NCBI GenBank assembly: GCA_026708185.1
Contig: JAPOVK010000028.1
Coordinates: 1-59,645 of the forward strand
Direction: 5' to 3'
DNA length: 59,645 nucleotides
Source: Gammaproteobacteria bacterium
Lineage (GTDB): Bacteria > Pseudomonadota > Gammaproteobacteria > Pseudomonadales > Azotimanducaceae
In this document: piece after piece, positions 1 to 59,645 of the stretch
Layout: every line of letters begins with the position of its first letter
How positions within the stretch are numbered: position 1 is the first letter of the stretch
The notes under the pieces: model-generated
Seen by the model: the letters and a program-made list of their open reading frames with translations, nothing else
Database searches by the model: none
Told to the model about the DNA's origin: nothing
Made by a program: the position numbers and the translations under genes

Positions 1-190
1 TGAGGGCTCCTTCTTGCGAGGGGCAGGCCCCTCGCGCTCCCCGGCTGAGGGCTCCTTCTTGCGAGGGGCAGGCCCCTCGCGCTCCCCGGCTGAGGGCTCC
101 TTCTTGCGAGGGGCAGGCCCCTCGCGCTCCCCGGCTGAGGGCTCCTTCTTGCGAGGGGCAGGCCCCTCGCGCTCCCCGGCTGAGGGCTCT
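1..190 (+). repeat. Tandem 45-bp palindromic repeat (family 1), at least 4 units
   Basis: Four identical 45-bp units start at 1, 46, 91 and 136, with a partial fifth at 181-190. The array may continue beyond the left edge. Each unit carries the hairpin GCGAGGGGC-AG-GCCCCTCGC followed by a GCTCCCCGGCTGAGGGCTCC-type tail. 45 bp is 15 codons, so the array stays open in one frame, but it has no ribosome binding site and no other coding sign. It lies immediately downstream of the pspB stop codon. Related single or double copies occur at 16101-16143, 27624-27703 and 55514-55554. Confidence 0.95.
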
Positions 191-469
191 TCACTCTTGG
201 CCATCGCGAACCCCCAGTCGTGACTCGGCAACCCCGGGACGACCACGCCACCCTGGCGTTTCGGCGTCCAGGATCGACTCCAAGGTTTCGATGCGTTCGC
301 GCATTCCCGCCGCGGCGTTCACCAACCGTTCGAGCTCGAGACGCTCGTCCTCCGTCAGGGACGCGTTGGTGCGGCCCTTGACGCGATAGTGGTTGATGAT
401 CCAGATCGGCGCGACCACGACCATGAAAAGCAGCGTGGGCACGAAGATCAAAGGAAAGAGCTCGTCCAT
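191..469 (-). CDS. pspB: Phage shock protein B (PspB)
   Basis: This is a small inner-membrane protein of the phage-shock system. In E. coli, PspB works with PspC to sense membrane stress and release PspF from PspA. The 92-residue product has one N-terminal transmembrane helix (about residues 3-24, ending in PIWIINHY), then a charged coiled-coil stretch with the family signature MRERIETLESILD and a conserved W in the tail (TPGWRGR). The ATG at 469 is preferred over an in-frame TTG at 481 because GAGGTG sits just upstream of it. The gene starts 8 bp after the pspA stop, so it is the second gene of the operon. No pspC is visible, because the window ends in the repeat array just downstream. Confidence 0.9.
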   Translation of the reverse strand: MDELFPLIFVPTLLFMVVVAPIWIINHYRVKGRTNASLTEDERLELERLVNAAAGMRERIETLESILDAETPGWRGRPGVAESRLGVRDGQE

Positions 470-477
470 GCGACACC

Positions 478-1161
478 TCAACCCTTCGACTGGTCGACGT
501 CGCCGCCGTTCTTGACGCGCGCCTTCAGCTCTTCGAGTTCCTCAGCGACCGCGTCGTCGCGGTCGAGTTCGTCGATCTCGCTCGCCAACGTGCGCTGGCC
601 CATGTCGTACGACTCGACCTGGCCCTCGAGGTCGTCCATCTTGCGCTCGTACTGCTCGAAGCGGGTCATGGCGTCGTCGATGTTGTGGTTGCTGAGTTGA
701 CGGCGCACGCCGAGGCGCGTCTGCGCCGCCTGGCCGCGAAGGATGATCGCGTTCTGGCGATTCTTCGCGTCCTTGATCTTCTCCTGCAACGCGTGGATGT
801 CGTCGTTGAGCTTGGCCAAGGTCTCGTCGAGGACGCCGAGTTCCTCGTCGAGGGTCTGCGCCTGATCTACGGCCTTGGTCCGCTCGACCAACGCCGCGCG
901 GGCCAAGTCGTCGCGGTCCTTGGTGATCGCCAATTCGGCCTTGCGCTGCCACTCGCCGGCTTCGTGTTGCAGAAGGCTGCGACGGCGCGACAGTTCCTTC
1001 TTGTCGGCGATGGCCCGGGCCGACGTGGTCCTGACTTCGACCAGGGTCTCTTCCATCTCTTGGATGATCAGGCGCACCATCTTCTCCGGATCCTCGGCCT
1101 TGTCGAGCAAGGCATTGAGGTTGGAGTTGACGATGTCGGTGATTCGCGAGAACACGCTCAT
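478..1161 (-). CDS. pspA: Phage shock protein A (PspA)
   Basis: PspA is the effector of the phage-shock response. It binds stressed inner membrane as a large oligomer (ESCRT-III-like family) and, when unstressed, inhibits the enhancer-binding protein PspF. The 227-residue product has the usual length. It begins with the membrane-binding amphipathic N-terminus (SVFSRITDIVNSNLNALLDKAEDPEKM) and is otherwise almost entirely helical coiled coil, with the family motif LIIQEMEE near residues 31-38. A strong AAGGAGGAG ribosome binding site precedes the ATG. pspF is divergent upstream and pspB follows at 8 bp. A second, distinct PspA-family protein is encoded at 50947-51642. Confidence 0.96.
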   Translation of the reverse strand: MSVFSRITDIVNSNLNALLDKAEDPEKMVRLIIQEMEETLVEVRTTSARAIADKKELSRRRSLLQHEAGEWQRKAELAITKDRDDLARAALVERTKAVDQAQTLDEELGVLDETLAKLNDDIHALQEKIKDAKNRQNAIILRGQAAQTRLGVRRQLSNHNIDDAMTRFEQYERKMDDLEGQVESYDMGQRTLASEIDELDRDDAVAEELEELKARVKNGGDVDQSKG

Positions 1162-1223
1162 GGGATACTCCTCCTTTCGGGACTCCGTTGACGCCCCGAT
1201 GCCGGGGCATTTGCCTTGTAGCG

Positions 1224-1239
1224 TTCAGATTCCGTGCCA
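1224..1239 (-). promoter_or_regulatory. Possible sigma-54 promoter of pspAB
   Basis: On the minus strand TGGCACG (1233-1239) gives a perfect -24 element. Five bases after TGGCAC come CTGA in place of the expected TTGC, so the -12 element is poor. It would start transcription about 50 bp upstream of pspA. psp operons are known sigma-54/PspF targets, and the location between the divergent genes fits, but the match is only partial. Confidence 0.35.
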
Positions 1240-1387
1240 ACACGGCTCGCCGCTGATAAATCATTGATGAAACAGGCGTTGTATGCATTCTGCCGGACAC
1301 GTCCGCGAGGCTGCATGGCACAACCGACCAAGTGTTGGCAGAATCACCACCGTTTAGGAACCCGCAGGTCCGAACGGTAAGGACACC

Positions 1388-2398
1388 ATGCCGCGGCCCC
1401 AAGAACCCGACCGCATGGTCGGCGAATCCCCAGCCTTCCTCTTGGCGTTGGAGGCGGTGTCGCAGGTGGCCCCGCTCGAGAAGCCGGTACTCGTGGTCGG
1501 CGAAAGGGGCACGGGCAAGGAACTGGTCGCTGCCCGCCTCCACTACCTGTCGAACCGTTGGGACAGCGAGTTCCTGAAGCTCAATTGCGCCGCGATCAGC
1601 GATTCGCTGATCGAGTCCGAGTTGTTCGGCCACGAGGCCGGCTCGTTCACCGGCGCCACTCGCGCCCACCAAGGGCGGTTCGAGCGTGCGGACGGCGGCA
1701 CGCTGTTCCTGGACGAAGTGGCGACTACGTCCGGGCTTGTCCAGGAGAAGTTGCTGCGGGTCATCGAATACGGCGAATTCGAGCGTGTCGGCGGACGCAA
1801 GACACAGCGTGTCAACGTGCGCCTAGTGGCGGCGACCAACGAGGACTTGCCGCGGCTCGCGGCCGAGGGCGGGTTCCGCATGGACCTGCTCGATCGCCTC
1901 GCCTTCGACGTGATCACTCTGCCGCCTCTGCGCGAGCGTGCCGAGGACATTCCCCTGCTCGCGGAGTACTTTGCCATCAACATGGCGAGCGAATTGGGCC
2001 GAGACTACTTCCCGGGCTTCACGCCGGCTGCCGAGACCGCGCTCGAGAACCACCGCTGGCCCGGCAACCTGCGCGAACTGAAGAATGTCGTCGAACGCGC
2101 CGTGTACCGGACGCCGGAAGGCGAGCCGGTGAACGGGATCGTGATCGATCCGTTCCAATCGCCCTTCCGCCCGCTCCCGGAGGTCGACAGCAAGGCGCAA
2201 CCGAGCGACGGCCTCGAGCTGCCCCTCAACCTCAAGGAGACCATCCGCGACGTTGAAATCGACCTCGTGAACAAGGCGATGACGGCGAGCCAGTTCAACC
2301 AGCGCAAGGCCGCCGCCGCGCTGGGACTGACCTACGACCAGTTCCGCGGCTACCTGAAGAAGTACGACCTGCCCACCCCTTCGTCGAAGCGCGGATAG
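1388..2398 (+). CDS. pspF: Sigma-54 enhancer-binding activator PspF
   Basis: This is the transcriptional activator of the psp operon, an AAA+ ATPase that remodels sigma-54 RNA polymerase. The 336-residue protein starts directly with the AAA+ domain and lacks an N-terminal receiver or sensor domain, as PspF does. Walker A is GERGTGKE (39-46) and Walker B is TLFLDE (105-110). The sigma-54 contacting loop reads GSFTGA (85-90) instead of the usual GAFTGA. A helix-turn-helix of the Fis type lies at the C-terminus (QRKAAAALGLTYDQFRGYL). The ATG follows TAAGGA. The gene is divergent from pspA, the standard arrangement, and PspA binding is the expected control. Confidence 0.95.
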   Translation: MPRPQEPDRMVGESPAFLLALEAVSQVAPLEKPVLVVGERGTGKELVAARLHYLSNRWDSEFLKLNCAAISDSLIESELFGHEAGSFTGATRAHQGRFERADGGTLFLDEVATTSGLVQEKLLRVIEYGEFERVGGRKTQRVNVRLVAATNEDLPRLAAEGGFRMDLLDRLAFDVITLPPLRERAEDIPLLAEYFAINMASELGRDYFPGFTPAAETALENHRWPGNLRELKNVVERAVYRTPEGEPVNGIVIDPFQSPFRPLPEVDSKAQPSDGLELPLNLKETIRDVEIDLVNKAMTASQFNQRKAAAALGLTYDQFRGYLKKYDLPTPSSKRG

Positions 2399-2509
2399 CG
2401 CTCGCACCGCCCTGCCAAGGTGCCCGCGCGGGTCGGCTTTGATTTCGACCGCGCCATCCGGCAAACTTGCCGCGCGCTGTCCGGAACGCATGGTTCGAAC
2501 ACGCTCATC

Positions 2510-2584
2510 GCGGGAATAGCTCAGTGGTAGAGCACAACCTTGCCAAGGTTGGGGTCGCGGGTTCAACCCCCGTTTCCCGCTCCA
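2510..2584 (+). tRNA. glyT: tRNA-Gly (anticodon GCC)
   Basis: A complete cloverleaf can be folded. The acceptor GCGGGAA pairs with TTCCCGC, the D-arm is GCTC..GAGC, and the anticodon stem CAACC/GGTTG holds loop TTGCCAA with anticodon GCC at 2542-2544. The T-arm is CGGGTTCAACCCCCG-like with TTC. A 3' CCA is encoded at 2582-2584. It stands alone between pspF and mfd. The symbol is generic, as E. coli glyT has a different anticodon; the isoacceptor assignment rests on the anticodon. Confidence 0.96.
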
Positions 2585-2643
2585 AACCCGACGCTTGAGC
2601 CGCTGATCGCCTTGCCCCCTTTTGAGGCTTAGCCAGGATTCGC

Positions 2644-5600
2644 ATGACCACCGACGTAACGTCACACCATGTGCCCGTCGTGCCCGCGCCACACCTTCAG
2701 CACAACTGGCAGGGGCTCCACGGCAGCGCTTCGAGTCTCATGGCCGCGCGGCTCGCGACGTCGGCAGACCACCTGGTCGTCTACGTCGCCACCGACACCG
2801 ACGCCGCCTTCCACGCCCAGGCGGAAATCCGCTTCTACGCGCCGCCCAACGTGCGGGTACTGACCTTCCCGGACTGGGAAACCCTCGCCTACGACCACTT
2901 CTCGGCGCACCAGGACATCATCTCCGAGCGCCTGGCCACGCTCTATGAACTGCCGTCGACAAGCGGCGGCCTCCTGGTCCTCCCGGTCAGCACGCTGCTG
3001 CAACGGCTCGCACCCGTCGAGTTCGTGCAGAGCCAGTCACTCATCCTGGAAGTCGGGGCGCGGTTCGACCTCGATGCTGAGCGGCAACGGCTGACCCGTG
3101 CGGGATACCGGGCTGCGGACACGGTTTCCGAACGCGGTGAGTTCGCGGTTCGCGGCTCGCTCGTCGATGTATTCCCCATGGGTACCGCCAACCCCATCCG
3201 GATTGACCTGTTCGACGACGAAATCGACACCCTGCGCATCTTCGACGCCGACAGCCAACGGACCGTCAATTCAACGCGCAGCGTACGTATCCTTCCGGCG
3301 CGGGAGACGCCCCTGGACACGGTCGGGATAGCGCGTTTCCGCGACGCGTGGCATCGCACATTCGACGTGGACGTGCGCAACTGCCAGATCTACCAGGACG
3401 TCAGTACCGGCTTCGCTCCGCAAGGCGTCGAGTACTACCTGCCGCTGTTCTTCGAGGCTACCGCGACCCTGTTCGAGTACCTACCAGCGGACACTGTGTT
3501 CGTCCTCGAGGCGGGCGTGGCCGATGCCGCCAGGCGCCACATCGAGGACGTCGCCGGCCGGTACGAGTCGCTGCGCTACGACGTGGAGCGCCCGATTCTG
3601 CCCCCGGATGCGCTATTCCTGTCCGCTACCGACCTCGATACCCGTCTGAAGCGCTACGGGCGCGCCCGCCTGGATCCGACCGCCGCGAGGCGGCGCCACC
3701 GCGTCGACTTCGGTGGCCGCCAACTGCCCGACGTCGCGGCGAACCACCGCGCGAGGGATCCGGCGGCCAGGCTGCGCAGTTTCACCGCGAACACCGCAGC
3801 GCGCGTGCTGCTGACGGCCGAGACGCCGGGCCGCAAGGTGCACCTCGACGACTTCCTGCGCCGCGAAGGCCTATCCGGGACCGACGTCGAGGACTTCGCC
3901 GCGTTCGCCACCGGCGATACCGCGCTCGGCCTCGCCATAGCACCCATCGAGCGTGGGTTCTGGTTCGACGACATCGCCGTGGTCACGGAGACGGAAATCT
4001 TCGGTCACCGCAGCGAAGCCGCCACCGAGCGCGCCCGGCGGCAGGCCATCGACCCCGACCTGGTGATCAAGAATCTGATCGAGTTGACGCCGGGAGCGCC
4101 CGTCGTGCACATCGACCATGGGGTCGGCCGCTACCGGGGGCTGCAGGCGTTTACCGTTGATGACCACGACGTTGAATTCCTGACCATCGAATACGCCGAG
4201 GACGCCAAGCTCTACGTGCCGGTGACGGCTCTGCATCTCGTCTCCCGGTACGCGGGCGCCAACGAGGACAGCGCGCCGCTGCACCGGCTCGGCTCCGACC
4301 AGTGGGCCAAGGCCAAGCGGCGTGCCGCCGAACAGGCCCGCGACGTCGCCGCGGAACTCCTCGACATCTACGCGCGCCGGGAGGCCGCCACGAGCTATGC
4401 CTTCCATCCCCCCGACGACGACTATCGACGCTTCGTGGAGCAGTTCCCGTTCGAGGCCACGCCCGACCAGGACGCCACCATCGATACGGTGATCGAGGAT
4501 CTCACCAGCGCCCAGGCCACCGACCGGCTGGTCTGCGGCGACGTCGGCTTCGGCAAGACGGAAGTCGCCATGCGCGCGGCCTTTCTCGCCGTCGCCAGCG
4601 GCCGCCAGGTGGCTGTGCTGGCACCGACAACGCTCCTCGCGCAGCAGCACTTCGAGACCTTCTCGGACCGCTTCTCAGACTGGCCGCTGACGGTAGAAGT
4701 GGTCTCGCGCCTGCGCAACGAAAGCGACGTCAAGACCGTCGCCGCGCGCCTTTCCAGCGGGCGCGTCGACGTGGTGATCGGCACACACCGCTTGCTCGCC
4801 AAGGCCTTCCGTTTCAAGCGCCTTGGGCTGGTCATCATCGACGAGGAGCACCGCTTCGGCGTGCGCCAAAAGGAACAACTGAAGAGCCTGCGGGCGGAGG
4901 TGGACGTGTTGGCGCTGACGGCGACGCCGATCCCGCGCACGCTCAACCTGTCCTTGAGCGGGCTGCGCGACCTGTCGGTGATCGCCACCCCCCCGGCCCA
5001 ACGGCTGGCCATCAAGACCTTCGTCATGGAGCGGCGCCGGGCCGTGATCGCTGAAGCGATCGCCCGCGAACTCGCCCGCGGCGGACAGGTGTTCTACGTG
5101 CACAACGAGGTCCGCTCCATCGACCGCGCCGCCGACGAAGTGGCGGAACTCGCGCCGCAGGCCCGCATCGGCGTCGGTCACGGGCAGATGCCGAGCCGCC
5201 GCCTCGAACAGGTGATGGCGGACTTCTACCATCGACGCAGCAACGTGCTGGTATGCACGACGATAATCGAGAACGGCATCGACATTCCCAACGCGAACAC
5301 GATCGTCATCAACCGCGCCGACAAGTTCGGCTTGGCCCAGCTCCACCAGCTTCGCGGCCGCGTCGGCCGTTCCCACCGGCAGGCCTACGCCTACCTCATG
5401 ACGCCGCACCCGAAGGCCATGACCGCCGACGCCGTGAAGCGCCTCGATGCCGTGCAGGCGGCGGGCGATCTCGGGATCGGTTTCACGCTCGCCACTCACG
5501 ACCTCGAGATCCGCGGTGCCGGTGAGCTCCTCGGCGACGAGCAGTCGGGCCAGATCGCAAACATCGGCTTCTCGCTGTACATGGAGATGCTCGAACGGGC

Positions 5601-6174
5601 CGTGGCCAGCATCAAGGCCGGCAAGACGCCGCAGATCGACGAGCCCCTGCGTACGAGTCACGAGGTCAACCTGCACGTGCCGGCGCTGATTCCCGACGAC
5701 TACCTGCCCGACGTCCACGCCCGACTCATCATGTACAAGCGAATCGCGGGGGCCACCGACCAGGGAACCCTGGACGAACTCAAGATCGAGATGATCGACC
5801 GCTTCGGACTGCTGCCGGATCCCTTGAACAACCTGTTCCGAACAACGGCGATCAAGCTCAAAGCCTCGCGCCTCGGCATAGACCGCATCGATGTCGGACC
5901 CGCCGGCGGGCGGCTCGAGTTCCGAACCGATACCGCGGTCGATCCGTTCACCGTCGTCAGGCTCGTCCAAGCCGAGCCCAACACCTACCGTTTCCGCGAG
6001 GCCGACGAGCGCGGCCGATTGCTGGTGACCCGGAGGACGGACGAAGCCGAGGATCGATTCGCCTTCGTCGAGCGGCTGATTGAGCGGCTCGCCAGCACGG
6101 CGGCGACAGAAGCGAACGCCCGCGGGCGTGCCGACCGACGCGCTACACCGACGGGCGAGCGACGACGCGCCTAG
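2644..6174 (+). CDS. mfd: Transcription-repair coupling factor Mfd
   Basis: Mfd is an ATP-dependent DNA translocase that removes RNA polymerase stalled at lesions and recruits UvrA. The 1176 residues match the family length. In order there is a UvrB-homology N-terminal part (about 1-350), then the polymerase-interacting domain starting near residue 480 (ELTPGAPVVHIDHGVGRYRG), the helicase core with Walker A GDVGFGKTE near 633 and the DEEH box near 733, and the C-terminal TRCF regulatory domain. The ATG has an AGGA ribosome binding site 8 bp upstream. csiV follows after 18 bp with its own strong site, as in Pseudomonas. Confidence 0.98.
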   Translation: MTTDVTSHHVPVVPAPHLQHNWQGLHGSASSLMAARLATSADHLVVYVATDTDAAFHAQAEIRFYAPPNVRVLTFPDWETLAYDHFSAHQDIISERLATLYELPSTSGGLLVLPVSTLLQRLAPVEFVQSQSLILEVGARFDLDAERQRLTRAGYRAADTVSERGEFAVRGSLVDVFPMGTANPIRIDLFDDEIDTLRIFDADSQRTVNSTRSVRILPARETPLDTVGIARFRDAWHRTFDVDVRNCQIYQDVSTGFAPQGVEYYLPLFFEATATLFEYLPADTVFVLEAGVADAARRHIEDVAGRYESLRYDVERPILPPDALFLSATDLDTRLKRYGRARLDPTAARRRHRVDFGGRQLPDVAANHRARDPAARLRSFTANTAARVLLTAETPGRKVHLDDFLRREGLSGTDVEDFAAFATGDTALGLAIAPIERGFWFDDIAVVTETEIFGHRSEAATERARRQAIDPDLVIKNLIELTPGAPVVHIDHGVGRYRGLQAFTVDDHDVEFLTIEYAEDAKLYVPVTALHLVSRYAGANEDSAPLHRLGSDQWAKAKRRAAEQARDVAAELLDIYARREAATSYAFHPPDDDYRRFVEQFPFEATPDQDATIDTVIEDLTSAQATDRLVCGDVGFGKTEVAMRAAFLAVASGRQVAVLAPTTLLAQQHFETFSDRFSDWPLTVEVVSRLRNESDVKTVAARLSSGRVDVVIGTHRLLAKAFRFKRLGLVIIDEEHRFGVRQKEQLKSLRAEVDVLALTATPIPRTLNLSLSGLRDLSVIATPPAQRLAIKTFVMERRRAVIAEAIARELARGGQVFYVHNEVRSIDRAADEVAELAPQARIGVGHGQMPSRRLEQVMADFYHRRSNVLVCTTIIENGIDIPNANTIVINRADKFGLAQLHQLRGRVGRSHRQAYAYLMTPHPKAMTADAVKRLDAVQAAGDLGIGFTLATHDLEIRGAGELLGDEQSGQIANIGFSLYMEMLERAVASIKAGKTPQIDEPLRTSHEVNLHVPALIPDDYLPDVHARLIMYKRIAGATDQGTLDELKIEMIDRFGLLPDPLNNLFRTTAIKLKASRLGIDRIDVGPAGGRLEFRTDTAVDPFTVVRLVQAEPNTYRFREADERGRLLVTRRTDEAEDRFAFVERLIERLASTAATEANARGRADRRATPTGERRRA

Positions 6175-6192
6175 GCATTCCAGAAAGGAGAC

Positions 6193-7203
6193 ATGCCAGC
6201 GCTGCCCCCAGGCACTGCCACCTCGCGGAAGAGGATCCCGGGCCTGACACTGGTCGCGAGTGCCGTGCTTGTCGTGACGGCCTTTGAAGCGCGGTCCCGG
6301 GAGGCCGAGGACTTCCTCACACAACGCTGGTATCAGCTCGAAGTCATCGTGTTCGAGCGCGGCCCTGCGGACGCCACCGTGCGCCGCATGACCGCTCCCG
6401 AGCGCTACCCGCAAACGATCATGCCGTTCACGAACGCATCCCCCGGCGACGACGCGGTTGCCTTTGCGCCGGAGCCGGTGGTTCGGGACGCCGACGCCGC
6501 GCTTTTCAGCGACCGTCCGCCACCACTCTGGCTGGCCGGCGAGTGCGTCGCGACGCACTGGCTGCCGCCCGCCGGCTGGTCGGATGCCGAAGGCGTGCTA
6601 CCCCACGATCCATGCCTGCCCCCGCCGCCAACGCCCGTCGCGGAAACGGGCGCCGCCGCCGGGCAAGGTCCCGATCCGGCCGCCGGGGACACCGCCCCAG
6701 CGGTCGCAACACCCATCCCGGGGCCATCGTCCCGTGAGCTTGCGCGCCAGGCATTGACGGAGGCGTTTGCGCAGTACGAGCGTCGGCTGTCCGAGAGCAG
6801 TTACATTTGGCATCCCAATCCGCCCGCCATGCGTACCGAGATCAATCGCTTGGGACGACGCTTCGACATCCTCGCCGCGGGTTCCTGGCACCAGGCACTG
6901 CCCCCGCGCGACCAGCCCCAGCCGCTCTTGTTCCAGGCCGGTCAGGGCGACGGCCGCAAGCCCTTCGATGTGGAAGGCTGGCTCGCCGTCACCGTCCAGC
7001 GTTTCGTGCACTTCGAAGTGCGTCTTTGGGTTCGCCTGGACGATGCCGCCTTCGCCCTGGTCAGCGAGAGCCGCCGACTGCGCAGCGGCGAGGTCCACTA
7101 TCTCGATCACCCGGTACTCGGCGTGATCGTGCGCGTCGGGCCAGTGGACGTTCCGGGCGTCCTGCGCGACCAAGCCGAACGACTCGACGCGTTCGGACAA
7201 TGA
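6193..7203 (+). CDS. csiV: CsiV-family protein (peptidoglycan-binding, envelope)
   Basis: The 336-residue exported protein has an N-terminal hydrophobic segment (about residues 15-30) acting as signal or anchor, followed by the family hallmark WYQLEVIVFER. A low-complexity Pro/Ala linker sits in the middle (about residues 138-180), and the second half carries the conserved stretch with ALTEAFAQYERRLSES. CsiV of Pasteurellales/Pseudomonas binds peptidoglycan and is linked to growth in the presence of D-amino acids; that role is from family knowledge. A strong AAAGGAG precedes the ATG. It sits directly after mfd, the same order as in Pseudomonas, and is probably cotranscribed with it and with the ThDP enzyme 7 bp downstream. 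Confidence 0.82.
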   Translation: MPALPPGTATSRKRIPGLTLVASAVLVVTAFEARSREAEDFLTQRWYQLEVIVFERGPADATVRRMTAPERYPQTIMPFTNASPGDDAVAFAPEPVVRDADAALFSDRPPPLWLAGECVATHWLPPAGWSDAEGVLPHDPCLPPPPTPVAETGAAAGQGPDPAAGDTAPAVATPIPGPSSRELARQALTEAFAQYERRLSESSYIWHPNPPAMRTEINRLGRRFDILAAGSWHQALPPRDQPQPLLFQAGQGDGRKPFDVEGWLAVTVQRFVHFEVRLWVRLDDAAFALVSESRRLRSGEVHYLDHPVLGVIVRVGPVDVPGVLRDQAERLDAFGQ

Positions 7204-7210
7204 CCGGCGC

Positions 7211-8845
7211 ATGGGCGTTTTGAGAACCGGCGCTCAGGCGCTCGTCGAGACCCTCGAATGCCAGGGTGTCACCCGCGTCTTCTGCGTGCCCGGCGAGAGC
7301 TACCTCGCCGTACTGGACGCGCTGCGCGACTCCCCCATCGAGACCGTGGTCGCGCGTCAGGAGGGCGGGGCGGCCATGATGGCGGAGGCGGACGCCAAGC
7401 TCACCGGGCGACCCGGCGTGGTGTTCGTCACCCGCGGTCCCGGCGCCGCCAACGCCAGTGCGGGTGTCCACGTGGCACAACAGGACTCCACGCCGCTGGT
7501 CCTGTTCGCGGGCCAAGTCGCTCGCGCCGCCCGGGGGCGCGATGCCTTCCAGGAAGTGGACTTTCCCGCGCTGTTCGGCGGAATGGCGAAGTACGTGACC
7601 GAGGTCGTCGATCCCGAGCAGCTCCCTGCGGTTGTCGGCTACGCGTTCCGCGCCGCATTGGCCGACCGACCCGGTCCGGCCGTGGTCGCGCTGCCCGAGG
7701 ACATGCTGACGGACCCATGCGCGGCGGCGACCCCGGCCCGGGTCGACATCCCCGCGGGGCAGTCCGACGTCGATGCCGTGGAGCGATTCGACACCATGCT
7801 GAGCGCAGCCGCACGGCCACTGGTGGTGGTCGGTGGTTCCGTCTGGGATGCCGCGAGCGTCACGCGTTTAAGGACATTCGCCGAAGCCGCCGGTGTACCC
7901 GTGGCGTGCGGATTCCGCCGCCAGCAGTTGTTCGACCACACCCATGGCCACTATGCCGGCGACGTCGGGATCGGCTTGAACCCCCGGTTGCGCCAAGCCC
8001 TCAACGAGACGGACTTGCTCGTTCTGCTCGGTACCCGCTTCTCCGAGATCCCCAGCCAGTCCTACGCCCTGCCCGACCGGCGCACCCCTGTCGTACACAT
8101 CCATCCCGACCCGCGTGAATTGGACCGCGTCCATCGCACGGTACTCGCCATCCACGCCCGACCGGCCGCCTTCCTCGCCACCACGGCCGCGCGCGGCCAA
8201 CGGACGGGCTATGTCAACGCCTTGCACCAGGACTACCTGCGCTGGTCCGCGCTGCCGCACCCCACGCCGGGAAAGCTCACGCTGAGCCACGTGATGGCGA
8301 CCCTTCGAGAACGCACCGACGGCGAGACCATCGTCACCAACGGCGCGGGCAACTACTCGAGCTGGATCCACCGCTTCCATCGCTTCCGCGAGTACGGCAC
8401 GCAGGTCGCGCCGACCTCGGGATCGATGGGTTACGGCCTGCCGGCGGCCATCGCCGCGAAGCTACGCCACCCGGCACGTACCGTGGTCTGCTTCGCCGGC
8501 GACGGCTGCTTCCAGATGACAGGCCAAGAACTCGGCACCGCCGTGCAGGCCGGCGCGGCGGTCATCGTGCTGGTCGTCGACAACGGCATGTACGGCACGA
8601 TCCGAATGCACCAGGAACGCCACTACCCCGGGCGCGTGCACGCCACGTCGCTCGTCAACCCGGACTTCGCGGCGCTCGCCCGCGCGTACGGCTGCCACGG
8701 CGAGCGCGTGGACACCGATGAAGAGTTCGCGCCAGCGTTCGAGCGCGCGAGACGCGCCGCGTGCCCCGCTGTGCTGCACCTGGTGGTGGATCCCGAGGCC
8801 ATCACCCCCGCGACCACGCTGTCGCGACTCCGCGAGCCGATCTGA
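7211..8845 (+). CDS. Thiamine-diphosphate enzyme, acetolactate synthase-like
   Basis: The 544-residue protein has the three-domain layout of the acetolactate synthase/benzoylformate decarboxylase superfamily. The N-terminal PYR domain has catalytic Glu51 in RQEGGA. The central domain is Rossmann-like (LVVVGGSVWD). The C-terminal PP domain has the ThDP/Mg motif GDGCFQMTGQELGTA..DNGMYGT. The substrate cannot be told from sequence. No small regulatory subunit (ilvN/H) is adjacent, which argues against the main branched-chain acetolactate synthase. It starts 7 bp after csiV and ends 5 bp before the convergent mtiP stop. No such enzyme is normally part of the mfd-csiV-mtiP neighbourhood, so it may be a lineage-specific insertion. 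Confidence 0.85.
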   Translation: MGVLRTGAQALVETLECQGVTRVFCVPGESYLAVLDALRDSPIETVVARQEGGAAMMAEADAKLTGRPGVVFVTRGPGAANASAGVHVAQQDSTPLVLFAGQVARAARGRDAFQEVDFPALFGGMAKYVTEVVDPEQLPAVVGYAFRAALADRPGPAVVALPEDMLTDPCAAATPARVDIPAGQSDVDAVERFDTMLSAAARPLVVVGGSVWDAASVTRLRTFAEAAGVPVACGFRRQQLFDHTHGHYAGDVGIGLNPRLRQALNETDLLVLLGTRFSEIPSQSYALPDRRTPVVHIHPDPRELDRVHRTVLAIHARPAAFLATTAARGQRTGYVNALHQDYLRWSALPHPTPGKLTLSHVMATLRERTDGETIVTNGAGNYSSWIHRFHRFREYGTQVAPTSGSMGYGLPAAIAAKLRHPARTVVCFAGDGCFQMTGQELGTAVQAGAAVIVLVVDNGMYGTIRMHQERHYPGRVHATSLVNPDFAALARAYGCHGERVDTDEEFAPAFERARRAACPAVLHLVVDPEAITPATTLSRLREPI

Positions 8846-8850
8846 CTTCG

Positions 8851-9603
8851 CTATCCTCGTTCCGCTGACCGCAGGAACTCCGCCAGCAGCCGCAGCAAGC
8901 GCGGCTGCGCTTCCGCGACGGCGGCACGCATGTCGTCGACCGTGAGCACCGCCGGACCGCGCCCCGCCGCCGGATTCACGACCATGCACAATCCCGCGTA
9001 GGGAATCTCGAGTTCGCGGGCGAGGCCGGCCTCCGGCATGGCCGTCATGCCGACCACTGTACACCCGTCGCGCTCCATGCGGTCGATCTCGGCGACGGTC
9101 TCGAAGCGAGGCCCCTGCGTGGCGCCATAGACGCCGTGGTCGACCAACGGTATGCCCGCCCCGCGCGCGGCGTCGATGAGGCGGCCGCGCAGGTCGGCGT
9201 CGAACGGCTCGCTGAAGTCCGCGTGGTACAGGTTCTCGTGCGTCGAGAACGTGTGCTCTCGGCCCCACGTGTAGTCGACCATCTGCGCTGGCAAGGCGAG
9301 GGTCCCGTCCACCAAGGACGCCTTGATGCCACCGACCGCGAAGACAGCGACGATGGCCTCCACCCCGAGTTCGTTGAGCAGCCAGATGTTGGCCCGGTAG
9401 TTGATCTCATGGGGCAAAAGCACGTGGCCCTCGCCGTGCCGGTTGAGGAACACGGCGTGGGGGAACGCGCCGAGTCGTCTCGGAACAGCCGATGCGGGAC
9501 CGTAGGGCGTCTCGGCGGAGTCACGCACCGGTTCCGCGTCCTCGTCCAGAGCCTCGAGACCTGTGCCGCCGATGACGGCGAGCGGAAATGCCGACTGCTT
9601 CAT
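8851..9603 (-). CDS. mtiP: S-methyl-5'-thioinosine phosphorylase
   Basis: This is a purine nucleoside phosphorylase of the MTAP/MTIP family. In Pseudomonas the orthologue next to csiV (PA3004) splits methylthioinosine into hypoxanthine and methylthioribose-1-phosphate. The 250-residue product shows the phosphate-binding IGGTGLE start, the NRHGEGH segment, and the substrate loop GMTAMPEAGLARE with the MPE signature. Its start overlaps the hpt stop by 4 bp, so it is translationally coupled to the hypoxanthine phosphoribosyltransferase that would use its product. This pairing supports the methylthioinosine assignment over methylthioadenosine phosphorylase. Confidence 0.85.
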   Translation of the reverse strand: MKQSAFPLAVIGGTGLEALDEDAEPVRDSAETPYGPASAVPRRLGAFPHAVFLNRHGEGHVLLPHEINYRANIWLLNELGVEAIVAVFAVGGIKASLVDGTLALPAQMVDYTWGREHTFSTHENLYHADFSEPFDADLRGRLIDAARGAGIPLVDHGVYGATQGPRFETVAEIDRMERDGCTVVGMTAMPEAGLARELEIPYAGLCMVVNPAAGRGPAVLTVDDMRAAVAEAQPRLLRLLAEFLRSAERG

Positions 9604-10127
9604 GGCGCTGGGAGGCAGTAGATGCCGGAAAGCTGACGGAACGCCCCGTCGCAGTCCATGCCACGGCCTACCAGGAACTCATCGGGCGCCTCGAGCGCGG
9701 CGAAGTTCGCCTGCGCCACCGGGGCCGCCACATCCTTGCGGACCAGGACGGCGGTCACAGTTTCTCTCGCGCCCGCCTCACCAACCAGCCGCTGCGCGGC
9801 GCGCAGAGTCTGACCCTCATCGAGCACATCGTCCACCAAGAGCACGGTGCGACCGGCAATAGTCCGGGTCGGCTTGCGGAGCAACCGGATGTCGCCGCCC
9901 TGCTGCCCGTCGTAGCGTGCCAAGTGCATGTAGTCGAGTTCGAGGTCGAAGTAGAACCGCCGCAGGAGGTCAGCCGTGAAAGGCAAACCGCCATTCATCA
10001 GGCACACCACGACCGGGCGCGCGTCCCATAGGCACAGCGCCATCTCGACCGCAACGCGGTCCACCGCACGGTCCACGGTGCGCGCGTCGTAGAGGCAGCG
10101 GCTCCCGGGCGGCAGGGACGCGCTCAT
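9600..10127 (-). CDS. hpt: Hypoxanthine(-guanine) phosphoribosyltransferase
   Basis: This is a purine salvage enzyme converting hypoxanthine or guanine plus PRPP to IMP or GMP. The 175-residue type I phosphoribosyltransferase has the PRPP-binding signature VLLVDDVLDEGQTL at about residues 95-108 and a base-binding region ending in FLVGRGMDCDGAFRQL. The ATG overlaps the upstream mscS-type gene stop by 4 bp, and its own stop overlaps mtiP. The three genes therefore form one tightly coupled unit, read as channel, salvage enzyme, phosphorylase. The link to mtiP indicates reclaiming of purine from spent methylthioadenosine after polyamine synthesis, although the polyamine genes are 36 kb away. Confidence 0.88.
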   Translation of the reverse strand: MSASLPPGSRCLYDARTVDRAVDRVAVEMALCLWDARPVVVCLMNGGLPFTADLLRRFYFDLELDYMHLARYDGQQGGDIRLLRKPTRTIAGRTVLLVDDVLDEGQTLRAAQRLVGEAGARETVTAVLVRKDVAAPVAQANFAALEAPDEFLVGRGMDCDGAFRQLSGIYCLPAP

Positions 10128-11206
10128 CGCGGGTCGGGTTCAGCCGGCGGCGGCGTCTCGACATGGACGGTCTGCGTCGGGAAGGCGAAGTCCGCGCCGT
10201 GGCCGGCGACGATGTCCGCCACCTTGAGCATCACGTCTTCCTTGATGCCGTGGAACTTCACCCAGTCGGTGGTCTTGGTGAAGGTGTAGATCATGATGTC
10301 GAGGGACGACGGTCCGAAACTCAACAGGTTGACGATGAGCGTGCGGGTTTCGGTCTCCATTTCCGGGTGGTCTTCGAGCATGCGTCGAATGTCGTCGACG
10401 ATGTCCTTGACGACCTCGACATCGTCGTAGCGGACGCCGACGATCTCGTAGATGCGCCGGTTTCGCATGCGCGAAGGGTTTTCCACGGTGAGGGTCGAGA
10501 ACACCGAATTGGGCACGTACAACGGCCGCTGGTCGAACGTGCGAATGCTGGTCATCCGCCAGCCGATCTGCTCCACGGTCCCCTCGATTTCGCGGTCGGC
10601 CGAGCGAACCCAGTCGCCCTCGGCGAACGGCCGGTCGAGGAAGATCATCAGCGCCCCGAAGAAGTTGGCGAGCAGGTCCCTGGCCGCGAAGCCCACGGCC
10701 AGACCGCCAACGCCGCCGAACGCCAGCACGCCCGTGATCGGCACGCCCACGGACTGCAGCGCCATCAGCAACGCCGTGATAAGCACGGACGCGCGCAACA
10801 GCTTGCTGAGCGCGGCCAGCGTCGCCTTGTCCATCGCCGTGCGTTCGTATTCCGCGATGTGGCCCTCGACGAAGCGGATGAAGCGCACTGCGAACCACGC
10901 CAGCAGGACAATCGCGACCACGTCCCGGATCGGGTCGATGTAGTCGAACAACTCCGATTCCGAGTCCTGCCCCGCAACCTCCGCCGCGAAGAGGATGCCA
11001 AATGCCCAGATCGCCCAGCCGATCGGTTTGCGCGCCGCATCGAGGACGGCATCGTCGTAGAGGTTGTGGGTACGTTCGAGTTGTTTGGCAAGCCGGTCGA
11101 AGACGAACTTGGCCGCGAACCGGACCACCAGCGTCGTGGTGACGATGGCGAAGACATAGACGCCCTTGGCGTCGAACACGTCGCCCAAGGAACTCAAGCT
11201 CTCCAT
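10124..11206 (-). CDS. Small-conductance mechanosensitive channel (MscS family)
   Basis: This is an inner-membrane channel of the MscS family, 360 residues with the start at ATG 11206. There are about four N-terminal hydrophobic helices. The pore helix and following beta domain show [26 protein letters not shown]-type sequence, with the conserved small-residue-rich packing, then the [12 protein letters not shown] segment of the cytosolic vestibule. It is longer than E. coli MscS (286) at the N-terminus. An upstream in-frame ATG at 11320 would add 38 residues of non-membrane sequence running through the lexA promoter, so the shorter start with AAGGG upstream is preferred. It heads the mscS-hpt-mtiP unit. 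Confidence 0.88.
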
Positions 11207-11309
11207 GGCATGCCCTTCAAGCGATCCCCTCGCCGGAAGCGGCGCATTATACGGCGGGCGGCGATACCGGACTGCGCCCCGCCACGCGGCCCATGCCGCA
11301 AATGCGCAC

Positions 11310-11342
11310 TTCACATTCACCGACTGCTGTATATAATTGCAG
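11310..11342 (+). promoter_or_regulatory. lexA promoter with LexA operator
   Basis: A -35 TTCACA (11310-11315) and a -10 TATAAT (11332-11337) are separated by 16 bp. The -10 lies inside a perfect SOS box, CTG-TATATAATTG-CAG, at 11327-11342, the gammaproteobacterial LexA consensus. A weak second half-match (GTG-N10-CAG) ends at 11363. The arrangement indicates autorepression of lexA by LexA binding over the -10. Confidence 0.93.
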
Positions 11343-11370
11343 CCTAAGTGGATGGATACACAGGTTCTCG

Positions 11371-11976
11371 ATGAAGAAGCTCACCGCCCGCCAAGAGGAA
11401 GTCCTCGCGCTGGTCAAAGCGCACATCGCCGAGAGCGGCTACCCGCCGACCCGCGCGGACATCGCGCGAGACCTCGGCTTCAAGTCACCGAACGCCGCCG
11501 AGGAACATTTGAAAGCCCTCGCACGCAAAGGCGCGATCGAGGTCATCCCGGGCACATCCCGGGGCATTCGCCTACCCGTGTCGGAGCCCGACGGCCTGCC
11601 GGTCGTCGGCCAGGTCGCCGCCGGCGCGCCGATTCTCGCCGCCGAGCACATCGAGGAGACCTGCGACGTTCCGCCCGAGATGTTCCGACCCACAGCCGAT
11701 TTCCTGCTACGCGTACGCGGCGACAGCATGATCGACGTCGGCATCCTTGATGGCGACCTCTTGGCGGTTCACAAGACGCCGGTTGCCCGCTCCGGCGACA
11801 TCATCGTCGCGCGCATCGAGGACGAGGTCACCGTCAAACGGCTGCGCCGCAAGTCGAGGCGCCGACTGCTCTTGATCGCCGAGAACGCGGGCTACGCACC
11901 CATCGAGGTGGACCTCGCCACCCAGGCCTTCACAGTCGAGGGATTGAGCGTCGGCGTCCTACGCCGCAGCATGTAG
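11371..11976 (+). CDS. lexA: SOS repressor LexA
   Basis: LexA is the repressor of the SOS regulon that self-cleaves when RecA filaments form. The 201-residue protein has an N-terminal winged helix-turn-helix (1-65) and a C-terminal S24 peptidase domain. Key residues fall at the E. coli numbers: cleavage site Ala84-Gly85, nucleophile Ser119 in RGDSM, and general base Lys156 in VTVKRL. The ATG at 11371 is chosen from homology (MKKLTARQ) although the frame is open further upstream. Its promoter carries a perfect SOS box. topA is convergent downstream. No sulA-like gene follows, unlike in Pseudomonas. Confidence 0.98.
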
Positions 11977-12042
11977 GCACGTCCGGGGACGCCAAGCGGA
12001 CGGCGATTACCGGGCCGTCGCTGCTTCGCGGTACGCCTTGCG

Positions 12043-14745
12043 TTAACGCTTCCCGCTCGCGGGCCGCGACCGCTGCCTCGGCTTCGGTTTGGCTTTCGCC
12101 TTCCGTCGGGCTTTCGGCTTGGCCGGTTTCGTCGCTGTGCGTTCGGTCCAGCGCCCGTCACCGTAGTGTGCGCTCCACCCGGTCGGCTTGCCGCCCTCTT
12201 CGGTCGCGACGTACTGCTCGCGCGTCCTGCGCGAGAAACGCACCGTCGCCGGATTCCCCGCGCCGTCCACCTCCGGTGCCTCGAGCAGGTAGGCGAACTT
12301 CGGATCGAGTTCGTTGCCGTGCGCCTTCAACTCCGACACCAACGGGGCACGGGTCTCGCGATGCTTGGGAAACTGACTGGCGGCGAGGAAGATGCCTGCG
12401 GCGCCGTCTCGTAGCACGAAGTGGTCGTCCACCCGTTCGCAGCGCAACTCGGGCATCGGCACGGGATCGGCTTTCGGGGGCGCCGGCTGACCGTTGCGTA
12501 GCAGCTTCCGCGTATTCCTGCAGGCCTCGTTGGTGCACCCGAAGTACTTGCCGAAGCGACCCGACTTGAGCTGCATCTGCGCACCGCACTTGTCGCAGTC
12601 GATGACCGGGCCGTCATAGCCCTTGATGCGGAACTCGCCCGGCTCCACCTCGAAACCGTCGCAATCCGGGTTGTTTCCGCAGATGTGCAGTTTGCGCGAC
12701 TCGTCGATCAGGTAGCTGTCCATGGGCGTTGCGCACTTCGGACACTTGCGCTTGGCCCGAAGCAGCTTCGACTCCGCCTCGGCATCCTTGTCGACGTCCA
12801 GGGCCTCCTCGCCGGGGACGAGGTTGGCGGTGTTGGTGCAGCGTTCCTTCGGACTCAAGCCGTAGCCCGAGCAACCAAGGAAGACGCCCGTGCTCGCCGT
12901 GCGAATCTGCATGGGACGACCGCATCTGGTGCAGGAAACATCGGTGTCCGTCGGCGTATTCCGACGCATCCCGTCCGCGCCGCGCGCCGTTTCGAGCTTG
13001 TCGGAGAAGTCGCTGTAGAAACTGTCGAGCAAGCTGCGCCACTGGCGCTTGCCGTCGGCGATCTGGTCGAGGTCGCCTTCCATGTCCGCGGTGAACGAGT
13101 AGTCGAGCAGATCCGGGAAGCTCTCGATCAAGCGGTCGGTCACCAACTCCCCGATGCGCTCCGCGTGGAACTGGCGGTTGCTGAGCGTCACGTAGCCACG
13201 CTCCTGGATGGTCGACACGATCGGCACGTAGGTCGACGGCCGCCCGATGCCTCGCCTCTCGAGTTCGCGCACCAAGCTCGCCTCGCCGTAGCGTGGCGGT
13301 GGCCGCGTGAAGTGCTGCACCGCGTCCAAACCCGCCAGCGCGAGGGCTTCGCCGTCTACGAAGTCCGGGAGCGAAGTGTCCTCGCCGCCGCGCGCCAACG
13401 GCGGCTGCACGCGGGTGTGACCGTCGAATTGCAGGACGCGGCCACGCACGCGCAGTTCGAACTCGCCGGCCATGACAGTCACGGTGGTCGCCAAGTACTC
13501 CGCGCGGGTCATTTGCGAGGCCACGAACTGCCGCCAGATCAGGTCGTAGAGACGCCGTGCGTCGGGCTCTATATCGCGCACCGCCGCCTGCCCGGCCAGT
13601 TCCGTCGGCCGGATCGCTTCGTGGGCCTCCTGCGCCGTCGACTTGCTGGCATACCTATTCGGCGACTCTGGAAGGTAGCGGGCACCGTAAGCCTCGCCGA
13701 TATGGTCGCGCACAGCATTCAGCGCATCCGTGGAGATGCTGGTCGAGTCGGTGCGCATGTAGGTGATGTGTCCGGCTTCGTACAGCCGCTGCGCCAGGTT
13801 CATGGTCTTGCGCACGCTGAAACGCAGGCGGGTTGAGGCCGCCTGCTGCAGGGTCGACGTAATGAACGGCGCGCCGGGGCGCGTGGTCGTCTTGCGCTCT
13901 TCGCGATCGGTCACGGCGAACGCATGCTCGCGCAACCGCGACACCGCATCGTCCGCTGCCGCCTTGTCGCCGGGCCGAAACTCCGCGTCGTTTTCCTTAA
14001 CGACTTGGAAACGCACGGGGTCCGTCCCACCCGCCCGCAGGAGATCGGCGAACACGTCCCAGTACTCCTGCGGTTCGAAGGCCCGAATCTCGCGCTCCCG
14101 GTCGACGACCAGTCGCACGGCCACCGACTGCACGCGTCCCGCCGAAAGGCCACGGGCCACCTTCGACCAAAGAAGCGGGGAGACCTCGAATCCGACCACT
14201 CGGTCGAGGAAGCGGCGGGCTTGCTGGGCGTTGACGCGATCGATGTCCACCTCCCCGGGATCCGCGAAGGCCTCCTCCACCGCACGTCGGGTGATCTCGT
14301 TGAACACCACGCGCCGATAGCGCTCCGGGGGGCCGCCGAGGACTTCCATCAGGTGCCACGCGATCGCTTCGCCCTCGCGGTCGAGATCCGTCGCCAGGTA
14401 CACGTGCTCGGATCGCGCCGCGAGACCCTTGAGTTCCTTGACGACCTTCTCCTTGCCCGGAATCACCTCGTAGGTGGCCGCCCAACCGTGGTCCGGGTCG
14501 ACGCCCATGCGCTCCACCAACTGGGTGCGAGCGCGCTTGGCGCGGTACGCGGCCTTCTTCCGGGGCGACAGCTTCCGCGTCTTCGCCGCTTCCTTGACGC
14601 GCTGCTGAGGATCGCTCGCACGACCACCCACCGGCAGGTCGCGCACGTGCCCGGCGCTCGACTTCACGACGAAGTCACGCCCGAGGTAGCGGTTGATGGT
14701 CGGTGCCTTGGTGGCCGACTCGACGATGACCAGCGAACGGGCCAT
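12043..14745 (-). CDS. topA: DNA topoisomerase I
   Basis: This is a type IA topoisomerase that relaxes negative supercoils. The 900-residue protein starts [14 protein letters not shown] with an AAGGAGA site. The TOPRIM domain has Glu9 and DLDRE at 120-124, and the catalytic Tyr329 lies in ITYMRTDS. Three zinc-ribbon modules follow with Cys4 patterns (CTRC..C, CPKC..CGNNPDC, CDKC..C). A lysine/arginine-rich tail of about 30 residues ends the protein and probably adds DNA or polymerase contact. An insertion of about 40 residues after [10 protein letters not shown] is rich in K/R. Position next to lexA is as in Pseudomonas. The frame is open beyond the chosen start, but upstream sequence shows no homology. 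Confidence 0.98.
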
Positions 14746-14878
14746 GGCTCTCCTTGTTGTGCTTATTTTGTTGTTGGACGGACGTCCTTCTTGACTTGCG
14801 CGCGGCGGCGCGAACTTCGGCGGCGCATATATACGCTCGTTTTCGCGGCTGTCAACCGCGACCGCGCAACCCGCTCGC

Positions 14879-15445
14879 CTAACACCGCTGCCTGCTCGCC
14901 GTCCGTTCGATCCGTTCGTGGACCTTGGCGAGCCTCTCCAGACCGTCGCGAATCCCTTGCGCAAGGGTGTCCGGATCCGTGCCGCCAACCCGTTCCGTGC
15001 CGTACCAGCTTACCGCCTGCCGCCCGGCTTCCACCGCAACGCAGTTCCCCGGCAAGGCATCGACGATCCCCGCGACCTCGCGCCAATAGGCCGCCCTTTC
15101 GACCGGCACGGCCACGGGCGGTGTCAGCGTCGTCCAACCGTCGAGAAACCGGTTCTCCCGGGCCGACTTCAAGAGCATCCACCGCGGTGCCTTCACCAGC
15201 CGGCGGGCCAGGGGCAGGCGGTAGACCGCGCAGTCGATCTTGGCATCGCGGGGCGCGCCGCCCGAGGAAACGCGCTCCGTCGCATCGGCGTCGAGCTTCG
15301 GGACGCTGCCAACCTCCACGACCAAGCCAGCCTGTCGGGCCGCTGTTCTGAGCGCCGCTTGACGTCGACTCGACTTGGACGGCATCAGGTAGAACACCGG
15401 TCCTACGGCAGCGATCAGAACCAAGGCGATGACGATCCAAACCAT
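14879..15445 (-). CDS. Conserved membrane-anchored protein of the topA neighbourhood
   Basis: The 188-residue protein has a single N-terminal transmembrane helix (about residues 2-21), then a basic segment [19 protein letters not shown], then a soluble domain rich in charged residues with the conserved-looking [18 protein letters not shown] stretch. Similar small proteins, often loosely labelled YajC-like, lie between sulA and topA in Pseudomonas; the resemblance to true YajC is only in the membrane helix. It is upstream of topA on the same strand with a 133-bp gap, so topA may have its own promoter. Function is unknown. Confidence 0.7.
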
Positions 15446-15601
15446 GCGTTTCGTGGCCTGTCCGAGGCTGTTGCCTTACCGGTCCACGCCAGCGAAGCGT
15501 CGCGTCTTAAGTGGGACGCGGCTCGCTATTGTGGCCGCGTTGAGGTGTGGTGTATGGTCGCGCCGAATCTCTGCTGGTGGCAAGCCCGGGAGGCAAAGGA
15601 C

Positions 15602-16057
15602 ATGGCCGATTACCGCCGAATCCTGCTCGCCGTCGATCTCACCGAAGAATGCCGCCGGGTGGCGACGCGCGCCAACGCCCTGGCCACCTCCTCGGCTGCC
15701 GAACTGCACATCGTGCACGTCATCGAACCGTTGAGCCTCGCTTACGGCGGCGACATTCCCATGGACCTGTCGACCGTGCAGGACCAGATTCACGAACAGG
15801 CCCGCTCGCACCTCGCCGACTTCGCGGCCAGCTTCGGCGTTCCCGAAGAACAACGTCACCTGGTTTTCGGTCGCCCCGAGAGCGAGATCCACCGAATCGC
15901 GGAGGACGAGTCGATGGACCTGATCGTCGTTGGCAGCCACGGCCGCCACGGTCTCGCCCTGCTGCTCGGTTCAACCGCGAACGGCGTCCTGCACGGCGCA
16001 AGCTGCGACGTGCTCGCGGTCCGTGTCGGTCGCGACGTACCTGACGACGACAGCTAG
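15602..16057 (+). CDS. Universal stress protein (UspA family)
   Basis: The 151-residue single-domain protein has the UspA Rossmann-like fold. It begins with YRRILLAVDLTEEC and ends with the ATP-binding signature VVGSHGRHGLALLLGSTANGVLHGA (G-x2-G-x9-G-S/T), so it belongs to the nucleotide-binding subgroup. The ATG at 15602 has AAAGGA upstream. The frame is open for 680 bp further upstream, but that part lies antisense to the membrane-anchored protein and carries no recognisable domain. It stands alone with its own 156-bp upstream region, divergent from the topA-side gene. Such proteins usually rise on growth arrest; nothing here shows the regulator. Confidence 0.9.
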   Translation: MADYRRILLAVDLTEECRRVATRANALATSSAAELHIVHVIEPLSLAYGGDIPMDLSTVQDQIHEQARSHLADFAASFGVPEEQRHLVFGRPESEIHRIAEDESMDLIVVGSHGRHGLALLLGSTANGVLHGASCDVLAVRVGRDVPDDDS

Positions 16058-16100
16058 GCGCCATCGGCGGATGGTAGAGAGACGACTCGAGGGGGCCTTC

Positions 16101-16143
16101 CATGCGAGGGACAACCCCCTCGCGCTCCCCGGCTGAGGGCTCC
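16101..16143 (+). repeat. Family 1 palindromic repeat, single degenerate copy
   Basis: This is one copy of the 45-bp unit seen at 1-190. The hairpin is reduced to GCGAGGG-ACAACC-CCCTCGC (16104-16123), followed by the same GCTCCCCGGCTGAGGGCTCC tail. It overlaps the putative N-terminus of slt: the ATG at 16102 lies in the repeat and would translate it as MRGTTPSRSPAEGS. Confidence 0.9.
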
Positions 16144-18123
16144 CCCGTGCCATGGACGGTGCTCGCCAGACTACCAATCACCGACGCCCGCACCCGGTGC
16201 CGGTGGCCAGCGCTGGCAGCCGCGGCGATCACCGCGCTGTACGCTCTTGCCGGCCACGCCACCACCGACGCAGGCGGGCCCGAGCCGCTTCTCGACCAAG
16301 ACGACCTCTATGACGCCCGCCTCGACTACAAGCGCGCCATCGCGGCGTTGCGCGCGGGTCGCAGTCGGGAGTTCCGGCGCACCGCGGCCAAACTCGCCGA
16401 CTATCCGCTGAAGATCTACCTCGACTACTACCAAGCCCAAGGCCGCGTCTCCACCATGGGTGCCAAGCGGGCCCACGAACTGAGGACGGATTTCGGCGAG
16501 TCGCCCATCGGCGAACGGTTCTACCGCCAGTGGCTAAACGCCCAGGTCCGACGCGGTCGGTGGAATGTCTACCTCGCCAACTACGAACCCAGCGAAAGCG
16601 CCGCCGGGCGGTGCAACTACGTTCGTGCCCTGTACCGGTCGGGGGAACGCGAGGCCGCCCTCAAGCAAGTTCGCCCCCTCTGGGTGGCGCCCGAGTCGCA
16701 GCCGAAGACATGCGATCCGCTGTTCGAGGTCTGGATCGCCGCCGGACACCTGGATCAGGATGCCGTGTGGGAGCGGCTAGCTCTTGCACTCGACGCCAAC
16801 GAGGTCAGCCTGGCGCGCTACCTGCTGCGCTTCTTCAACGCGGCAAACGCCGACGCGGGCCGGCTCTACTACGACGCCCATGTGCGCCCGAGGACCGTGC
16901 GCTCGCTGGCCAAGTTTCCCGACACCGACGGCGGTCGCCGAGCCCTGCGCCACGGCCTCTTGCGCTACGCCGAGGACCAACCCGAAAGCGCGTTCAACCT
17001 CTGGCGCAAGGCCGAGGCGGAGTATGCGTTCTCGGCCGCCGACAAACGCTACATCCATGAATGGCTGACCGCAGCCAGCGCCGACGGGGGCGTCGTGCCA
17101 GCGGGTGCCCCGGCAGACTTCTCCACCGCCGCGGTCGAACACATCGCACGTGCCCTGATACACCACCAGCACTGGGAAGCCGCAGCGCGTTGGGTGGGCG
17201 CCTTGCCGGGAGCCTTGCACGCGACGCCCCAGTGGCGCTATTGGCTCGGGCGGGCGCTTACCGCCATCGGCGACGCCGACGGCCGGGAGCACCTGACGGC
17301 GGCGGCCGCCAGCCGCAACTACTACGGCTTCCTAGCAGCCGACCGCATCGGCGCCACGCCCGCCCTCAACGCGCTGCCGCCACGCGACGACCCGAGCGCG
17401 GAACGGGCCCTGCTTGCCACACCGACGGTCCGTCGGATGGTGGAGCTGCACGCGGTGGGCGATCTGGTCAACGCCCGTCGCGAGTGGCGCTACGCCGCGG
17501 CCACCCTCGATGATTCGGAGCAGCGTCTCCTCGTCGAACTGACCAGTCGGATCGGCTGGATCGAGCAGGCGATCTTCGGCGCCCGCGATGCCGAGCTCTT
17601 GGACATGGTGCGCTTCCGCTTTCCGATGCCGTACTTGAGCATCTACCGCCGCCACGCGACGAATGTGAACCTGCCCGTCGCCCTTCTGCTCGCCGTCTCC
17701 CGCCAGGAGAGCGCCTTCAATCCGAAGGCGGTCTCGGTGGCCGGCGCCCGCGGTCTGATGCAGTTGATGCCGTCCACCGCGCGTCTGATCGCGAACCGTA
17801 TTCGCGTTGGTACGCCGAGCAACCGCGATCTCGTCGACCCCGACGCCAACGTCCGCCTCGCATCGCATCACCTCGCGGCCCTGATGGCGCGGCACAACCG
17901 TCACCGGGCGTTGGTCGCCGCAGCGTACAACGCGGGTGAACACCGCGTGACGCGATGGGTCAAGGACGCCGAAGGCATGCCGACGGACGTCTGGATCGAA
18001 CGCATCCCGTTCCGCGAGACCCGTGACTACGTCAAGGGCGTCATCGCCTTCAACCACATCTACGATCGGCTGCTTGGCAAGACGCCCAGCGTACTCGCCG
18101 ACCACGAACGCCGAATCCCGTGA
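16102..18123 (+). CDS. slt: Soluble lytic murein transglycosylase (Slt70-like)
   Basis: This is a periplasmic enzyme that cleaves peptidoglycan with formation of 1,6-anhydromuramic acid. The long N-terminal superhelical U-shaped domain is followed by the C-terminal SLT domain with catalytic Glu near residue 536 (SRQESAFNPKAVS) and the GLMQLMPSTA and YNAG motifs. With the ATG at 16102 the protein is 673 residues, but the first 14 residues are encoded by a family 1 repeat. A GTG at 16147 (VPWTVLARLP) would remove the repeat and still leave a signal peptide (RCRWPALAAAAITALYALAGHA). The true start is therefore uncertain. Its stop overlaps the tatD start by 4 bp. Confidence 0.92.
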   Translation: MRGTTPSRSPAEGSPVPWTVLARLPITDARTRCRWPALAAAAITALYALAGHATTDAGGPEPLLDQDDLYDARLDYKRAIAALRAGRSREFRRTAAKLADYPLKIYLDYYQAQGRVSTMGAKRAHELRTDFGESPIGERFYRQWLNAQVRRGRWNVYLANYEPSESAAGRCNYVRALYRSGEREAALKQVRPLWVAPESQPKTCDPLFEVWIAAGHLDQDAVWERLALALDANEVSLARYLLRFFNAANADAGRLYYDAHVRPRTVRSLAKFPDTDGGRRALRHGLLRYAEDQPESAFNLWRKAEAEYAFSAADKRYIHEWLTAASADGGVVPAGAPADFSTAAVEHIARALIHHQHWEAAARWVGALPGALHATPQWRYWLGRALTAIGDADGREHLTAAAASRNYYGFLAADRIGATPALNALPPRDDPSAERALLATPTVRRMVELHAVGDLVNARREWRYAAATLDDSEQRLLVELTSRIGWIEQAIFGARDAELLDMVRFRFPMPYLSIYRRHATNVNLPVALLLAVSRQESAFNPKAVSVAGARGLMQLMPSTARLIANRIRVGTPSNRDLVDPDANVRLASHHLAALMARHNRHRALVAAAYNAGEHRVTRWVKDAEGMPTDVWIERIPFRETRDYVKGVIAFNHIYDRLLGKTPSVLADHERRIP

Positions 18124-18914
18124 TCGACATCGGTGCCAACCTGACCAATGCAGCCTTCGCCGACGACTGCGAGGACGTGCTCGACCGGGCGCAAGCCGCC
18201 GGCGTCACAGCCATCGTCGTTACCGGCACCAGCGTCCAAGGCAGCCGAGCGGCGCTCGCGCTCGCCGAGCCACGATCGGCGCTGTTCGCGACTGCGGGCG
18301 TCCATCCCCACGACGCCGCCGACGCGCAACCCGGCTGGGCGGACGAGCTGGCGCGCATCGCCTGTCGCCCGGCCGTCGTCGCCATCGGTGAGACCGGCCT
18401 CGACTACTACCGCGACTACTCGCCGCGGCAAAAACAGCACCGCGTGTTTCGCCGCCAGGTCGAACTGGCCGTGCAAACGGGCAAGCCGTTGTTCGTGCAC
18501 GACCGTGAATCCGCCGGCGACACGCGGGCGATTCTCGCCGAGTATCGTTCGCAGTTGAGCGACTGCGTCATTCACTGTTTCACGGGCACCGCCGAGGATC
18601 TCGAGGGCTACCTGGACGACGGCTGGCATATCGGCATCACCGGTTGGGTCTGCGACGAGCGCCGCGGGCGCGAACTCGCCCGCCTCGTGCCCCGAATCCC
18701 CGACGACAGGTTGCTGATCGAGACCGACGCGCCCTATCTCCTGCCGCGCACCATGGCGCCTCGGCCGCGCCCACGCCGCAACGAGCCGGCGTTCCTCGGC
18801 TGGGTCGCGCAGCGTGTGGCCGAATGCCGGGGCGCGGAACCCGCAGACATCGAGCGCCTGACGCACGCGAACGCGGCGCGCTTTTTCCGCTTGCCCGAGC
18901 CGTTCGCAGCTTGA
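18120..18914 (+). CDS. tatD: TatD family deoxyribonuclease
   Basis: This is a metal-dependent TIM-barrel hydrolase; E. coli TatD is a 3'-5' exonuclease. The 264-residue protein has the TatD-specific N-terminus DIGANLTN rather than the HCHLD of the related YcfH/YjjV. It also has GVHPHD, AIGETGLDYYRD, HCFTGT, GITGWVCDERRG and IETDAPYLLPR, all close to E. coli TatD, which supports the tatD name. It starts with GTG, overlapping the slt stop (GTGA). Translational coupling to slt is likely. Confidence 0.92.
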   Translation: MIDIGANLTNAAFADDCEDVLDRAQAAGVTAIVVTGTSVQGSRAALALAEPRSALFATAGVHPHDAADAQPGWADELARIACRPAVVAIGETGLDYYRDYSPRQKQHRVFRRQVELAVQTGKPLFVHDRESAGDTRAILAEYRSQLSDCVIHCFTGTAEDLEGYLDDGWHIGITGWVCDERRGRELARLVPRIPDDRLLIETDAPYLLPRTMAPRPRPRRNEPAFLGWVAQRVAECRGAEPADIERLTHANAARFFRLPEPFAA

Positions 18915-18924
18915 CGGAGTATTG

Positions 18925-19170
18925 CTAGCTCAAAGCCTGGCGTAGCGTTTCAGCATCGAACGGCCAGTCGAGTTCCGCGCGGCCCACCCGCAGCACCGGC
19001 ACGCGTTCCCCGTAGCGGTCCAACAACGTGTCGTCGTCCACCACGTCCCGAGTGACGAGAGTCCGGCCGGCGAGTTCTGGCATACTGAGCAGCCAATCCA
19101 AGGCGTCGTCGCAACGGCCGCACGACGCCGTCACCAAGAGCTCAAGGAAGGATTCCCGCGTTCTGACCAA
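18925..19170 (-). CDS. Glutaredoxin-like protein (DUF836 type)
   Basis: This small thioredoxin-fold protein of about 81 residues has the redox motif CGRC at about residues 17-20 (LLVTASCGRCDDALDWLL) and the cis-proline region VPVLRVG. These are the hallmarks of the short glutaredoxin-like/DUF836 family found beside many different genes. The only start that leaves a complete first beta strand is TTG at 19170, which is weak. That codon lies just 4 bp from the proposed start of the divergent C39-like gene, so the promoters of both would lie inside each other's coding region. Role: probable thiol redox protein, substrate unknown. Confidence 0.72.
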   Translation of the reverse strand: MVRTRESFLELLVTASCGRCDDALDWLLSMPELAGRTLVTRDVVDDDTLLDRYGERVPVLRVGRAELDWPFDAETLRQALS

Positions 19171-19174
19171 TGGG

Positions 19175-20122
19175 TTGACCTATTCCGTTCGGTTCGCATC
19201 GCCCGAAGTGGACTATCCGCTCGCGGTGGCCGGCACCGCGCCGTGGCGCCTCGGCACCGCCCACGCGACCATCGACCTGCCGGATGTCCCGGCCGACCAT
19301 ATCATAGCGGCCGGATTCGCCAGCACGTCGACACGCCAGCGGTTCGCCTTTCAACTACGCTGCAATGCGGGCCGCTTCCAGACCGCCGCCTTCGGCCACC
19401 GGGCCAAGGCGCTCATGCGGTCGCGCGGCCGGGGCGCGGGCGTGCCGGTGGACTACTTCGACACGACCGATGACCTCACGAACGTCAGTCTGTGCCTCAG
19501 TTGCCGGGCACGCGCACCGGCCGTGTATCTGCTCACCGTCAGCATTCGGCCCCGAGTCATCGCCGCACCGACAAATGTGCCGGGTGACACGCCGGTGCTC
19601 GGCGCACCTTGCCTCAGCCAGACCACTCTCGATGCCGCCATCAGCCGCCAAGCGTGCTCGCCGACGGCGACCGCCATGGCACTCGGAATCGCGGACGACG
19701 CCGATTTCCGGGCCTTCGTGCAGAGCGCCGTGCATCGACCGACCGGCCTGTGCGGTGTTTGGCCACAGAACCTCTGGGCTGCGGCACGACGAGGCCGGCT
19801 CGGTGGCGTCGAGCTCATGTCGTCCTGGGAGGACGTCCGCCAAGCCGTGTCGGCCCAGGTTCCGGTCGTGGCGAGTGTCCGCTTCCGGACCGGCGAACTG
19901 CCGAACAGTCCCATGCCCTCTACCGGTGGCCATCTCGTTCTGCTCCGCGGCATCGAGGGCGGTACGGTGCGGGTCAATGATCCGGCCGCCCCGCCCGGTG
20001 CGGTGGACCGTCGCTACGATGCCCGCGCGTTCGCGGCCGCATGGATGCGCGAACGCGGCGCCGCGTACGTGTTCGCCGGCACGGGAAGCCGATCAGCCCG
20101 CGGCGTGGGTGAGCCCGCGTAG
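19175..20122 (+). CDS. Peptidase C39-like family protein
   Basis: The 315-residue protein has a papain-like C39_2 domain in its second half. The nucleophile Cys lies in QACSPTATAMALG and the His in GGHLVLLRGIEGGTVRVNDPAAPP, with a following Asp. The N-terminal half (MTYSVRFASPEVDYPLAVAG onward) is a beta-rich region seen in this family. The start is uncertain: TTG 19175 is chosen because it gives a family-like N-terminus, but AAGGAAGG at 19144-19151 would better serve a CTG at 19163. No clear signal peptide is visible, and no ABC exporter or bacteriocin precursor is nearby, so it is not a bacteriocin-processing C39 exporter. Its substrate is unknown. Confidence 0.75.
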   Translation: MTYSVRFASPEVDYPLAVAGTAPWRLGTAHATIDLPDVPADHIIAAGFASTSTRQRFAFQLRCNAGRFQTAAFGHRAKALMRSRGRGAGVPVDYFDTTDDLTNVSLCLSCRARAPAVYLLTVSIRPRVIAAPTNVPGDTPVLGAPCLSQTTLDAAISRQACSPTATAMALGIADDADFRAFVQSAVHRPTGLCGVWPQNLWAAARRGRLGGVELMSSWEDVRQAVSAQVPVVASVRFRTGELPNSPMPSTGGHLVLLRGIEGGTVRVNDPAAPPGAVDRRYDARAFAAAWMRERGAAYVFAGTGSRSARGVGEPA

Positions 20123-20200
20123 CCCGTTCGAAGGCTCCAGCCGGCGTGGTTCCGTGCGAGAATGCGCCGGTTCGCCTGACATGCCTGTTCGATCGACGAC

Positions 20201-20503
20201 ATGCCCGCCGCCCCTACGTCCGCTCGATACCTCGTCCGCTACGGTCTGCTCACCTTGGGGGTGGCCCTCGCGACTTTCGGCCTCATCGGCTGGACCGACC
20301 TGCACTTCGATCTGCGCGGCTTCTGGCTCTACGACAACGGCTGGCAGCTCCATCCGGTGCACCTGCTGATCGTCGGAATCGGTTTGATCCCGCCCGCGAT
20401 CTGGGAGATCTTCGTACTCGAGACGGCTCGCCAGGGCCGCCAGCGCGGGGAACGGGCATCCGATGACGAGGCCGGGAGCCACTCGGACGCCGCGACGCCA
20501 TGA
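20201..20503 (+). CDS. Small two-helix membrane protein
   Basis: The 100-residue protein has two predicted transmembrane helices, about residues 11-28 (YGLLTLGVALATFGLIGW) and 51-72 (PVHLLIVGIGLIPPAIWEIFVL), separated by a short aromatic loop, and a hydrophilic C-terminal tail. I do not recognise a named family. Its stop overlaps the start of the GNAT gene by 4 bp, so the two are translationally coupled. Confidence 0.65.
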   Translation: MPAAPTSARYLVRYGLLTLGVALATFGLIGWTDLHFDLRGFWLYDNGWQLHPVHLLIVGIGLIPPAIWEIFVLETARQGRQRGERASDDEAGSHSDAATP

Positions 20504-21021
20504 GCGACGGGCGCACCTACATCCGGGCCGTGACCGGCGGCGACCGCAGGGAGATGCTCGCCCTGGCCGAGTCCAGTCGCGAACTGCACTCGCCGTGGAT
20601 CACGCCGCCGCTGACCACTCACATGTTCAGGGCTTACCTCCGGCGTACTCAGCGCGACGACCACGAGGGCTACGTCGTCTGCCTCCATGACACAGACGAG
20701 ATCGTCGGGGTAATCAACGTCAACAACGTCATCGGCGGTTCATTCCGTTCCGCCTCGCTCGGCTACTACGCGGCGCAGGCCCATGCCGGCAAGGGCTACA
20801 TGCGCGAGGGCCTCCTGCAGGTGAAGGCGCACGCCTTCAAGAAGCTCGGGCTGCACCGGGTGGAGGCGAACATCCAGCCCGCTAACGCGCCGTCCATCCG
20901 CCTGGTGCGAAGCTGCGGCTTCGAGCGTGAGGGGCTGTCCAGGCAGTTCCTGTTCATCAACGGCGCGTGGCGCGACCACGAACGTTGGGCGGCCATCGAC
21001 GAACGGACCGCGCTGCGATGA
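20500..21021 (+). CDS. GNAT N-acetyltransferase, RimJ/RimL type
   Basis: The 173-residue acetyltransferase has the RimJ/RimL order of motifs: an N-terminal substrate part, SLGYYAAQAHAGKGYMREGL as acetyl-CoA pyrophosphate-binding motif A, then LGLHRVEANIQPANAPSIRLVRSCGFEREG. The RimJ/RimL group acetylates alpha-amines, often of ribosomal proteins, but the target here is not known. It sits inside an overlapping chain: ATGA overlaps join it to the two-helix membrane protein upstream and the S9 peptidase downstream. Confidence 0.87.
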   Translation: MSDGRTYIRAVTGGDRREMLALAESSRELHSPWITPPLTTHMFRAYLRRTQRDDHEGYVVCLHDTDEIVGVINVNNVIGGSFRSASLGYYAAQAHAGKGYMREGLLQVKAHAFKKLGLHRVEANIQPANAPSIRLVRSCGFEREGLSRQFLFINGAWRDHERWAAIDERTALR

Positions 21022-22922
21022 CAAGACGCGGCTACGGGACTTGGCCATCGCCGATCGATGCCGAGGTCGTCACAGCCGCCTCCCGGGGCTACGGCGCTCT
21101 GGCGGCGGACGGTGACGCTCTTTACTGGATCGAGTCGCGGCCCGAAGAAGGCGGCCGAGGCACGCTCATCCACCACCGGGACGGCAGAAGCACGGAACTG
21201 ACGCCCGTCCCCTTCAATCCCCGGAGCAGCGTGCACGAGTACGGCGGCGGCGCCTACTGCATCGCCGAGGGCACGGCCTACTTCGTAGATTTCGCCGACC
21301 AGGACATCTACGCGGTGGCGGTGACGGATCGGCGCGTGCAGCGCATTACGAACGACTCGGACCGTTATGCCGATCTCACCGTCGCGGGCGATGCGCTGCT
21401 GGCGGTGCGTGAACGGCACCCGCCCGACGCCGCCGAACCGGACAACGAGCTGGTCCGGGTCGACATCGCGACGGGGATTGCGACCGTCCTGCACGCCGGT
21501 CACGACTTCTATGCGGCACCACGACTCGACGATGGTGCGCGCCGTGTCGCGTTCCTCGTCTGGGACCATCCGAACATGCCGTGGGACGGTACGCAGCTTG
21601 TCGTGGCGGAGTACGACGGCAAGGGCTTACGGGGCGAAACCGTGGTCGCAGGCGGTGCGACGGAGTCGATCGTGCAGCCCGTGTGGCATGGCGAACGGCT
21701 GTTGTTCGCATCCGACTTGAGCGGCTATTGGAACCTGCACGCCTACGACCAGTCGGGCGTCTATTGCGTACTGGCCGATGACGCCGAGTACGCCGGTCCC
21801 GCCTGGCAATTCGCCGCGTCCTATTTCGTGCCCGTGGGGCCAGGCCACGTCGTCGCCCGGCGCGTCGAGGACGCACAGTCGACGCTGGTGGTCATCGACG
21901 TCGACCAGGGCCTGGCCAGTCCGCTGCACGACGGTTGCTGCTCCTACGCGGCGCTGACCCGGACGCCGGCCGGCGTCGCGTTCGTGGCCGGGTACCCGAA
22001 CCAGCCAGGTCGTGTCGAGGAACTCAAGCTCGATTCACGAACGGCGCTGAGCGTGGCGATGCCGGATGCGCACCGGATTCCCACGGGCGTGATCTCGGTC
22101 GCGGAGACGATCACCTTTCCGTCCACCCACGATGCGTCCGAAGCCCACGCGTACTTCTACCCGCCCCGCAACGGCGCGCACGACGGCCTGGCGGGTGAAC
22201 TCCCACCGCTTTTGATCACCACGCACGGCGGCCCGACGTCGAGTGCAAGCCCTGATCTCAACTGGAATGTCCAGTACTACACCTCGCGGGGTTGGGCGGT
22301 TGCAGATGTCAACTATGGCGGCAGCACCGGTTACGGGCGCGACTACCGTATGCGTCTTAACGGCCGCTGGGGGTACCTCGATGTTGCCGATTGCGTCGCC
22401 TGCGTCCGCCACTTGGTCGCTGCCGGTCGCGTGGATCCGGCGCGCGTGGCGATCCGCGGCGGCAGTGCCGGCGGCTACACGACGCTGGCCGCGCTCGCCT
22501 TCACCGACGTCTTCCGGGCCGGCGCCAGCCACTACGGTGTCGGCGACCTCGTGGCCCTCGACCGGGACACCCACAAGTTCGAGTCGCGCTACCTGGGCAC
22601 CCTTGTGGGCGACGCCGACGCCCTGCGAGAGCGCTCGCCGGTCAACCACGTCGACCGCCTGAATTGTCCGGTGATTTTCTTCCAAGGCACCGAGGATCGA
22701 ATCGTGCCCCCGAACCAGGCGGAAGCCATGCGCGATGCGCTCGTCGGCAAAGGCATACCGGTGGCCCACGAGATCTTCGAGGGCGAAGGCCACGGTTTCC
22801 GCCGCGCGGAAAACCGGCGGCGCGTCATCGAAGCGGAATACGCCTTCTTCGCCCGCGTCTTCGGCATAGACGCGCCGGGGCTCGTGGACGTCGCCATCGC
22901 GAACACAAGCGCGTTGTCGTGA
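21018..22922 (+). CDS. S9 family prolyl oligopeptidase-type peptidase
   Basis: The 634-residue cytosolic serine peptidase has a seven-bladed beta-propeller N-terminal part (about 1-370) and a C-terminal alpha/beta-hydrolase domain. The nucleophile is Ser483 in RGGSAGGYTT, the acid is Asp560 in GTEDRIVPP, and the base is His592 in GEGHGF. This layout fits the acylaminoacyl-peptidase/dipeptidyl-peptidase branch. No signal peptide is present. The ATG at 21018 overlaps the GNAT stop, and the stop overlaps the GTG of the ligase gene. The upstream acetyltransferase could supply acetylated substrates, but that is only inferred from position. Confidence 0.9.
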   Translation: MTRRGYGTWPSPIDAEVVTAASRGYGALAADGDALYWIESRPEEGGRGTLIHHRDGRSTELTPVPFNPRSSVHEYGGGAYCIAEGTAYFVDFADQDIYAVAVTDRRVQRITNDSDRYADLTVAGDALLAVRERHPPDAAEPDNELVRVDIATGIATVLHAGHDFYAAPRLDDGARRVAFLVWDHPNMPWDGTQLVVAEYDGKGLRGETVVAGGATESIVQPVWHGERLLFASDLSGYWNLHAYDQSGVYCVLADDAEYAGPAWQFAASYFVPVGPGHVVARRVEDAQSTLVVIDVDQGLASPLHDGCCSYAALTRTPAGVAFVAGYPNQPGRVEELKLDSRTALSVAMPDAHRIPTGVISVAETITFPSTHDASEAHAYFYPPRNGAHDGLAGELPPLLITTHGGPTSSASPDLNWNVQYYTSRGWAVADVNYGGSTGYGRDYRMRLNGRWGYLDVADCVACVRHLVAAGRVDPARVAIRGGSAGGYTTLAALAFTDVFRAGASHYGVGDLVALDRDTHKFESRYLGTLVGDADALRERSPVNHVDRLNCPVIFFQGTEDRIVPPNQAEAMRDALVGKGIPVAHEIFEGEGHGFRRAENRRRVIEAEYAFFARVFGIDAPGLVDVAIANTSALS

Positions 22923-23857
22923 AGGTCGCCGTGTTGGCGGGCGGCAATTCCGCCGAAGCCTCGGTCTCCCGATCATCTGCCGCCGGCGTGGCGCGCGCCC
23001 TCGAAAGCCGCGGTCACGCAGTGACAGTGGTCGAGGTCGACGGCGCGCTGACCGGGACACTCCACGAGGTGGCACCGGACGTGGTCTTCCCCGTCTTGCA
23101 CGGGCCGCCGGGCGAAGACGGCACTATCCAAGGTCTGTTGACGATGCTCGGGCTGCCGTTCGTCGGCAGCGACGTGCGCGGCTGCGCGGCGGCGATGGAC
23201 AAGCACGTGGCCAAGGCGCTGTTTCGGGCGGCTGGGCTGCCGGTCGCCGACGACGTGCTGGTCGAGGCCGGCACCCCGGTCGCCGTCGCGGAATCCCGGA
23301 CCGCGGCGGTGTTCGGCTCCCCGCACCCGGGCGTCGTCGTGAAGCCACTGCGGCAGGGCTCGGCCCTTGGCGTCACGCCTGTACCTGCGGGCGAGGCACT
23401 CGAAGCACCGCTCAAGGAAGCGCTTGCCTTCGGCGACGGCGTGCTGGTCGAGAGATTCATGCCGGGCAAGGAAATCACCGTGGGCGTGCTCGACGAGCAG
23501 GGGCGCGAACCAATCGCCTTGCCCGTGATCGAGATCGCCGTGGCCGCAGGCGAGTGGTACGACTTCGTGAACCGCTACACCCCGGGCAAGAGCGAGCACA
23601 TCATCCCACCCGACCTGCCCGGCGCAACGCTGCACGCACTTCAGGACATGGCTTTGCAAGCGCACCGTTGCCTCGGTTTGCGCGATCTTTCACGCGCCGA
23701 CTTCGTGGTAGGCGACGACATCTGCCTCCTGGAAGTGAACAACCTGCCCGGCATGACGCCGACGAGCCTGTATCCAGACGCGTGCAAGGCCGTTGGCATC
23801 AGCTTCGGTAGTCTGGCAGACCGCCTCGTGCAAAGTGCCTTGCGCCGCGGGCCTTAA
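22919..23857 (+). CDS. ddl: D-alanine--D-alanine ligase family protein
   Basis: This ATP-grasp ligase of 312 residues normally makes D-Ala-D-Ala for peptidoglycan. Family residues are present: GGNSAE with Glu13, VFPVLHGPPGEDGTIQG, VVKPLRQGSALGV, the lid Tyr in YTPGKSEH, and EVNNLPGMTPTSLYP with metal ligands. The start is GTG overlapping the S9 peptidase stop by 4 bp. The gene is not in a mur/fts cluster, so it may be a second Ddl or a related D-amino-acid or dipeptide ligase. The adjacent peptidase leaves room for a dipeptide-metabolism role. The catalytic class is firm, the substrate less so. Confidence 0.88.
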   Translation: MKVAVLAGGNSAEASVSRSSAAGVARALESRGHAVTVVEVDGALTGTLHEVAPDVVFPVLHGPPGEDGTIQGLLTMLGLPFVGSDVRGCAAAMDKHVAKALFRAAGLPVADDVLVEAGTPVAVAESRTAAVFGSPHPGVVVKPLRQGSALGVTPVPAGEALEAPLKEALAFGDGVLVERFMPGKEITVGVLDEQGREPIALPVIEIAVAAGEWYDFVNRYTPGKSEHIIPPDLPGATLHALQDMALQAHRCLGLRDLSRADFVVGDDICLLEVNNLPGMTPTSLYPDACKAVGISFGSLADRLVQSALRRGP

Positions 23858-23869
23858 GGGAGCGTCGAA

Positions 23870-24244
23870 GTGCAGGCTCTGCTGGCCACGATGATCGCAG
23901 GCTCGGCGGCCCTGGTGTTCGGTAAGCTTGTGCAGCCGCCGCCGAGTCGCAAGGATGTCAAGGGGGCCTCAGTTTTGTCGGCCTTCTCGATGGCAGCGGT
24001 TTTCGTGGCCGGGTTCGGGGCCGCCACGATGTACCTGCCGGATCCGCTGGAGAACCACGGCGCAGTCCTGTACGCGGTCGCCGTACTTGGTCCGTTGGTC
24101 GTCGCGGCTTGGGAACAGCGACTTCGGGAAATCCGGCCCTACCGCCCGGACCCCGCGAGCGCACTACGTCGCGAGGAAACTATCGATCGGTCGGAGCCAG
24201 ATGTTTCGGAACCGGACCGGATCCCCATGGTCCTGCAACACTAG
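23870..24244 (+). CDS. Small membrane protein, unknown function
   Basis: The 124-residue product starts at GTG behind AAGGGAG. Three hydrophobic stretches can be seen: about 1-18, 36-54 and 65-80. They are followed by a hydrophilic tail of about 40 residues. I do not recognise a family. The last 81 bp run antisense through the 3' end of the convergent DUF1080 gene, so its C-terminal 26 residues are encoded opposite another gene. It follows the ligase gene by 12 bp. Confidence 0.6.
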   Translation: MQALLATMIAGSAALVFGKLVQPPPSRKDVKGASVLSAFSMAAVFVAGFGAATMYLPDPLENHGAVLYAVAVLGPLVVAAWEQRLREIRPYRPDPASALRREETIDRSEPDVSEPDRIPMVLQH

Positions 24245-24934
24245 CGGTCCAGCAGGACCGTGCGGCTTGTCGTAGCTCGCCAACTGGCGGTGCTTGGTGG
24301 GTCCTTGGACCTGCTGTCGATGCTGAACGATCAAGCCGTTGTGGAACACGGTCATGAACGCCGGCGAGACCAGCGTTTCGCCATCGTACTCGGGCGTCTC
24401 GAAGACGATGTCGTAGACATGCCAGGCGCCCGGTGCCACGCACGCGTTCACGAGCGGCGGATACTGGCCGTAGACCGCACCCGGCAAACCGTCCGCATAG
24501 GTCGCGTTCTGGTACCCGTCGAGAACCTGCACTTCGTAGAGACCGAGCAGGAAGACGCCGCTGTTGCCACGCCCCTGGCTGTCCGCGTGGATCGCCGTCG
24601 GCGCACTCCACTCGACGTGCAGTTGGCAACTGCCGAAAGACTCCTTCGTGCGGATGTCGCCGGTGCGCGGCGCGACCTCCATCGCGCCACCGTCAACGAG
24701 GTTCCACGACGCTGCGCCGTTCCGCCCTTCCCACGCGTCGAGGTTCGTCCCATCGAACAAGACCACCGCATCGGACGGCGGACGCCCCGCGTGGTCTTGG
24801 GTGGAGAAGGTGGGTGGCTCCACCACCGGCGGTGGGGGACGGTCGATGTCGTGCACGCGCCAGGTCGTGCCCGGAATCACCGGGGTGTCGCTGTATCCCT
24901 TGGGGAGTTCGCGGATCTTGCTGCCGTCTGCCAC
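24164..24934 (-). CDS. DUF1080 (3-keto-disaccharide hydrolase-like) protein
   Basis: The 256-residue protein has a concanavalin-like fold of the DUF1080 family. Seen are VVLFDGTNLDAWEG, DIRTKESFGSCQLHVEWSAP, RGNSGVFLLGLYEVQVLDGY, YGQYPPLVNAC and a C-terminal GPLVLQDHGDPVRFRNIWLRP, all family landmarks. Related proteins act on 3-keto glycosides or bind sugars. There is no clear signal peptide, although many relatives are exported. The gene is isolated from sugar genes here. Its 3' end overlaps the convergent small membrane protein by 81 bp. Confidence 0.88.
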   Translation of the reverse strand: MADGSKIRELPKGYSDTPVIPGTTWRVHDIDRPPPPVVEPPTFSTQDHAGRPPSDAVVLFDGTNLDAWEGRNGAASWNLVDGGAMEVAPRTGDIRTKESFGSCQLHVEWSAPTAIHADSQGRGNSGVFLLGLYEVQVLDGYQNATYADGLPGAVYGQYPPLVNACVAPGAWHVYDIVFETPEYDGETLVSPAFMTVFHNGLIVQHRQQVQGPTKHRQLASYDKPHGPAGPLVLQDHGDPVRFRNIWLRPIDSFLAT

Positions 24935-24970
24935 GCGCGTCGTTTCCTTCTCCTTGCGGCCCCGCCGCGG

Positions 24971-26275
24971 CTACAAGGTGTAGCCGCGCTCGTTGTGGGA
25001 TACGAGGTCCAAGCCTTCGGTTTCCTCTTCGTCTGAGACGCGGGCGCCGCCGACGAGTAGATCGACGACCTTCAGGATGATGAACGTCCCGATCGCGGTG
25101 TAGGCGACGGTTGCCAGGACGCCAAGGGCCTGCACGCCGATCTGGCTGGCGATCGTCGCCATCTCCGTGGTGAACCCTTGGCCCGCGAAGATGCCAAGCG
25201 CCGTGCTAGCGAAGACGCCCGTGAGTATCGTGCCCAAGGCGCCGCCGACCCCGTGTACCGGGAAGACGTCCAGCGAGTCGTCGATCTTCAGCGTGCGCTT
25301 CATGAAGTTGGTGGCGAAGAAGCACACCGAGCCTGCCGCGATGCCGATGACAAGGCCCCCTGCGGGACCAACGAAGCCTGATGCGGGTGTGATCGTGCCG
25401 AGGCCCGCGACCATGCCGGTGACCGCACCGAGCGCGCTCGGCTTTCCGTAACGTGCCCACTCGATCATCATCCACGTGAACGCCCCGGCCGCAGCCGAGA
25501 TGTGCGTCACCGTGAGCGCCATGGCGGCATCGCCGTTGGCCGCGAGTGCGCTGCCACCGTTGAAGCCGAACCAGCCCACCCACAGCATCGCGGCACCCGC
25601 TATGGTGAGCGTCATGTTGTGCGGCGGCTGCGTGTGGTCCGGGAAGCCGCGCCGCGGCCCGAGAACGACCGCGGCGACCACGGCAGCGGTACCCGCCGTG
25701 ATGTGCACCACCGTGCCGCCCGCGAAATCCATCAAGCCCATACCGCCGAGCCAGCCGCCGCCCCACACCCAGTGGGTGATGGGGGCATAGACCAAGAGCG
25801 ACCAGAACGCCGTGAACAGAAGCACCGCCGAGAACCGGATCCGCTCGACGAAAGCGCCGACGATCAGCGCCGGCGTGATGATGGCGAAGGTCAACTGGAA
25901 GGTTGCGAAAATCGACTCGGGGATCGTCCCCGACATCGCATCCTCGCCGACCCCGTTGTAGAGGAACTTGCCCAAGCCGCCGACCACGCTCGCGACGCTG
26001 TCCCCGAACGCCAGGCTGTAGCCGAGGATTAGCCACAGGATGGTGACCAGGCACGTGATGGCGAAACACTGCAGCAGCACCGAGAGCACGCTGTTGGCGC
26101 GCACGAGGCCACCGTAGAACAGGGCGAGACCCGGGATCGTCATGAACAGCACCAAGGCCGTCGAGGTCAAGATCCAGGCCGTGTCGCCGCCTTCCAGCGA
26201 ATCGCCAAACGCCGCCACGGCCCCAAGCGAGACCGCCGCCGCCAGCACCCGCTGCGCGGTGATTCTGATTCCCAT
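24971..26275 (-). CDS. amt: Ammonium transporter (Amt family)
   Basis: This is an ammonium channel of the Amt/Rh family, 434 residues with 11 expected transmembrane helices. Diagnostic parts are IPGLALFYGGLVRANSVL near the N-terminus, the twin-histidine pore with THISAAAGAFTW and FPVHGVGGALGT, and DFAGGTVVHITAG. The ATG at 26275 has AAGGGGAAGAG upstream; an earlier in-frame start lacks homology. The adjacent genes are pyrD and DUF1080. No glnK/glnB is next to it, unlike the usual glnK-amtB pair, so the PII regulator must be encoded elsewhere or be absent. Confidence 0.96.
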   Translation of the reverse strand: MGIRITAQRVLAAAVSLGAVAAFGDSLEGGDTAWILTSTALVLFMTIPGLALFYGGLVRANSVLSVLLQCFAITCLVTILWLILGYSLAFGDSVASVVGGLGKFLYNGVGEDAMSGTIPESIFATFQLTFAIITPALIVGAFVERIRFSAVLLFTAFWSLLVYAPITHWVWGGGWLGGMGLMDFAGGTVVHITAGTAAVVAAVVLGPRRGFPDHTQPPHNMTLTIAGAAMLWVGWFGFNGGSALAANGDAAMALTVTHISAAAGAFTWMMIEWARYGKPSALGAVTGMVAGLGTITPASGFVGPAGGLVIGIAAGSVCFFATNFMKRTLKIDDSLDVFPVHGVGGALGTILTGVFASTALGIFAGQGFTTEMATIASQIGVQALGVLATVAYTAIGTFIILKVVDLLVGGARVSDEEETEGLDLVSHNERGYTL

Positions 26276-26395
26276 TGCGCTCTTCCCCTTGCCCCCTGCG
26301 ATGGCTTCGCCACCCTCCAAGGCAGAACGTACACAAGACCGGGGCAACAATCCAGCAGGGTTTCAGCCTTGCCGCAGGTGCCAGTCCGGCGCGGT

Positions 26396-27433
26396 CTACG
26401 CGTCGGATTCGCGTCGTGCCCGGGCTCTCGTCAACCGCCACGCCAGCGCCGGTCCGGCGTACACGAATGCCGTATAGACCTGAACCAAGTCTGCCCCCGA
26501 AGCGAGCATCGCGGCCACATCCGCGCCGGTGGCGACGCCCCCCACGCCGATGATGGCGGGTGCGGGGCCAACACTGGCACGCAGGCGTCGCACCGTGTCC
26601 CTGGCCATTGGCCGCAGAGGAAGCCCGGACAGGCCCCCGGTCTGGGTGGCGCTCGGTGAGCGCAGCGCCGCCGGTCTCGCCACCGTGGTGTTAACCGCGA
26701 CGAAACCGTCCGCGCCAGCGGCCACCACGGCTTGCGCCGTCTCGTCGAGGTCCACGGCCGCCAGGTCCGGGCCCAGCTTGACCAGGATCGGCTTCGCGGC
26801 GCCGCCCCGGTCCGAAGCCAGGCGATCGCGGGCGTCGACCAGCGCGGCGACCAGCGCATGCGCCCGGGTAGCCGACTGGAGGTCGCGGAGCCCCGGGGTG
26901 TTCGGCGACGACAGGTTGACGGTGATGTAGTCGGCCACGTCGTAAACCGCCGCCAGGCAGGCCGCGTAGTCACGTGTCGCATCGTCGACGGGTGTGGTGC
27001 GGTTCTTCCCGATGTTCACGCCGACGGGGACGTCGATTCTGTTGCGCGCGCGGCCAAGGTTGGCGGTGACCGCCGCCGCCCCGGCGCTGTTGAATCCCAT
27101 CCGGTTGATCAGAGCCTGGTCCTCGATCAGGCGGAACAGCCGCGGCTGTGCGTTCCCCTGCTGCGGACGCGGCGTGACCGTGCCGATCTCGACGAATCCG
27201 AACCCGAGCCGGGCCAGGCCAGCGGCGGCGACGGCATCCTTGTCGAGGCCGGCCGCCACCCCGACCCGGTTCGGGAACCGTAGACCCAGGACCTCGATGT
27301 CTCGGCGGCGCGGCGCGAGTCTCGGCCAAGTGCCCGCAGCGCGTAAGGCAGCGAGCGCCGCGGAATGGGCCGTCTCCGGCGGCAGCGCGAACAGCAGTCG
27401 TCGCAGCAGGGCGTAGGCGCCCCGCTCACCCAT
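26396..27433 (-). CDS. pyrD: Dihydroorotate dehydrogenase (quinone), class 2
   Basis: This membrane-associated flavoenzyme oxidises dihydroorotate to orotate with quinone in pyrimidine synthesis. The 345-residue protein has the class 2 N-terminal amphipathic extension (LLRRLLFALPPETAH), the FMN barrel start VGVAAGLDKD, NRMGFNSAG, the catalytic Ser in VNLSSPNTPGLR, and the phosphate-binding IIGVGGVATGADV. pepN lies upstream on the same strand, as in E. coli, but 275 bp of palindromic repeats separate them. The ribosome binding site is weak. Confidence 0.97.
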   Translation of the reverse strand: MGERGAYALLRRLLFALPPETAHSAALAALRAAGTWPRLAPRRRDIEVLGLRFPNRVGVAAGLDKDAVAAAGLARLGFGFVEIGTVTPRPQQGNAQPRLFRLIEDQALINRMGFNSAGAAAVTANLGRARNRIDVPVGVNIGKNRTTPVDDATRDYAACLAAVYDVADYITVNLSSPNTPGLRDLQSATRAHALVAALVDARDRLASDRGGAAKPILVKLGPDLAAVDLDETAQAVVAAGADGFVAVNTTVARPAALRSPSATQTGGLSGLPLRPMARDTVRRLRASVGPAPAIIGVGGVATGADVAAMLASGADLVQVYTAFVYAGPALAWRLTRARARRESDA

Positions 27434-27452
27434 CGTCGGTCACCGCATCTCC

Positions 27453-27623
27453 ATGCGAGCGCCCCATAGCCGTGTCCGGTACCTCGCAACGCGAACGCAG
27501 TTCGCGCGCGCTCGGCACCGGCGCGTGCCGCTTGCGGCACGCCGACTCCGGCCCAAGGCCACGCCGACCATCCATGGAACAACCACCGACGATCGCTGGG
27601 CTCCCCCTGGTGTTTGTTCCATG
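27453..27623 (-). repeat. Family 2 composite repeat: 51-bp hairpin plus spacer, minus orientation
   Basis: The 51-bp hairpin lies at 27573-27623 with arms CATGGAACAA and TTGTTCCATG. On the minus strand it is followed by GGTCGGCGTGGCCTTGGGCC and, further on, CGAGGTACCGGACACGGC plus a TATGGGGCGCT end. These are the same blocks in the same order as in the array at 37425-37820. The spacer here is longer because of an extra GC-rich stretch with its own inverted repeats (27490-27545). It lies between pyrD and pepN and abuts a family 1 repeat. Confidence 0.9.
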
Positions 27624-27703
27624 GGGCGTGCCCCTCGCGCTCCCCCGCTGAGGGCTCCTCCTTGCGAGGGGCAAGCCCCTCGCGCTCCCCCGCTGAGGGC
27701 TCC
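27624..27703 (+). repeat. Family 1 palindromic repeat, two tandem units
   Basis: A truncated unit (27624-27658) is followed by a full one with hairpin GCGAGGGGC-AA-GCCCCTCGC at 27664-27683 and the GCTCCCCCGCTGAGGGCTCC tail. The units repeat at 45 bp, as at 1-190. The array ends 5 bp before the pepN stop codon and directly abuts the family 2 hairpin on its other side. Confidence 0.92.
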
Positions 27704-27708
27704 ATGCG

Positions 27709-30387
27709 TCACGCGACGGCCAGGCCCTTGTCGACCACCTCGCGCACATCCTTCGACAATTCGTTGCCACCGAGGTCCTCCAGGACGGCGCGCATTCGCC
27801 GACCGCGCGCCGTGTCGAAGCGTGGCCATTCGGTGAGCTTCTTGGCCAATGCCGAGGCCACCTGCGGGTTCTTGGCATCGACGGCAAGCACCTTGTCGGC
27901 GGTCCACCGGTAGCTGCCACCGTCCACCGTGTGGAAGTTGCGTACGTTACCCGTGTAGGCGCCGATGAGTGCGCGGATCTTGTTCGGATTGGTGGCTTCG
28001 AAGGCCGGGTGCGTTTCCAGTGCGCGCACGCGCGCCAGACCGCCGGGGAGCGGGTTCCTTGCCTGGGCCGACAGCCAGACGTCGACCACCAGGGCTTCGC
28101 TCGACCAGCGCTCGTAGAATGCTCGGAGGTCCCTGGCCTTCGCTCCGTCATCAAGACCCGCAAGCCCGAGGATGCCGTGCAGGGCGGCGGTGCGCTCCGT
28201 CAGGTTGTCGGCATCGCGCAAGAGCCTGGCGAGCCTTTCGTGTGCGGCGCCGGGATCTCGCCGGCCAAGGTCGCGGACGGCATACCACAGCGCCCGCAGC
28301 TTCAGGCTTCGCCGCGCCATGTCATGCGGATCTGGCCGATAGCTCGTGCCGGTCTCGTTTGCACCAACCAGGGCCAGCCAGTCGACGGCCCCGGCCAGCC
28401 GGTCGGCCAGGTCATCCCACGCGGCGGTGATGGCGAGGATGTCCGCGCCCGGCGCAAGGTCTAGCAGCGTGCCTTCGTTGGGCAAGGTCAGCATGGCCGC
28501 CAGCAGCGCCTTGGCTTCGCCATCGTCGGGCGCATCGAGGGCGCGGGTCGCGAGGTCCTCGAACAGGGCGACGACGGCATCCCGGTCGGCGTGCGACGCC
28601 TCCGGGAGCAGGCTGGACGAGACCAGTGTCTGCGCGGCGTCCCAACGTGCGAATCCGTCGGGGTCGCTTGCCGCCAAGCGTCGGCGCACGTCGCGGTCGC
28701 GCGGGTAGTCCACGCGCACGGGCGCGGAGAAGCCGCGCAGGAAGCTGACTGCCGCGTCCGACGGGACACCAGTGAATCGCAGGCGGGCCCGCGGGCCCTT
28801 GAGGTGCGCCACCAGCGTTCCGTCGGCGTTCGGGTTCTCCAACTCCACGTCCGCCTCGACGTCCACCGAGAAGCCGGCGCTTACCCCGGCCGCACCGAGC
28901 ATGTCCTGGCCGTCGGCGCTGACCAGGCCAAAGGCGATCGGGATGTGAAACGGCTGTTTCGTCGGTTGATTCGGGGACGGCGAGGAGGACTGCTCGACGA
29001 CAAGCTCGAGAGTGTCACCGGTGCGCGTCTCGGCGACGGCTACGCGCGGCGTACCGGCCTGCTCGTACCAGCGCCGGAACATCGGCAGCTCGATGCCGTT
29101 GGCATCCTCCATGGCGACGACGAAGTCTTCGATGGTTACCGCCTGACCGTCATGGCGCGCGAAGTACGTGTCGGTTCCAGCGCGGAACCGATCGCGACCG
29201 AGAATGGTGTCGAGCATGCGCACCACCTCCGCGCCTTTCTCGTAGACCGTCGTGGTGTAGAAGTTGGAGATTTCCACGTAGCTGTCGGGCCGCACCGGGT
29301 GCGCCAGCGGACCGGCATCCTCGACGAACTGCACCGAACGCAGGAACTCGACGTCCTCGACGCGCTTGATGGTCCGCGAGTTCATGTCGGACGTGAACTC
29401 CGCATCCCGGTAGACGGTGAAACCTTCTTTCAGGCTGAGTTGGAACCAGTCGCGGCAGGTTACGCGGTTGCCCGACCAGTTGTGGAAGTACTCGTGGGCA
29501 ACGACCGCCTCGACGCGCTCGTGCGCGGCGTCGGTCGCCGTGTCCGCCGTGGCGAGCACGTAAGAGGTATTGAATATGTTGAGACCCTTGTTCTCCATGG
29601 CGCCCATGTTGAAGTCCTCGACCGCGACGATCATGAAGATGTCGAGGTCGTATTCGCGGCCGAAGCGCTCCTCGTCCCAGCGCATCGCGCGTTTCAGGGC
29701 ACCCATGGCGTAGTCGCATTGACCGATGTTGTGGGGCTCCGAGTAGATGCGCAGGGTCACGCTCCGCCCCGAGCGCGTCACGAACTCGTCCTCGAGCACG
29801 GCGAGATCGCCACCCACCAAGGCGAAGAGGTAGCTCGGTTTCGGGAACGGATCGCGCCACGTCACCGTCCGCCGACCGTCGACGGTATCGTCGGCGACAA
29901 GGTTGCCGTTGGACAGCAGAACCGGATAACGGTCCGCATCGGCGCTGATGGTGGTGGTAAAGCACGTCAACACGTCCGGGCGGTCGGGGTAGTAGGTGAT
30001 CTTGCGGAAACCTTCCGCTTCGCATTGCGTGCAGTACATGTCGTTCGACTTGTACAGACCCTCGAACGCCGTGTTGTCCTCGGGCACGATCTTGGTGGTC
30101 ACTTGGACCCGGCAGCGGTCGGGCACGCCGAAGACCGTCAGCGCCTCGCCGGAGACGGCGTACTCGTTGCCGCCGAGTTCGCGACCGTCGACGGCGAGCG
30201 ACACGAGCTCCACGTCGACCCCGTAGAGCACCAGGTCGCCCAGGGCCCCGTCACGGCGAGCGAAGCTGAGTTCGGCGTCCACGGTGGTCTCGCCGTCCCG
30301 GATGTCGAAGGCCAACGCGGTCTCCTGCAACTCGAAAGGGTAGGGCCGGTAGTCGGCGCGGCGGATGGTCTCGGGCGCGTCGGGCAT
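27709..30387 (-). CDS. pepN: Aminopeptidase N
   Basis: This is an M1-family zinc aminopeptidase, 892 residues, of the E. coli PepN type. The exopeptidase motif GAMEN is at 262-266, and zinc motif HEYFHNW at 298-304 has the third ligand Glu321 in LKEGFTVYRD. The Ig-like domain and the long helical C-terminal domain with ANRCNPNK-like ending follow. The ATG has GAGGAAA upstream. It stops just before a family 1 repeat and shares strand and order with pyrD. It is divergent from xdhC with a 68-bp gap. Confidence 0.98.
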   Translation of the reverse strand: MPDAPETIRRADYRPYPFELQETALAFDIRDGETTVDAELSFARRDGALGDLVLYGVDVELVSLAVDGRELGGNEYAVSGEALTVFGVPDRCRVQVTTKIVPEDNTAFEGLYKSNDMYCTQCEAEGFRKITYYPDRPDVLTCFTTTISADADRYPVLLSNGNLVADDTVDGRRTVTWRDPFPKPSYLFALVGGDLAVLEDEFVTRSGRSVTLRIYSEPHNIGQCDYAMGALKRAMRWDEERFGREYDLDIFMIVAVEDFNMGAMENKGLNIFNTSYVLATADTATDAAHERVEAVVAHEYFHNWSGNRVTCRDWFQLSLKEGFTVYRDAEFTSDMNSRTIKRVEDVEFLRSVQFVEDAGPLAHPVRPDSYVEISNFYTTTVYEKGAEVVRMLDTILGRDRFRAGTDTYFARHDGQAVTIEDFVVAMEDANGIELPMFRRWYEQAGTPRVAVAETRTGDTLELVVEQSSSPSPNQPTKQPFHIPIAFGLVSADGQDMLGAAGVSAGFSVDVEADVELENPNADGTLVAHLKGPRARLRFTGVPSDAAVSFLRGFSAPVRVDYPRDRDVRRRLAASDPDGFARWDAAQTLVSSSLLPEASHADRDAVVALFEDLATRALDAPDDGEAKALLAAMLTLPNEGTLLDLAPGADILAITAAWDDLADRLAGAVDWLALVGANETGTSYRPDPHDMARRSLKLRALWYAVRDLGRRDPGAAHERLARLLRDADNLTERTAALHGILGLAGLDDGAKARDLRAFYERWSSEALVVDVWLSAQARNPLPGGLARVRALETHPAFEATNPNKIRALIGAYTGNVRNFHTVDGGSYRWTADKVLAVDAKNPQVASALAKKLTEWPRFDTARGRRMRAVLEDLGGNELSKDVREVVDKGLAVA

Positions 30388-30438
30388 GGTTTCCTCGCGT
30401 GCGGGGCGGTACGGACGAAGTGTAGGCGTTTCGGCGGG

Positions 30439-30447
30439 TGCTACAAT
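30439..30447 (+). promoter_or_regulatory. Extended -10 promoter of xdhC, probably leaderless
   Basis: TGC-TACAAT forms an extended -10 ending 8 bp before the xdhC ATG. Transcription would begin at or within 1-2 bases of the ATG, leaving no room for a ribosome binding site, and none is visible. The same arrangement precedes the TPR gene at 35740. Confidence 0.5.
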
Positions 30448-30455
30448 CGCCCGGC

Positions 30456-31481
30456 ATGCAGGCGGTGGATCAACAGGTCATCGGTCAGATCCGCGATTGG
30501 CTCGTGAACGACGTCCCGTGCTGGCTCGCCACCGTCGTCGCGACCTACGGTTCGTCGCCGCGCCCGGTTGGATCCTTGCTGACCTGCAACGGCGACGGCA
30601 GCCTCACGGGCTCGCTGTCTGGCGGCTGCGTCGAGGACGACCTCCTGGAGAAACTGACACGCGGAGAGCTGGCACAGGATCGCGCTCAGTTCTTCCGTTA
30701 CGGCGAAACCGCCGAAGAGGCAGAGAAGCTCGGCCTGCCCTGCGGCGGCCACCTGGACATCGTCATCGAGCCAGTCGAACCCGACCCGGCCCGGCGCAGC
30801 CACTTCGAGCACCTGGTCGCACGGCTCGACGCCCGCGCGTGCGTGGAACGCACCCTCGAAGTCCGCTCGGGCGCCTATGCTGCGCGCGACGTCGAGCGGC
30901 ACCAGCCGTTGCACTACGACCACGCCGCAGGGCGCTTGGTGCAGACCTACGGTCCGCAGTACCAGCTGTTCATCATCGGCACCAACATGGTGGCGGCCTA
31001 TGTCGCCGAGATCGCGCTGGCGCTCGGCTACGATGTCGTCGTCTGCGACCCGCGGGCGGACGAGCTGGCGCGGTTCAACGTCGCCGGCGTGCACAAGGTT
31101 CGCGAAATGCCGGATGATGCCGTGCGCCGTTACGCGGACGATCCGTACTCGGCGATCGTGGCGCTGACCCACGACCCGCGGATAGACGATATGGGGCTCA
31201 TGGAAGCCCTCAAGACGGACGCCTTCTACGTAGGCGCCATGGGCTCAGCGCGCACATCGGCGAATCGGCGCATTCGCCTTGAAGCGCTGGAACTCACGGA
31301 GGCGGAAATCGACCGGCTGCATGCGCCGATCGGGCTGCCGATCGGCAGCAAGACGCCGCCTGAAATCGCCGTCGCGGTCCTCGCGGAAGTCACCGCGGTC
31401 CGCCAGCGCAAGGTCGACGCCGCTCAAGCTGCTCTTAAAGCGTCAACGCCGGTCGCTGCGGCACTCGCCGCCGGTTCTTGA
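30456..31481 (+). CDS. xdhC: XdhC family molybdoenzyme maturation protein
   Basis: XdhC proteins bind molybdenum cofactor and help its sulfuration before insertion into xanthine-dehydrogenase-type enzymes. The 341-residue protein has the N-terminal XdhC/CoxI domain (ATVVATYGSSPRPVGS, SLSGGCVEDDLLE, LPCGGHLDIVIEP) and the C-terminal Rossmann domain (LFIIGTNMVAAYVAEIALALGYDVVVCDPR, GAMGSARTSANRR). The ATG at 30456 follows a -10 element by 8 bp. Its stop overlaps the TTG of the nucleotidyltransferase gene. No xanthine dehydrogenase or CO dehydrogenase subunit is in the window, so its client is elsewhere. Confidence 0.92.
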   Translation: MQAVDQQVIGQIRDWLVNDVPCWLATVVATYGSSPRPVGSLLTCNGDGSLTGSLSGGCVEDDLLEKLTRGELAQDRAQFFRYGETAEEAEKLGLPCGGHLDIVIEPVEPDPARRSHFEHLVARLDARACVERTLEVRSGAYAARDVERHQPLHYDHAAGRLVQTYGPQYQLFIIGTNMVAAYVAEIALALGYDVVVCDPRADELARFNVAGVHKVREMPDDAVRRYADDPYSAIVALTHDPRIDDMGLMEALKTDAFYVGAMGSARTSANRRIRLEALELTEAEIDRLHAPIGLPIGSKTPPEIAVAVLAEVTAVRQRKVDAAQAALKASTPVAAALAAGS

Positions 31482-32065
31482 GCCGCACGCGCGTAGCAGG
31501 ACCGCCGGCTCTGATTCTCGCGGCGGGCAGCGCCCGCCGTTTCGGGAGCGACAAGCGGCTCTTTCCCATCGACGGCGTGGCCATGCTCGCGCGCACGGTC
31601 GACGTCTACCGAACGGTGTTCGACGAAGTCGCCGTCGTCATCCGCCCGGGCGAACCCCTGATCGTCGATCTCGTGCGGGCGTCCGGCGCCCGCCCCATCG
31701 AGGCCGCGGATGCCTCACGCGGCCAATCTCAGTCGCTTGCGGCCGGCGTCGCCGCATTCGACCAGGCACCCGGCCTCGTCGTCGGCCTCGGCGACATGCC
31801 CTTCGTTGCCCCGGCGACGCTGCGCGCGATTGCCGATGAAATGTCGACCTACCCCGAACACATCGTCCGCCCGCGCCACAAAGGCCGGCCCGGCAACCCG
31901 GTCGGCTTCCCCGCGCACGCCTTTGCGGCACTGGCCAGGATCGAGGGCGACACCGGTGCGCGCGAGGTGGTGGCGGCGAGCGAGAAGTTGCGCTTCGTCG
32001 AGGTCGACGACCCCGGCATCCTGACAGACGTCGACCGGCCGCCAAGGAAGACTCAACGGTGCTGA
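31478..32065 (+). CDS. mocA: Molybdenum cofactor nucleotidyltransferase (MocA-like)
   Basis: The 195-residue MobA-like NTP transferase has LILAAGSARRFGSDKRLFPI (nucleotide-binding loop) and LVVGLGDMPFVAP (metal site), and then RPRHKGRPGNPVGF. MocA makes molybdopterin cytosine dinucleotide for xanthine-dehydrogenase-type enzymes. The pairing with xdhC supports this over MobA. It starts with TTG overlapping the xdhC stop by 4 bp and is convergent with nadK 22 bp away. Confidence 0.85.
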   Translation: MSRTRVAGPPALILAAGSARRFGSDKRLFPIDGVAMLARTVDVYRTVFDEVAVVIRPGEPLIVDLVRASGARPIEAADASRGQSQSLAAGVAAFDQAPGLVVGLGDMPFVAPATLRAIADEMSTYPEHIVRPRHKGRPGNPVGFPAHAFAALARIEGDTGAREVVAASEKLRFVEVDDPGILTDVDRPPRKTQRC

Positions 32066-32087
32066 CTTCCGGGCGCGCGATTGCCGC

Positions 32088-32993
32088 CTAGGCGTCGCCC
32101 ACGCGCGGCGCGCCTTGTCGGTCCCCTAAGCGTGTCGCCCAGTCGAGCTTGCTTCGGCAGGACTCGTAGAAGTTGTGCGTCACCGGGAACGCCAAGCGCA
32201 GCGGATGCGGATGCTTGGCGATCCGCACTTCGTCGTTGGCCTCGAGTTCCTGGTCCACCTGCGAGTCGCAACTGACGCGCGGCGTGGCGGCGGCACCGCC
32301 GAACCGAACGCTGATGCGCACCGAGCCGTGTACCACCAAGGGCCGTGAAGCCAGGGTGTGCGGGAACATCGGCACGATGACCACCGCGTCGAGTTTCGGA
32401 TGCATGATCGGCCCGCCTGCGGACAGGGCATATGCCGTGGATCCCGTCGGCGTGGACACGATCAGGCCGTCGGAACGCTGGTCGTAGACGAACTCGTCGT
32501 CGATGGCGAGGCGCAGGTCCATCATCCGCGACATGCTTCCGGCGTGAACGACCACGTCGTTCAGCGCCGTCGCGACGGTGACCTCCTCGCCGTCCCGGTA
32601 CACCCGGGCATCGAGCAGGAAGCGGTCCTCCACGGTGTGTTCGCCCCGTAGGACTGCGGCGACCTTGCCGCCGATCTGGTTCGGCGCGATGTCCGCCAAG
32701 AAGCCCAGGCCGCCGCGGTTGACCCCCAGGACCGGCACGCCCGTGTCGGCCACGTCGCGGGCAACGCCGAGAATGCTGCCGTCGCCGCCCACCACCACGA
32801 CGAGTTCCACGCCTTCGCCGATCTGCTCCCGCGCGATCCCGCCCGAACAGCCGAGCATGCGCGCTGTCGCCGACTCCAACACCACATCGGCGCCGGCCGT
32901 CTGCAGTGCGGCGAGCACCGCACGCAGAGAGTCCACTACGTGCGGACTGCCGGTTCGCCCGACCAGCGCGACATGGCGGAACACAGACATCAT
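32088..32993 (-). CDS. nadK: NAD kinase
   Basis: NadK phosphorylates NAD to NADP. The 301-residue protein has the ATP-binding GGDG motif in VVVVGGDGSILG (about 66-77), the GVNRGGLGFLADI segment, ALNDVVVHAGS for the NE/ND motif, and the STPTGSTAYALSAGGPI glycine-rich loop. Two ATG codons in tandem begin the gene with AAGG just upstream. It is divergent from cysE and convergent with mocA. The extra C-terminal tail after the sheet domain is short and unremarkable. Confidence 0.97.
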   Translation of the reverse strand: MMSVFRHVALVGRTGSPHVVDSLRAVLAALQTAGADVVLESATARMLGCSGGIAREQIGEGVELVVVVGGDGSILGVARDVADTGVPVLGVNRGGLGFLADIAPNQIGGKVAAVLRGEHTVEDRFLLDARVYRDGEEVTVATALNDVVVHAGSMSRMMDLRLAIDDEFVYDQRSDGLIVSTPTGSTAYALSAGGPIMHPKLDAVVIVPMFPHTLASRPLVVHGSVRISVRFGGAAATPRVSCDSQVDQELEANDEVRIAKHPHPLRLAFPVTHNFYESCRSKLDWATRLGDRQGAPRVGDA

Positions 32994-33120
32994 CGCCTTG
33001 CTTCCTCAAGTAGCGGCAAGCGGAGTATACGGCCCGCGACCGGGGCGAGCCCGGCACGGCACGGTTGAAAAGTCACACCGGCGTCGCCACTCTAAGCCTC
33101 GACGAAAAGGAGGCTAACTC

Positions 33121-33957
33121 ATGGTTGAGGCCGTCGCGGCAACGCACACCATGCTGGACCGCTTTCGTGCGACCCAGGCCGTGGATAGCAGTACGGTCTG
33201 GGAGATGATGCGCAGGGAAGCGCTCGCCAAGGCGGCGGAGGAGCCGATCCTGGGCAGCTACTTCCACGCCACGATCCTCAACCACGGCAGCTTCCGCTCC
33301 GCCTTGTCCTTCCGGCTGGCGAGCAAGCTCGACAACCCGATGCTGCCGACCATGCTGATCCGCGACGTCATCGAGGAAGCGATGACGGACGACTCGCGCA
33401 TCCTGGACAGCGCCATGGTCGACATCATGGCCACGTATGAACGGGATCCCGCCTGCGAGGACCTGTCGACGCCGTTCCTGTTCTTCAAGGGCTTCCACGC
33501 CCTGCAAGCGCATCGGATCGCGCACTGGCTATGGGGGCACGGCCGGCACACGCTGGCACAGTTCTTTCAGAGCCAGATCAGCGTTGGCCTCGGCGTCGAC
33601 ATCCACCCCGCAGCGCAGATCGGGCACGGCATCATGATCGACCATGCGACTGGCATCGTGATCGGTGAAACGGCGGTCGTCGAGGACGACGTTTCCATTC
33701 TGCACGCGGTTACGCTCGGCGGCTCCGGCAAGGAGAGCGGCGACCGCCATCCGAAGGTGCGGCGCGGGGTGCTGCTTGGGGCCGGCTGCAAGGTCATCGG
33801 CAACATCGAGATCGGCACGGGCGCGAAGGTCGGTGCCGGCAGCGTGGTCCTCGCCGACGTGCCCCCGCACGTTACGGTCGCGGGCGTGCCCGCCAAACCC
33901 GTCGGTACGCCAAAAGACGAAAACCCCGCGTTCGGGATGGACCACAGCCTCGCATGA
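33121..33957 (+). CDS. cysE: Serine O-acetyltransferase
   Basis: CysE makes O-acetylserine for cysteine synthesis. The 278-residue protein has the N-terminal helical domain and then left-handed hexapeptide-repeat beta helix. It shows GVDIHPAAQIGHGIMIDHATGIVIGET-type sequence with the catalytic His/Asp (DHATG) and HAVTLGG, RHPKVRRGVLLGAG, then VAGVPAKPVG. A strong AAGGAGG precedes the ATG. Its stop codon is formed by bases of a family 2 hairpin (33953-34003), so the last residue or two derive from the repeat. The siroheme reductase gene is 20 kb away. Confidence 0.96.
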   Translation: MVEAVAATHTMLDRFRATQAVDSSTVWEMMRREALAKAAEEPILGSYFHATILNHGSFRSALSFRLASKLDNPMLPTMLIRDVIEEAMTDDSRILDSAMVDIMATYERDPACEDLSTPFLFFKGFHALQAHRIAHWLWGHGRHTLAQFFQSQISVGLGVDIHPAAQIGHGIMIDHATGIVIGETAVVEDDVSILHAVTLGGSGKESGDRHPKVRRGVLLGAGCKVIGNIEIGTGAKVGAGSVVLADVPPHVTVAGVPAKPVGTPKDENPAFGMDHSLA

Positions 33958-34003
33958 AACAAATGCCAGAGCGAGCGCAGCGAGCGGCGGCGGTTGTTTC
34001 ATG
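33953..34003 (+). repeat. Family 2 hairpin, solitary 51-bp copy
   Basis: Arms CATGAAACAA and TTGTTTCATG enclose a 31-bp interior with GAGCGAGCGCAGCGAGCGG. It is identical to the middle hairpin of the array at 37557-37607 and lacks the 81-bp spacer. It contains the cysE stop codon at its left end and an in-frame ATG for the next gene at its right end. Confidence 0.93.
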
Positions 34004-34030
34004 CGCGGTGCTGACGTAACCCGGCAACCC

Positions 34031-34978
34031 ATGTCCACCGGCGACAGCGGCGCCCGCGGCGCGCCCGGCAGGACCGTGGTCTGGCGACTCGTGGACGGCA
34101 AGCCGGGGCACGAGAAGCAGTCCGCGGGCCTCTTGCAGGCTCTCGCCGAGTTCACGCCGTTGGCCGTCTACGAGTTCGACATGCGCTTCAAGGCCTTGCT
34201 CTGGCGCCAATTGCACCGACATTTCCAGGGTCGGCCAGCCGACATCCCGTCACCAGACCTGATCGTCGGCGTCGGGCACCGGACCCACGTCCCGATGGTA
34301 TTGGCCCGTGCATTCTGCGGGGGGCGCAGCGTCGTGCTCATGAAGCCGACGCTACCGCACGGCCTGTTCGACCTCGTGTTCGTGCCACGCCATGACCGTT
34401 ACCGGCGCAAAGGCAACGTTGTCGAGACGCGCGGCGTGATCTGCCCGTCGGACAGCACGGCCAAGAATCCAGCACGGGGATTGATCCTGCTTGGAGGAAC
34501 GAACCGCCACTTCGAGTGGTCCAGCGACCATGTCGTACGTCAGGTGGCTGCCATCGCCGACGCGTCACCGGAGGTCCTCTGGGAGGTTTGCGATTCGCGG
34601 CGCACGCCCGTCGACCTAGGCTCCGCCCTGCCCCGATTGCCGAACCTGGTCTATCGCCCCTGGCAGTCGACGCCTGGTGACTTCCTCGAGCGAGCCCTGC
34701 GCGACGCGCAGTCGGTCTGGGTCACGGCGGACAGCGCCTCCATGCTCTACGAGTCGCTGTCCGTGCGCGCATACGTCGGCGTGATCGCACTCAATGAGAA
34801 GCGGGTCGCCCGCAACAACAAGCACGCGCGCGGCATCGCGCTACTGCTTTCGCAGGGGCACGTCTTTTCGACCCGCGACGGTTTCCGGCTGCAAGGCCGC
34901 CTCCAGCCACCGCACTTCTTCCCCGAGAATCAGCGCTGCGCCGAGATCGTTCACGATCGATTCGTCACGGCATCCTGA
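34031..34978 (+). CDS. ELM1/GtrOC1 family putative glycosyltransferase (DUF1022)
   Basis: The 315-residue protein of the mitochondrial-fission ELM1 family has a GT-B-like fold. It shows WRLVDGKPGHEKQSAGLLQAL near the N-terminus, PDLIVGVGHRTHVPM, LMKPTLPHGLFDLVFVPRHD, and a second half with VWVTADSASMLYESLSVRAYVGV, as in glycosyltransferase nucleotide sites. Bacterial members often sit near lipopolysaccharide genes, but none are here. The start is uncertain: ATG 34031 is preferred, but ATG 34001 lies in frame inside the family 2 hairpin and neither has a good ribosome binding site. Its 3' end overlaps the convergent FkbM gene by 14 bp. Confidence 0.82.
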   Translation: MSTGDSGARGAPGRTVVWRLVDGKPGHEKQSAGLLQALAEFTPLAVYEFDMRFKALLWRQLHRHFQGRPADIPSPDLIVGVGHRTHVPMVLARAFCGGRSVVLMKPTLPHGLFDLVFVPRHDRYRRKGNVVETRGVICPSDSTAKNPARGLILLGGTNRHFEWSSDHVVRQVAAIADASPEVLWEVCDSRRTPVDLGSALPRLPNLVYRPWQSTPGDFLERALRDAQSVWVTADSASMLYESLSVRAYVGVIALNEKRVARNNKHARGIALLLSQGHVFSTRDGFRLQGRLQPPHFFPENQRCAEIVHDRFVTAS

Positions 34979-35708
34979 CGAACACGACCTCCCTGCCGCG
35001 CGAGTCTGCGAAATCCAGGGCGAATCGATGCGCGAAGAGGTGTCGCATGAGGGCCACGGTGCGCTCGTAGCCGCTCGCCTGCTCGTGGATGGTGATCAGG
35101 AGAACGCGAACGCTGCGGAAATCCGCGACCCCGGCGACGATGTCGCACTCGTGACCGGCCGCCTCGAGGTTCACCGCAGTGACCTCCCGGTCGACCAAGA
35201 GTGTCGCCAAGTCGACACGGGGCACCCGAATCGCCTCCGTGCCGCCGGCGCGCGGCGAGGTGGCCGAGGCGCCGATTACGGCGTTGGGATAGAACGCCAC
35301 GGTACCGTCCTGCGCTTCGGCACGCGGGGTCGCCAAGGCGGCTTCGAGCAGTTCGATCGAGCGGTTGTTCAGTGCAAAGTTGGCGCGAGCCAGCACGGCG
35401 GCCCGCGGATCAGCCTCGACCGCGACGACGTTCGACTCCCCCACCATCGACGCGGTCAAGAGTGCGGTGAATCCCAGCCCCGCGCCGACGTCGAGGAAGG
35501 TGTCGTTGGGCTCGATCTTGCTGGCAAGCTGGGCCGCTTTCGCCTGCTGATACCGGCCGCGGTGCAGGTCCCGCCGGGTTTGGGGGTCGAGAGACCGCGC
35601 AGCGGTCTCGATCGCGATGCCGTGAAGCACGACGCGGCGCCGGGACACGACGCGGCGCGTCGACGCTACGCGGCGCCACAAGGCGGCCGGCAGATCCGCT
35701 AACGGCAT
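34965..35708 (-). CDS. FkbM family SAM-dependent methyltransferase
   Basis: The 247-residue protein has a class I methyltransferase fold. Motif I is FLDVGAGLGFTALL, the acidic end of strand 2 is VVAVEADPRAA, and NNRSIELLEAAL and VPRVDLATLLVDREVTAVNLEAAGHE match the FkbM pattern in which a conserved Asp/Glu follows. The ATG at 35708 gives a compact protein; an open frame 135 bp longer has no homology. The start is only 31 bp from the divergent TPR gene start. The methyl acceptor (often a sugar hydroxyl) is unknown; the adjacent ELM1-like gene hints at a surface-glycan role. Confidence 0.82.
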   Translation of the reverse strand: MPLADLPAALWRRVASTRRVVSRRRVVLHGIAIETAARSLDPQTRRDLHRGRYQQAKAAQLASKIEPNDTFLDVGAGLGFTALLTASMVGESNVVAVEADPRAAVLARANFALNNRSIELLEAALATPRAEAQDGTVAFYPNAVIGASATSPRAGGTEAIRVPRVDLATLLVDREVTAVNLEAAGHECDIVAGVADFRSVRVLLITIHEQASGYERTVALMRHLFAHRFALDFADSRGREVVFVRMP

Positions 35709-35723
35709 GGACGGACGGTTCTT

Positions 35724-35732
35724 TGCGACAAT
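35724..35732 (+). promoter_or_regulatory. Extended -10 promoter of the TPR gene, probably leaderless
   Basis: TGC-GACAAT forms an extended -10 ending 7 bp before the ATG at 35740. This matches the xdhC layout. No ribosome binding site lies between them. Confidence 0.4.
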
Positions 35733-35739
35733 CTCGACG

Positions 35740-37365
35740 ATGTTCCGCTCGATTCTACTTTGCGCCCACCGCGGACAGCACGCATCCCTCGGCCCCCGGC
35801 TGACGGCCGCGTTGACGGCAGGGCTGATTGTCGTGAACGCCAACGCCCTACCGGACCACGGGACGAATCAAGCCGATCAACCGAGGGACCGGGTTACGCA
35901 GACCTTGAGAACCGCCCGCGAACGGGTCCTGACACGCATCACCGACCTTGCGGAACCTGCCGAGCGGGCGGACGCGTGGGGTGGTCTCGGCATGCTCTAC
36001 CACGCGCAGAACAGGCTCGGCGAGGCCGCCGAGCACTATCGGCGCGCGCTCGACGAAGCCGAGACCATCCACTGGCACTACCTACTCTCCGTGGTATTGA
36101 CGGACCAGGGTGACGTCGCCGGCGCGGCGGCGGGTTTCCGTCGCGCGCTGGAACTGGCGGAGGGTCGCCACATGCTGGCCTCGTACAGGCTCGGCCTCGC
36201 ATTGTTGGCCGATGGGCAGCACGAAGCTGCGGCGGCGGCTTTGCGCGGTGCGCTGGGCGAAGCCCCGGAAGCCGCGGCGGTGCTGACCGCACTCGGCGAC
36301 GCGGAACTCGGCGCTGGCAATCTAGACGCCGCCCGGGAGGTTCTGGAACAGGCTGCGCGACTCGCGCCCGGGGCCGGTCGCATCGCCTACAAGCTGGCCC
36401 TCGTCTACCGCCAACTCGGTGACATCGCGAGGGCCGAGGACTGGCTCGAGCGCCGCAACGACCTCGCGCCCGCGATCGACGACCCCCTGCTCTTGGAGGT
36501 CGTAGCCCTCAACTTGAGCCCCCGGTTCTTCATGGAGGCCGGTACCCGCGCTTGGCAGCGCGGCGAGCGCGACGAAGCCCTGGCAGCCTGGCGTCGCGCC
36601 GCTCAATTGGCACCCGGAGATGCTGAAGTCGGACTCACGCTGGCCCACGGACTCGGTACACTTGGCCACCGGGACGACGCCGACGCCGAGATCCACCGCG
36701 TACTCTCGTTGCACCCAGCCTCGGCTCGGGGCTGGTACCTGCTCGCCTGGAACGCCCGCGACAACAACCACGATGCGGCTCGGGAAGCCGTGGAACGGTC
36801 CCTGGGGCTCGCCGAGGACGAGACCGCCAGGGCACTCTCCGCGGCGCTTTGGATGCGCCAAGCCCATTTCAGGGCCGCCGCCGATGACTACCAAGGCCTC
36901 ATAGACCGGCGGCCTGAGAATGCCTATTACCGGTATTGGCTGGCCATGGCCTACCTCGGCGCAGCATCCTGCGAAGCGGCGCGCCCCGTCATGGCCGAGG
37001 CCTTGCGCCTGCAGCCGACCTGGGGTCAGGCGCACGTCGCGCTCACCCGCGCCGATGCACTGTGCGGCGACGAGGCCGTGCGGCAGGCCGCCGTCGGCAA
37101 GGCGCGCCGGCTTGTCGACCTGGAGGACGTTGCGGACACGCGGATCACCCTCGCTTTGGCGCTCGCGGCCGTAGGTCGTACCGACGATGCGCGCGCGATC
37201 GTCGCGTCCCACCAGGTCAATCCGGACGCCGCGATGCTCGAGGCCGCGATTGCCGAGCATGGGCAGGCGGCGATCGACCGGCTCGTCCGGCCGTTCGCCG
37301 AGGACTCGCCATGGTGGCTCCCAGCGGAGCTTTCGCCGGGACACGGTGAGCCGTCGGTCGATTGA
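35740..37365 (+). CDS. Exported TPR-repeat protein
   Basis: The 541-residue protein has a hydrophobic N-terminal segment (about residues 20-37, LTAALTAGLIVVNANA) that reads as a signal peptide, then about 11-12 tetratricopeptide repeats through most of its length (for example AWGGLGMLYHAQNRLGEAAEHYRRAL and ALGDAELGAGNLDAAREVLEQAARL). TPR arrays mediate protein contacts; no catalytic domain is seen. It would act in the periplasm or at the membrane. The ATG at 35740 is chosen because the signal peptide follows. An upstream in-frame ATG at 35707 overlaps the divergent methyltransferase start. Confidence 0.8.
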   Translation: MFRSILLCAHRGQHASLGPRLTAALTAGLIVVNANALPDHGTNQADQPRDRVTQTLRTARERVLTRITDLAEPAERADAWGGLGMLYHAQNRLGEAAEHYRRALDEAETIHWHYLLSVVLTDQGDVAGAAAGFRRALELAEGRHMLASYRLGLALLADGQHEAAAAALRGALGEAPEAAAVLTALGDAELGAGNLDAAREVLEQAARLAPGAGRIAYKLALVYRQLGDIARAEDWLERRNDLAPAIDDPLLLEVVALNLSPRFFMEAGTRAWQRGERDEALAAWRRAAQLAPGDAEVGLTLAHGLGTLGHRDDADAEIHRVLSLHPASARGWYLLAWNARDNNHDAAREAVERSLGLAEDETARALSAALWMRQAHFRAAADDYQGLIDRRPENAYYRYWLAMAYLGAASCEAARPVMAEALRLQPTWGQAHVALTRADALCGDEAVRQAAVGKARRLVDLEDVADTRITLALALAAVGRTDDARAIVASHQVNPDAAMLEAAIAEHGQAAIDRLVRPFAEDSPWWLPAELSPGHGEPSVD

Positions 37366-37424
37366 CCTTGCCGGCGGTCCATCGCCTGCCGACACGATGT
37401 TGGGTGCAAGGTGCGCGGGCCTTC

Positions 37425-37820
37425 CATGGAACAAACACCAGAGGGAGCCCAGCGACCGTCGGTGGTTGTTCCATGGATGGTCGGCGTGGCCTTGGGCCGG
37501 AGGCGAAGCCGGTGCCGAGCGAACGCGAGGTACCGGACACGGCTATGGGGCGCTCGCATGAAACAAATGCCAGAGCGAGCGCAGCGAGCGGCGGCGGTTG
37601 TTTCATGCGGGGTCGGAGTGGCCTTGGGCCGGAGCCGAAGCCGGTGCCGAGCGGACGCGAGGTACCGGACACGGCTATGGGGCGCTTCCATGCAACAAGC
37701 ACCAAAGGGAGCGTAGCGACCGTCGGTGGTTGTTGCATGGGAGGTCGGCGTGGCCTTGGGCCGAAGGCGGAGTAAGCGCACAGCGGAGCGAAGCGCAGGG
37801 CCAGCCGTGGGGCGCTCTGG
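37425..37820 (+). repeat. Family 2 tandem array: three 132-bp units with covarying hairpins
   Basis: Three units begin at 37425, 37557 and 37689, exactly 132 bp apart. Each starts with a 51-bp hairpin (37425-37475, 37557-37607, 37689-37739) followed by an 81-bp spacer with GTGGCCTTGGGCC and, in the first two, CGAGGTACCGGACACGGC. The base after CATG differs in each unit (G, A, C) and its partner changes to match (C, T, G), keeping the stem paired. The third spacer diverges. This fills most of the 562-bp gap between the TPR and efflux genes. The rest (37821-37927) shows no feature beyond a possible TACTCT -10 near 37911. Confidence 0.95.
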
Positions 37821-37927
37821 CCCGCACCGGATCCACCTCGCGCCGATGCGGGCGAGCGCGTCCAGCACCAACCGCCGCGTCCGTTCTCGTAGCTCCGTTA
37901 GGCGATTTCGACTACTCTAACGGGCTG

Positions 37928-39940
37928 ATGTCACTCAACTTCCACCAACGCGGCGCTTGCGGCGTACTGATGGTCGTTTTGGCCGTGCCCGCCGGGGCTG
38001 GCGGCACGTCCGGCGCGGTGGTCTTCGGCAGTTGGATCGCGTCCCACTACGCCGATGCGGCGTGTGAAACGGTCAGCGCCCGCCTGGAAATCGCGTGCTC
38101 GGTCCGTGCGGTGACCGTCGACGGCCGGCGCTACCACCGGGCCGCTTCCGCGGACATGGACGAAGTGGCAGCGCGTGCGTTGGGCGTTCGCGCTCGGGCG
38201 AACGGGTTCTCGGCTTGGTTCTTGGCTTCGCAATCCGCGCGAGCGATGGGGCCCGAGCCGGGTGGCGGCGTCGTCTCGCCGATGCAGATGGCCAGGATCA
38301 CCCAGCCCGAGCCCCTAACAACCGTCGCGCACGCCCCTGCGATCACCATATCGTCTCCACTAGGATCGGGCGATTCGCGCTTGCATAGCCAAGTCGTCCA
38401 GTTGCGCGGCAAGTCCGCCGAAGACCGCCAAGCAAATCCTGAGCCGGTCGAAGGCGAGGTGCCGGACACGGCAATGGAACGCTCGCCTCCGTTGGAGTGG
38501 TGGCGCGCCTTCCGGGATCCCGTCCTCGATCAGGTCGTTGACGCCGCGCTTGCGTCCAGTCTGGACCTCGCGCAGGCCGTGGCCCGCGTGGCCCAGGCCA
38601 GGGCAAGGGCGAGAGTCGCCGGGGCCTCGCAACTGCCGATGGCGCAGGCCGCGCTCGGCGCGACCACCTTCGATGCGCCAACGAACGCGGGCATCGGCGC
38701 GCAACTGGACGAACTGGGGCTCGGTGCCGAACTCTATGACTCGTTCGGTGTCCGCCTGCCGGACCGCATCGGGCTCAGCACCTACACCCTTGGCGCGGAT
38801 TTCGCGTACGAGGCGGATTTCTGGGGCCGCAACCGCAACGCCGCGTTGTCCGCCGGCGCCCAGCGTCTCGCCTCCGAAGCGGACTACCGCGCGGCGCGCA
38901 TCGGAGTCATCTCAGAAACGGTGGCCACCTACCTGGAAGTCGTCGACCTCCGGGGTCAGCGGGCATTCGCCGGACAGATCGCCGACGTCCTCGACGAACA
39001 GGCGGCACTCACCCGGGAACGCTACGACGCGGGCCTGGCCGACATCCGGGAGCTTTACGCGGTCGAGCGTACGGCCGTCGACGCCCAAGCCAATCTTCCG
39101 CGGATCGACGCGGGGCGCGCCGAGACGGAGGCACGGCTCTGGGTGCTGCTGGGTGGCTACAGCGCCGATCTTGACGACTTGGTGCCCGAGACGCTGACGC
39201 CCATCACGCCACTGCAGCATGTCCCGTCGGGCATCCCCGCCGACCTGCTCGTGCAGCGGCCCGACGTCAATGCGGCTCGACAGCGTGTGGAGGCGGCCCG
39301 GTACGCGCTCGGCGCACGCCGCGCGGCGTTGCTGCCGTCGCTGTCGCTGTCCGGGTCTATCGGCCTTGAGAGCAGCAGCTCGGGCGACTGGTTCGATCCG
39401 GACCAGTGGTACCGCAACCTGAGCGCGAACCTGCTGGCGCCGGTTTTTCAGGGTGGCCGGCTGCGCGGCAACGTCGCCCTCGCCGAAGCCCAACTCGACG
39501 AGGCCGTGGCGTCATACGGTCGGTCCGTGGTGACCGCCGTGAACGAGGTCGACGCGGCGCTCACGGCGTTGCGGGCGAATCGGCATCGCGTGTCCCTGTT
39601 GACCGGATTCGCGGGCGAAGCGGCTGCCGAGGAGGCACTGCAGGATCGGCGCTACCGCTCGGGCGTGGGCGACTACAGCACTCTCCTCGCCGCCTCGCAC
39701 CACCTGCTGGGTGCGAAGTCCACCCTCGCCCGTGGGGAACGCGATTTGGGCCTCGCGCGCTTGGCGTTGCACCGAGCACTCGGCGGTGGCTGGACCGCCC
39801 CCGACGATCCTGTATCCCTCAATCAGCGTTTGCCGCGTGACCGGCCCAGCCCCAAGGGATTCAGGGCAAGACTTAAGGATTTCTGGACCAAGCATGTCAC
39901 GGGCACGACGCAAGAAGGCGTGCCCACCATCACCGAGTAG
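37928..39940 (+). CDS. Outer-membrane efflux factor (TolC/NodT-like) with extra N-terminal region
   Basis: The 670-residue protein has two outer-membrane efflux protein repeats in its C-terminal 480 residues. These start at LEWWRAFRDPVLDQVVDAAL near 188 and include FAYEADFWGRNRNA, QRPDVNAARQRVEAARYALGARRAALLPSLSLSGS and AVTAVNEVDAAL-type helices. This is the NodT branch of RND/ABC outer-membrane factors. The first 185 residues are unusual. They hold a signal-like hydrophobic segment, then a region of about 70 residues (VVFGSWIASHYADAACETVS onward) whose pattern recalls a SPOR domain. A short stretch GEVPDTAMERS is encoded by DNA resembling the family 2 spacer. No periplasmic adaptor or pump is adjacent. 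Confidence 0.85.
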   Translation: MSLNFHQRGACGVLMVVLAVPAGAGGTSGAVVFGSWIASHYADAACETVSARLEIACSVRAVTVDGRRYHRAASADMDEVAARALGVRARANGFSAWFLASQSARAMGPEPGGGVVSPMQMARITQPEPLTTVAHAPAITISSPLGSGDSRLHSQVVQLRGKSAEDRQANPEPVEGEVPDTAMERSPPLEWWRAFRDPVLDQVVDAALASSLDLAQAVARVAQARARARVAGASQLPMAQAALGATTFDAPTNAGIGAQLDELGLGAELYDSFGVRLPDRIGLSTYTLGADFAYEADFWGRNRNAALSAGAQRLASEADYRAARIGVISETVATYLEVVDLRGQRAFAGQIADVLDEQAALTRERYDAGLADIRELYAVERTAVDAQANLPRIDAGRAETEARLWVLLGGYSADLDDLVPETLTPITPLQHVPSGIPADLLVQRPDVNAARQRVEAARYALGARRAALLPSLSLSGSIGLESSSSGDWFDPDQWYRNLSANLLAPVFQGGRLRGNVALAEAQLDEAVASYGRSVVTAVNEVDAALTALRANRHRVSLLTGFAGEAAAEEALQDRRYRSGVGDYSTLLAASHHLLGAKSTLARGERDLGLARLALHRALGGGWTAPDDPVSLNQRLPRDRPSPKGFRARLKDFWTKHVTGTTQEGVPTITE

Positions 39941-40014
39941 CCGCCATGGGCAATAGGCCAGCGGTTCTTAGCGCCCTTTGGGCCAATCTCTGACCGTTCA
40001 ACCCGCCCGCCATG

Positions 40015-40039
40015 GGTTGCGGGCGAGGACGCCCGCACC
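40015..40039. repeat. GC-rich hairpin between convergent genes
   Basis: GGT-T-GCGGGC-GAGGAC-GCCCGC-ACC forms a 9-bp stem with one bulge in the 196-bp gap between the convergent efflux factor and SDR genes. There is no T-run, so it is not a classic intrinsic terminator, but it may end either transcript or be another dispersed repeat. Confidence 0.5.
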
Positions 40040-40136
40040 GCCGTTGTGGCGAGCGCCGGACCGAAGGGCTCGACATCGCCCCAACCCGTTGCGCAGATGC
40101 CGTCGTGCGTCCAGCGGCGACTGCCGCCGGATCTGA

Positions 40137-41021
40137 TCAAGCCCGGCGTCGCCGAGCCAACGGATCGAAGGCGTTCGCCGCACCCATGTCAACGACCTTC
40201 CCCACCTCGTCCGTGAGATCGTCGTAGTTCGCGTCGAGTCCGAGCGAGACCCCATCGTTGGTGAACGTCTGCGAGCGCGAGAAACGTCCGCCGGACGCAT
40301 GGATGGTGTGCGCCGATGGCGCGTCCTCGCTGCACATGTAGAGCACGGCCGGGGTGACGAGCGCCGGGCTCATCTGCGGCGGCGGATTGGACATGTCGAT
40401 CGTCGAGCCGGGCACGCTCGCCGTCATCCGCGTCGCCGCGCCCGGGGCCAAACAGTTCACCCGCACGTTGTGCGCCGCGCCCTCGATGGCCAGGACGTTC
40501 ATGAGGCCCAACATGGCCATCTTCGCAGCGCCGTAGTTCGCCTGCCCGAAGTTGCCGAAAATGCCCGACGTGGAACTGGTGAACACCACCCGGCCCCAGT
40601 TCTTCTCATACATCACCGGCCACGCGAAACGGGTGACATAGGCGGTGCCTCGCAGGTGCACGTCGATGACGAGGTCAAACTCGTCCAAGGTCATGTTCTT
40701 GAACGACTTATCGCGCAAGATGCCAGCGTTGTTCACGACGATGTCGATGGTCCCGAAGGCGCTCAGGGCATCGTCGACAATGCTCTTCGCACCGGCCCTG
40801 TCGGCAACGGACGCCTTGTTGGCGACCGCCTGGCCGCCGGCGGCCTTGATTTCCTCGACCACGGCGTCGGCGGCGTCGGACTGGCCGGCACCGTGCACGG
40901 ACCCGCCGAGATCGTTGACCACGACCTTGGCGCCGCGCTCGGCAAATGCGAGTGCGTGGCTCCGGCCCAGACCGTTGCCGGCGCCGGTCACGATGACCAC
41001 CTTGCCTTCGAATTCACTCAT
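40137..41021 (-). CDS. Short-chain dehydrogenase, HSD17B4/multifunctional-enzyme-2 type
   Basis: The 294-residue SDR has the cofactor motif TGAGNGLGRSHALAFAERGAKVVVNDLGG, NNAG at the NNAGILRDKSF segment, and the active site with Ser (FTSSTSG) and YGAAK. The long early insert (SVHGAGQSDAADAVVEEIKAAGG) and the C-terminal extension match the (3R)-hydroxyacyl-CoA dehydrogenase part of peroxisomal multifunctional enzyme 2. Here it is a stand-alone domain without hydratase or SCP2 parts. It is divergent from the Baeyer-Villiger monooxygenase across 171 bp, so both probably belong to one lipid, steroid or ketone catabolic route. Confidence 0.9.
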   Translation of the reverse strand: MSEFEGKVVIVTGAGNGLGRSHALAFAERGAKVVVNDLGGSVHGAGQSDAADAVVEEIKAAGGQAVANKASVADRAGAKSIVDDALSAFGTIDIVVNNAGILRDKSFKNMTLDEFDLVIDVHLRGTAYVTRFAWPVMYEKNWGRVVFTSSTSGIFGNFGQANYGAAKMAMLGLMNVLAIEGAAHNVRVNCLAPGAATRMTASVPGSTIDMSNPPPQMSPALVTPAVLYMCSEDAPSAHTIHASGGRFSRSQTFTNDGVSLGLDANYDDLTDEVGKVVDMGAANAFDPLARRRRA

Positions 41022-41192
41022 TGAGATTTCCCACGATGTTGTAAGCGAGTGGAAGCACCCGTTGGGCGCGTTGCAGCGCGGTATTTGAAACCATGAGTGG
41101 CCCGCAATACAACCGCGCAACGATACGGAATCTTCGCGGGCACGGTGGCTTGCGATAGGATCGGCGCGTTCAAGGGGCAACCGGGCAAAAGC

Positions 41193-43103
41193 ATGCAGGA
41201 TTCGCACAAGCTGATCGAGGCGGATGACACGGCCATCGAGGCCGCGCTCGCGGAAGCCCACGTACCGTCTCTCATCAACGCGCTGGTGCACTTGACGGGC
41301 GATGTGTCGCTCATCCGCGGCAGCGCCCGCCCGGTAAGCGAACTGTTCGGCGATCCCCAAGGCGGGATTTCCGAGGGCGACCAGACGGCGATCCGGGCCC
41401 GCGCCCTCGAGGCGCTCGCCGCCTACCGGGATGCGGGCTGTCCAGCCCTCCCGGCGCCGCCGATGGCACTCGTCAAGGAAATGGTCGACTTCATCGTCGG
41501 CCGCGAACTCGACGCGAGCTACGGGGACTTCCTCATGTCCGAGCTCAAGGTGTTCGACGAAGACCCGTACCGCGTGCCCTTCGACGACGTGCCCGAGGAT
41601 CTTCGCCGCGACTTCCAGGTCGTCGTGGTCGGCGCAGGCATGTCGGGCATCCTCACGGCGATCAAGCTCAAGCAGGCCGGCATCTCCTATACCGTCGTCG
41701 ACAAGAACGCCAATGTCGGTGGCACCTGGTTCGAGAACCGCTATCCGGGCTGTCGCGTGGACAGCCCGAACCACACCTATTCGTACTCCTTCGCTCCCAA
41801 CGACTGGCCGCAGCACTTCTCGCGCCAAAATGTCCTGCTCGGCTACTTCGACCGCATCGCCACCGACTTCGGAATACGCGACAACATCCGTCTGTCCACC
41901 GAAGTGATCGAGGCGCGCTACCAAGACCGCAAATGGCACGTCAAGGTCCACGGAGAGAACGGCGAGGACACCATCGTCGCGAATGCCATCGTCACCGCGG
42001 TCGGCCAACTGAACCGGCCGAAACTCCCCGACATCGAGGGTCTCGGCAGCTTCCAGGGACCGGCATTCCACACCGCTCAGTGGGAATCCGAGCACGACCT
42101 CGAAGGCAAGCGCATTGTCGTGATCGGCACCGGGGCGAGCGCCTTCCAGACGGTCCCCGAGATCGCCCAGGTCGCCGAGCGCGTCACCGTTTTCCAGCGC
42201 ACACCGCCATGGGTCGCGCCAAGGCCGGAGTACCACGACGCCATCAGCGACGGTAAGCACTGGCTCCTCAACCACGTCCCGTTCTACGCCAAGTGGTTCC
42301 GGTTCTGGATGTTCTGGACCACCGGTGAGGGCCTTCTGTCCATGGTCAAGCGCGATCCGGCGTGGAACGAGACCGGCCGGTCAATCAGCGAGGCCAACGA
42401 TCAGTTGCGGGCGATGCTGACCGCCAACGTCGAACGCATGGTGGGCGACGATCCGGACCTGTTCGCGAAGTGCGTACCCGCCTATCCGCCAGCGGGCAAG
42501 CGCATGCTGGTGGACAACGGGCACTGGTTCCGCGCGCTCAAGCGCGACAACGTCGAACTCGTGACCGACCCGATCGCACGCATCCTGCCGGACGGCGTGC
42601 TGACCGAGTCCGGACGCCGAGTCGACGCGGACATCCTTGTCTACGGCACGGGCTTCCATGCGAGCCGGATCCTCTTCCCGATGAAGATCTACGGCAAGGA
42701 CGGCGTAGAACTGCGCGAACGCTGGGGAGCCGATCCGCGCGCCTATCTTGGCGTCGTCATGCCCGGATATCCGAATCTGTTCTGCTGCTACGGGCCGAAC
42801 ACGAACATCGTCGTCAACGGCAGCATCATTTTCTTCTCGGAATGCGAAGTCCGCTACATCATGGGGTGCCTGAAGCTGCTGATCGCGAACGGCAGAGCCG
42901 AGATGAACTGCCGCCAAGACGTGCACGACGCCTACAACGAGAAGATCGACGCTGGCAATCTCGACATGGCCTGGGGTTCACGGAACGTCAGTAGCTGGTA
43001 CAAGAACGAGAACGGCCGGGTGACGCAGAACTGGCCATTCACGTTGCTGGAGTTCTGGCAGCAGACGCGAGCCCCGGAGCCCGGCGACTACGAGTTCGCC
43101 TGA
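41193..43103 (+). CDS. Baeyer-Villiger flavin monooxygenase, HAPMO-like
   Basis: This is a NADPH/FAD class B monooxygenase of 636 residues. A helical N-terminal extension of about 140 residues precedes the FAD motif GAGMSG (147-152). The Baeyer-Villiger fingerprint F-x-G-x3-H-x3-W lies at 287-297 (FQGPAFHTAQW), with Glu298 where the consensus has Pro or Asp. The NADPH motif GTGASA is at 312-317. Size and the extension match 4-hydroxyacetophenone monooxygenase. The ATG at 41193 is taken from the start of the extension; an open frame 96 bp longer lacks homology. It faces the SDR gene and is followed 27 bp on by the metallopeptidase-like gene. Confidence 0.9.
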   Translation: MQDSHKLIEADDTAIEAALAEAHVPSLINALVHLTGDVSLIRGSARPVSELFGDPQGGISEGDQTAIRARALEALAAYRDAGCPALPAPPMALVKEMVDFIVGRELDASYGDFLMSELKVFDEDPYRVPFDDVPEDLRRDFQVVVVGAGMSGILTAIKLKQAGISYTVVDKNANVGGTWFENRYPGCRVDSPNHTYSYSFAPNDWPQHFSRQNVLLGYFDRIATDFGIRDNIRLSTEVIEARYQDRKWHVKVHGENGEDTIVANAIVTAVGQLNRPKLPDIEGLGSFQGPAFHTAQWESEHDLEGKRIVVIGTGASAFQTVPEIAQVAERVTVFQRTPPWVAPRPEYHDAISDGKHWLLNHVPFYAKWFRFWMFWTTGEGLLSMVKRDPAWNETGRSISEANDQLRAMLTANVERMVGDDPDLFAKCVPAYPPAGKRMLVDNGHWFRALKRDNVELVTDPIARILPDGVLTESGRRVDADILVYGTGFHASRILFPMKIYGKDGVELRERWGADPRAYLGVVMPGYPNLFCCYGPNTNIVVNGSIIFFSECEVRYIMGCLKLLIANGRAEMNCRQDVHDAYNEKIDAGNLDMAWGSRNVSSWYKNENGRVTQNWPFTLLEFWQQTRAPEPGDYEFA

Positions 43104-43130
43104 CGCCCCGCTTGGCAGGGCATAAAGACC

Positions 43131-45353
43131 ATGTCCTGGTGCGCGAAAATGCCCGTGCTGTGTACTGTCGCGGCTTGCTCGATCGCTGCCGCGGCACAAC
43201 AGGACGACGCTTGGCGCCGGAACGTCGCGGACACCATCTCGGCGACCTGCGCCATCCGGGGGCTCGATCTGAAGGCACCGCTGAAGGTGCTGCCCATGGA
43301 CGAATTCGAGGGCGGCTACACGCCCGGGATCGGCAGTGTCACTTGGGAGGCCGACCACGCCCGGATCTGGCGCGAAGGCTGGTGCGCCCTGGGCGTCTAC
43401 TGCGCGCGAGCCTCCACGTCGAACGATGTGGGCGCCGCGGCGCCTGGTTTCGCCCGCCCGGCCGGCTTGTACGACCCGGACAAGAACGTGCTGTTCGTGC
43501 GCGACGTCACCGACTCAAGCGCCGCGGCAACGATTGCCCACGAAGCCGTCCACGCCTTGCAGCATCAACACTTCCCCGCCCTGCGTGCCATCCACCTGTG
43601 GCGAAACCGGGACCTGGCCGCGGCTGCCAACTCCGTCATCGAAGGCGACGCCCACGTGGTCGGATGGTCGTTCGATCCGGCGCGGCGGACGATGCTGTGC
43701 AGCATGGATCCCGATCGGGCCACTTCGACGCACGCGAACTGGTGGCAGTGGGCGCCGGACGGTCTGTCGGCTCTCGAGGCCTTTCCGCACGTCTTCGGGA
43801 CCGAGCCGGCGCTGCGCGAAGTGCTCGCCCACGGCCACACCGCCATGGATCGCATGCTCCGCGAACCACCGTTGTCCACGCTCGCGGTGCTGAAGCCCGC
43901 ACTCGCCGAGACAGCTATCGACTTCATCCGCCTGCCCGAGCAATTCCCGCTCGACCGCTGCACGCCGGGTCTACGCAACACCGCGGGCGTCGTCGGCATC
44001 TGGGGGCTGCTGCGCCAGCACGGTGATCCCGAGGCGCAGGGCGAGTCGCTCCCGGCACTGCTCGACGCCTGGCGTGGCGACCGATTCGTCCACCTGTCCT
44101 GCCCGAACGATCGCGACGACGAGCTGGCTTGGCTGACGCGCTGGCAAACGCCCGGGGCCGCAGCCGCGTTCGCGGCGCGTTACCGCGCCATCGCCGACGC
44201 GCTGCCGTCCTATGGCGGCGTCCTTGGCAGCGTGCCCGCGCCGATCATCGCCGGGAGCGCCGTGACCATCGTGACCGCGGGCCTGCGCGACACCGTCAGC
44301 CAAATCACCCGCGCCCAGGTCAGGGGGTTCTCCCGGTTCGGCGAATGGGTCGGTGCGAACTGCTTTCCGGACCGCACGTGCGAGGACGCTGCCGGCGATG
44401 ACGACCAAGCCGGCAACGACTTTTACTGCACGCCGCCACGCAATCCGCCCGACCAGCTCGACGCCTGGTTGGAGCGGATTCGCCGTGCCCGGGCGGCGCC
44501 CGAACCGGAACCCGCGCTACCGGACCTGTTGGCCGAGGTCGGGCAGCTCGCCGCCTTCTGCGCGCGCAACGGCGCCGAAAACGCCGACTTCCTCACAGCC
44601 TGCCGCGCCATCTACACCGGCGCCCGCTACGTTGCCCAGCTGACCCGGGATCCGAACTACCAGCTACTGCCGTTCTGCCTCACCGAACGGGAAGTACGGG
44701 ACTGGGTACGAACGACGTACTACGCGAGTGACGAGCGATCGTCCTCCGCGGAGGCGAGCTTCACCGGCATCTACGGCATCGCGCGTGCGACCGTCGCATT
44801 CGCCGACAAGGGATTCGCCGGGTTACACGACCTGACTGCGGCTCCGCCACTGGCGACCCTCGCCCTGTTGCAGACCGGCCGGGACGACGTCGCCGTGATT
44901 GGCCTGCCGCGCGACGTCGTTCACGATCGGGGCTGCGAGATCTCCGCGAGCCACGCACAGGGCGCGTTGGCGATCTGGCGCCTGGTCCTGGGCGACGAGG
45001 CAGAGGCCGCGGACGACGCGTTGCCCGCCTTTCTGGGGGAGTGGAAGGGTGATCGGCTTTTCCAGGTACGCTGCACGGACGGCGGCGCCGATTGGATCTG
45101 GATCAGCCTGTGGCGAACGACCGATGCTGCAAGGCGATTCGCCGACCGTTACGGTGCCTTGAGCCCGGCTGCCTTGGCGGAAACCGAACTACCGGTCGTG
45201 CCGCCGATCGTCGAACAACGAACCGTGTGGATCGTCCCGTCGTCGCTGGATCATCTTCGGCCCGCACTGAAACGCGGTATCGAGGTGCGCGAGTTCGACG
45301 GCTTCGCCGACTGGGTCGCGAGCGGCTGCTTCCCGCAAAAAGCCTGCCGCTGA
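43131..45353 (+). CDS. Exported metallopeptidase-like protein with duplicated C-terminal module
   Basis: The 740-residue protein has a short signal-like N-terminus (LCTVAACSIAAAAQ, about 10-23). A zinc-site motif HEAVHALQHQHF lies at 137-148, with Glu171 in VIEGDAHVV as a possible third ligand, which suggests a gluzincin-type fold. A module of about 170 residues then occurs twice (about 248-417 and 573-740). Shared landmarks are LPALLDAWRGDRF/LPAFLGEWKGDRL, RWQTPGAAAAFAARY/LWRTTDAARRFADRY and the ending GEWVGANCFPDRTC/ADWVASGCFPQKAC. The second half has no HExxH. It follows the monooxygenase by 27 bp. I do not recognise a named family; zinc peptidase activity is inferred from the motif only. 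Confidence 0.72.
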   Translation: MSWCAKMPVLCTVAACSIAAAAQQDDAWRRNVADTISATCAIRGLDLKAPLKVLPMDEFEGGYTPGIGSVTWEADHARIWREGWCALGVYCARASTSNDVGAAAPGFARPAGLYDPDKNVLFVRDVTDSSAAATIAHEAVHALQHQHFPALRAIHLWRNRDLAAAANSVIEGDAHVVGWSFDPARRTMLCSMDPDRATSTHANWWQWAPDGLSALEAFPHVFGTEPALREVLAHGHTAMDRMLREPPLSTLAVLKPALAETAIDFIRLPEQFPLDRCTPGLRNTAGVVGIWGLLRQHGDPEAQGESLPALLDAWRGDRFVHLSCPNDRDDELAWLTRWQTPGAAAAFAARYRAIADALPSYGGVLGSVPAPIIAGSAVTIVTAGLRDTVSQITRAQVRGFSRFGEWVGANCFPDRTCEDAAGDDDQAGNDFYCTPPRNPPDQLDAWLERIRRARAAPEPEPALPDLLAEVGQLAAFCARNGAENADFLTACRAIYTGARYVAQLTRDPNYQLLPFCLTEREVRDWVRTTYYASDERSSSAEASFTGIYGIARATVAFADKGFAGLHDLTAAPPLATLALLQTGRDDVAVIGLPRDVVHDRGCEISASHAQGALAIWRLVLGDEAEAADDALPAFLGEWKGDRLFQVRCTDGGADWIWISLWRTTDAARRFADRYGALSPAALAETELPVVPPIVEQRTVWIVPSSLDHLRPALKRGIEVREFDGFADWVASGCFPQKACR

Positions 45354-45363
45354 TCAGTAAGGG

Positions 45364-46260
45364 TTACCCGCTGCAGCCAGGCAGCGCCTGCAGGACCGCA
45401 AGGGCCTGGTCCGGGTGGTCGGTAAAGACTCCGTCGACCCCCTGGGCGGCCAAGCCGATCAGCTCGTCAGCGAAGGATGCCGGACCGCGTTCACCGTCGG
45501 CACGCAGCGTGAACACATGCACCGACAGACCACGCGCACGGGCGCGCGCCACCAGCGTGGCGTCGTCGGTCACGGCAAAGCTGGACACGCCGATTCCGGC
45601 GGCGTAGGTGGCGATCTGTTCCAGGCCGCCATCCTCGGTCTGCGTCGCGTCGCGGACGAGCTGCACGCGCGGATGGTCGGTGTCCAGCTTCGCGAGCAGA
45701 TGCGCATCGAAGGACTGCAGGCGAATGGGCACGTCGTATCGGCGCAGCACGGCCAAAACCGCGTCGGCAAGGCCGGGCTGCAGCTCCGGGTGCTTCAACT
45801 CCGGATACACCCCCACGTTGCGCCCGGTGGTCTGGTTCAGGCCATGCACCAGTTGCAGTACGTCCTCCAGCCGCGGCACGCGGAACGTCGCGTGCGGATA
45901 GCGGTTCGCGCGGGGCTCGACCACGCGCAGACGGGCGATCTCCGCGTACGCGAAATCCGCAGCGTAGTACCGGCCGTCGTCGCGCCGGCGATCCGGGTAG
46001 TGCATCGCAACGTTCGTAGTCCGTCCCAGCGTGTCGTCGTGCAACGCGATCGGCACGTCGTCGGCGGTCAGCACCACGTCCGGCTCAATCCAGTGGGCAC
46101 CTTGACCGTAGCCCAAGGCGTACGCGGGGAGCGTATGCTCGGGCAGGTAGCCGGATGCGCCACGATGGGCTATCACATCCATGCAGGCCGCGTCCGCCAG
46201 AGCACTCGCCAAAACGACGACGCCAGCGAGAGCACGAAACGGGTGGCGATCAACGAACAT
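45364..46260 (-). CDS. glpQ: Glycerophosphodiester phosphodiesterase (GlpQ-like, exported)
   Basis: This enzyme hydrolyses glycerophosphodiesters to glycerol-3-phosphate and alcohol. The 298-residue protein has a signal peptide (FRALAGVVVLASALADAAC) and the GDPD TIM barrel with catalytic HRGASGYLPEHT, the metal site EPDVVLTADDVPIALHDDTLGRTT, and the usual long GDPD-IR insert (PDRRRDDGRYYAADF). The C-terminal end GVDGVFTDHPDQAL is typical. It is shorter than E. coli GlpQ (358). The start at 46260 lies 55 bp from the divergent AdoMet decarboxylase start, sharing a compact regulatory region with it. Periplasmic or lipid-anchored. Confidence 0.9.
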   Translation of the reverse strand: MFVDRHPFRALAGVVVLASALADAACMDVIAHRGASGYLPEHTLPAYALGYGQGAHWIEPDVVLTADDVPIALHDDTLGRTTNVAMHYPDRRRDDGRYYAADFAYAEIARLRVVEPRANRYPHATFRVPRLEDVLQLVHGLNQTTGRNVGVYPELKHPELQPGLADAVLAVLRRYDVPIRLQSFDAHLLAKLDTDHPRVQLVRDATQTEDGGLEQIATYAAGIGVSSFAVTDDATLVARARARGLSVHVFTLRADGERGPASFADELIGLAAQGVDGVFTDHPDQALAVLQALPGCSG

Positions 46261-46306
46261 GGGAACGGCCCATTGGAGTGCCGTTTCACGGCGCAAGCTG
46301 CTAGCA

Positions 46307-46321
46307 TGCCATAATATGTCA
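46307..46321 (+). promoter_or_regulatory. Operator-like dyad at the AdoMet decarboxylase start
   Basis: TGCCAT-AAT-ATGTCA is a 15-bp dyad with one mismatch per arm, overlapping the ATG. It shares the 11 bases CATAATATGTC with the larger dyad at 50394-50420, upstream of the second half of the same gene cluster. Position and similarity suggest a common regulator; none is encoded nearby. Confidence 0.4.
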
Positions 46322-46696
46322 CGTGACCCATCGACAGGCCCGGTCGCTGCCGGTCGCCATGTCATCATCGAGTGCTTCGGCGGCCAGGCGGATTTCGACG
46401 CGGCCACCATGGAGGCGTTGCTGCGCCAAGCGGCGGCCGCCGGGGGCGCTTGCGTGCTGTCCTGTCACATGCACCGCTTCGGTGCCGACAGTGGTGTGAC
46501 CGGTGTCGCCTTGCTGGCCCAATCCCACATTACCGTGCACACTTGGCCGGAACGCAACTACGCGGCCTTCGACGTGTTCATGTGCGGCGACTGCGACGCC
46601 GACCAGGCGGCCGAGGCCATCGCCCGGGCGGTGCCTGGCACCAGGGTCACTGTCCGTGGCGTCGACCGGCCGACCTCGGCGGACTGGAGAGACTGA
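46316..46696 (+). CDS. speH: S-adenosylmethionine decarboxylase proenzyme (prokaryotic class 1B type)
   Basis: This pyruvoyl-dependent enzyme makes decarboxylated AdoMet, the aminopropyl donor for spermidine. The 126-residue chain is the short Thermotoga/Bacillus-type form. The self-cleavage site is before Ser70 in AQSHITVHTWPE (Gln precedes instead of the usual Glu). Catalytic His75 and Cys90 occupy the spacings of Ser63/His68/Cys83 of the T. maritima enzyme. Related proteins in some bacteria have turned into arginine or ornithine decarboxylases, so substrate is likely but not certain. TGATG joins it to the lipoprotein gene, and a spermidine synthase lies two genes on. Confidence 0.9.
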   Translation: MSRDPSTGPVAAGRHVIIECFGGQADFDAATMEALLRQAAAAGGACVLSCHMHRFGADSGVTGVALLAQSHITVHTWPERNYAAFDVFMCGDCDADQAAEAIARAVPGTRVTVRGVDRPTSADWRD

Positions 46697-47670
46697 TGTA
46701 CGCACGCTTGGCCAGACCCACCGCGCTGCTTGGAATCGCGTTGCTTGCTGCCGCCCTTGGCGCGTGCAGCGGTGAGAGCCTGCGCAGTCGAATCGATGCG
46801 GCGATCGTCCGCCTCGACGCTGCCGTCGCGCGACTGGGCGACGACCTCGACGCGGGCCGGGTGCGCAATGCCGAACTCATCCGCCAGTACGCCGGCCGCG
46901 TTCGCGACGCTCGGCCCGACTTGCGCGACCTAGTGGACGTGCTGGCACGCGAAGGGACCCGCGACGGCGAGATGTACCGTTCGCTCGAGACGCGCCTCGA
47001 CGACGTACGCAAGGCGCTTCCCGACACCGGCGCTCGCGACGAGGCCTACGCCGGTGCCGTCGACGAACTGAACAGCCTCGCCCGCGCGGTCGTACCAGCG
47101 GAGTTCGGCCGCGCCCTAGCCGACCCGCTGAACGTCCTCGCCGACCTGTCGGACGGTGCCCTCCCGCGCGTGGATGCCATCTCCGCCGACGCGTCGCAGC
47201 GTGCCAACGCCGCCACCGACCTCGGCGTCGGCAGCCAACTGGTGGGCAATCCCAACTACGGCCAATGGCGCGCGGACTCGAGCGGCACGTCGTTCTGGGT
47301 GTGGTACGGCCAGTTCGCGCTGATGCGGGACCTGATCGGCGGTCCGCGCGTCGGCTACGGTGCCTGGGCTGGTGGGCGGGACTACAGCTACTACCACGAC
47401 TACGGCCGCGGCAACTACACCTCGCCTTCGGCCCGACAACGCCAAGCCCAAGTCGAGAACACGGCGCGGCGCAAGTTCACCTCGGAAGGTCGGACTTTCC
47501 GCAGTCCGTATGCGCGGCAACGGCAAGGCGCGTCGAGCAACGTCGCGCGCGCAAAGTTCGCGTCCGCGAGCAGTCGCTCGACGGCCGGTGTCAACCGGAC
47601 ACGCGCCGGCACGGCGTCCGTACGCGGCTTCGGTGGCGGCGGTTACCGCGGCCCATCGAGAGGCAAGTAA
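46696..47670 (+). CDS. Lipoprotein of the polyamine/PspA cluster
   Basis: The 324-residue protein has a lipobox LLAAALGAC with Cys near residue 24. A helical, charged region (about 30-165) looks like coiled coil. Then comes an aromatic segment (GQWRADSSGTSFWVWYGQFALMRD and GRDYSYYHDYGRGNY, about 195-245) and a basic Gly/Ser/Arg-rich tail with two related ARQRQ repeats. The W/Y-rich part looks conserved; I cannot name the family. It overlaps the AdoMet decarboxylase stop by one base and is followed by the DUF350 gene. It is probably the envelope partner of that membrane protein, which is inferred from context. Confidence 0.72.
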   Translation: MYARLARPTALLGIALLAAALGACSGESLRSRIDAAIVRLDAAVARLGDDLDAGRVRNAELIRQYAGRVRDARPDLRDLVDVLAREGTRDGEMYRSLETRLDDVRKALPDTGARDEAYAGAVDELNSLARAVVPAEFGRALADPLNVLADLSDGALPRVDAISADASQRANAATDLGVGSQLVGNPNYGQWRADSSGTSFWVWYGQFALMRDLIGGPRVGYGAWAGGRDYSYYHDYGRGNYTSPSARQRQAQVENTARRKFTSEGRTFRSPYARQRQGASSNVARAKFASASSRSTAGVNRTRAGTASVRGFGGGGYRGPSRGK

Positions 47671-47703
47671 CGCCCCCGGCGGACTCGCAAGAAAGGAGAC
47701 AGC

Positions 47704-48600
47704 ATGTTCGACTCGCTAAGTTTCTGGATCTGGGGCATCGTCGCGCTTGACCTCGCGGTCGCCGTCGCCGCCATCTGCGCCTTGCGCTACGCATCCGGTG
47801 TGCTGTTCAGCGTCGACTCGCGCGATGAGTTGGCGGAGAAGGACAACCTTGCGTTCGGCCTGGCGCTGGCCGGAGGCGCGGTGGCCGTGGCCCTTGTGCT
47901 CGCGGCCGCCGGCGCGGGCGATCCGGCGCTGACCTTCGCGACCGAGTTGGGAATCGTGGTCGCCTACGCCGTCACCGGGCTCGTCCTGCTGAAGCTCGGC
48001 ATGCTCATCAACGACTGGGTCATGTTCCACAAGTTCTCCGTCAAGACCGCGATCAAGGCGCAGAACACGGCGGCCGGTACGGTACAGGCCGCCAACCTCG
48101 TTGCACTCGGCGTGTTGATCAACGGCGCCGTCAACTGGGCGAGCGGCGACCTCGTGCAGGGCCTGCTGTCGGTGGTCGTGATGTTCCTCCTCGTGCAACT
48201 CGTCCTGCTCGCCGTAACCCGCACACGGGCCGCGATCTATGCCCGTCGGCACGACGGCGAGCGATGGCAGCACGCCATCGAGGGCGGCAATACCGCTTTG
48301 GCCGTCCGCTACGCCGGCCACCTGATCGGCACCGCCTTGGCGTCGTCCGCGGCCGGGGGCATGGTCTCGTTCGTACCAGGTGCCGATACCGTCGCGCTGA
48401 TCGCATATGTCTCGTGGTTCGTCTGGGCCGTGGTGCTAGCGGCGGCACTGCTCTTGTTGTCCACCCTCTCCCAGCGGGTCATCCTGGCCGGCGTCGACGT
48501 CGTCGAGGAAGTGGACAACCAGGGCAACGTCGGCGTGGCGGCCATCGAGGCGGCGGTGTTCTTCGGGCTAGGCCTGGTGATCCGCGCCGTCGCTGGCTAG
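47704..48600 (+). CDS. DUF350 multi-pass membrane protein (YjfL-like, two repeats)
   Basis: The 298-residue protein has about eight transmembrane helices arranged as two DUF350 repeats. Each contains a NLAFGLALAGG-like segment or its counterpart (GNTALAVRYAGHLIGTALAS) and a hydrophobic LLLKLG/LLLLST stretch; a charged loop follows the middle. E. coli YjfL is a single DUF350 unit in the yjfIJKL operon. The role is unknown. A strong AAAGGAG precedes the ATG. The genes on both sides (lipoprotein, membrane spermidine synthase) share its orientation with gaps of 33 and 43 bp. Confidence 0.88.
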   Translation: MFDSLSFWIWGIVALDLAVAVAAICALRYASGVLFSVDSRDELAEKDNLAFGLALAGGAVAVALVLAAAGAGDPALTFATELGIVVAYAVTGLVLLKLGMLINDWVMFHKFSVKTAIKAQNTAAGTVQAANLVALGVLINGAVNWASGDLVQGLLSVVVMFLLVQLVLLAVTRTRAAIYARRHDGERWQHAIEGGNTALAVRYAGHLIGTALASSAAGGMVSFVPGADTVALIAYVSWFVWAVVLAAALLLLSTLSQRVILAGVDVVEEVDNQGNVGVAAIEAAVFFGLGLVIRAVAG

Positions 48601-48643
48601 CGGATCCTTCGACCCGTAGTACCACCACGGTACGCTTGGTGAC

Positions 48644-50353
48644 GTGAAAGCCAGCAGCCGCTTGCGGTTGCACGACACGGCGCTCATCGGCGCAATGGGC
48701 CTGGTCGCTGCGTGCGGCCTGGTCTACGAATACCTGATGGCGCACTTCGCCGGGCGCATCCTGGGCGCCGTCGAACCGACCCTGTACATCATGATCGGCC
48801 TGATGATCGTGGCCATGGGGCTCGGCGCGTTCGCGGCGAAGTGGATCGCCTCGATCTACCGGGGCTTCGCTTGGCTGGAACTCGGCATCGCCGTGCTGGG
48901 CGGCACTTCCGTGCTGGCGCTTTCGGCCGCCGTGGCCCTCGCCTACGCGCTACCCGAGTGGCTGCGCACCGTCTACGGCCTGGACGTCACCATCGCACTC
49001 GACGGCGGCGTCCCCTCGAGCATGGTCGTGGTCGCCCGCTTCCTCCCGTTCGTTTCCGGCTTCCTGATCGGGTTCCTGATCGGCATGGAAATCCCGCTCA
49101 TTGCGAGGGTCCGCGAGCACGTGCACGAACGCCACTTGGAGCACAACCTGGGCACGATGTACGGCGCAGACTACATCGGCGCAGGAGTCGGTGCAGCCAT
49201 CTGGGTGCTGGTCTGCTTGAAAATGCCCATCGTTTTTGCCGCCGTCGGGGCGGCGGCCCTGAACACGGCCGTCGGTGCCGCCTTCCTGGTGATCTACCGC
49301 GCGCGGCTTCGTCCGGCGCATTGGCTGTGGATCGGCCATGGGCTTTTGGCCGTCCTGCTGCTCGTGCTGGCGGGTTTCGGCACGCAGTGGATGGCCCAGT
49401 TGGGCGACACCTTGTTCAAGGACCGGGTCGCCTATCGGCTGCAGACGCCGTATCAGAACATCGTCGTCACGAAACGCCACGTCGCCGTCGGCAAGCCCGA
49501 CGTGGTCAGCCTCTACATCAACGGGCGCCTGCAGTTCGCATCCAACGACGAGCGCATCTACCACGCCTACCTCACCACCCCCGCAATGCTGGCGGCGTAC
49601 CGCCGCGACCACGTACTCGTGCTCGGCGGCGGCGACGGCCTAGCCCTGCGCGACGTGCTCCGGTGGAATCCCGAAACGGTCACGCTGATCGACATCGACG
49701 CGGGCCTTCTGCGCCTTTTCCGCGGCGACGATCCCGACGCCCCGCATTGGCTGGCCGCAACGCTGACCACGCTCAACGAGCACGCCTTCGACGACCCGCG
49801 CGTGGAAGTGATCGAGGGGGATGCCTTCATCGAGGTGGAGCAACTGGCCGCCGCAGGCCGGCGCTACGACGTGGTGGTCGCCGACCTCCCCGACCCCAGC
49901 CATCCCGACCTGAACCGACTTTACAGCGACTACTTCTATGGACGGATTCGCCACTTGCTGTCGCCAGACGGAACCTTCGTCACCCAATCCACCTCGCCGT
50001 TTCACGCGACCGACGCGTTCCTGTCCATCGGAAAGACGATCGCCAGCGTGGGATTCCGCGTAGAGCAGTACCACGCCAATGTCCCCAGCTTCGGCCAATG
50101 GGGTTGGAGCATTGGCACGGTCCAGGGCCTTGAAGCCTCCGCTCGCATCGTCGCATCGGACAGGCCGGAGTTCCCCGACGGCTGGCTGGACAAGGCCCAG
50201 ATCGTCGCCGCGTTCGCCTTGCCGGACGCGGTTCGCGGCCGGAACGACTCGGTCACCATCAACCGGCTCGGCAGCCATGTGGTCTTCAGCTACCACCAGC
50301 GTGCTTGGCGCGAACAGAAAGGGACGTTCTTCGCTGGCGAGGCCATACCCTGA
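48644..50353 (+). CDS. speE: Membrane-embedded spermidine synthase (polyamine aminopropyltransferase)
   Basis: The 569-residue protein has about seven transmembrane helices in the first 240 residues and a C-terminal spermidine-synthase domain. This shows the AdoMet-type motif VLVLGGGDGLALRDVL, VTLIDIDAGLL, VIEGDAF and the proton-acceptor region VVADLPDPSHPDLNRLYS. The membrane part recalls transporter-like segments of large aminopropyltransferases. With the AdoMet decarboxylase three genes upstream, the cluster can make and perhaps attach or export an aminopropylated amine at the membrane. It starts with GTG. A 148-bp gap with a strong dyad separates it from the next gene. Confidence 0.88.
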   Translation: MKASSRLRLHDTALIGAMGLVAACGLVYEYLMAHFAGRILGAVEPTLYIMIGLMIVAMGLGAFAAKWIASIYRGFAWLELGIAVLGGTSVLALSAAVALAYALPEWLRTVYGLDVTIALDGGVPSSMVVVARFLPFVSGFLIGFLIGMEIPLIARVREHVHERHLEHNLGTMYGADYIGAGVGAAIWVLVCLKMPIVFAAVGAAALNTAVGAAFLVIYRARLRPAHWLWIGHGLLAVLLLVLAGFGTQWMAQLGDTLFKDRVAYRLQTPYQNIVVTKRHVAVGKPDVVSLYINGRLQFASNDERIYHAYLTTPAMLAAYRRDHVLVLGGGDGLALRDVLRWNPETVTLIDIDAGLLRLFRGDDPDAPHWLAATLTTLNEHAFDDPRVEVIEGDAFIEVEQLAAAGRRYDVVVADLPDPSHPDLNRLYSDYFYGRIRHLLSPDGTFVTQSTSPFHATDAFLSIGKTIASVGFRVEQYHANVPSFGQWGWSIGTVQGLEASARIVASDRPEFPDGWLDKAQIVAAFALPDAVRGRNDSVTINRLGSHVVFSYHQRAWREQKGTFFAGEAIP

Positions 50354-50390
50354 CTGCCGTTCGCACGTCGCGGACAGCCGAAAAAAACGG

Positions 50391-50420
50391 TTGACCTAAG
50401 GACATAATATGTCCTAAGGT
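50391..50420 (+). promoter_or_regulatory. Promoter with long operator dyad upstream of the DUF2170-PspA genes
   Basis: A -35-like TTGACC (50391-50396) overlaps a dyad of arms ACCTAAGGACAT (50394-50405) and ATGTCCTAAGGT (50409-50420) around AAT, matched at 11 of 12 positions. A weak -10, TAAGGT, lies at 50415-50420 with an 18-bp spacer. The placement of the dyad between -35 and -10 recalls MerR-type or repressor-controlled promoters. CATAATATGTC is shared with 46310-46320. Confidence 0.55.
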
Positions 50421-50501
50421 TGGGCTCGGATGCGGCGGCGAGTCGACCGGCCGCACCGAGATGCCACATTGGATGACACCAGACGTAGAGAGGAAGCCTG
50501 C

Positions 50502-50903
50502 ATGACCTTGGACGACTTGGCCTTTCGCCTGAACGAGTACTCCGGCGACGAAGGCACCACTTTCGACGCGTTCGTCACCGAGCGCGGCATCCTCGAAGTC
50601 GTGTGCTCGAACGACGACGAGTTCCCGATCCACGTCACCATGACGGAAACCCAGTTGCTGTCCGTGACGCCGCTTTTCTCGACTTCCGAAGTCCTGCCAG
50701 ACAAGCAGGGCGAACTCAACGACGCCTTCCTGCGCCTGAGTCCCGCCGTGCCACTGTCCTCCATCGGCCTGCAAGGGGATACCTACATCCTGTTCGGGGC
50801 GATGGCACTCTCGACGCGCCTTGAGGTCATCGCGCACGAGCTCGCAGTGCAGGCGGAGAACACCATCGACGTGCTCGAGGCCGTCGAGCACTTGCTGGCC
50901 TGA
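50502..50903 (+). CDS. DUF2170 (YjfI-like) protein
   Basis: The 133-residue soluble acidic protein matches the YjfI/DUF2170 family. It starts MTLDDLAFRLNEYSGDEGTTFDAFVTERGILEV and has the PIHVTMTETQLLSVTPLFSTSEV and LSSIGLQGDTYILFGAMALSTRLEVIAHELA segments. YjfI is encoded beside the PspA-like YjfJ in E. coli, as here. Its molecular role is unknown. AGAGGAAG serves as ribosome binding site. It is the first gene behind the dyad operator. Confidence 0.85.
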   Translation: MTLDDLAFRLNEYSGDEGTTFDAFVTERGILEVVCSNDDEFPIHVTMTETQLLSVTPLFSTSEVLPDKQGELNDAFLRLSPAVPLSSIGLQGDTYILFGAMALSTRLEVIAHELAVQAENTIDVLEAVEHLLA

Positions 50904-50946
50904 CGCAAAGCCGGCGAACTAGCTTACGAAAGCAAAGGAGATCACC

Positions 50947-51642
50947 ATGGGTGTACTTAGAGACATGTTCACCGCGCTCAAGGGCGGTGCAAACGAGGTC
51001 GGCGAAGCCATCGTCGATGCCAACGCGATCCGCATCCTGGAACAGGAAATCCGCGATGCCGAAACCGCGATCGCGAGCGCCAAGCAGAGCCTTACGCGCA
51101 TGAAGAGTTCCGAGATCAAGCTCAAGCGCGAGGTCGCGACCATCGACGCCGACGTCGCCGACTACGAGCAGAAGGCCGTCAAAGCCCTTAACGCCGGCGA
51201 AGAGGCGCTGGCGACGGAAGTCGCCGAACGAATCGCGGAGCTCGAGTCCGAGCGGGGCGAAAAGGCTGGGGAGCAAGCCACGCTCGATGCGGAGGTCCAG
51301 AAGATCCACGCCATGATCAAGGCGCGCGAACGAACCATCGCGAAGAACAAGCGCGAACTCGACAAAGTCCGCACGGTGCAGGAGCTGCAACGGGCAACCG
51401 AGAGCGTGTCCAAGAACTTCGCGGCGACCGGATCGAGCGGCCACCGCGTGTCCAAGGCTCTCGAACGCGTCAAGGCCAAGCAGCAAGGCTGGCAGGACCG
51501 CATGGAAGCCGGCGAGTGGCTCGAGCACCAGGAGGCCGGCGACGATCTCGATGCCAAGTTGCGCGCCAAGGGGCTCGGCGACTCGGCCAACACCGGTGCG
51601 AGCGATGTCTTGGCCCGGCTCAAGGCTCGCCAAGCCGGTTGA
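50947..51642 (+). CDS. PspA/IM30 family protein (YjfJ-like)
   Basis: The 231-residue, almost wholly coiled-coil protein of the PspA/IM30 (ESCRT-III-like) family starts MGVLRDMFTALKGGANEVGEAIVDANAIRILEQEIRDAE, differing clearly from the PspA at 478-1161. The amphipathic N-terminal helix should bind membrane; the end is a short domain with HRVSKALERVKAKQ. An AAAGGAG site precedes the ATG. DUF2170 upstream and the DUF4178-like gene 5 bp downstream give the YjfI-YjfJ-type order. It likely polymerises on the inner membrane, perhaps near the channel and polyamine enzyme encoded in the same cluster (inference). Confidence 0.93.
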   Translation: MGVLRDMFTALKGGANEVGEAIVDANAIRILEQEIRDAETAIASAKQSLTRMKSSEIKLKREVATIDADVADYEQKAVKALNAGEEALATEVAERIAELESERGEKAGEQATLDAEVQKIHAMIKARERTIAKNKRELDKVRTVQELQRATESVSKNFAATGSSGHRVSKALERVKAKQQGWQDRMEAGEWLEHQEAGDDLDAKLRAKGLGDSANTGASDVLARLKARQAG

Positions 51643-51647
51643 CGCCG

Positions 51648-52295
51648 ATGCTCAAGAAACTGCTTCGTGCACGGTTCAGCAAAGGCGATGCCAACGACGC
51701 TCGATCACTCGAGTCGCCCGCCGATCTGACCGCCGGGGACATCGTGACCTTCAAGCATCGCTTGGCGCTGCCCGGCGACGTTCAAGGCCAGACCTTCGAG
51801 GTCTCATCGGTCGGCGCCTACGAGTTCGAGGACGGCTTGTACCCGCAGCTCACCTTGGACGGCGCCGAATCGGGGCGCATCTTCCTGTCCTTCAAGGCGG
51901 GCGACGTAAGCGAACTGTGCCTATCGCGCGAGGTGCCGCGCCGGGACGTCCTGAAGCTGTTTGACGAAGACGCATTCAGCGCGCTCTGGGACGACGACTT
52001 CGCGGATCTCCAGGTCGCCTCCCGGCTCGACGCCTACGACGGTTGGCTGGCCGACGCCTATTCGCAAGTCAAGAAGTGGGCCGAAGGCTACTACCACAGC
52101 CGCGACCAGCGCGGCGAGACCCTGTCGCAATACGCGGACGACGACAGCGAAGAATTGCGCTACCACGAGTGCGAGGATGCGAGCGGGCGCTTCGGCATCA
52201 CGGTCGAGGTCTGGGGCGATGGCGAGACCGAGGTGACGCTCGACGTCAACGTCGCCCCGGACGTCGTCGATGCCCTGTTCCCGGGAACGTCGTGA
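51648..52295 (+). CDS. DUF4178-like protein of the PspA cluster
   Basis: The 215-residue acidic soluble protein has a beta-rich N-terminal part (DLTAGDIVTFKHRLALPGDVQGQTFEVSSVGAYEF) that resembles the DUF4178 pattern of GD-hydrophobic strands. Its C-terminal half is rich in Asp/Glu and Trp/Tyr (WDDDFADLQVASRL, KKWAEGYYHS). It could also be a counterpart of E. coli YjfK (DUF2491), which holds the same operon place; I cannot decide between them. It starts 5 bp after the PspA-like gene and its TGA overlaps the next GTG start. Confidence 0.6.
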   Translation: MLKKLLRARFSKGDANDARSLESPADLTAGDIVTFKHRLALPGDVQGQTFEVSSVGAYEFEDGLYPQLTLDGAESGRIFLSFKAGDVSELCLSREVPRRDVLKLFDEDAFSALWDDDFADLQVASRLDAYDGWLADAYSQVKKWAEGYYHSRDQRGETLSQYADDDSEELRYHECEDASGRFGITVEVWGDGETEVTLDVNVAPDVVDALFPGTS

Positions 52296-52669
52296 GTTCA
52301 GGCAGCGCGCCCGCCGGTCGTGCCCGTCGCCCGCGCCGGTCGAAGGGATCGACTCGGTTCCAGGCGGAACGCCGGGCGCTGGGCAAGATCCAGGTTCACT
52401 TCGAGTTCCAGCAGGCGCTGATGCACAAGATCCGCATCGCCGCTGCAGCCGAGAACCTGAGCTACGCCGACTACGTGCGCAAGCTCGTTGGCCTTCCCTA
52501 CGCGAAGATCCAGCGGCCCCGCATCAGCCTGTCGTTCGGCGCCGAAGACCTCGAACGGCTGGCTGGCCGTTACGACCGGCCGGGGGCCGACCCGCAAGCC
52601 CTGAAGCGTTGTGTAATGGACGAGATCAGCAGTCAGCTCGATGCCGCAGATTCGCCGGATGACCCATGA
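52292..52669 (+). CDS. Small protein, possibly ribbon-helix-helix-like
   Basis: The 125-residue basic protein begins with GTG overlapping the previous stop, and its own TGA overlaps the channel ATG. The first 25 residues are Arg/Pro-rich. The middle (KIQVHFEFQQALMHKIRIAA, then ENLSYADYVRKLVGL) has a strand-helix-helix look like ribbon-helix-helix proteins. No family is recognised with certainty. The tight overlaps on both sides make it a real part of the operon; it could be the local DNA-binding protein, but this is a guess. Confidence 0.6.
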   Translation: MSSGSAPAGRARRPRRSKGSTRFQAERRALGKIQVHFEFQQALMHKIRIAAAAENLSYADYVRKLVGLPYAKIQRPRISLSFGAEDLERLAGRYDRPGADPQALKRCVMDEISSQLDAADSPDDP

Positions 52670-53781
52670 TTCCGCTGTGGTTCCGGCGGCGGCGGTACCT
52701 ACGCTTCACGCGCCACGTCGCCGGCGCTATTCGCCGCCGACTGATCCGCGTCGTCGCGGTCTTCGCTGCGTTGTTCGGCATCCACGTGGCCGCCATGATG
52801 GCTGCCGAGGGCTACGGCCTCGGCGATGCGCTGTGGCTGACCATCACCACGGCGACCACCGTCGGCTACGGCGACATCTCGGCGAGCACGCCACTCGGGC
52901 GTTGGGCGACCGTGACATGCATGTACGTGTTCGGCATCTTCCTGCTCGCCCAGGCGGCCTCTGACGCCTTCGACTACCGCGCCCTGCTCCGGGAGCGCCG
53001 CCGACGTGGCGAATTCCAGTGGAGGAACATGAACGACCACCTGCTCATCGTGAACGTGCCGGCCCAGGACGCCGACGCCTACCTCGTGAGGCTCGTCGAC
53101 CACGTGCGGCGCACCCCGGCGCTTGACGACATCCCGATACAGATCCTCACGCCCGGATACCCGGACGGGCTGCCGTCCGAATTGGTCGACGCCGGCGTCA
53201 CGCACTACTCGGGAGTCGCCGAGAACACGCCCAATCTCGAGGCCGCGAACGTCGCCACCGCCCGTTGCATCGTCATCATCGCGGACGAACCCAACGACAT
53301 TCGTTCGGATGCCCATACCTACGACATCCTCACTCGCATGGCCCAGATCCGCAGCTTGAGCGGGGCGCCTCCCGCCGTGGTCGTGGCAGAAGTGGTGGAA
53401 GATGCCGATCGGGCGAGAATACTCGGCGCCGGCGCCACCACCGTCGTTCGGCCGATTCGCGCCTACCCCGAACTCGTGGTGCGGGCGCTGTCGGCGCCGG
53501 GCGTCGAACAGGTGCTGGAGAACCTCTTCACCCACGATGCCGACAGGTTGGCGCGCTTCGACGCGGACTTCGAGAATCTCCGCTGGTCCGACGTGGTGGT
53601 CAGTTTCGTCAGGGGCGGTGCCGGCGTGCCCATGGGCTACATTGGGCCTGACGGCGTGAACACCAATCCGCATCCGGGCGATCTATGCAGCGGCCATGCA
53701 GTGATCTCGCTGCTCGACGAACGCCTCGATGTCACGCACGACATGGTTCAGCAGTGCCTGAGGACGGCGGCGGAGTTCTAA
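52666..53781 (+). CDS. Two-helix potassium channel with cytosolic RCK-like domain
   Basis: The 371-residue protein has a positively charged N-terminus, a first transmembrane helix (about 27-46), and the pore loop with selectivity filter TVGYGD (65-70). A second helix follows (about 80-96), then a C-terminal regulatory domain. That domain contains LLIVNVPAQDADAYLVRLVDHV and CIVIIADEPNDI in the Rossmann-like pattern of TrkA-N/RCK domains, though the first glycine motif is degenerate. Such channels respond to a ligand or voltage. It is the last gene of the PspA-polyamine cluster. Control of K+ flux by polyamines is known for other channels; here it is only a hypothesis. Confidence 0.88.
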   Translation: MIPLWFRRRRYLRFTRHVAGAIRRRLIRVVAVFAALFGIHVAAMMAAEGYGLGDALWLTITTATTVGYGDISASTPLGRWATVTCMYVFGIFLLAQAASDAFDYRALLRERRRRGEFQWRNMNDHLLIVNVPAQDADAYLVRLVDHVRRTPALDDIPIQILTPGYPDGLPSELVDAGVTHYSGVAENTPNLEAANVATARCIVIIADEPNDIRSDAHTYDILTRMAQIRSLSGAPPAVVVAEVVEDADRARILGAGATTVVRPIRAYPELVVRALSAPGVEQVLENLFTHDADRLARFDADFENLRWSDVVVSFVRGGAGVPMGYIGPDGVNTNPHPGDLCSGHAVISLLDERLDVTHDMVQQCLRTAAEF

Positions 53782-53860
53782 CCTTAGTACCACTCGGACT
53801 CTCCGAACGGTCGGGATTTCCTTACAATCCGATAGGTTGTTCGTTCGCCAACCGCCCGCC

Positions 53861-55588
53861 ATGTACCAGTACAACGCGTTCGACCAGCGTTTCGTCGAGG
53901 AGCGGGTCGAGCAATACCGGGACCAGACCCGACGCTTCCTCGCCGGCGAACTGACGGACGACCAGTTCCTTCAGTTGCGCCTGCGCAACGGCCTCTACAT
54001 CCAGCGTCTGGCGCCCATGCTGCGCATCGCCGTGCCCTATGGGCTGCTGACGGCGACACAGTTGCGCGCCTTGGCCGAGATCACGCGCACTTACGACAAG
54101 GGATACGCCCATCTGTCGACCCGGCAGAACGTCCAGATCAACTGGCCGGAGCTTCGCGTCGTCCCTGACATCCTGGCCGACCTCGCCCGGGTGCAGATGC
54201 ACTGCATCCAGACCAGCGGCAGTTGCATCCGCAACATCACCACGGACCAGTTCGCCGGCGTAGCCGCCGACGAAATCGTCGATCCGCGACCCTATTGCGA
54301 GCTCATGCGGCAGTGGTCCACCTATCACCCCGAGTTCGACTGGCTGCCGCGCAAGTTCAAAATCGCAGTCAATGCCGCGCAAGCGGATCGTGCCGCGATC
54401 CATGTTCACGACATCGGCATCAACATCCGTGCCGGCGACGACGGTAGACCCCGATTCGACTTCCTGGTCGGCGGAGGCTTGGGCCGCACGCCGGTCATCG
54501 GCAGCCTGATCCGCGAGGGTTTGCCCGAACAACACCTGCTGACCTACCTCGAAGCGATCTTGCGGGTCTACAACCGCTATGGCCGTCGCGACAACAAGTA
54601 CAAGGCACGGATCAAGATCCTCGTGCGCGCCATGACGCCCGGCAAGTTCCGCGCGCAAGTGGACGAGGAGTGGGAGCACCTCCGCGACGGGCCCAGCACG
54701 GTTCCCGACGAAGAGATCCAGCGCATCAAGGCCTGTTTCGTTCCCCACGTGTACGAAGACCTCGTCGACGAGACCCAACTGCTCGCACGCGAGCGCCTAG
54801 CCGACCCGGCCTTCAACGCCTGGATGCAGAATAACGTCGCGCCGCATAAGCGCTCCGGCTACGCGATCGTCACGTTGTCGACCAAGGCCACGGGCGTTCC
54901 GCCCGGCGACGTAACCGAAGAACAAATGGACGCTGTGGCCGATTTCGCCGAGCGTTTCGGATTCGGGGAAATCCGCATCTCGCACGAGCAGAATTTCATT
55001 CTCCCGGACGTCCCGCAGAAGCACCTTCTAGCAGTCTACGAGCTAGCATCCGAACAAGCGCTCGGTCAAGCCAACGTCGGGCTCCTCACGGACATGATCT
55101 GCTGCCCGGGCGGCGACTTCTGCTCGCTGGCGAACGCGAAGTCCATTCCCATCGCCGAAGCAATCCAAAGGCGTTTCGACGACTACGACTACCTGCACGA
55201 TCTCGGGCCCCTCGACATCAACATCTCGGGTTGCATGAACGCCTGCGGCCATCACCACGTCGGTCACATAGGCATTCTCGGCGTGGATAAGCGCGGCGAC
55301 GAGTTCTACCAGATCTCGATTGGTGGCAATCAGGCCAAGGACGCCTCCCTAGGGCGCATTCTCGGCCCGTCGTTCAAACGCGCCGACGTGCCGGACGTCA
55401 TCGACCGGATCTTGGCGGTCTACGTGGACAACCGGTTGGACGGGGAGCCGTTCCTGCACACCGTGCGCCGCATCGGCATCGAGCCGTTCAAGGCGCACGT
55501 CTACGGAGTTGCAGAGCCCTCAGCCGGGGAGCGCGAGGGGCCCGCCCCTCGCATGAAAGAACCGCCCGCATTGCGACGCGCCGGGTAG
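53861..55588 (+). CDS. cysI: Nitrite/sulfite reductase, siroheme hemoprotein
   Basis: The 575-residue protein reduces sulfite (or nitrite) by six electrons using siroheme coupled to a 4Fe-4S cluster. The two ferredoxin-like half domains are present. The cluster ligands appear as CCPGGDFC and CMNACGHHH in the second half. Basic residues for siroheme lie around LSTRQNVQINWP. A -10-like TACAAT lies at 53823. The following DUF934 gene is the usual partner of this type. The last about 24 residues (AEPSAGEREGPAPRMKE..) are encoded by a family 1 repeat and extend beyond the normal end at YGVA. Confidence 0.9.
   Translation: MYQYNAFDQRFVEERVEQYRDQTRRFLAGELTDDQFLQLRLRNGLYIQRLAPMLRIAVPYGLLTATQLRALAEITRTYDKGYAHLSTRQNVQINWPELRVVPDILADLARVQMHCIQTSGSCIRNITTDQFAGVAADEIVDPRPYCELMRQWSTYHPEFDWLPRKFKIAVNAAQADRAAIHVHDIGINIRAGDDGRPRFDFLVGGGLGRTPVIGSLIREGLPEQHLLTYLEAILRVYNRYGRRDNKYKARIKILVRAMTPGKFRAQVDEEWEHLRDGPSTVPDEEIQRIKACFVPHVYEDLVDETQLLARERLADPAFNAWMQNNVAPHKRSGYAIVTLSTKATGVPPGDVTEEQMDAVADFAERFGFGEIRISHEQNFILPDVPQKHLLAVYELASEQALGQANVGLLTDMICCPGGDFCSLANAKSIPIAEAIQRRFDDYDYLHDLGPLDINISGCMNACGHHHVGHIGILGVDKRGDEFYQISIGGNQAKDASLGRILGPSFKRADVPDVIDRILAVYVDNRLDGEPFLHTVRRIGIEPFKAHVYGVAEPSAGEREGPAPRMKEPPALRRAG
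55514..55554 (-). repeat. Family 1 palindromic repeat inside the end of cysI
   Basis: This is one copy in minus orientation with hairpin GCGAGGGGC-CC-GCCCCTCGC at 55533-55552, preceded by the complement of the GCTCCCCGGCTGAGGGCTC tail. It is translated in frame as the end of the reductase. The loop bases differ from the other copies (AG, AA) while the stem is unchanged. Confidence 0.9.
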
Positions 55589-55598
55589 GCAACTCAAA

Positions 55599-56078
55599 GT
55601 GCCCCAAGTTCCTTGCCTGGTCCGGGACGGTCGGATCGTGGAAGACGAGTGGACGCTCGTGATCGAAGGCGACGCGGCGCCAGGCATCATCGCGCCCTTC
55701 GCCGCGTGGCGGAAGAAGCCGGCAGGCGCGGGCGTCTGGGTGGAGGGCGACGCGGAGGCGGAGGAGATCGGCCCCTTGGTCGCAGCCGCCCCGGTTGTCG
55801 CCGTGCGTTTCCCAGCCATCGTCGACGGGCGAGGCTTGAGTCTCGGCGCGTTGTTGCGCACCCGCTACGGGTTCGTAGGCGAACTGCGCGCCTTCGGGGA
55901 CATCATCCCGGACATCACCGAATACATGCACCGCTGCGGATTCAACGCCTTCGTGCTGCCCGACCTGGAACAAGCCGAAGTCGCCATTGCCTGCATCGGG
56001 CGCATGAGCGACCATTACCAGGCGTCGGTGCGGCAACCCAAGCCGCCGTTTCAAGAACCAACTACGCGACGACCCTAA
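55599..56078 (+). CDS. DUF934 protein (oxidoreductase accessory)
   Basis: The 159-residue protein of the DUF934 family is found next to siroheme sulfite/nitrite reductases in many proteobacteria and is thought to assist them. Seen are VAVRFPAIVDGRGLSLGALLRTRYGFVGELRAFGDIIPD and CGFNAFVLPD, the two conserved blocks. It starts with GTG, 10 bp after the reductase stop. No phosphoadenylyl-sulfate reductase (cysH) follows, which is the more common third member. Confidence 0.86.
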   Translation: MPQVPCLVRDGRIVEDEWTLVIEGDAAPGIIAPFAAWRKKPAGAGVWVEGDAEAEEIGPLVAAAPVVAVRFPAIVDGRGLSLGALLRTRYGFVGELRAFGDIIPDITEYMHRCGFNAFVLPDLEQAEVAIACIGRMSDHYQASVRQPKPPFQEPTTRRP

Positions 56079-56169
56079 GCCCCGTTGGCGCTCATCCTAC
56101 TGGCCGGCGGGGTTGCTGCTCTTCGCCAAGGTTTAGCATGGCCAAGGGTCTAGGAGGCGAACAACCGCC

Positions 56170-57330
56170 GTGGGCATCATCGAGTCGTTTTTCGTCATCT
56201 TCACCGGTGCGGCGGCATTGGCAGCCGTCGCCCTCTATACGCGCCAGCCGCTGATCGTGGCGTACATCGTGATCGGGTGCGCGCTCGGACCGCACGGACT
56301 CGCACTGGTCCCCGATGCCGCGCTCCTCGCCGAAATCGGCGAGATCGGCATCATCTTCCTGCTGTTCCTCGTGGGCCTCGACCTACCCCCGGGCAAGCTC
56401 AAGGACATGCTCGGCGAGTCGGTGGTCACGGCGCTCGCGAGTTCCGCCGTCTTCGCAGCGACTGGCTTCGGTGTGATGGCCCTGTTCGGATACACCATCG
56501 TCGAAGCCACCATCACCGGCATCGCGTGCATGTTCTCGAGCACGATTCTCGGCATCAAGCTGCTCCCGACCACGGTTCTGCATCACCGCCACACCGGGGA
56601 AATCGTCATCAGCCTGCTGCTGATCCAGGACCTCGTCGCGGTGGTCGCGCTCCTCATCCTCGCGGGATTCGACAGCGAGTCGGGTGGCTTGGTGATGACG
56701 ACGCTGACGGTCGCGGTGGCCTTGCCCGTGGTACTGGCCGTCGCCTTCGCGGGAGTCCGCTTCGGCATCGAGCCGCTGCTGCGCCGCTTCGACGTGTTCC
56801 GGGAGTTCACCTTCCTACTGGCGATCGGCTGGTGCCTCGGCATTGCCTACCTGTCGCACGCGCTCTTCTTGTCCTTCGAGATCGGCGCATTCGTCGCAGG
56901 CGTTTCGCTTGCCAACTCACCGATCGCCCAGTACATCACGGAGAACTTGAGACCCTTGCGCGATTTCTTCCTCGTGCTGTTCTTCTTTTCTGTCGGCGCG
57001 GCGATCAATCCGGCCGTCATCCTGCACGTCTGGCTACCCACCATCCTCCTCGCCGCGATCCTGGTCGCGGTCAAGCCGCCTGTGTTCCGCGCCCTGCTGC
57101 GCTGGCAGAAGGAACCCGTCGGCGTATCCACGGAAGTGGCGTTTCGCCTCGGCCAGGCCAGCGAATTCTCGTTGCTCCTAGTGTTCGTGGCGGGCGCTGC
57201 GCTGCTCTCGGCCGAGGCCGCCCACGTGGTGCAGGGCGCGACGGTACTCACGCTCCTTGCATCAACCTACCTGGTGATCTTCCGGTATCCGAGCCCCATC
57301 GCGGTCTCGGCGGAGCTACGGCGGGACTAG
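56170..57330 (+). CDS. Cation:proton antiporter, CPA2/Kef type (membrane domain only)
   Basis: The 386-residue membrane protein has about 12 helices of the monovalent cation:proton antiporter-2 family. Landmarks are LYTRQPLIVAYIVIGCALGPHGLALV, EIGIIFLLFLVGLDLPPGKL, ACMFSSTILGIKLLP and LLLIQDLVAVVALLI with the conserved QD. It lacks the C-terminal TrkA-N/RCK domain of KefB/KefC. The GTG at 56170 has GGAGG about 13 bp upstream. It is preceded by DUF934 (92 bp) and followed by the GPP34-P450 gene after 193 bp. Confidence 0.92.
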   Translation: MGIIESFFVIFTGAAALAAVALYTRQPLIVAYIVIGCALGPHGLALVPDAALLAEIGEIGIIFLLFLVGLDLPPGKLKDMLGESVVTALASSAVFAATGFGVMALFGYTIVEATITGIACMFSSTILGIKLLPTTVLHHRHTGEIVISLLLIQDLVAVVALLILAGFDSESGGLVMTTLTVAVALPVVLAVAFAGVRFGIEPLLRRFDVFREFTFLLAIGWCLGIAYLSHALFLSFEIGAFVAGVSLANSPIAQYITENLRPLRDFFLVLFFFSVGAAINPAVILHVWLPTILLAAILVAVKPPVFRALLRWQKEPVGVSTEVAFRLGQASEFSLLLVFVAGAALLSAEAAHVVQGATVLTLLASTYLVIFRYPSPIAVSAELRRD

Positions 57331-57523
57331 CGACCGAACGTTCGAGCGAGGAACGCGGCCCTGCGTGACAGCAGCAATCTGAGACGACCCGCAAGTGGCA
57401 CCTCCCAGGGAGCTGACCGTCACACCCATCGGATCGTCCAATGTTGCTACACTAAACGTCGGCCCGCTCGGCAGTCCGCGGTTGGGGTCGGCAAGACGGG
57501 TTGCCGGACCAAGAGGCGATCAC

Positions 57524-59539
57524 ATGGACGAGTTCCGAATACGCCTGACGGAAGAGCTGATCCTGCTGATGCTGGACGAGTCGAGCGGCTATCTCGAAAT
57601 GGTGCCGGGTTGGGACTTCTCGTGCGTGATGGCGGGTGCCGTCATCGCCGACCTCGCGTTGGAGGACCGCGTCGACACCGATCTGCAGTCCCTGTATCTC
57701 CTCGACGCCACACCGACTGGGGACCAGCTGCTCGACCCGACACTCCAGGAGATCAGCGGCGCCGAAGAGCATTCGGATACGCAATACTGGATCGAACGCA
57801 ACGCAGCCCGCGCGGAAGACATCGTCACCCTGACCTTGGAGCGGCTGGTGGACAAGGGCGTGCTCGACTACGAGTCGGGTGGGTTTTGGACGCTGTCGCG
57901 CTCGGTTTCGCGAACAGGCGTGTATCCGAGCGCGGACGGCGCGATCCAGAAGGCAGCCAAGGCCCGCATCCTCAACATCGTCCTGAACGACGACATTCCC
58001 GACCCGAGGGACGTCATCCTCGTGGGGCTGATGCACACCTGCGACGGCTTCAAAACGCTTCTGTCGGAGGAAGACTACGAGGAGAAACTCCAGCGCATCG
58101 AGACGGTCGCCCGCATGGATCTCGTCGGGCGGTCCGTGGCCACCGCCGTGAAGGAAAGCACGATCAAACCGAAGGCCCGACCCGTTCTACCCACGAGGCC
58201 GATCCCGAAACTCCCGGTGGTCGACATCCTGCGACAGCGGGATCTCCTCGAAGGCAACATTCCCAAGGCGACGTGCCGCATCTTCGAGGAGCGAGGGCCG
58301 GTGGTCCGGGTGCCAATCACCATGAACGGACAGCCCGTCGTCGCGCTGATGGGGCCGGAATGCAATAGCTGGGTCAACAAGCAAGGGCGTTTCTACCTTC
58401 GATCCAAGGACTACATCCAAGGACTCGAAGGCGTCTTCGGCGCCTCGCGGACGCTGCCGGGCATGGATGGCGCGGAACACCACAAGATGCGCAAATCACT
58501 CCGCACCGCCTACTCCCGGGCGACGCTCGCGCAACGCCTGCCCGAGCTGATCTCCCTGTGCAAAGAGTCGGTCGGCGCATGGAACGAGGGCGACGTTTTC
58601 GGCGCAACGAAGACGTTTCAAAACCACATGAGCAGGCAGGTCTCGCACCTAGTGATGAGCATCGACTGCAGCCACTTCGCCGACGACCTACTCGCTTACG
58701 AGCACCGTGCGCTCGTCACGCACGTTCAAGGCGCACTGCCCAAGTTCATGATGGCGACGCCCAAGATGAGGCGTTCCAGGAAGTATGTGCGCGAACTGCT
58801 CGATGCCATTCACACGTCGCACACGCCTGCTCAGAGAAAAGGCAAGCCCATGGACGTTGCCGATGCCATACTCGAGTTGCATCGGAACGACCCGCAGTTC
58901 CTGCCGGAAACCGACATCACCTTCCCCTTCGTCGCAGCGATGGTCGCCAGCATCTATCTCGGCAGTGCGCTCGGTTTCGCCGTCTACGCAATGGTCAACG
59001 ACCCGGACCTGTACGCCGGCGTCCGCGCGGAAGCCGATTCGCTGTTCGGTGGAGGTCGCGAGCCGCAGGCCGAGGACTTCGGCAACCTCGACAAGATAGA
59101 CATTACGCATCGTCTCTTCCTCGAGTCCGAACGCATGTACCCGGTAATCCCCTGGCAGCTACGAACGGTCATGAACCAATGCGTGGTCAACGGCTTCGAG
59201 TTGCCGCCCAAGACACGGCTGTTGATCTGCCACACCGCGACGCACTACTCCGAGGACCTGTTCAAGGACCCGCTGAAGTTCGAGATCGACCGCTACCTTC
59301 CGGAGCGGTGGGAGCAAATGACGCCGGGCGCCTATGCGCCATACGGACTAGGCACGCACACTTGCCTGGGGCATCGGTGGCTGGAACTGCAGATGGTGGT
59401 GAACCTCCTCGTGATCGCGCACCACTTGGAACTGCAAATGCTGCCGGAGAACTACAAGATGCGCATCAATCCGTTTCCGACGGCAGCACCTAGCAAGAAG
59501 TTGAAGTTCCGCGTTGCCAGGGTTCGAAACCCGGTCTGA
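57524..59539 (+). CDS. GPP34 (GOLPH3-like)-cytochrome P450 fusion protein
   Basis: The 671-residue protein joins two unrelated domains. Residues 4 to about 210 match the GPP34/GOLPH3 phosphoprotein family: LTEELILLMLDESSGYLE, VMAGAVIADLALEDRVD, PTGDQLLDPTLQEI, LERLVDKGVLDYE, then DPRDVILVGLMHTCDGF. Residues about 225-671 are a cytochrome P450. The K-helix E-x-x-R is Glu534/Arg537, and the heme ligand is Cys614 in PYGLGTHTCLG, with Tyr replacing the usual Phe at the start of the motif. The I-helix (AAMVASIYLGSALGF) lacks the usual acid-threonine pair. GPP34 proteins bind phosphoinositide-type lipids in eukaryotes. The ATG has AGAGG upstream. An RND permease begins 13 bp downstream. Confidence 0.88.
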   Translation: MDEFRIRLTEELILLMLDESSGYLEMVPGWDFSCVMAGAVIADLALEDRVDTDLQSLYLLDATPTGDQLLDPTLQEISGAEEHSDTQYWIERNAARAEDIVTLTLERLVDKGVLDYESGGFWTLSRSVSRTGVYPSADGAIQKAAKARILNIVLNDDIPDPRDVILVGLMHTCDGFKTLLSEEDYEEKLQRIETVARMDLVGRSVATAVKESTIKPKARPVLPTRPIPKLPVVDILRQRDLLEGNIPKATCRIFEERGPVVRVPITMNGQPVVALMGPECNSWVNKQGRFYLRSKDYIQGLEGVFGASRTLPGMDGAEHHKMRKSLRTAYSRATLAQRLPELISLCKESVGAWNEGDVFGATKTFQNHMSRQVSHLVMSIDCSHFADDLLAYEHRALVTHVQGALPKFMMATPKMRRSRKYVRELLDAIHTSHTPAQRKGKPMDVADAILELHRNDPQFLPETDITFPFVAAMVASIYLGSALGFAVYAMVNDPDLYAGVRAEADSLFGGGREPQAEDFGNLDKIDITHRLFLESERMYPVIPWQLRTVMNQCVVNGFELPPKTRLLICHTATHYSEDLFKDPLKFEIDRYLPERWEQMTPGAYAPYGLGTHTCLGHRWLELQMVVNLLVIAHHLELQMLPENYKMRINPFPTAAPSKKLKFRVARVRNPV

Positions 59540-59552
59540 CAACACCGCGCGC

Positions 59553-59645
59553 GTGAACGACTATTCGGGGGAGCCGGCCGGACCCATCGGCTATATGGCG
59601 AGCAACGGCGTCGCCGCCAACCTGCTCATGTTAGCGATCCTGGCG
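59553..59645 (+). CDS. RND efflux permease, N-terminal fragment (runs off window)
   Basis: The frame from GTG 59553 to the window end gives 31 residues ending GYMASNGVAANLLMLAILA. The N-x-V-A-A-N-L-L-M start of the first transmembrane helix is typical of RND (AcrB-type) permeases. It begins 13 bp after the GPP34-P450 stop and is probably cotranscribed with it. The remainder lies outside the window. Confidence 0.7.
   Translation, partial: MNDYSGEPAGPIGYMASNGVAANLLMLAILA

What the first reader, a model, noticed from the sequence alone, without database searches (positions are those of the whole stretch)
57524..59539. GPP34 (GOLPH3-like) domain fused to a cytochrome P450
The sequence shows a single uninterrupted frame whose first 210 residues carry the GPP34 block order and whose last 440 residues are a P450 with ExxR and the Cys-ligand loop. 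GOLPH3/Vps74 domains bind phosphoinositide lipids in eukaryotes, and bacterial GPP34 proteins are mainly known from actinobacteria with unknown roles. A P450 tethered to a putative lipid-binding domain, followed directly by an RND permease, suggests oxidation of a membrane lipid or lipid-like product and its export. I have not seen this fusion described.
Basis: partly seen in the sequence, partly recalled or inferred. Interest (0 to 1): 0.82.

Follow-up and report, generated by a model that had tools for sequence, protein, structure and literature searches.

The report
Membrane-domain P450 in sterol-tailoring cluster
A bacterial enzyme that joins a Golgi-type membrane-docking domain to an unusual cytochrome P450 sits beside sterol-methylating, sterol-oxidising and export genes, and probably modifies sterols in bacteria that appear to live in marine sponges.

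Summary
In detail: 57524-59539 is one open frame with GPP34 (E 1.3e-34) and P450 (E 7.6e-32) domains, and an RND pump gene starts 13 bases downstream. It is no assembly artefact: 36 of 39 loci found encode at least 650 residues of the fusion, in MAGs titled Gammaproteobacteria, Acidobacteria, Rhodothermales and others. Phosphoinositide binding is not supported: the Arg97 position of Vps74 is Ala in 43 of 45. New is the context. In 22 loci with full flanks, RND lies nearby in 22, membrane-fusion protein in 21, KshA-type Rieske oxygenase in 14, sterol-methyltransferase-type gene in 14. In 150 genomes of the window's family, 26 of 28 with that methyltransferase and 13 of 13 judged to have an oxidosqualene-cyclase-type hit carry the fusion; in two it lies beside a sterol operon. 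The window's genome has no cyclase hit, so it probably acts on sterols made elsewhere. The P450 lost the acid-alcohol pair (Thr to Tyr in 43 of 45), so plain hydroxylation is doubtful. Best reading: a membrane-docked sterol-tailoring P450 in a modify-and-export cluster. Substrate, product and GPP34 role are untested.

The parts
57524..59539 (+). GPP34-cytochrome P450 fusion, 671 aa plus stop
57545..58156 (+). GPP34 (GOLPH3/Vps74-like) domain, residues 8-211
   Evidence: PF05719 E 1.3e-34; phmmer to Vps74 4.5e-6 and GOLPH3 3.8e-5
58205..59491 (+). cytochrome P450 domain, residues 228-656
   Evidence: PF00067 E 7.6e-32; best PDB sequence match CYP46A1, 3.4e-18; the 50 Foldseek rows shown are P450s
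58943..58966 (+). I-helix motif V474-A-S-I-Y478-L-G-S481 in place of AGx(D/E)T
59123..59134 (+). ExxR motif E534-R537
   Evidence: invariant in 45 of 45
59339..59371 (+). haem-ligand loop PYGLGTHTCLG, Cys614
59553..59645 (+). first 93 bases of the RND (AcrB-type) transporter gene; continues on contig C31 of the same genome to base 3163
   Evidence: 55-base identical overlap of contig ends; ACR_tran E 2.2e-152 on C31

Best explanation
The gene is the P450 of a sterol-tailoring and export cluster shared by several bacterial groups. Shown: one chain with GPP34 and P450; RND starts 13 bases after it; in the same genome an SMT-type methyltransferase, a membrane-fusion protein and a KshA-type Rieske protein follow on the abutting contig end; the set recurs in rearranged orders; fusion carriers and sterol genes co-occur, and in two genomes they lie side by side. 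Inferred: the GPP34 domain docks the otherwise soluble P450 on the inner membrane, doing the job that a transmembrane helix does for eukaryotic sterol P450s (recalled); the P450 acts on a sterol (side chain or ring) dissolved in the membrane; SMT and Rieske act on the same scaffold; the RND pump moves the product out. In the window's genus, where no cyclase was found, the substrate is probably taken from a host or neighbour; in other genera it can be made de novo. Because the acid-alcohol pair is gone, the P450 may use peroxide or do a rearrangement, dehydration or C-C cleavage rather than plain hydroxylation.
For: Pfam of the window's own cluster: Sterol_MT_C 5.7e-18 (over cut-off), KshA_C 1.3e-19, Rieske 2.5e-19, HlyD_3 8.3e-11, ACR_tran 2.2e-152. 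Neighbours in the 22 loci with full flanks (hits of 100 bits or more to HMMs built here): RND 22, MFP 21, OEP 16, Rieske 14, SMT 14, FAD oxidase 6, MPAB 3; 20 of 22 have Rieske or SMT, 8 both. Co-occurrence in 150 family genomes: fusion 33, SMT 28 (26 shared), Rieske 26 (24 shared), Fisher p 1.5e-20 and 2.8e-18, not corrected for kinship; the two exceptions are MAGs 64% and 71% complete. OSC-type cyclase hits in 13 genomes, all carriers; SHC-type in 6, none a carrier (types judged by score and frame length). Fusion beside SMT, SDR, Rieske, ERG24, CYP51 and squalene epoxidase-cyclase in G172 and G190, 2 of the 6 genomes fetched. Best PDB sequence match is cholesterol 24-hydroxylase.
Against: No substrate or product is known. 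7 of 33 carriers had no SMT hit and 9 no Rieske hit (3 neither) at the cut-offs used; 2 of 22 full-flank loci have neither nearby. In G172, G190, G196 and G125 the RND proteins near the fusion score only 38-260 bits against about 2,000 for the usual cluster pump, and G188 has none over the cut-off, so the export part is not shared by that branch. In 4 of the 6 genomes no sterol operon lies in the fetched stretch. The CYP46A1 match is weak (about 20% identity) and fatty-acid P450s score as well in Foldseek. The best NCBIfam scores were to terpenoid and RiPP P450s far below cut-off. Two distant fusions (L081, L082) have no cluster genes detected around them, though L081 is short. AcrB-type RND pumps are often drug exporters (recalled).
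Confidence: 0.7

Rival explanations
1. Sterol catabolism or detoxification: the P450 and the KshA-type Rieske oxygenase start the breakdown of host sterols, and the RND pump expels toxic intermediates.
For: KshA_C is the domain of a steroid-degrading oxygenase; the own genome has an extradiol dioxygenase like TIGR03213 (308 bits, below the 366-bit cut-off) at C34:27913 (5 of 14 control genomes also ring below the cut-off).
Against: That dioxygenase lies between frames that read as an HpaB-type monooxygenase and an FAA-hydrolase-type protein, an aromatic meta-cleavage set by eye, not scanned with Pfam. A C-24 methyltransferase adds carbon and has no obvious place in degradation. Some carriers make sterols de novo, in two beside the fusion. 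Other steroid-degradation genes were not searched for.
Confidence: 0.15
2. The substrate is another membrane isoprenoid (hopanoid, carotenoid, quinone or meroterpenoid), and the SMT-type enzyme methylates that scaffold.
For: P450 profile hits lean to terpenoid oxygenases, all far below cut-off; SHC-type cyclases occur in five Acidobacteria carriers; the window's genome and the other carriers of its genus searched have no cyclase hit.
Against: Sterol_MT_C passes its cut-off in the three cluster methyltransferases scanned; in the window's family none of the 6 SHC-type genomes carries the fusion, whereas the 13 OSC-type genomes do.
Confidence: 0.12
3. The GPP34 domain is a protein-protein adaptor that gathers cluster enzymes, or links membrane proteins to other structures, rather than a membrane anchor.
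For: GOLPH3/Vps74 also bind client glycosyltransferases (recalled); the PI4P-pocket arginine is not kept; standalone GPP34 copies exist in the same genome; the authors of the SCO4440 paper suggest a link between membrane proteins and cytoskeleton (PMC12402492, passages).
Against: Nothing here tests binding partners; the domain is complete by profile.
Confidence: 0.3
4. Assembly join or chance fusion.
For: The gene lies near a contig end of a metagenome-assembled genome.
Against: The same fusion in 36 of 39 loci and, over at least residues 8-659, in 31 of 150 family genomes, among them the one-contig genome G124; one of the 31, G179, has an internal stop.
Confidence: 0.01

Closest known systems
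Bacterial sterol methyltransferases of sponge symbionts (Brown et al. 2023, PMC10070321; part 1 of 7 and passages read)
   Same: Sterol_MT_C methyltransferases in uncultured, partly sponge-associated bacteria, some in sterol gene clusters
   Different: The main text has 0 occurrences of P450, Rieske, RND or Golgi; this tailoring and export cluster is not described under those words; supplements were not seen
Clusters of steroid genes in Ircinia symbionts (Kelly et al. 2022, PMC9531527; passages read)
   Same: ERG24-CYP51-LSS operons, often flanked by SMT, spread across phyla; like the operon beside the fusion in G172 and G190
   Different: The core is synthesis, with CYP51; 0 occurrences of Rieske, RND or Golgi, and P450 only in a reference title
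SCO4440, GOLPH3-like protein of Streptomyces coelicolor (PMC12402492; passages read)
   Same: A bacterial GPP34-domain protein
   Different: Paired with a D-Ala-D-Ala carboxypeptidase gene and tied to peptidoglycan dimers; the text has 0 occurrences of P450
BstABC sterol transport of Methylococcus capsulatus (PMC10942540; passages read)
   Same: An RND-superfamily protein (BstA) handles sterols
   Different: BstA is predicted there to resemble HpnN; here the pump is an AcrB-type RND with HlyD-type and often OEP partners
GOLPH3 / Vps74
   Same: GPP34 domain
   Different: PI4P-pocket Arg97 is Ala/Gly/Val in 45 of 45; joined to a P450
CYP51 and CYP46A1 sterol P450s
   Same: P450 fold; CYP46A1 is the best PDB sequence match, both among the top folds
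   Different: About 20% identity or less; AGx(D/E)T replaced; GPP34 in front
CYP51-ferredoxin fusion of M. capsulatus
   Same: A bacterial sterol P450 joined to a second domain (PDB 6mcw)
   Different: There the partner is a ferredoxin; here it is GPP34

Membership tests
GPP34 (PF05719) | Pfam profile over the gathering score | tested here: met
   120.5 bits against 29.1, positions 1-200 of 201
GOLPH3/Vps74 PI4P effectors | basic PI4P pocket (Arg97 and others of Vps74; roles recalled) | tested here: not met
   Arg97 column A43 G1 V1 of 45; the other two positions read by hand only
Cytochrome P450 superfamily | profile, ExxR and Cys ligand | tested here: met
   PF00067 111.1 bits against 22.8; E534, R537, C614 in 45 of 45
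Canonical P450 monooxygenases | acid-alcohol pair AGx(D/E)T in the I helix (recalled) | tested here: not met
   Tyr at the Thr column in 43 of 45 and one residue fewer at the acid; Thr and Asp kept only in L081, L082; HMMER alignment to CYP102L1 agrees, that to CYP46A1 places gaps differently
Sterol C-24 methyltransferase (neighbour) | Sterol_MT_C domain with SAM methyltransferase domain | tested here: met
   5.7e-18 in the own genome, 3.5e-16 in L007, 1.8e-13 in L099
Sterol C-24 methyltransferase (neighbour) | activity on desmosterol or 24-methylenecholesterol | not testable with these tools
   needs an enzyme assay
De novo bacterial sterol synthesis | oxidosqualene cyclase in the same genome | tested here: not met
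   No PF13243 hit in the window's genome, a MAG 97% complete; met in other carriers
Tripartite RND efflux | RND, membrane-fusion and outer-membrane proteins together | tested here: inconclusive
   RND and MFP near each other in the own genome; no OEP hit in C31:1-20000; OEP in 16 of 22 full-flank loci

The most novel reading that the evidence does not exclude
A new class of sterol-tailoring P450 that is not a classical monooxygenase: it lost the acid-alcohol pair (Thr to Tyr, acid removed), docks on the membrane through a GOLPH3-fold domain in place of a transmembrane helix, and with a C-24 methyltransferase and a KshA-type Rieske oxygenase makes exported, side-chain- and ring-modified sterols. 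The cluster has spread across symbiont phyla, so that bacteria without their own cyclase remodel host or neighbour sterols.
Probability: 0.3. Interest if true: 0.88.

Novelty: new variant of a known kind. Interest (0 to 1): 0.73.

Why it matters
It ties a bacterial GPP34 domain to a concrete pathway, sterols, where the one bacterial role I found in print concerns the cell wall. It gives a testable candidate set (P450, Rieske, SMT, RND) for the disputed bacterial share in unusual sponge sterols and thus in sterane biomarkers (question as put in PMC10070321), and it offers a P450 whose usual oxygen-activation motif is gone.

Tried and rejected
Rejected: assembly artefact; phosphoinositide binding as the working idea; a hopanoid link in the window's family (none of 6 SHC-type genomes is a carrier); steroid degradation as first choice. 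Led nowhere: standalone GPP34 neighbourhoods in the own genus showed no shared theme by eye and were not scanned with Pfam; the plasmid search found only a distant P450 (1 record, 59% of the query). None of the ten literature searches listed a paper on the fusion by title or abstract start; not every hit was listed (30 of 49, 15 of 27, 10 of 25), and the bulk is the insecticidal protein Gpp34. The 50 Foldseek rows shown of 1,668 matches are P450s, so the GPP34 fold rests on sequence profiles. The clustering used greedily chosen frames; one cluster (c6) looked like antisense reading and was dropped. From then on, HMMs built from these loci were used, so the loci that built them match by construction; the Pfam scans are the independent check on representatives. 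L040 was dropped from the count (38 of 39 kept); L039-L041 were left out of the alignment and of the cyclase search. Horizontal transfer between phyla is suggested by 66-72% identity between phyla and by Acidobacteria rows in two places of a quick tree, but labels cluster by phylum (5 changes against a least possible 3; shuffled mean 16.2), they come from record titles, and some bins may be wrong (for example L018, called Aminicenantes, on a 5.8-kb contig).

Full report
Observation. The frame 57524-59539 encodes 671 aa. Pfam finds GPP34 at residues 8-211 (E 1.3e-34) and p450 at 228-656 (E 7.6e-32), both far over their cut-offs. The GPP34 part also matches solved Vps74 (4.5e-6) and GOLPH3 (3.8e-5) by sequence, and the P450 part matches human cholesterol 24-hydroxylase CYP46A1 best (3.4e-18). 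An AlphaFold2 model on an alignment of 45 sequences has mean pLDDT 85.6 and pTM 0.79; the 50 Foldseek rows shown are P450s, among them CYP184A1, CYP102A5, CYP46A1 and CYP51.

Not an artefact. One scan of genome contigs (84,980 species) with six peptide patterns of the window protein gave 39 loci, 36 of them encoding at least 650 of 671 residues at 55-92% identity; the other three stop at contig ends. This scan reaches close relatives only. In 150 genomes drawn from the window's family, 33 have a match at E <= 1e-60, 31 of these over at least residues 8-659; the other two are G010, split by a contig break, and G108, partial; one of the 31, G179, has an internal stop. Record titles name Gammaproteobacteria, Pseudomonadales, Acidobacteria, Bryobacterales, Rhodothermales and one Aminicenantes bin, among others. 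Bin names such as RHO, COS and IRC fit the sponges Rhopaloeides, Coscinoderma and Ircinia of Robbins et al. 2021 (PMC8163846, passages only); that link, and a sponge origin of other bins, is my inference.

The neighbour downstream. The window ends inside the RND gene. Its last 55 bases equal the first 55 of contig C31 of the same genome, where the RND frame continues. C31 then carries a methyltransferase with Sterol_MT_C (3114-4214, +), an HlyD-type membrane-fusion protein (4385-5593, -) and a Rieske oxygenase with KshA_C (5632-6759, -). L007 and L008 hold the same order on one contig, with an OEP gene added before the Rieske gene. A 55-base overlap by itself could be a repeat; the relatives make the adjacency very likely.

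A conserved cluster. Among the 22 loci with full 8-kb flanks, RND is present in 22, membrane-fusion protein in 21, OEP in 16, Rieske in 14, SMT in 14, an FAD oxidase in 6 and an MPAB-type oxygenase in 3, at 100 bits or more to HMMs built from these loci; 20 have Rieske or SMT, 8 both, and L012 and L032 neither. Orders and orientations differ between groups, which argues for a functional link. Pfam identified representatives of each. Many loci are kin, so these are not 22 independent events.

Link to sterols. In the same 150 family genomes, 28 have a close methyltransferase (E <= 1e-30), 26 of them carriers; 26 have a close Rieske protein (E <= 1e-60), 24 of them carriers; the two exceptions, G181 and G195, are 64% and 71% complete (Fisher p 1.5e-20 and 2.8e-18, not corrected for shared ancestry). 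Seven carriers lack an SMT hit, nine a Rieske hit and three both. Twenty genomes have a PF13243 hit at E <= 1e-20: 13 that I judge OSC type by score and by frames of 1,125-1,300 aa (G190 only as fragments), all carriers; six of SHC type, none a carrier; one partial hit, G158, unresolved and not a carrier. Two of the long proteins were scanned and are squalene epoxidase-cyclase fusions: L097 from G056, which is outside the 150, and L100 from G172. In G172 and G190 the fusion lies within about 8 kb of SMT, hydrolase, SDR, Rieske, ERG24, CYP51 and this epoxidase-cyclase, which in G190 runs off the contig (Pfam on the G172 genes). In the other four genomes fetched (G120, G125, G188, G196) no such operon lies in the stretch. 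In G172, G190, G196 and G125 the RND proteins nearby are of another kind (38-260 bits), so the same pump is not part of that branch. The window's genome has none, nor have the other seven carriers of its genus in the 150-genome draw.

An unusual P450. ExxR and the haem cysteine are invariant in 45 of 45. At the column of the I-helix Thr, 43 of 45 have Tyr, and the motif is one residue shorter where the acid belongs; only the two distant fusions L081 and L082 keep AGLDT; L056 has an Asp four residues later. HMMER's alignment to CYP102L1 places the gap and Tyr478 in the same way; its alignment to CYP46A1 gaps the helix differently. Loss of this pair is known from P450s that do not do classical oxygen activation (recalled), so the reaction is open.

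What the GPP34 part does. Vps74 Arg97 corresponds to Ala37 (A43, G1, V1 of 45), so phosphoinositide binding is not expected. Membrane docking of the P450 is the simplest role, inferred from the fold's known function (recalled) and from a substrate class that lives in membranes. GPP34 was found in 3 of 299 genomes of the phylum, the own genome with four copies. Standalone copies occur in G012 and G013, where fusion, SMT and Rieske were not found, so the domain may have been borrowed from a resident family. In Streptomyces the GOLPH3-like SCO4440 affects peptidoglycan dimers (PMC12402492, passages).

Comparison with what is known. Kelly et al. 2022 (passages) describe ERG24-CYP51-LSS clusters with SMT in Ircinia symbionts; Brown et al. 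2023 (part 1 of 7 and passages) show active bacterial SMTs. Word searches of both main texts gave no Rieske, RND or Golgi; P450 occurs in Kelly only in a reference title. BstA of Methylococcus is an RND-superfamily sterol handler (PMC10942540, passages). The fusion and its tailoring-export cluster were not found in the ten literature searches made, which cover open-licence papers only.

Verdict. The fusion is real, widespread and anchored in sterol biology. That it is a membrane-docked sterol-tailoring P450 is likely but rests on context.

Noticed in passing
L097:8677-12069 (-), L100:6534-10019 (+): Squalene epoxidase and oxidosqualene cyclase fused in one chain of 1,130 and 1,161 aa; frames of similar length carry the OSC-type hit in 12 of the 13 family genomes. 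Whether this fusion is described was not searched.
   Followed up: partly
L022:8001-13624; L102:5970-16125: Two fusion genes in one neighbourhood, in an Acidobacteria bin (L022) and in G120 (L102, the same contig stretch as L015), where they are of different branches (45% and 70% identical to the window).
   Followed up: partly
L095 (G007:C14:1-12000), about 404-2393: GPP34 and P450 parts lie in adjacent, different frames: a natural split or a frameshift in this MAG.
   Followed up: no
L025:6424-7803 (-) and relatives: A conserved FAD amine-oxidase-type protein belongs to the cluster in 8 loci: seven Acidobacteria-type bins and one Rhodothermales bin (L020).
   Followed up: partly
L106:12424-15624: HpaB-like monooxygenase, two-domain extradiol dioxygenase and FAA-hydrolase-like protein: a small aromatic meta-cleavage set in the window's genome, named by eye except for the dioxygenase.
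   Followed up: partly
L065 about 9305; L066 about 3206; L067 about 8747: Three standalone GPP34 paralogues in the same genome with no shared neighbourhood seen.
   Followed up: partly
window 53837-56078: Nitrite/sulphite reductase-type protein followed by a DUF934 protein, a usual sulphite-reduction pair (pairing recalled).
   Followed up: no
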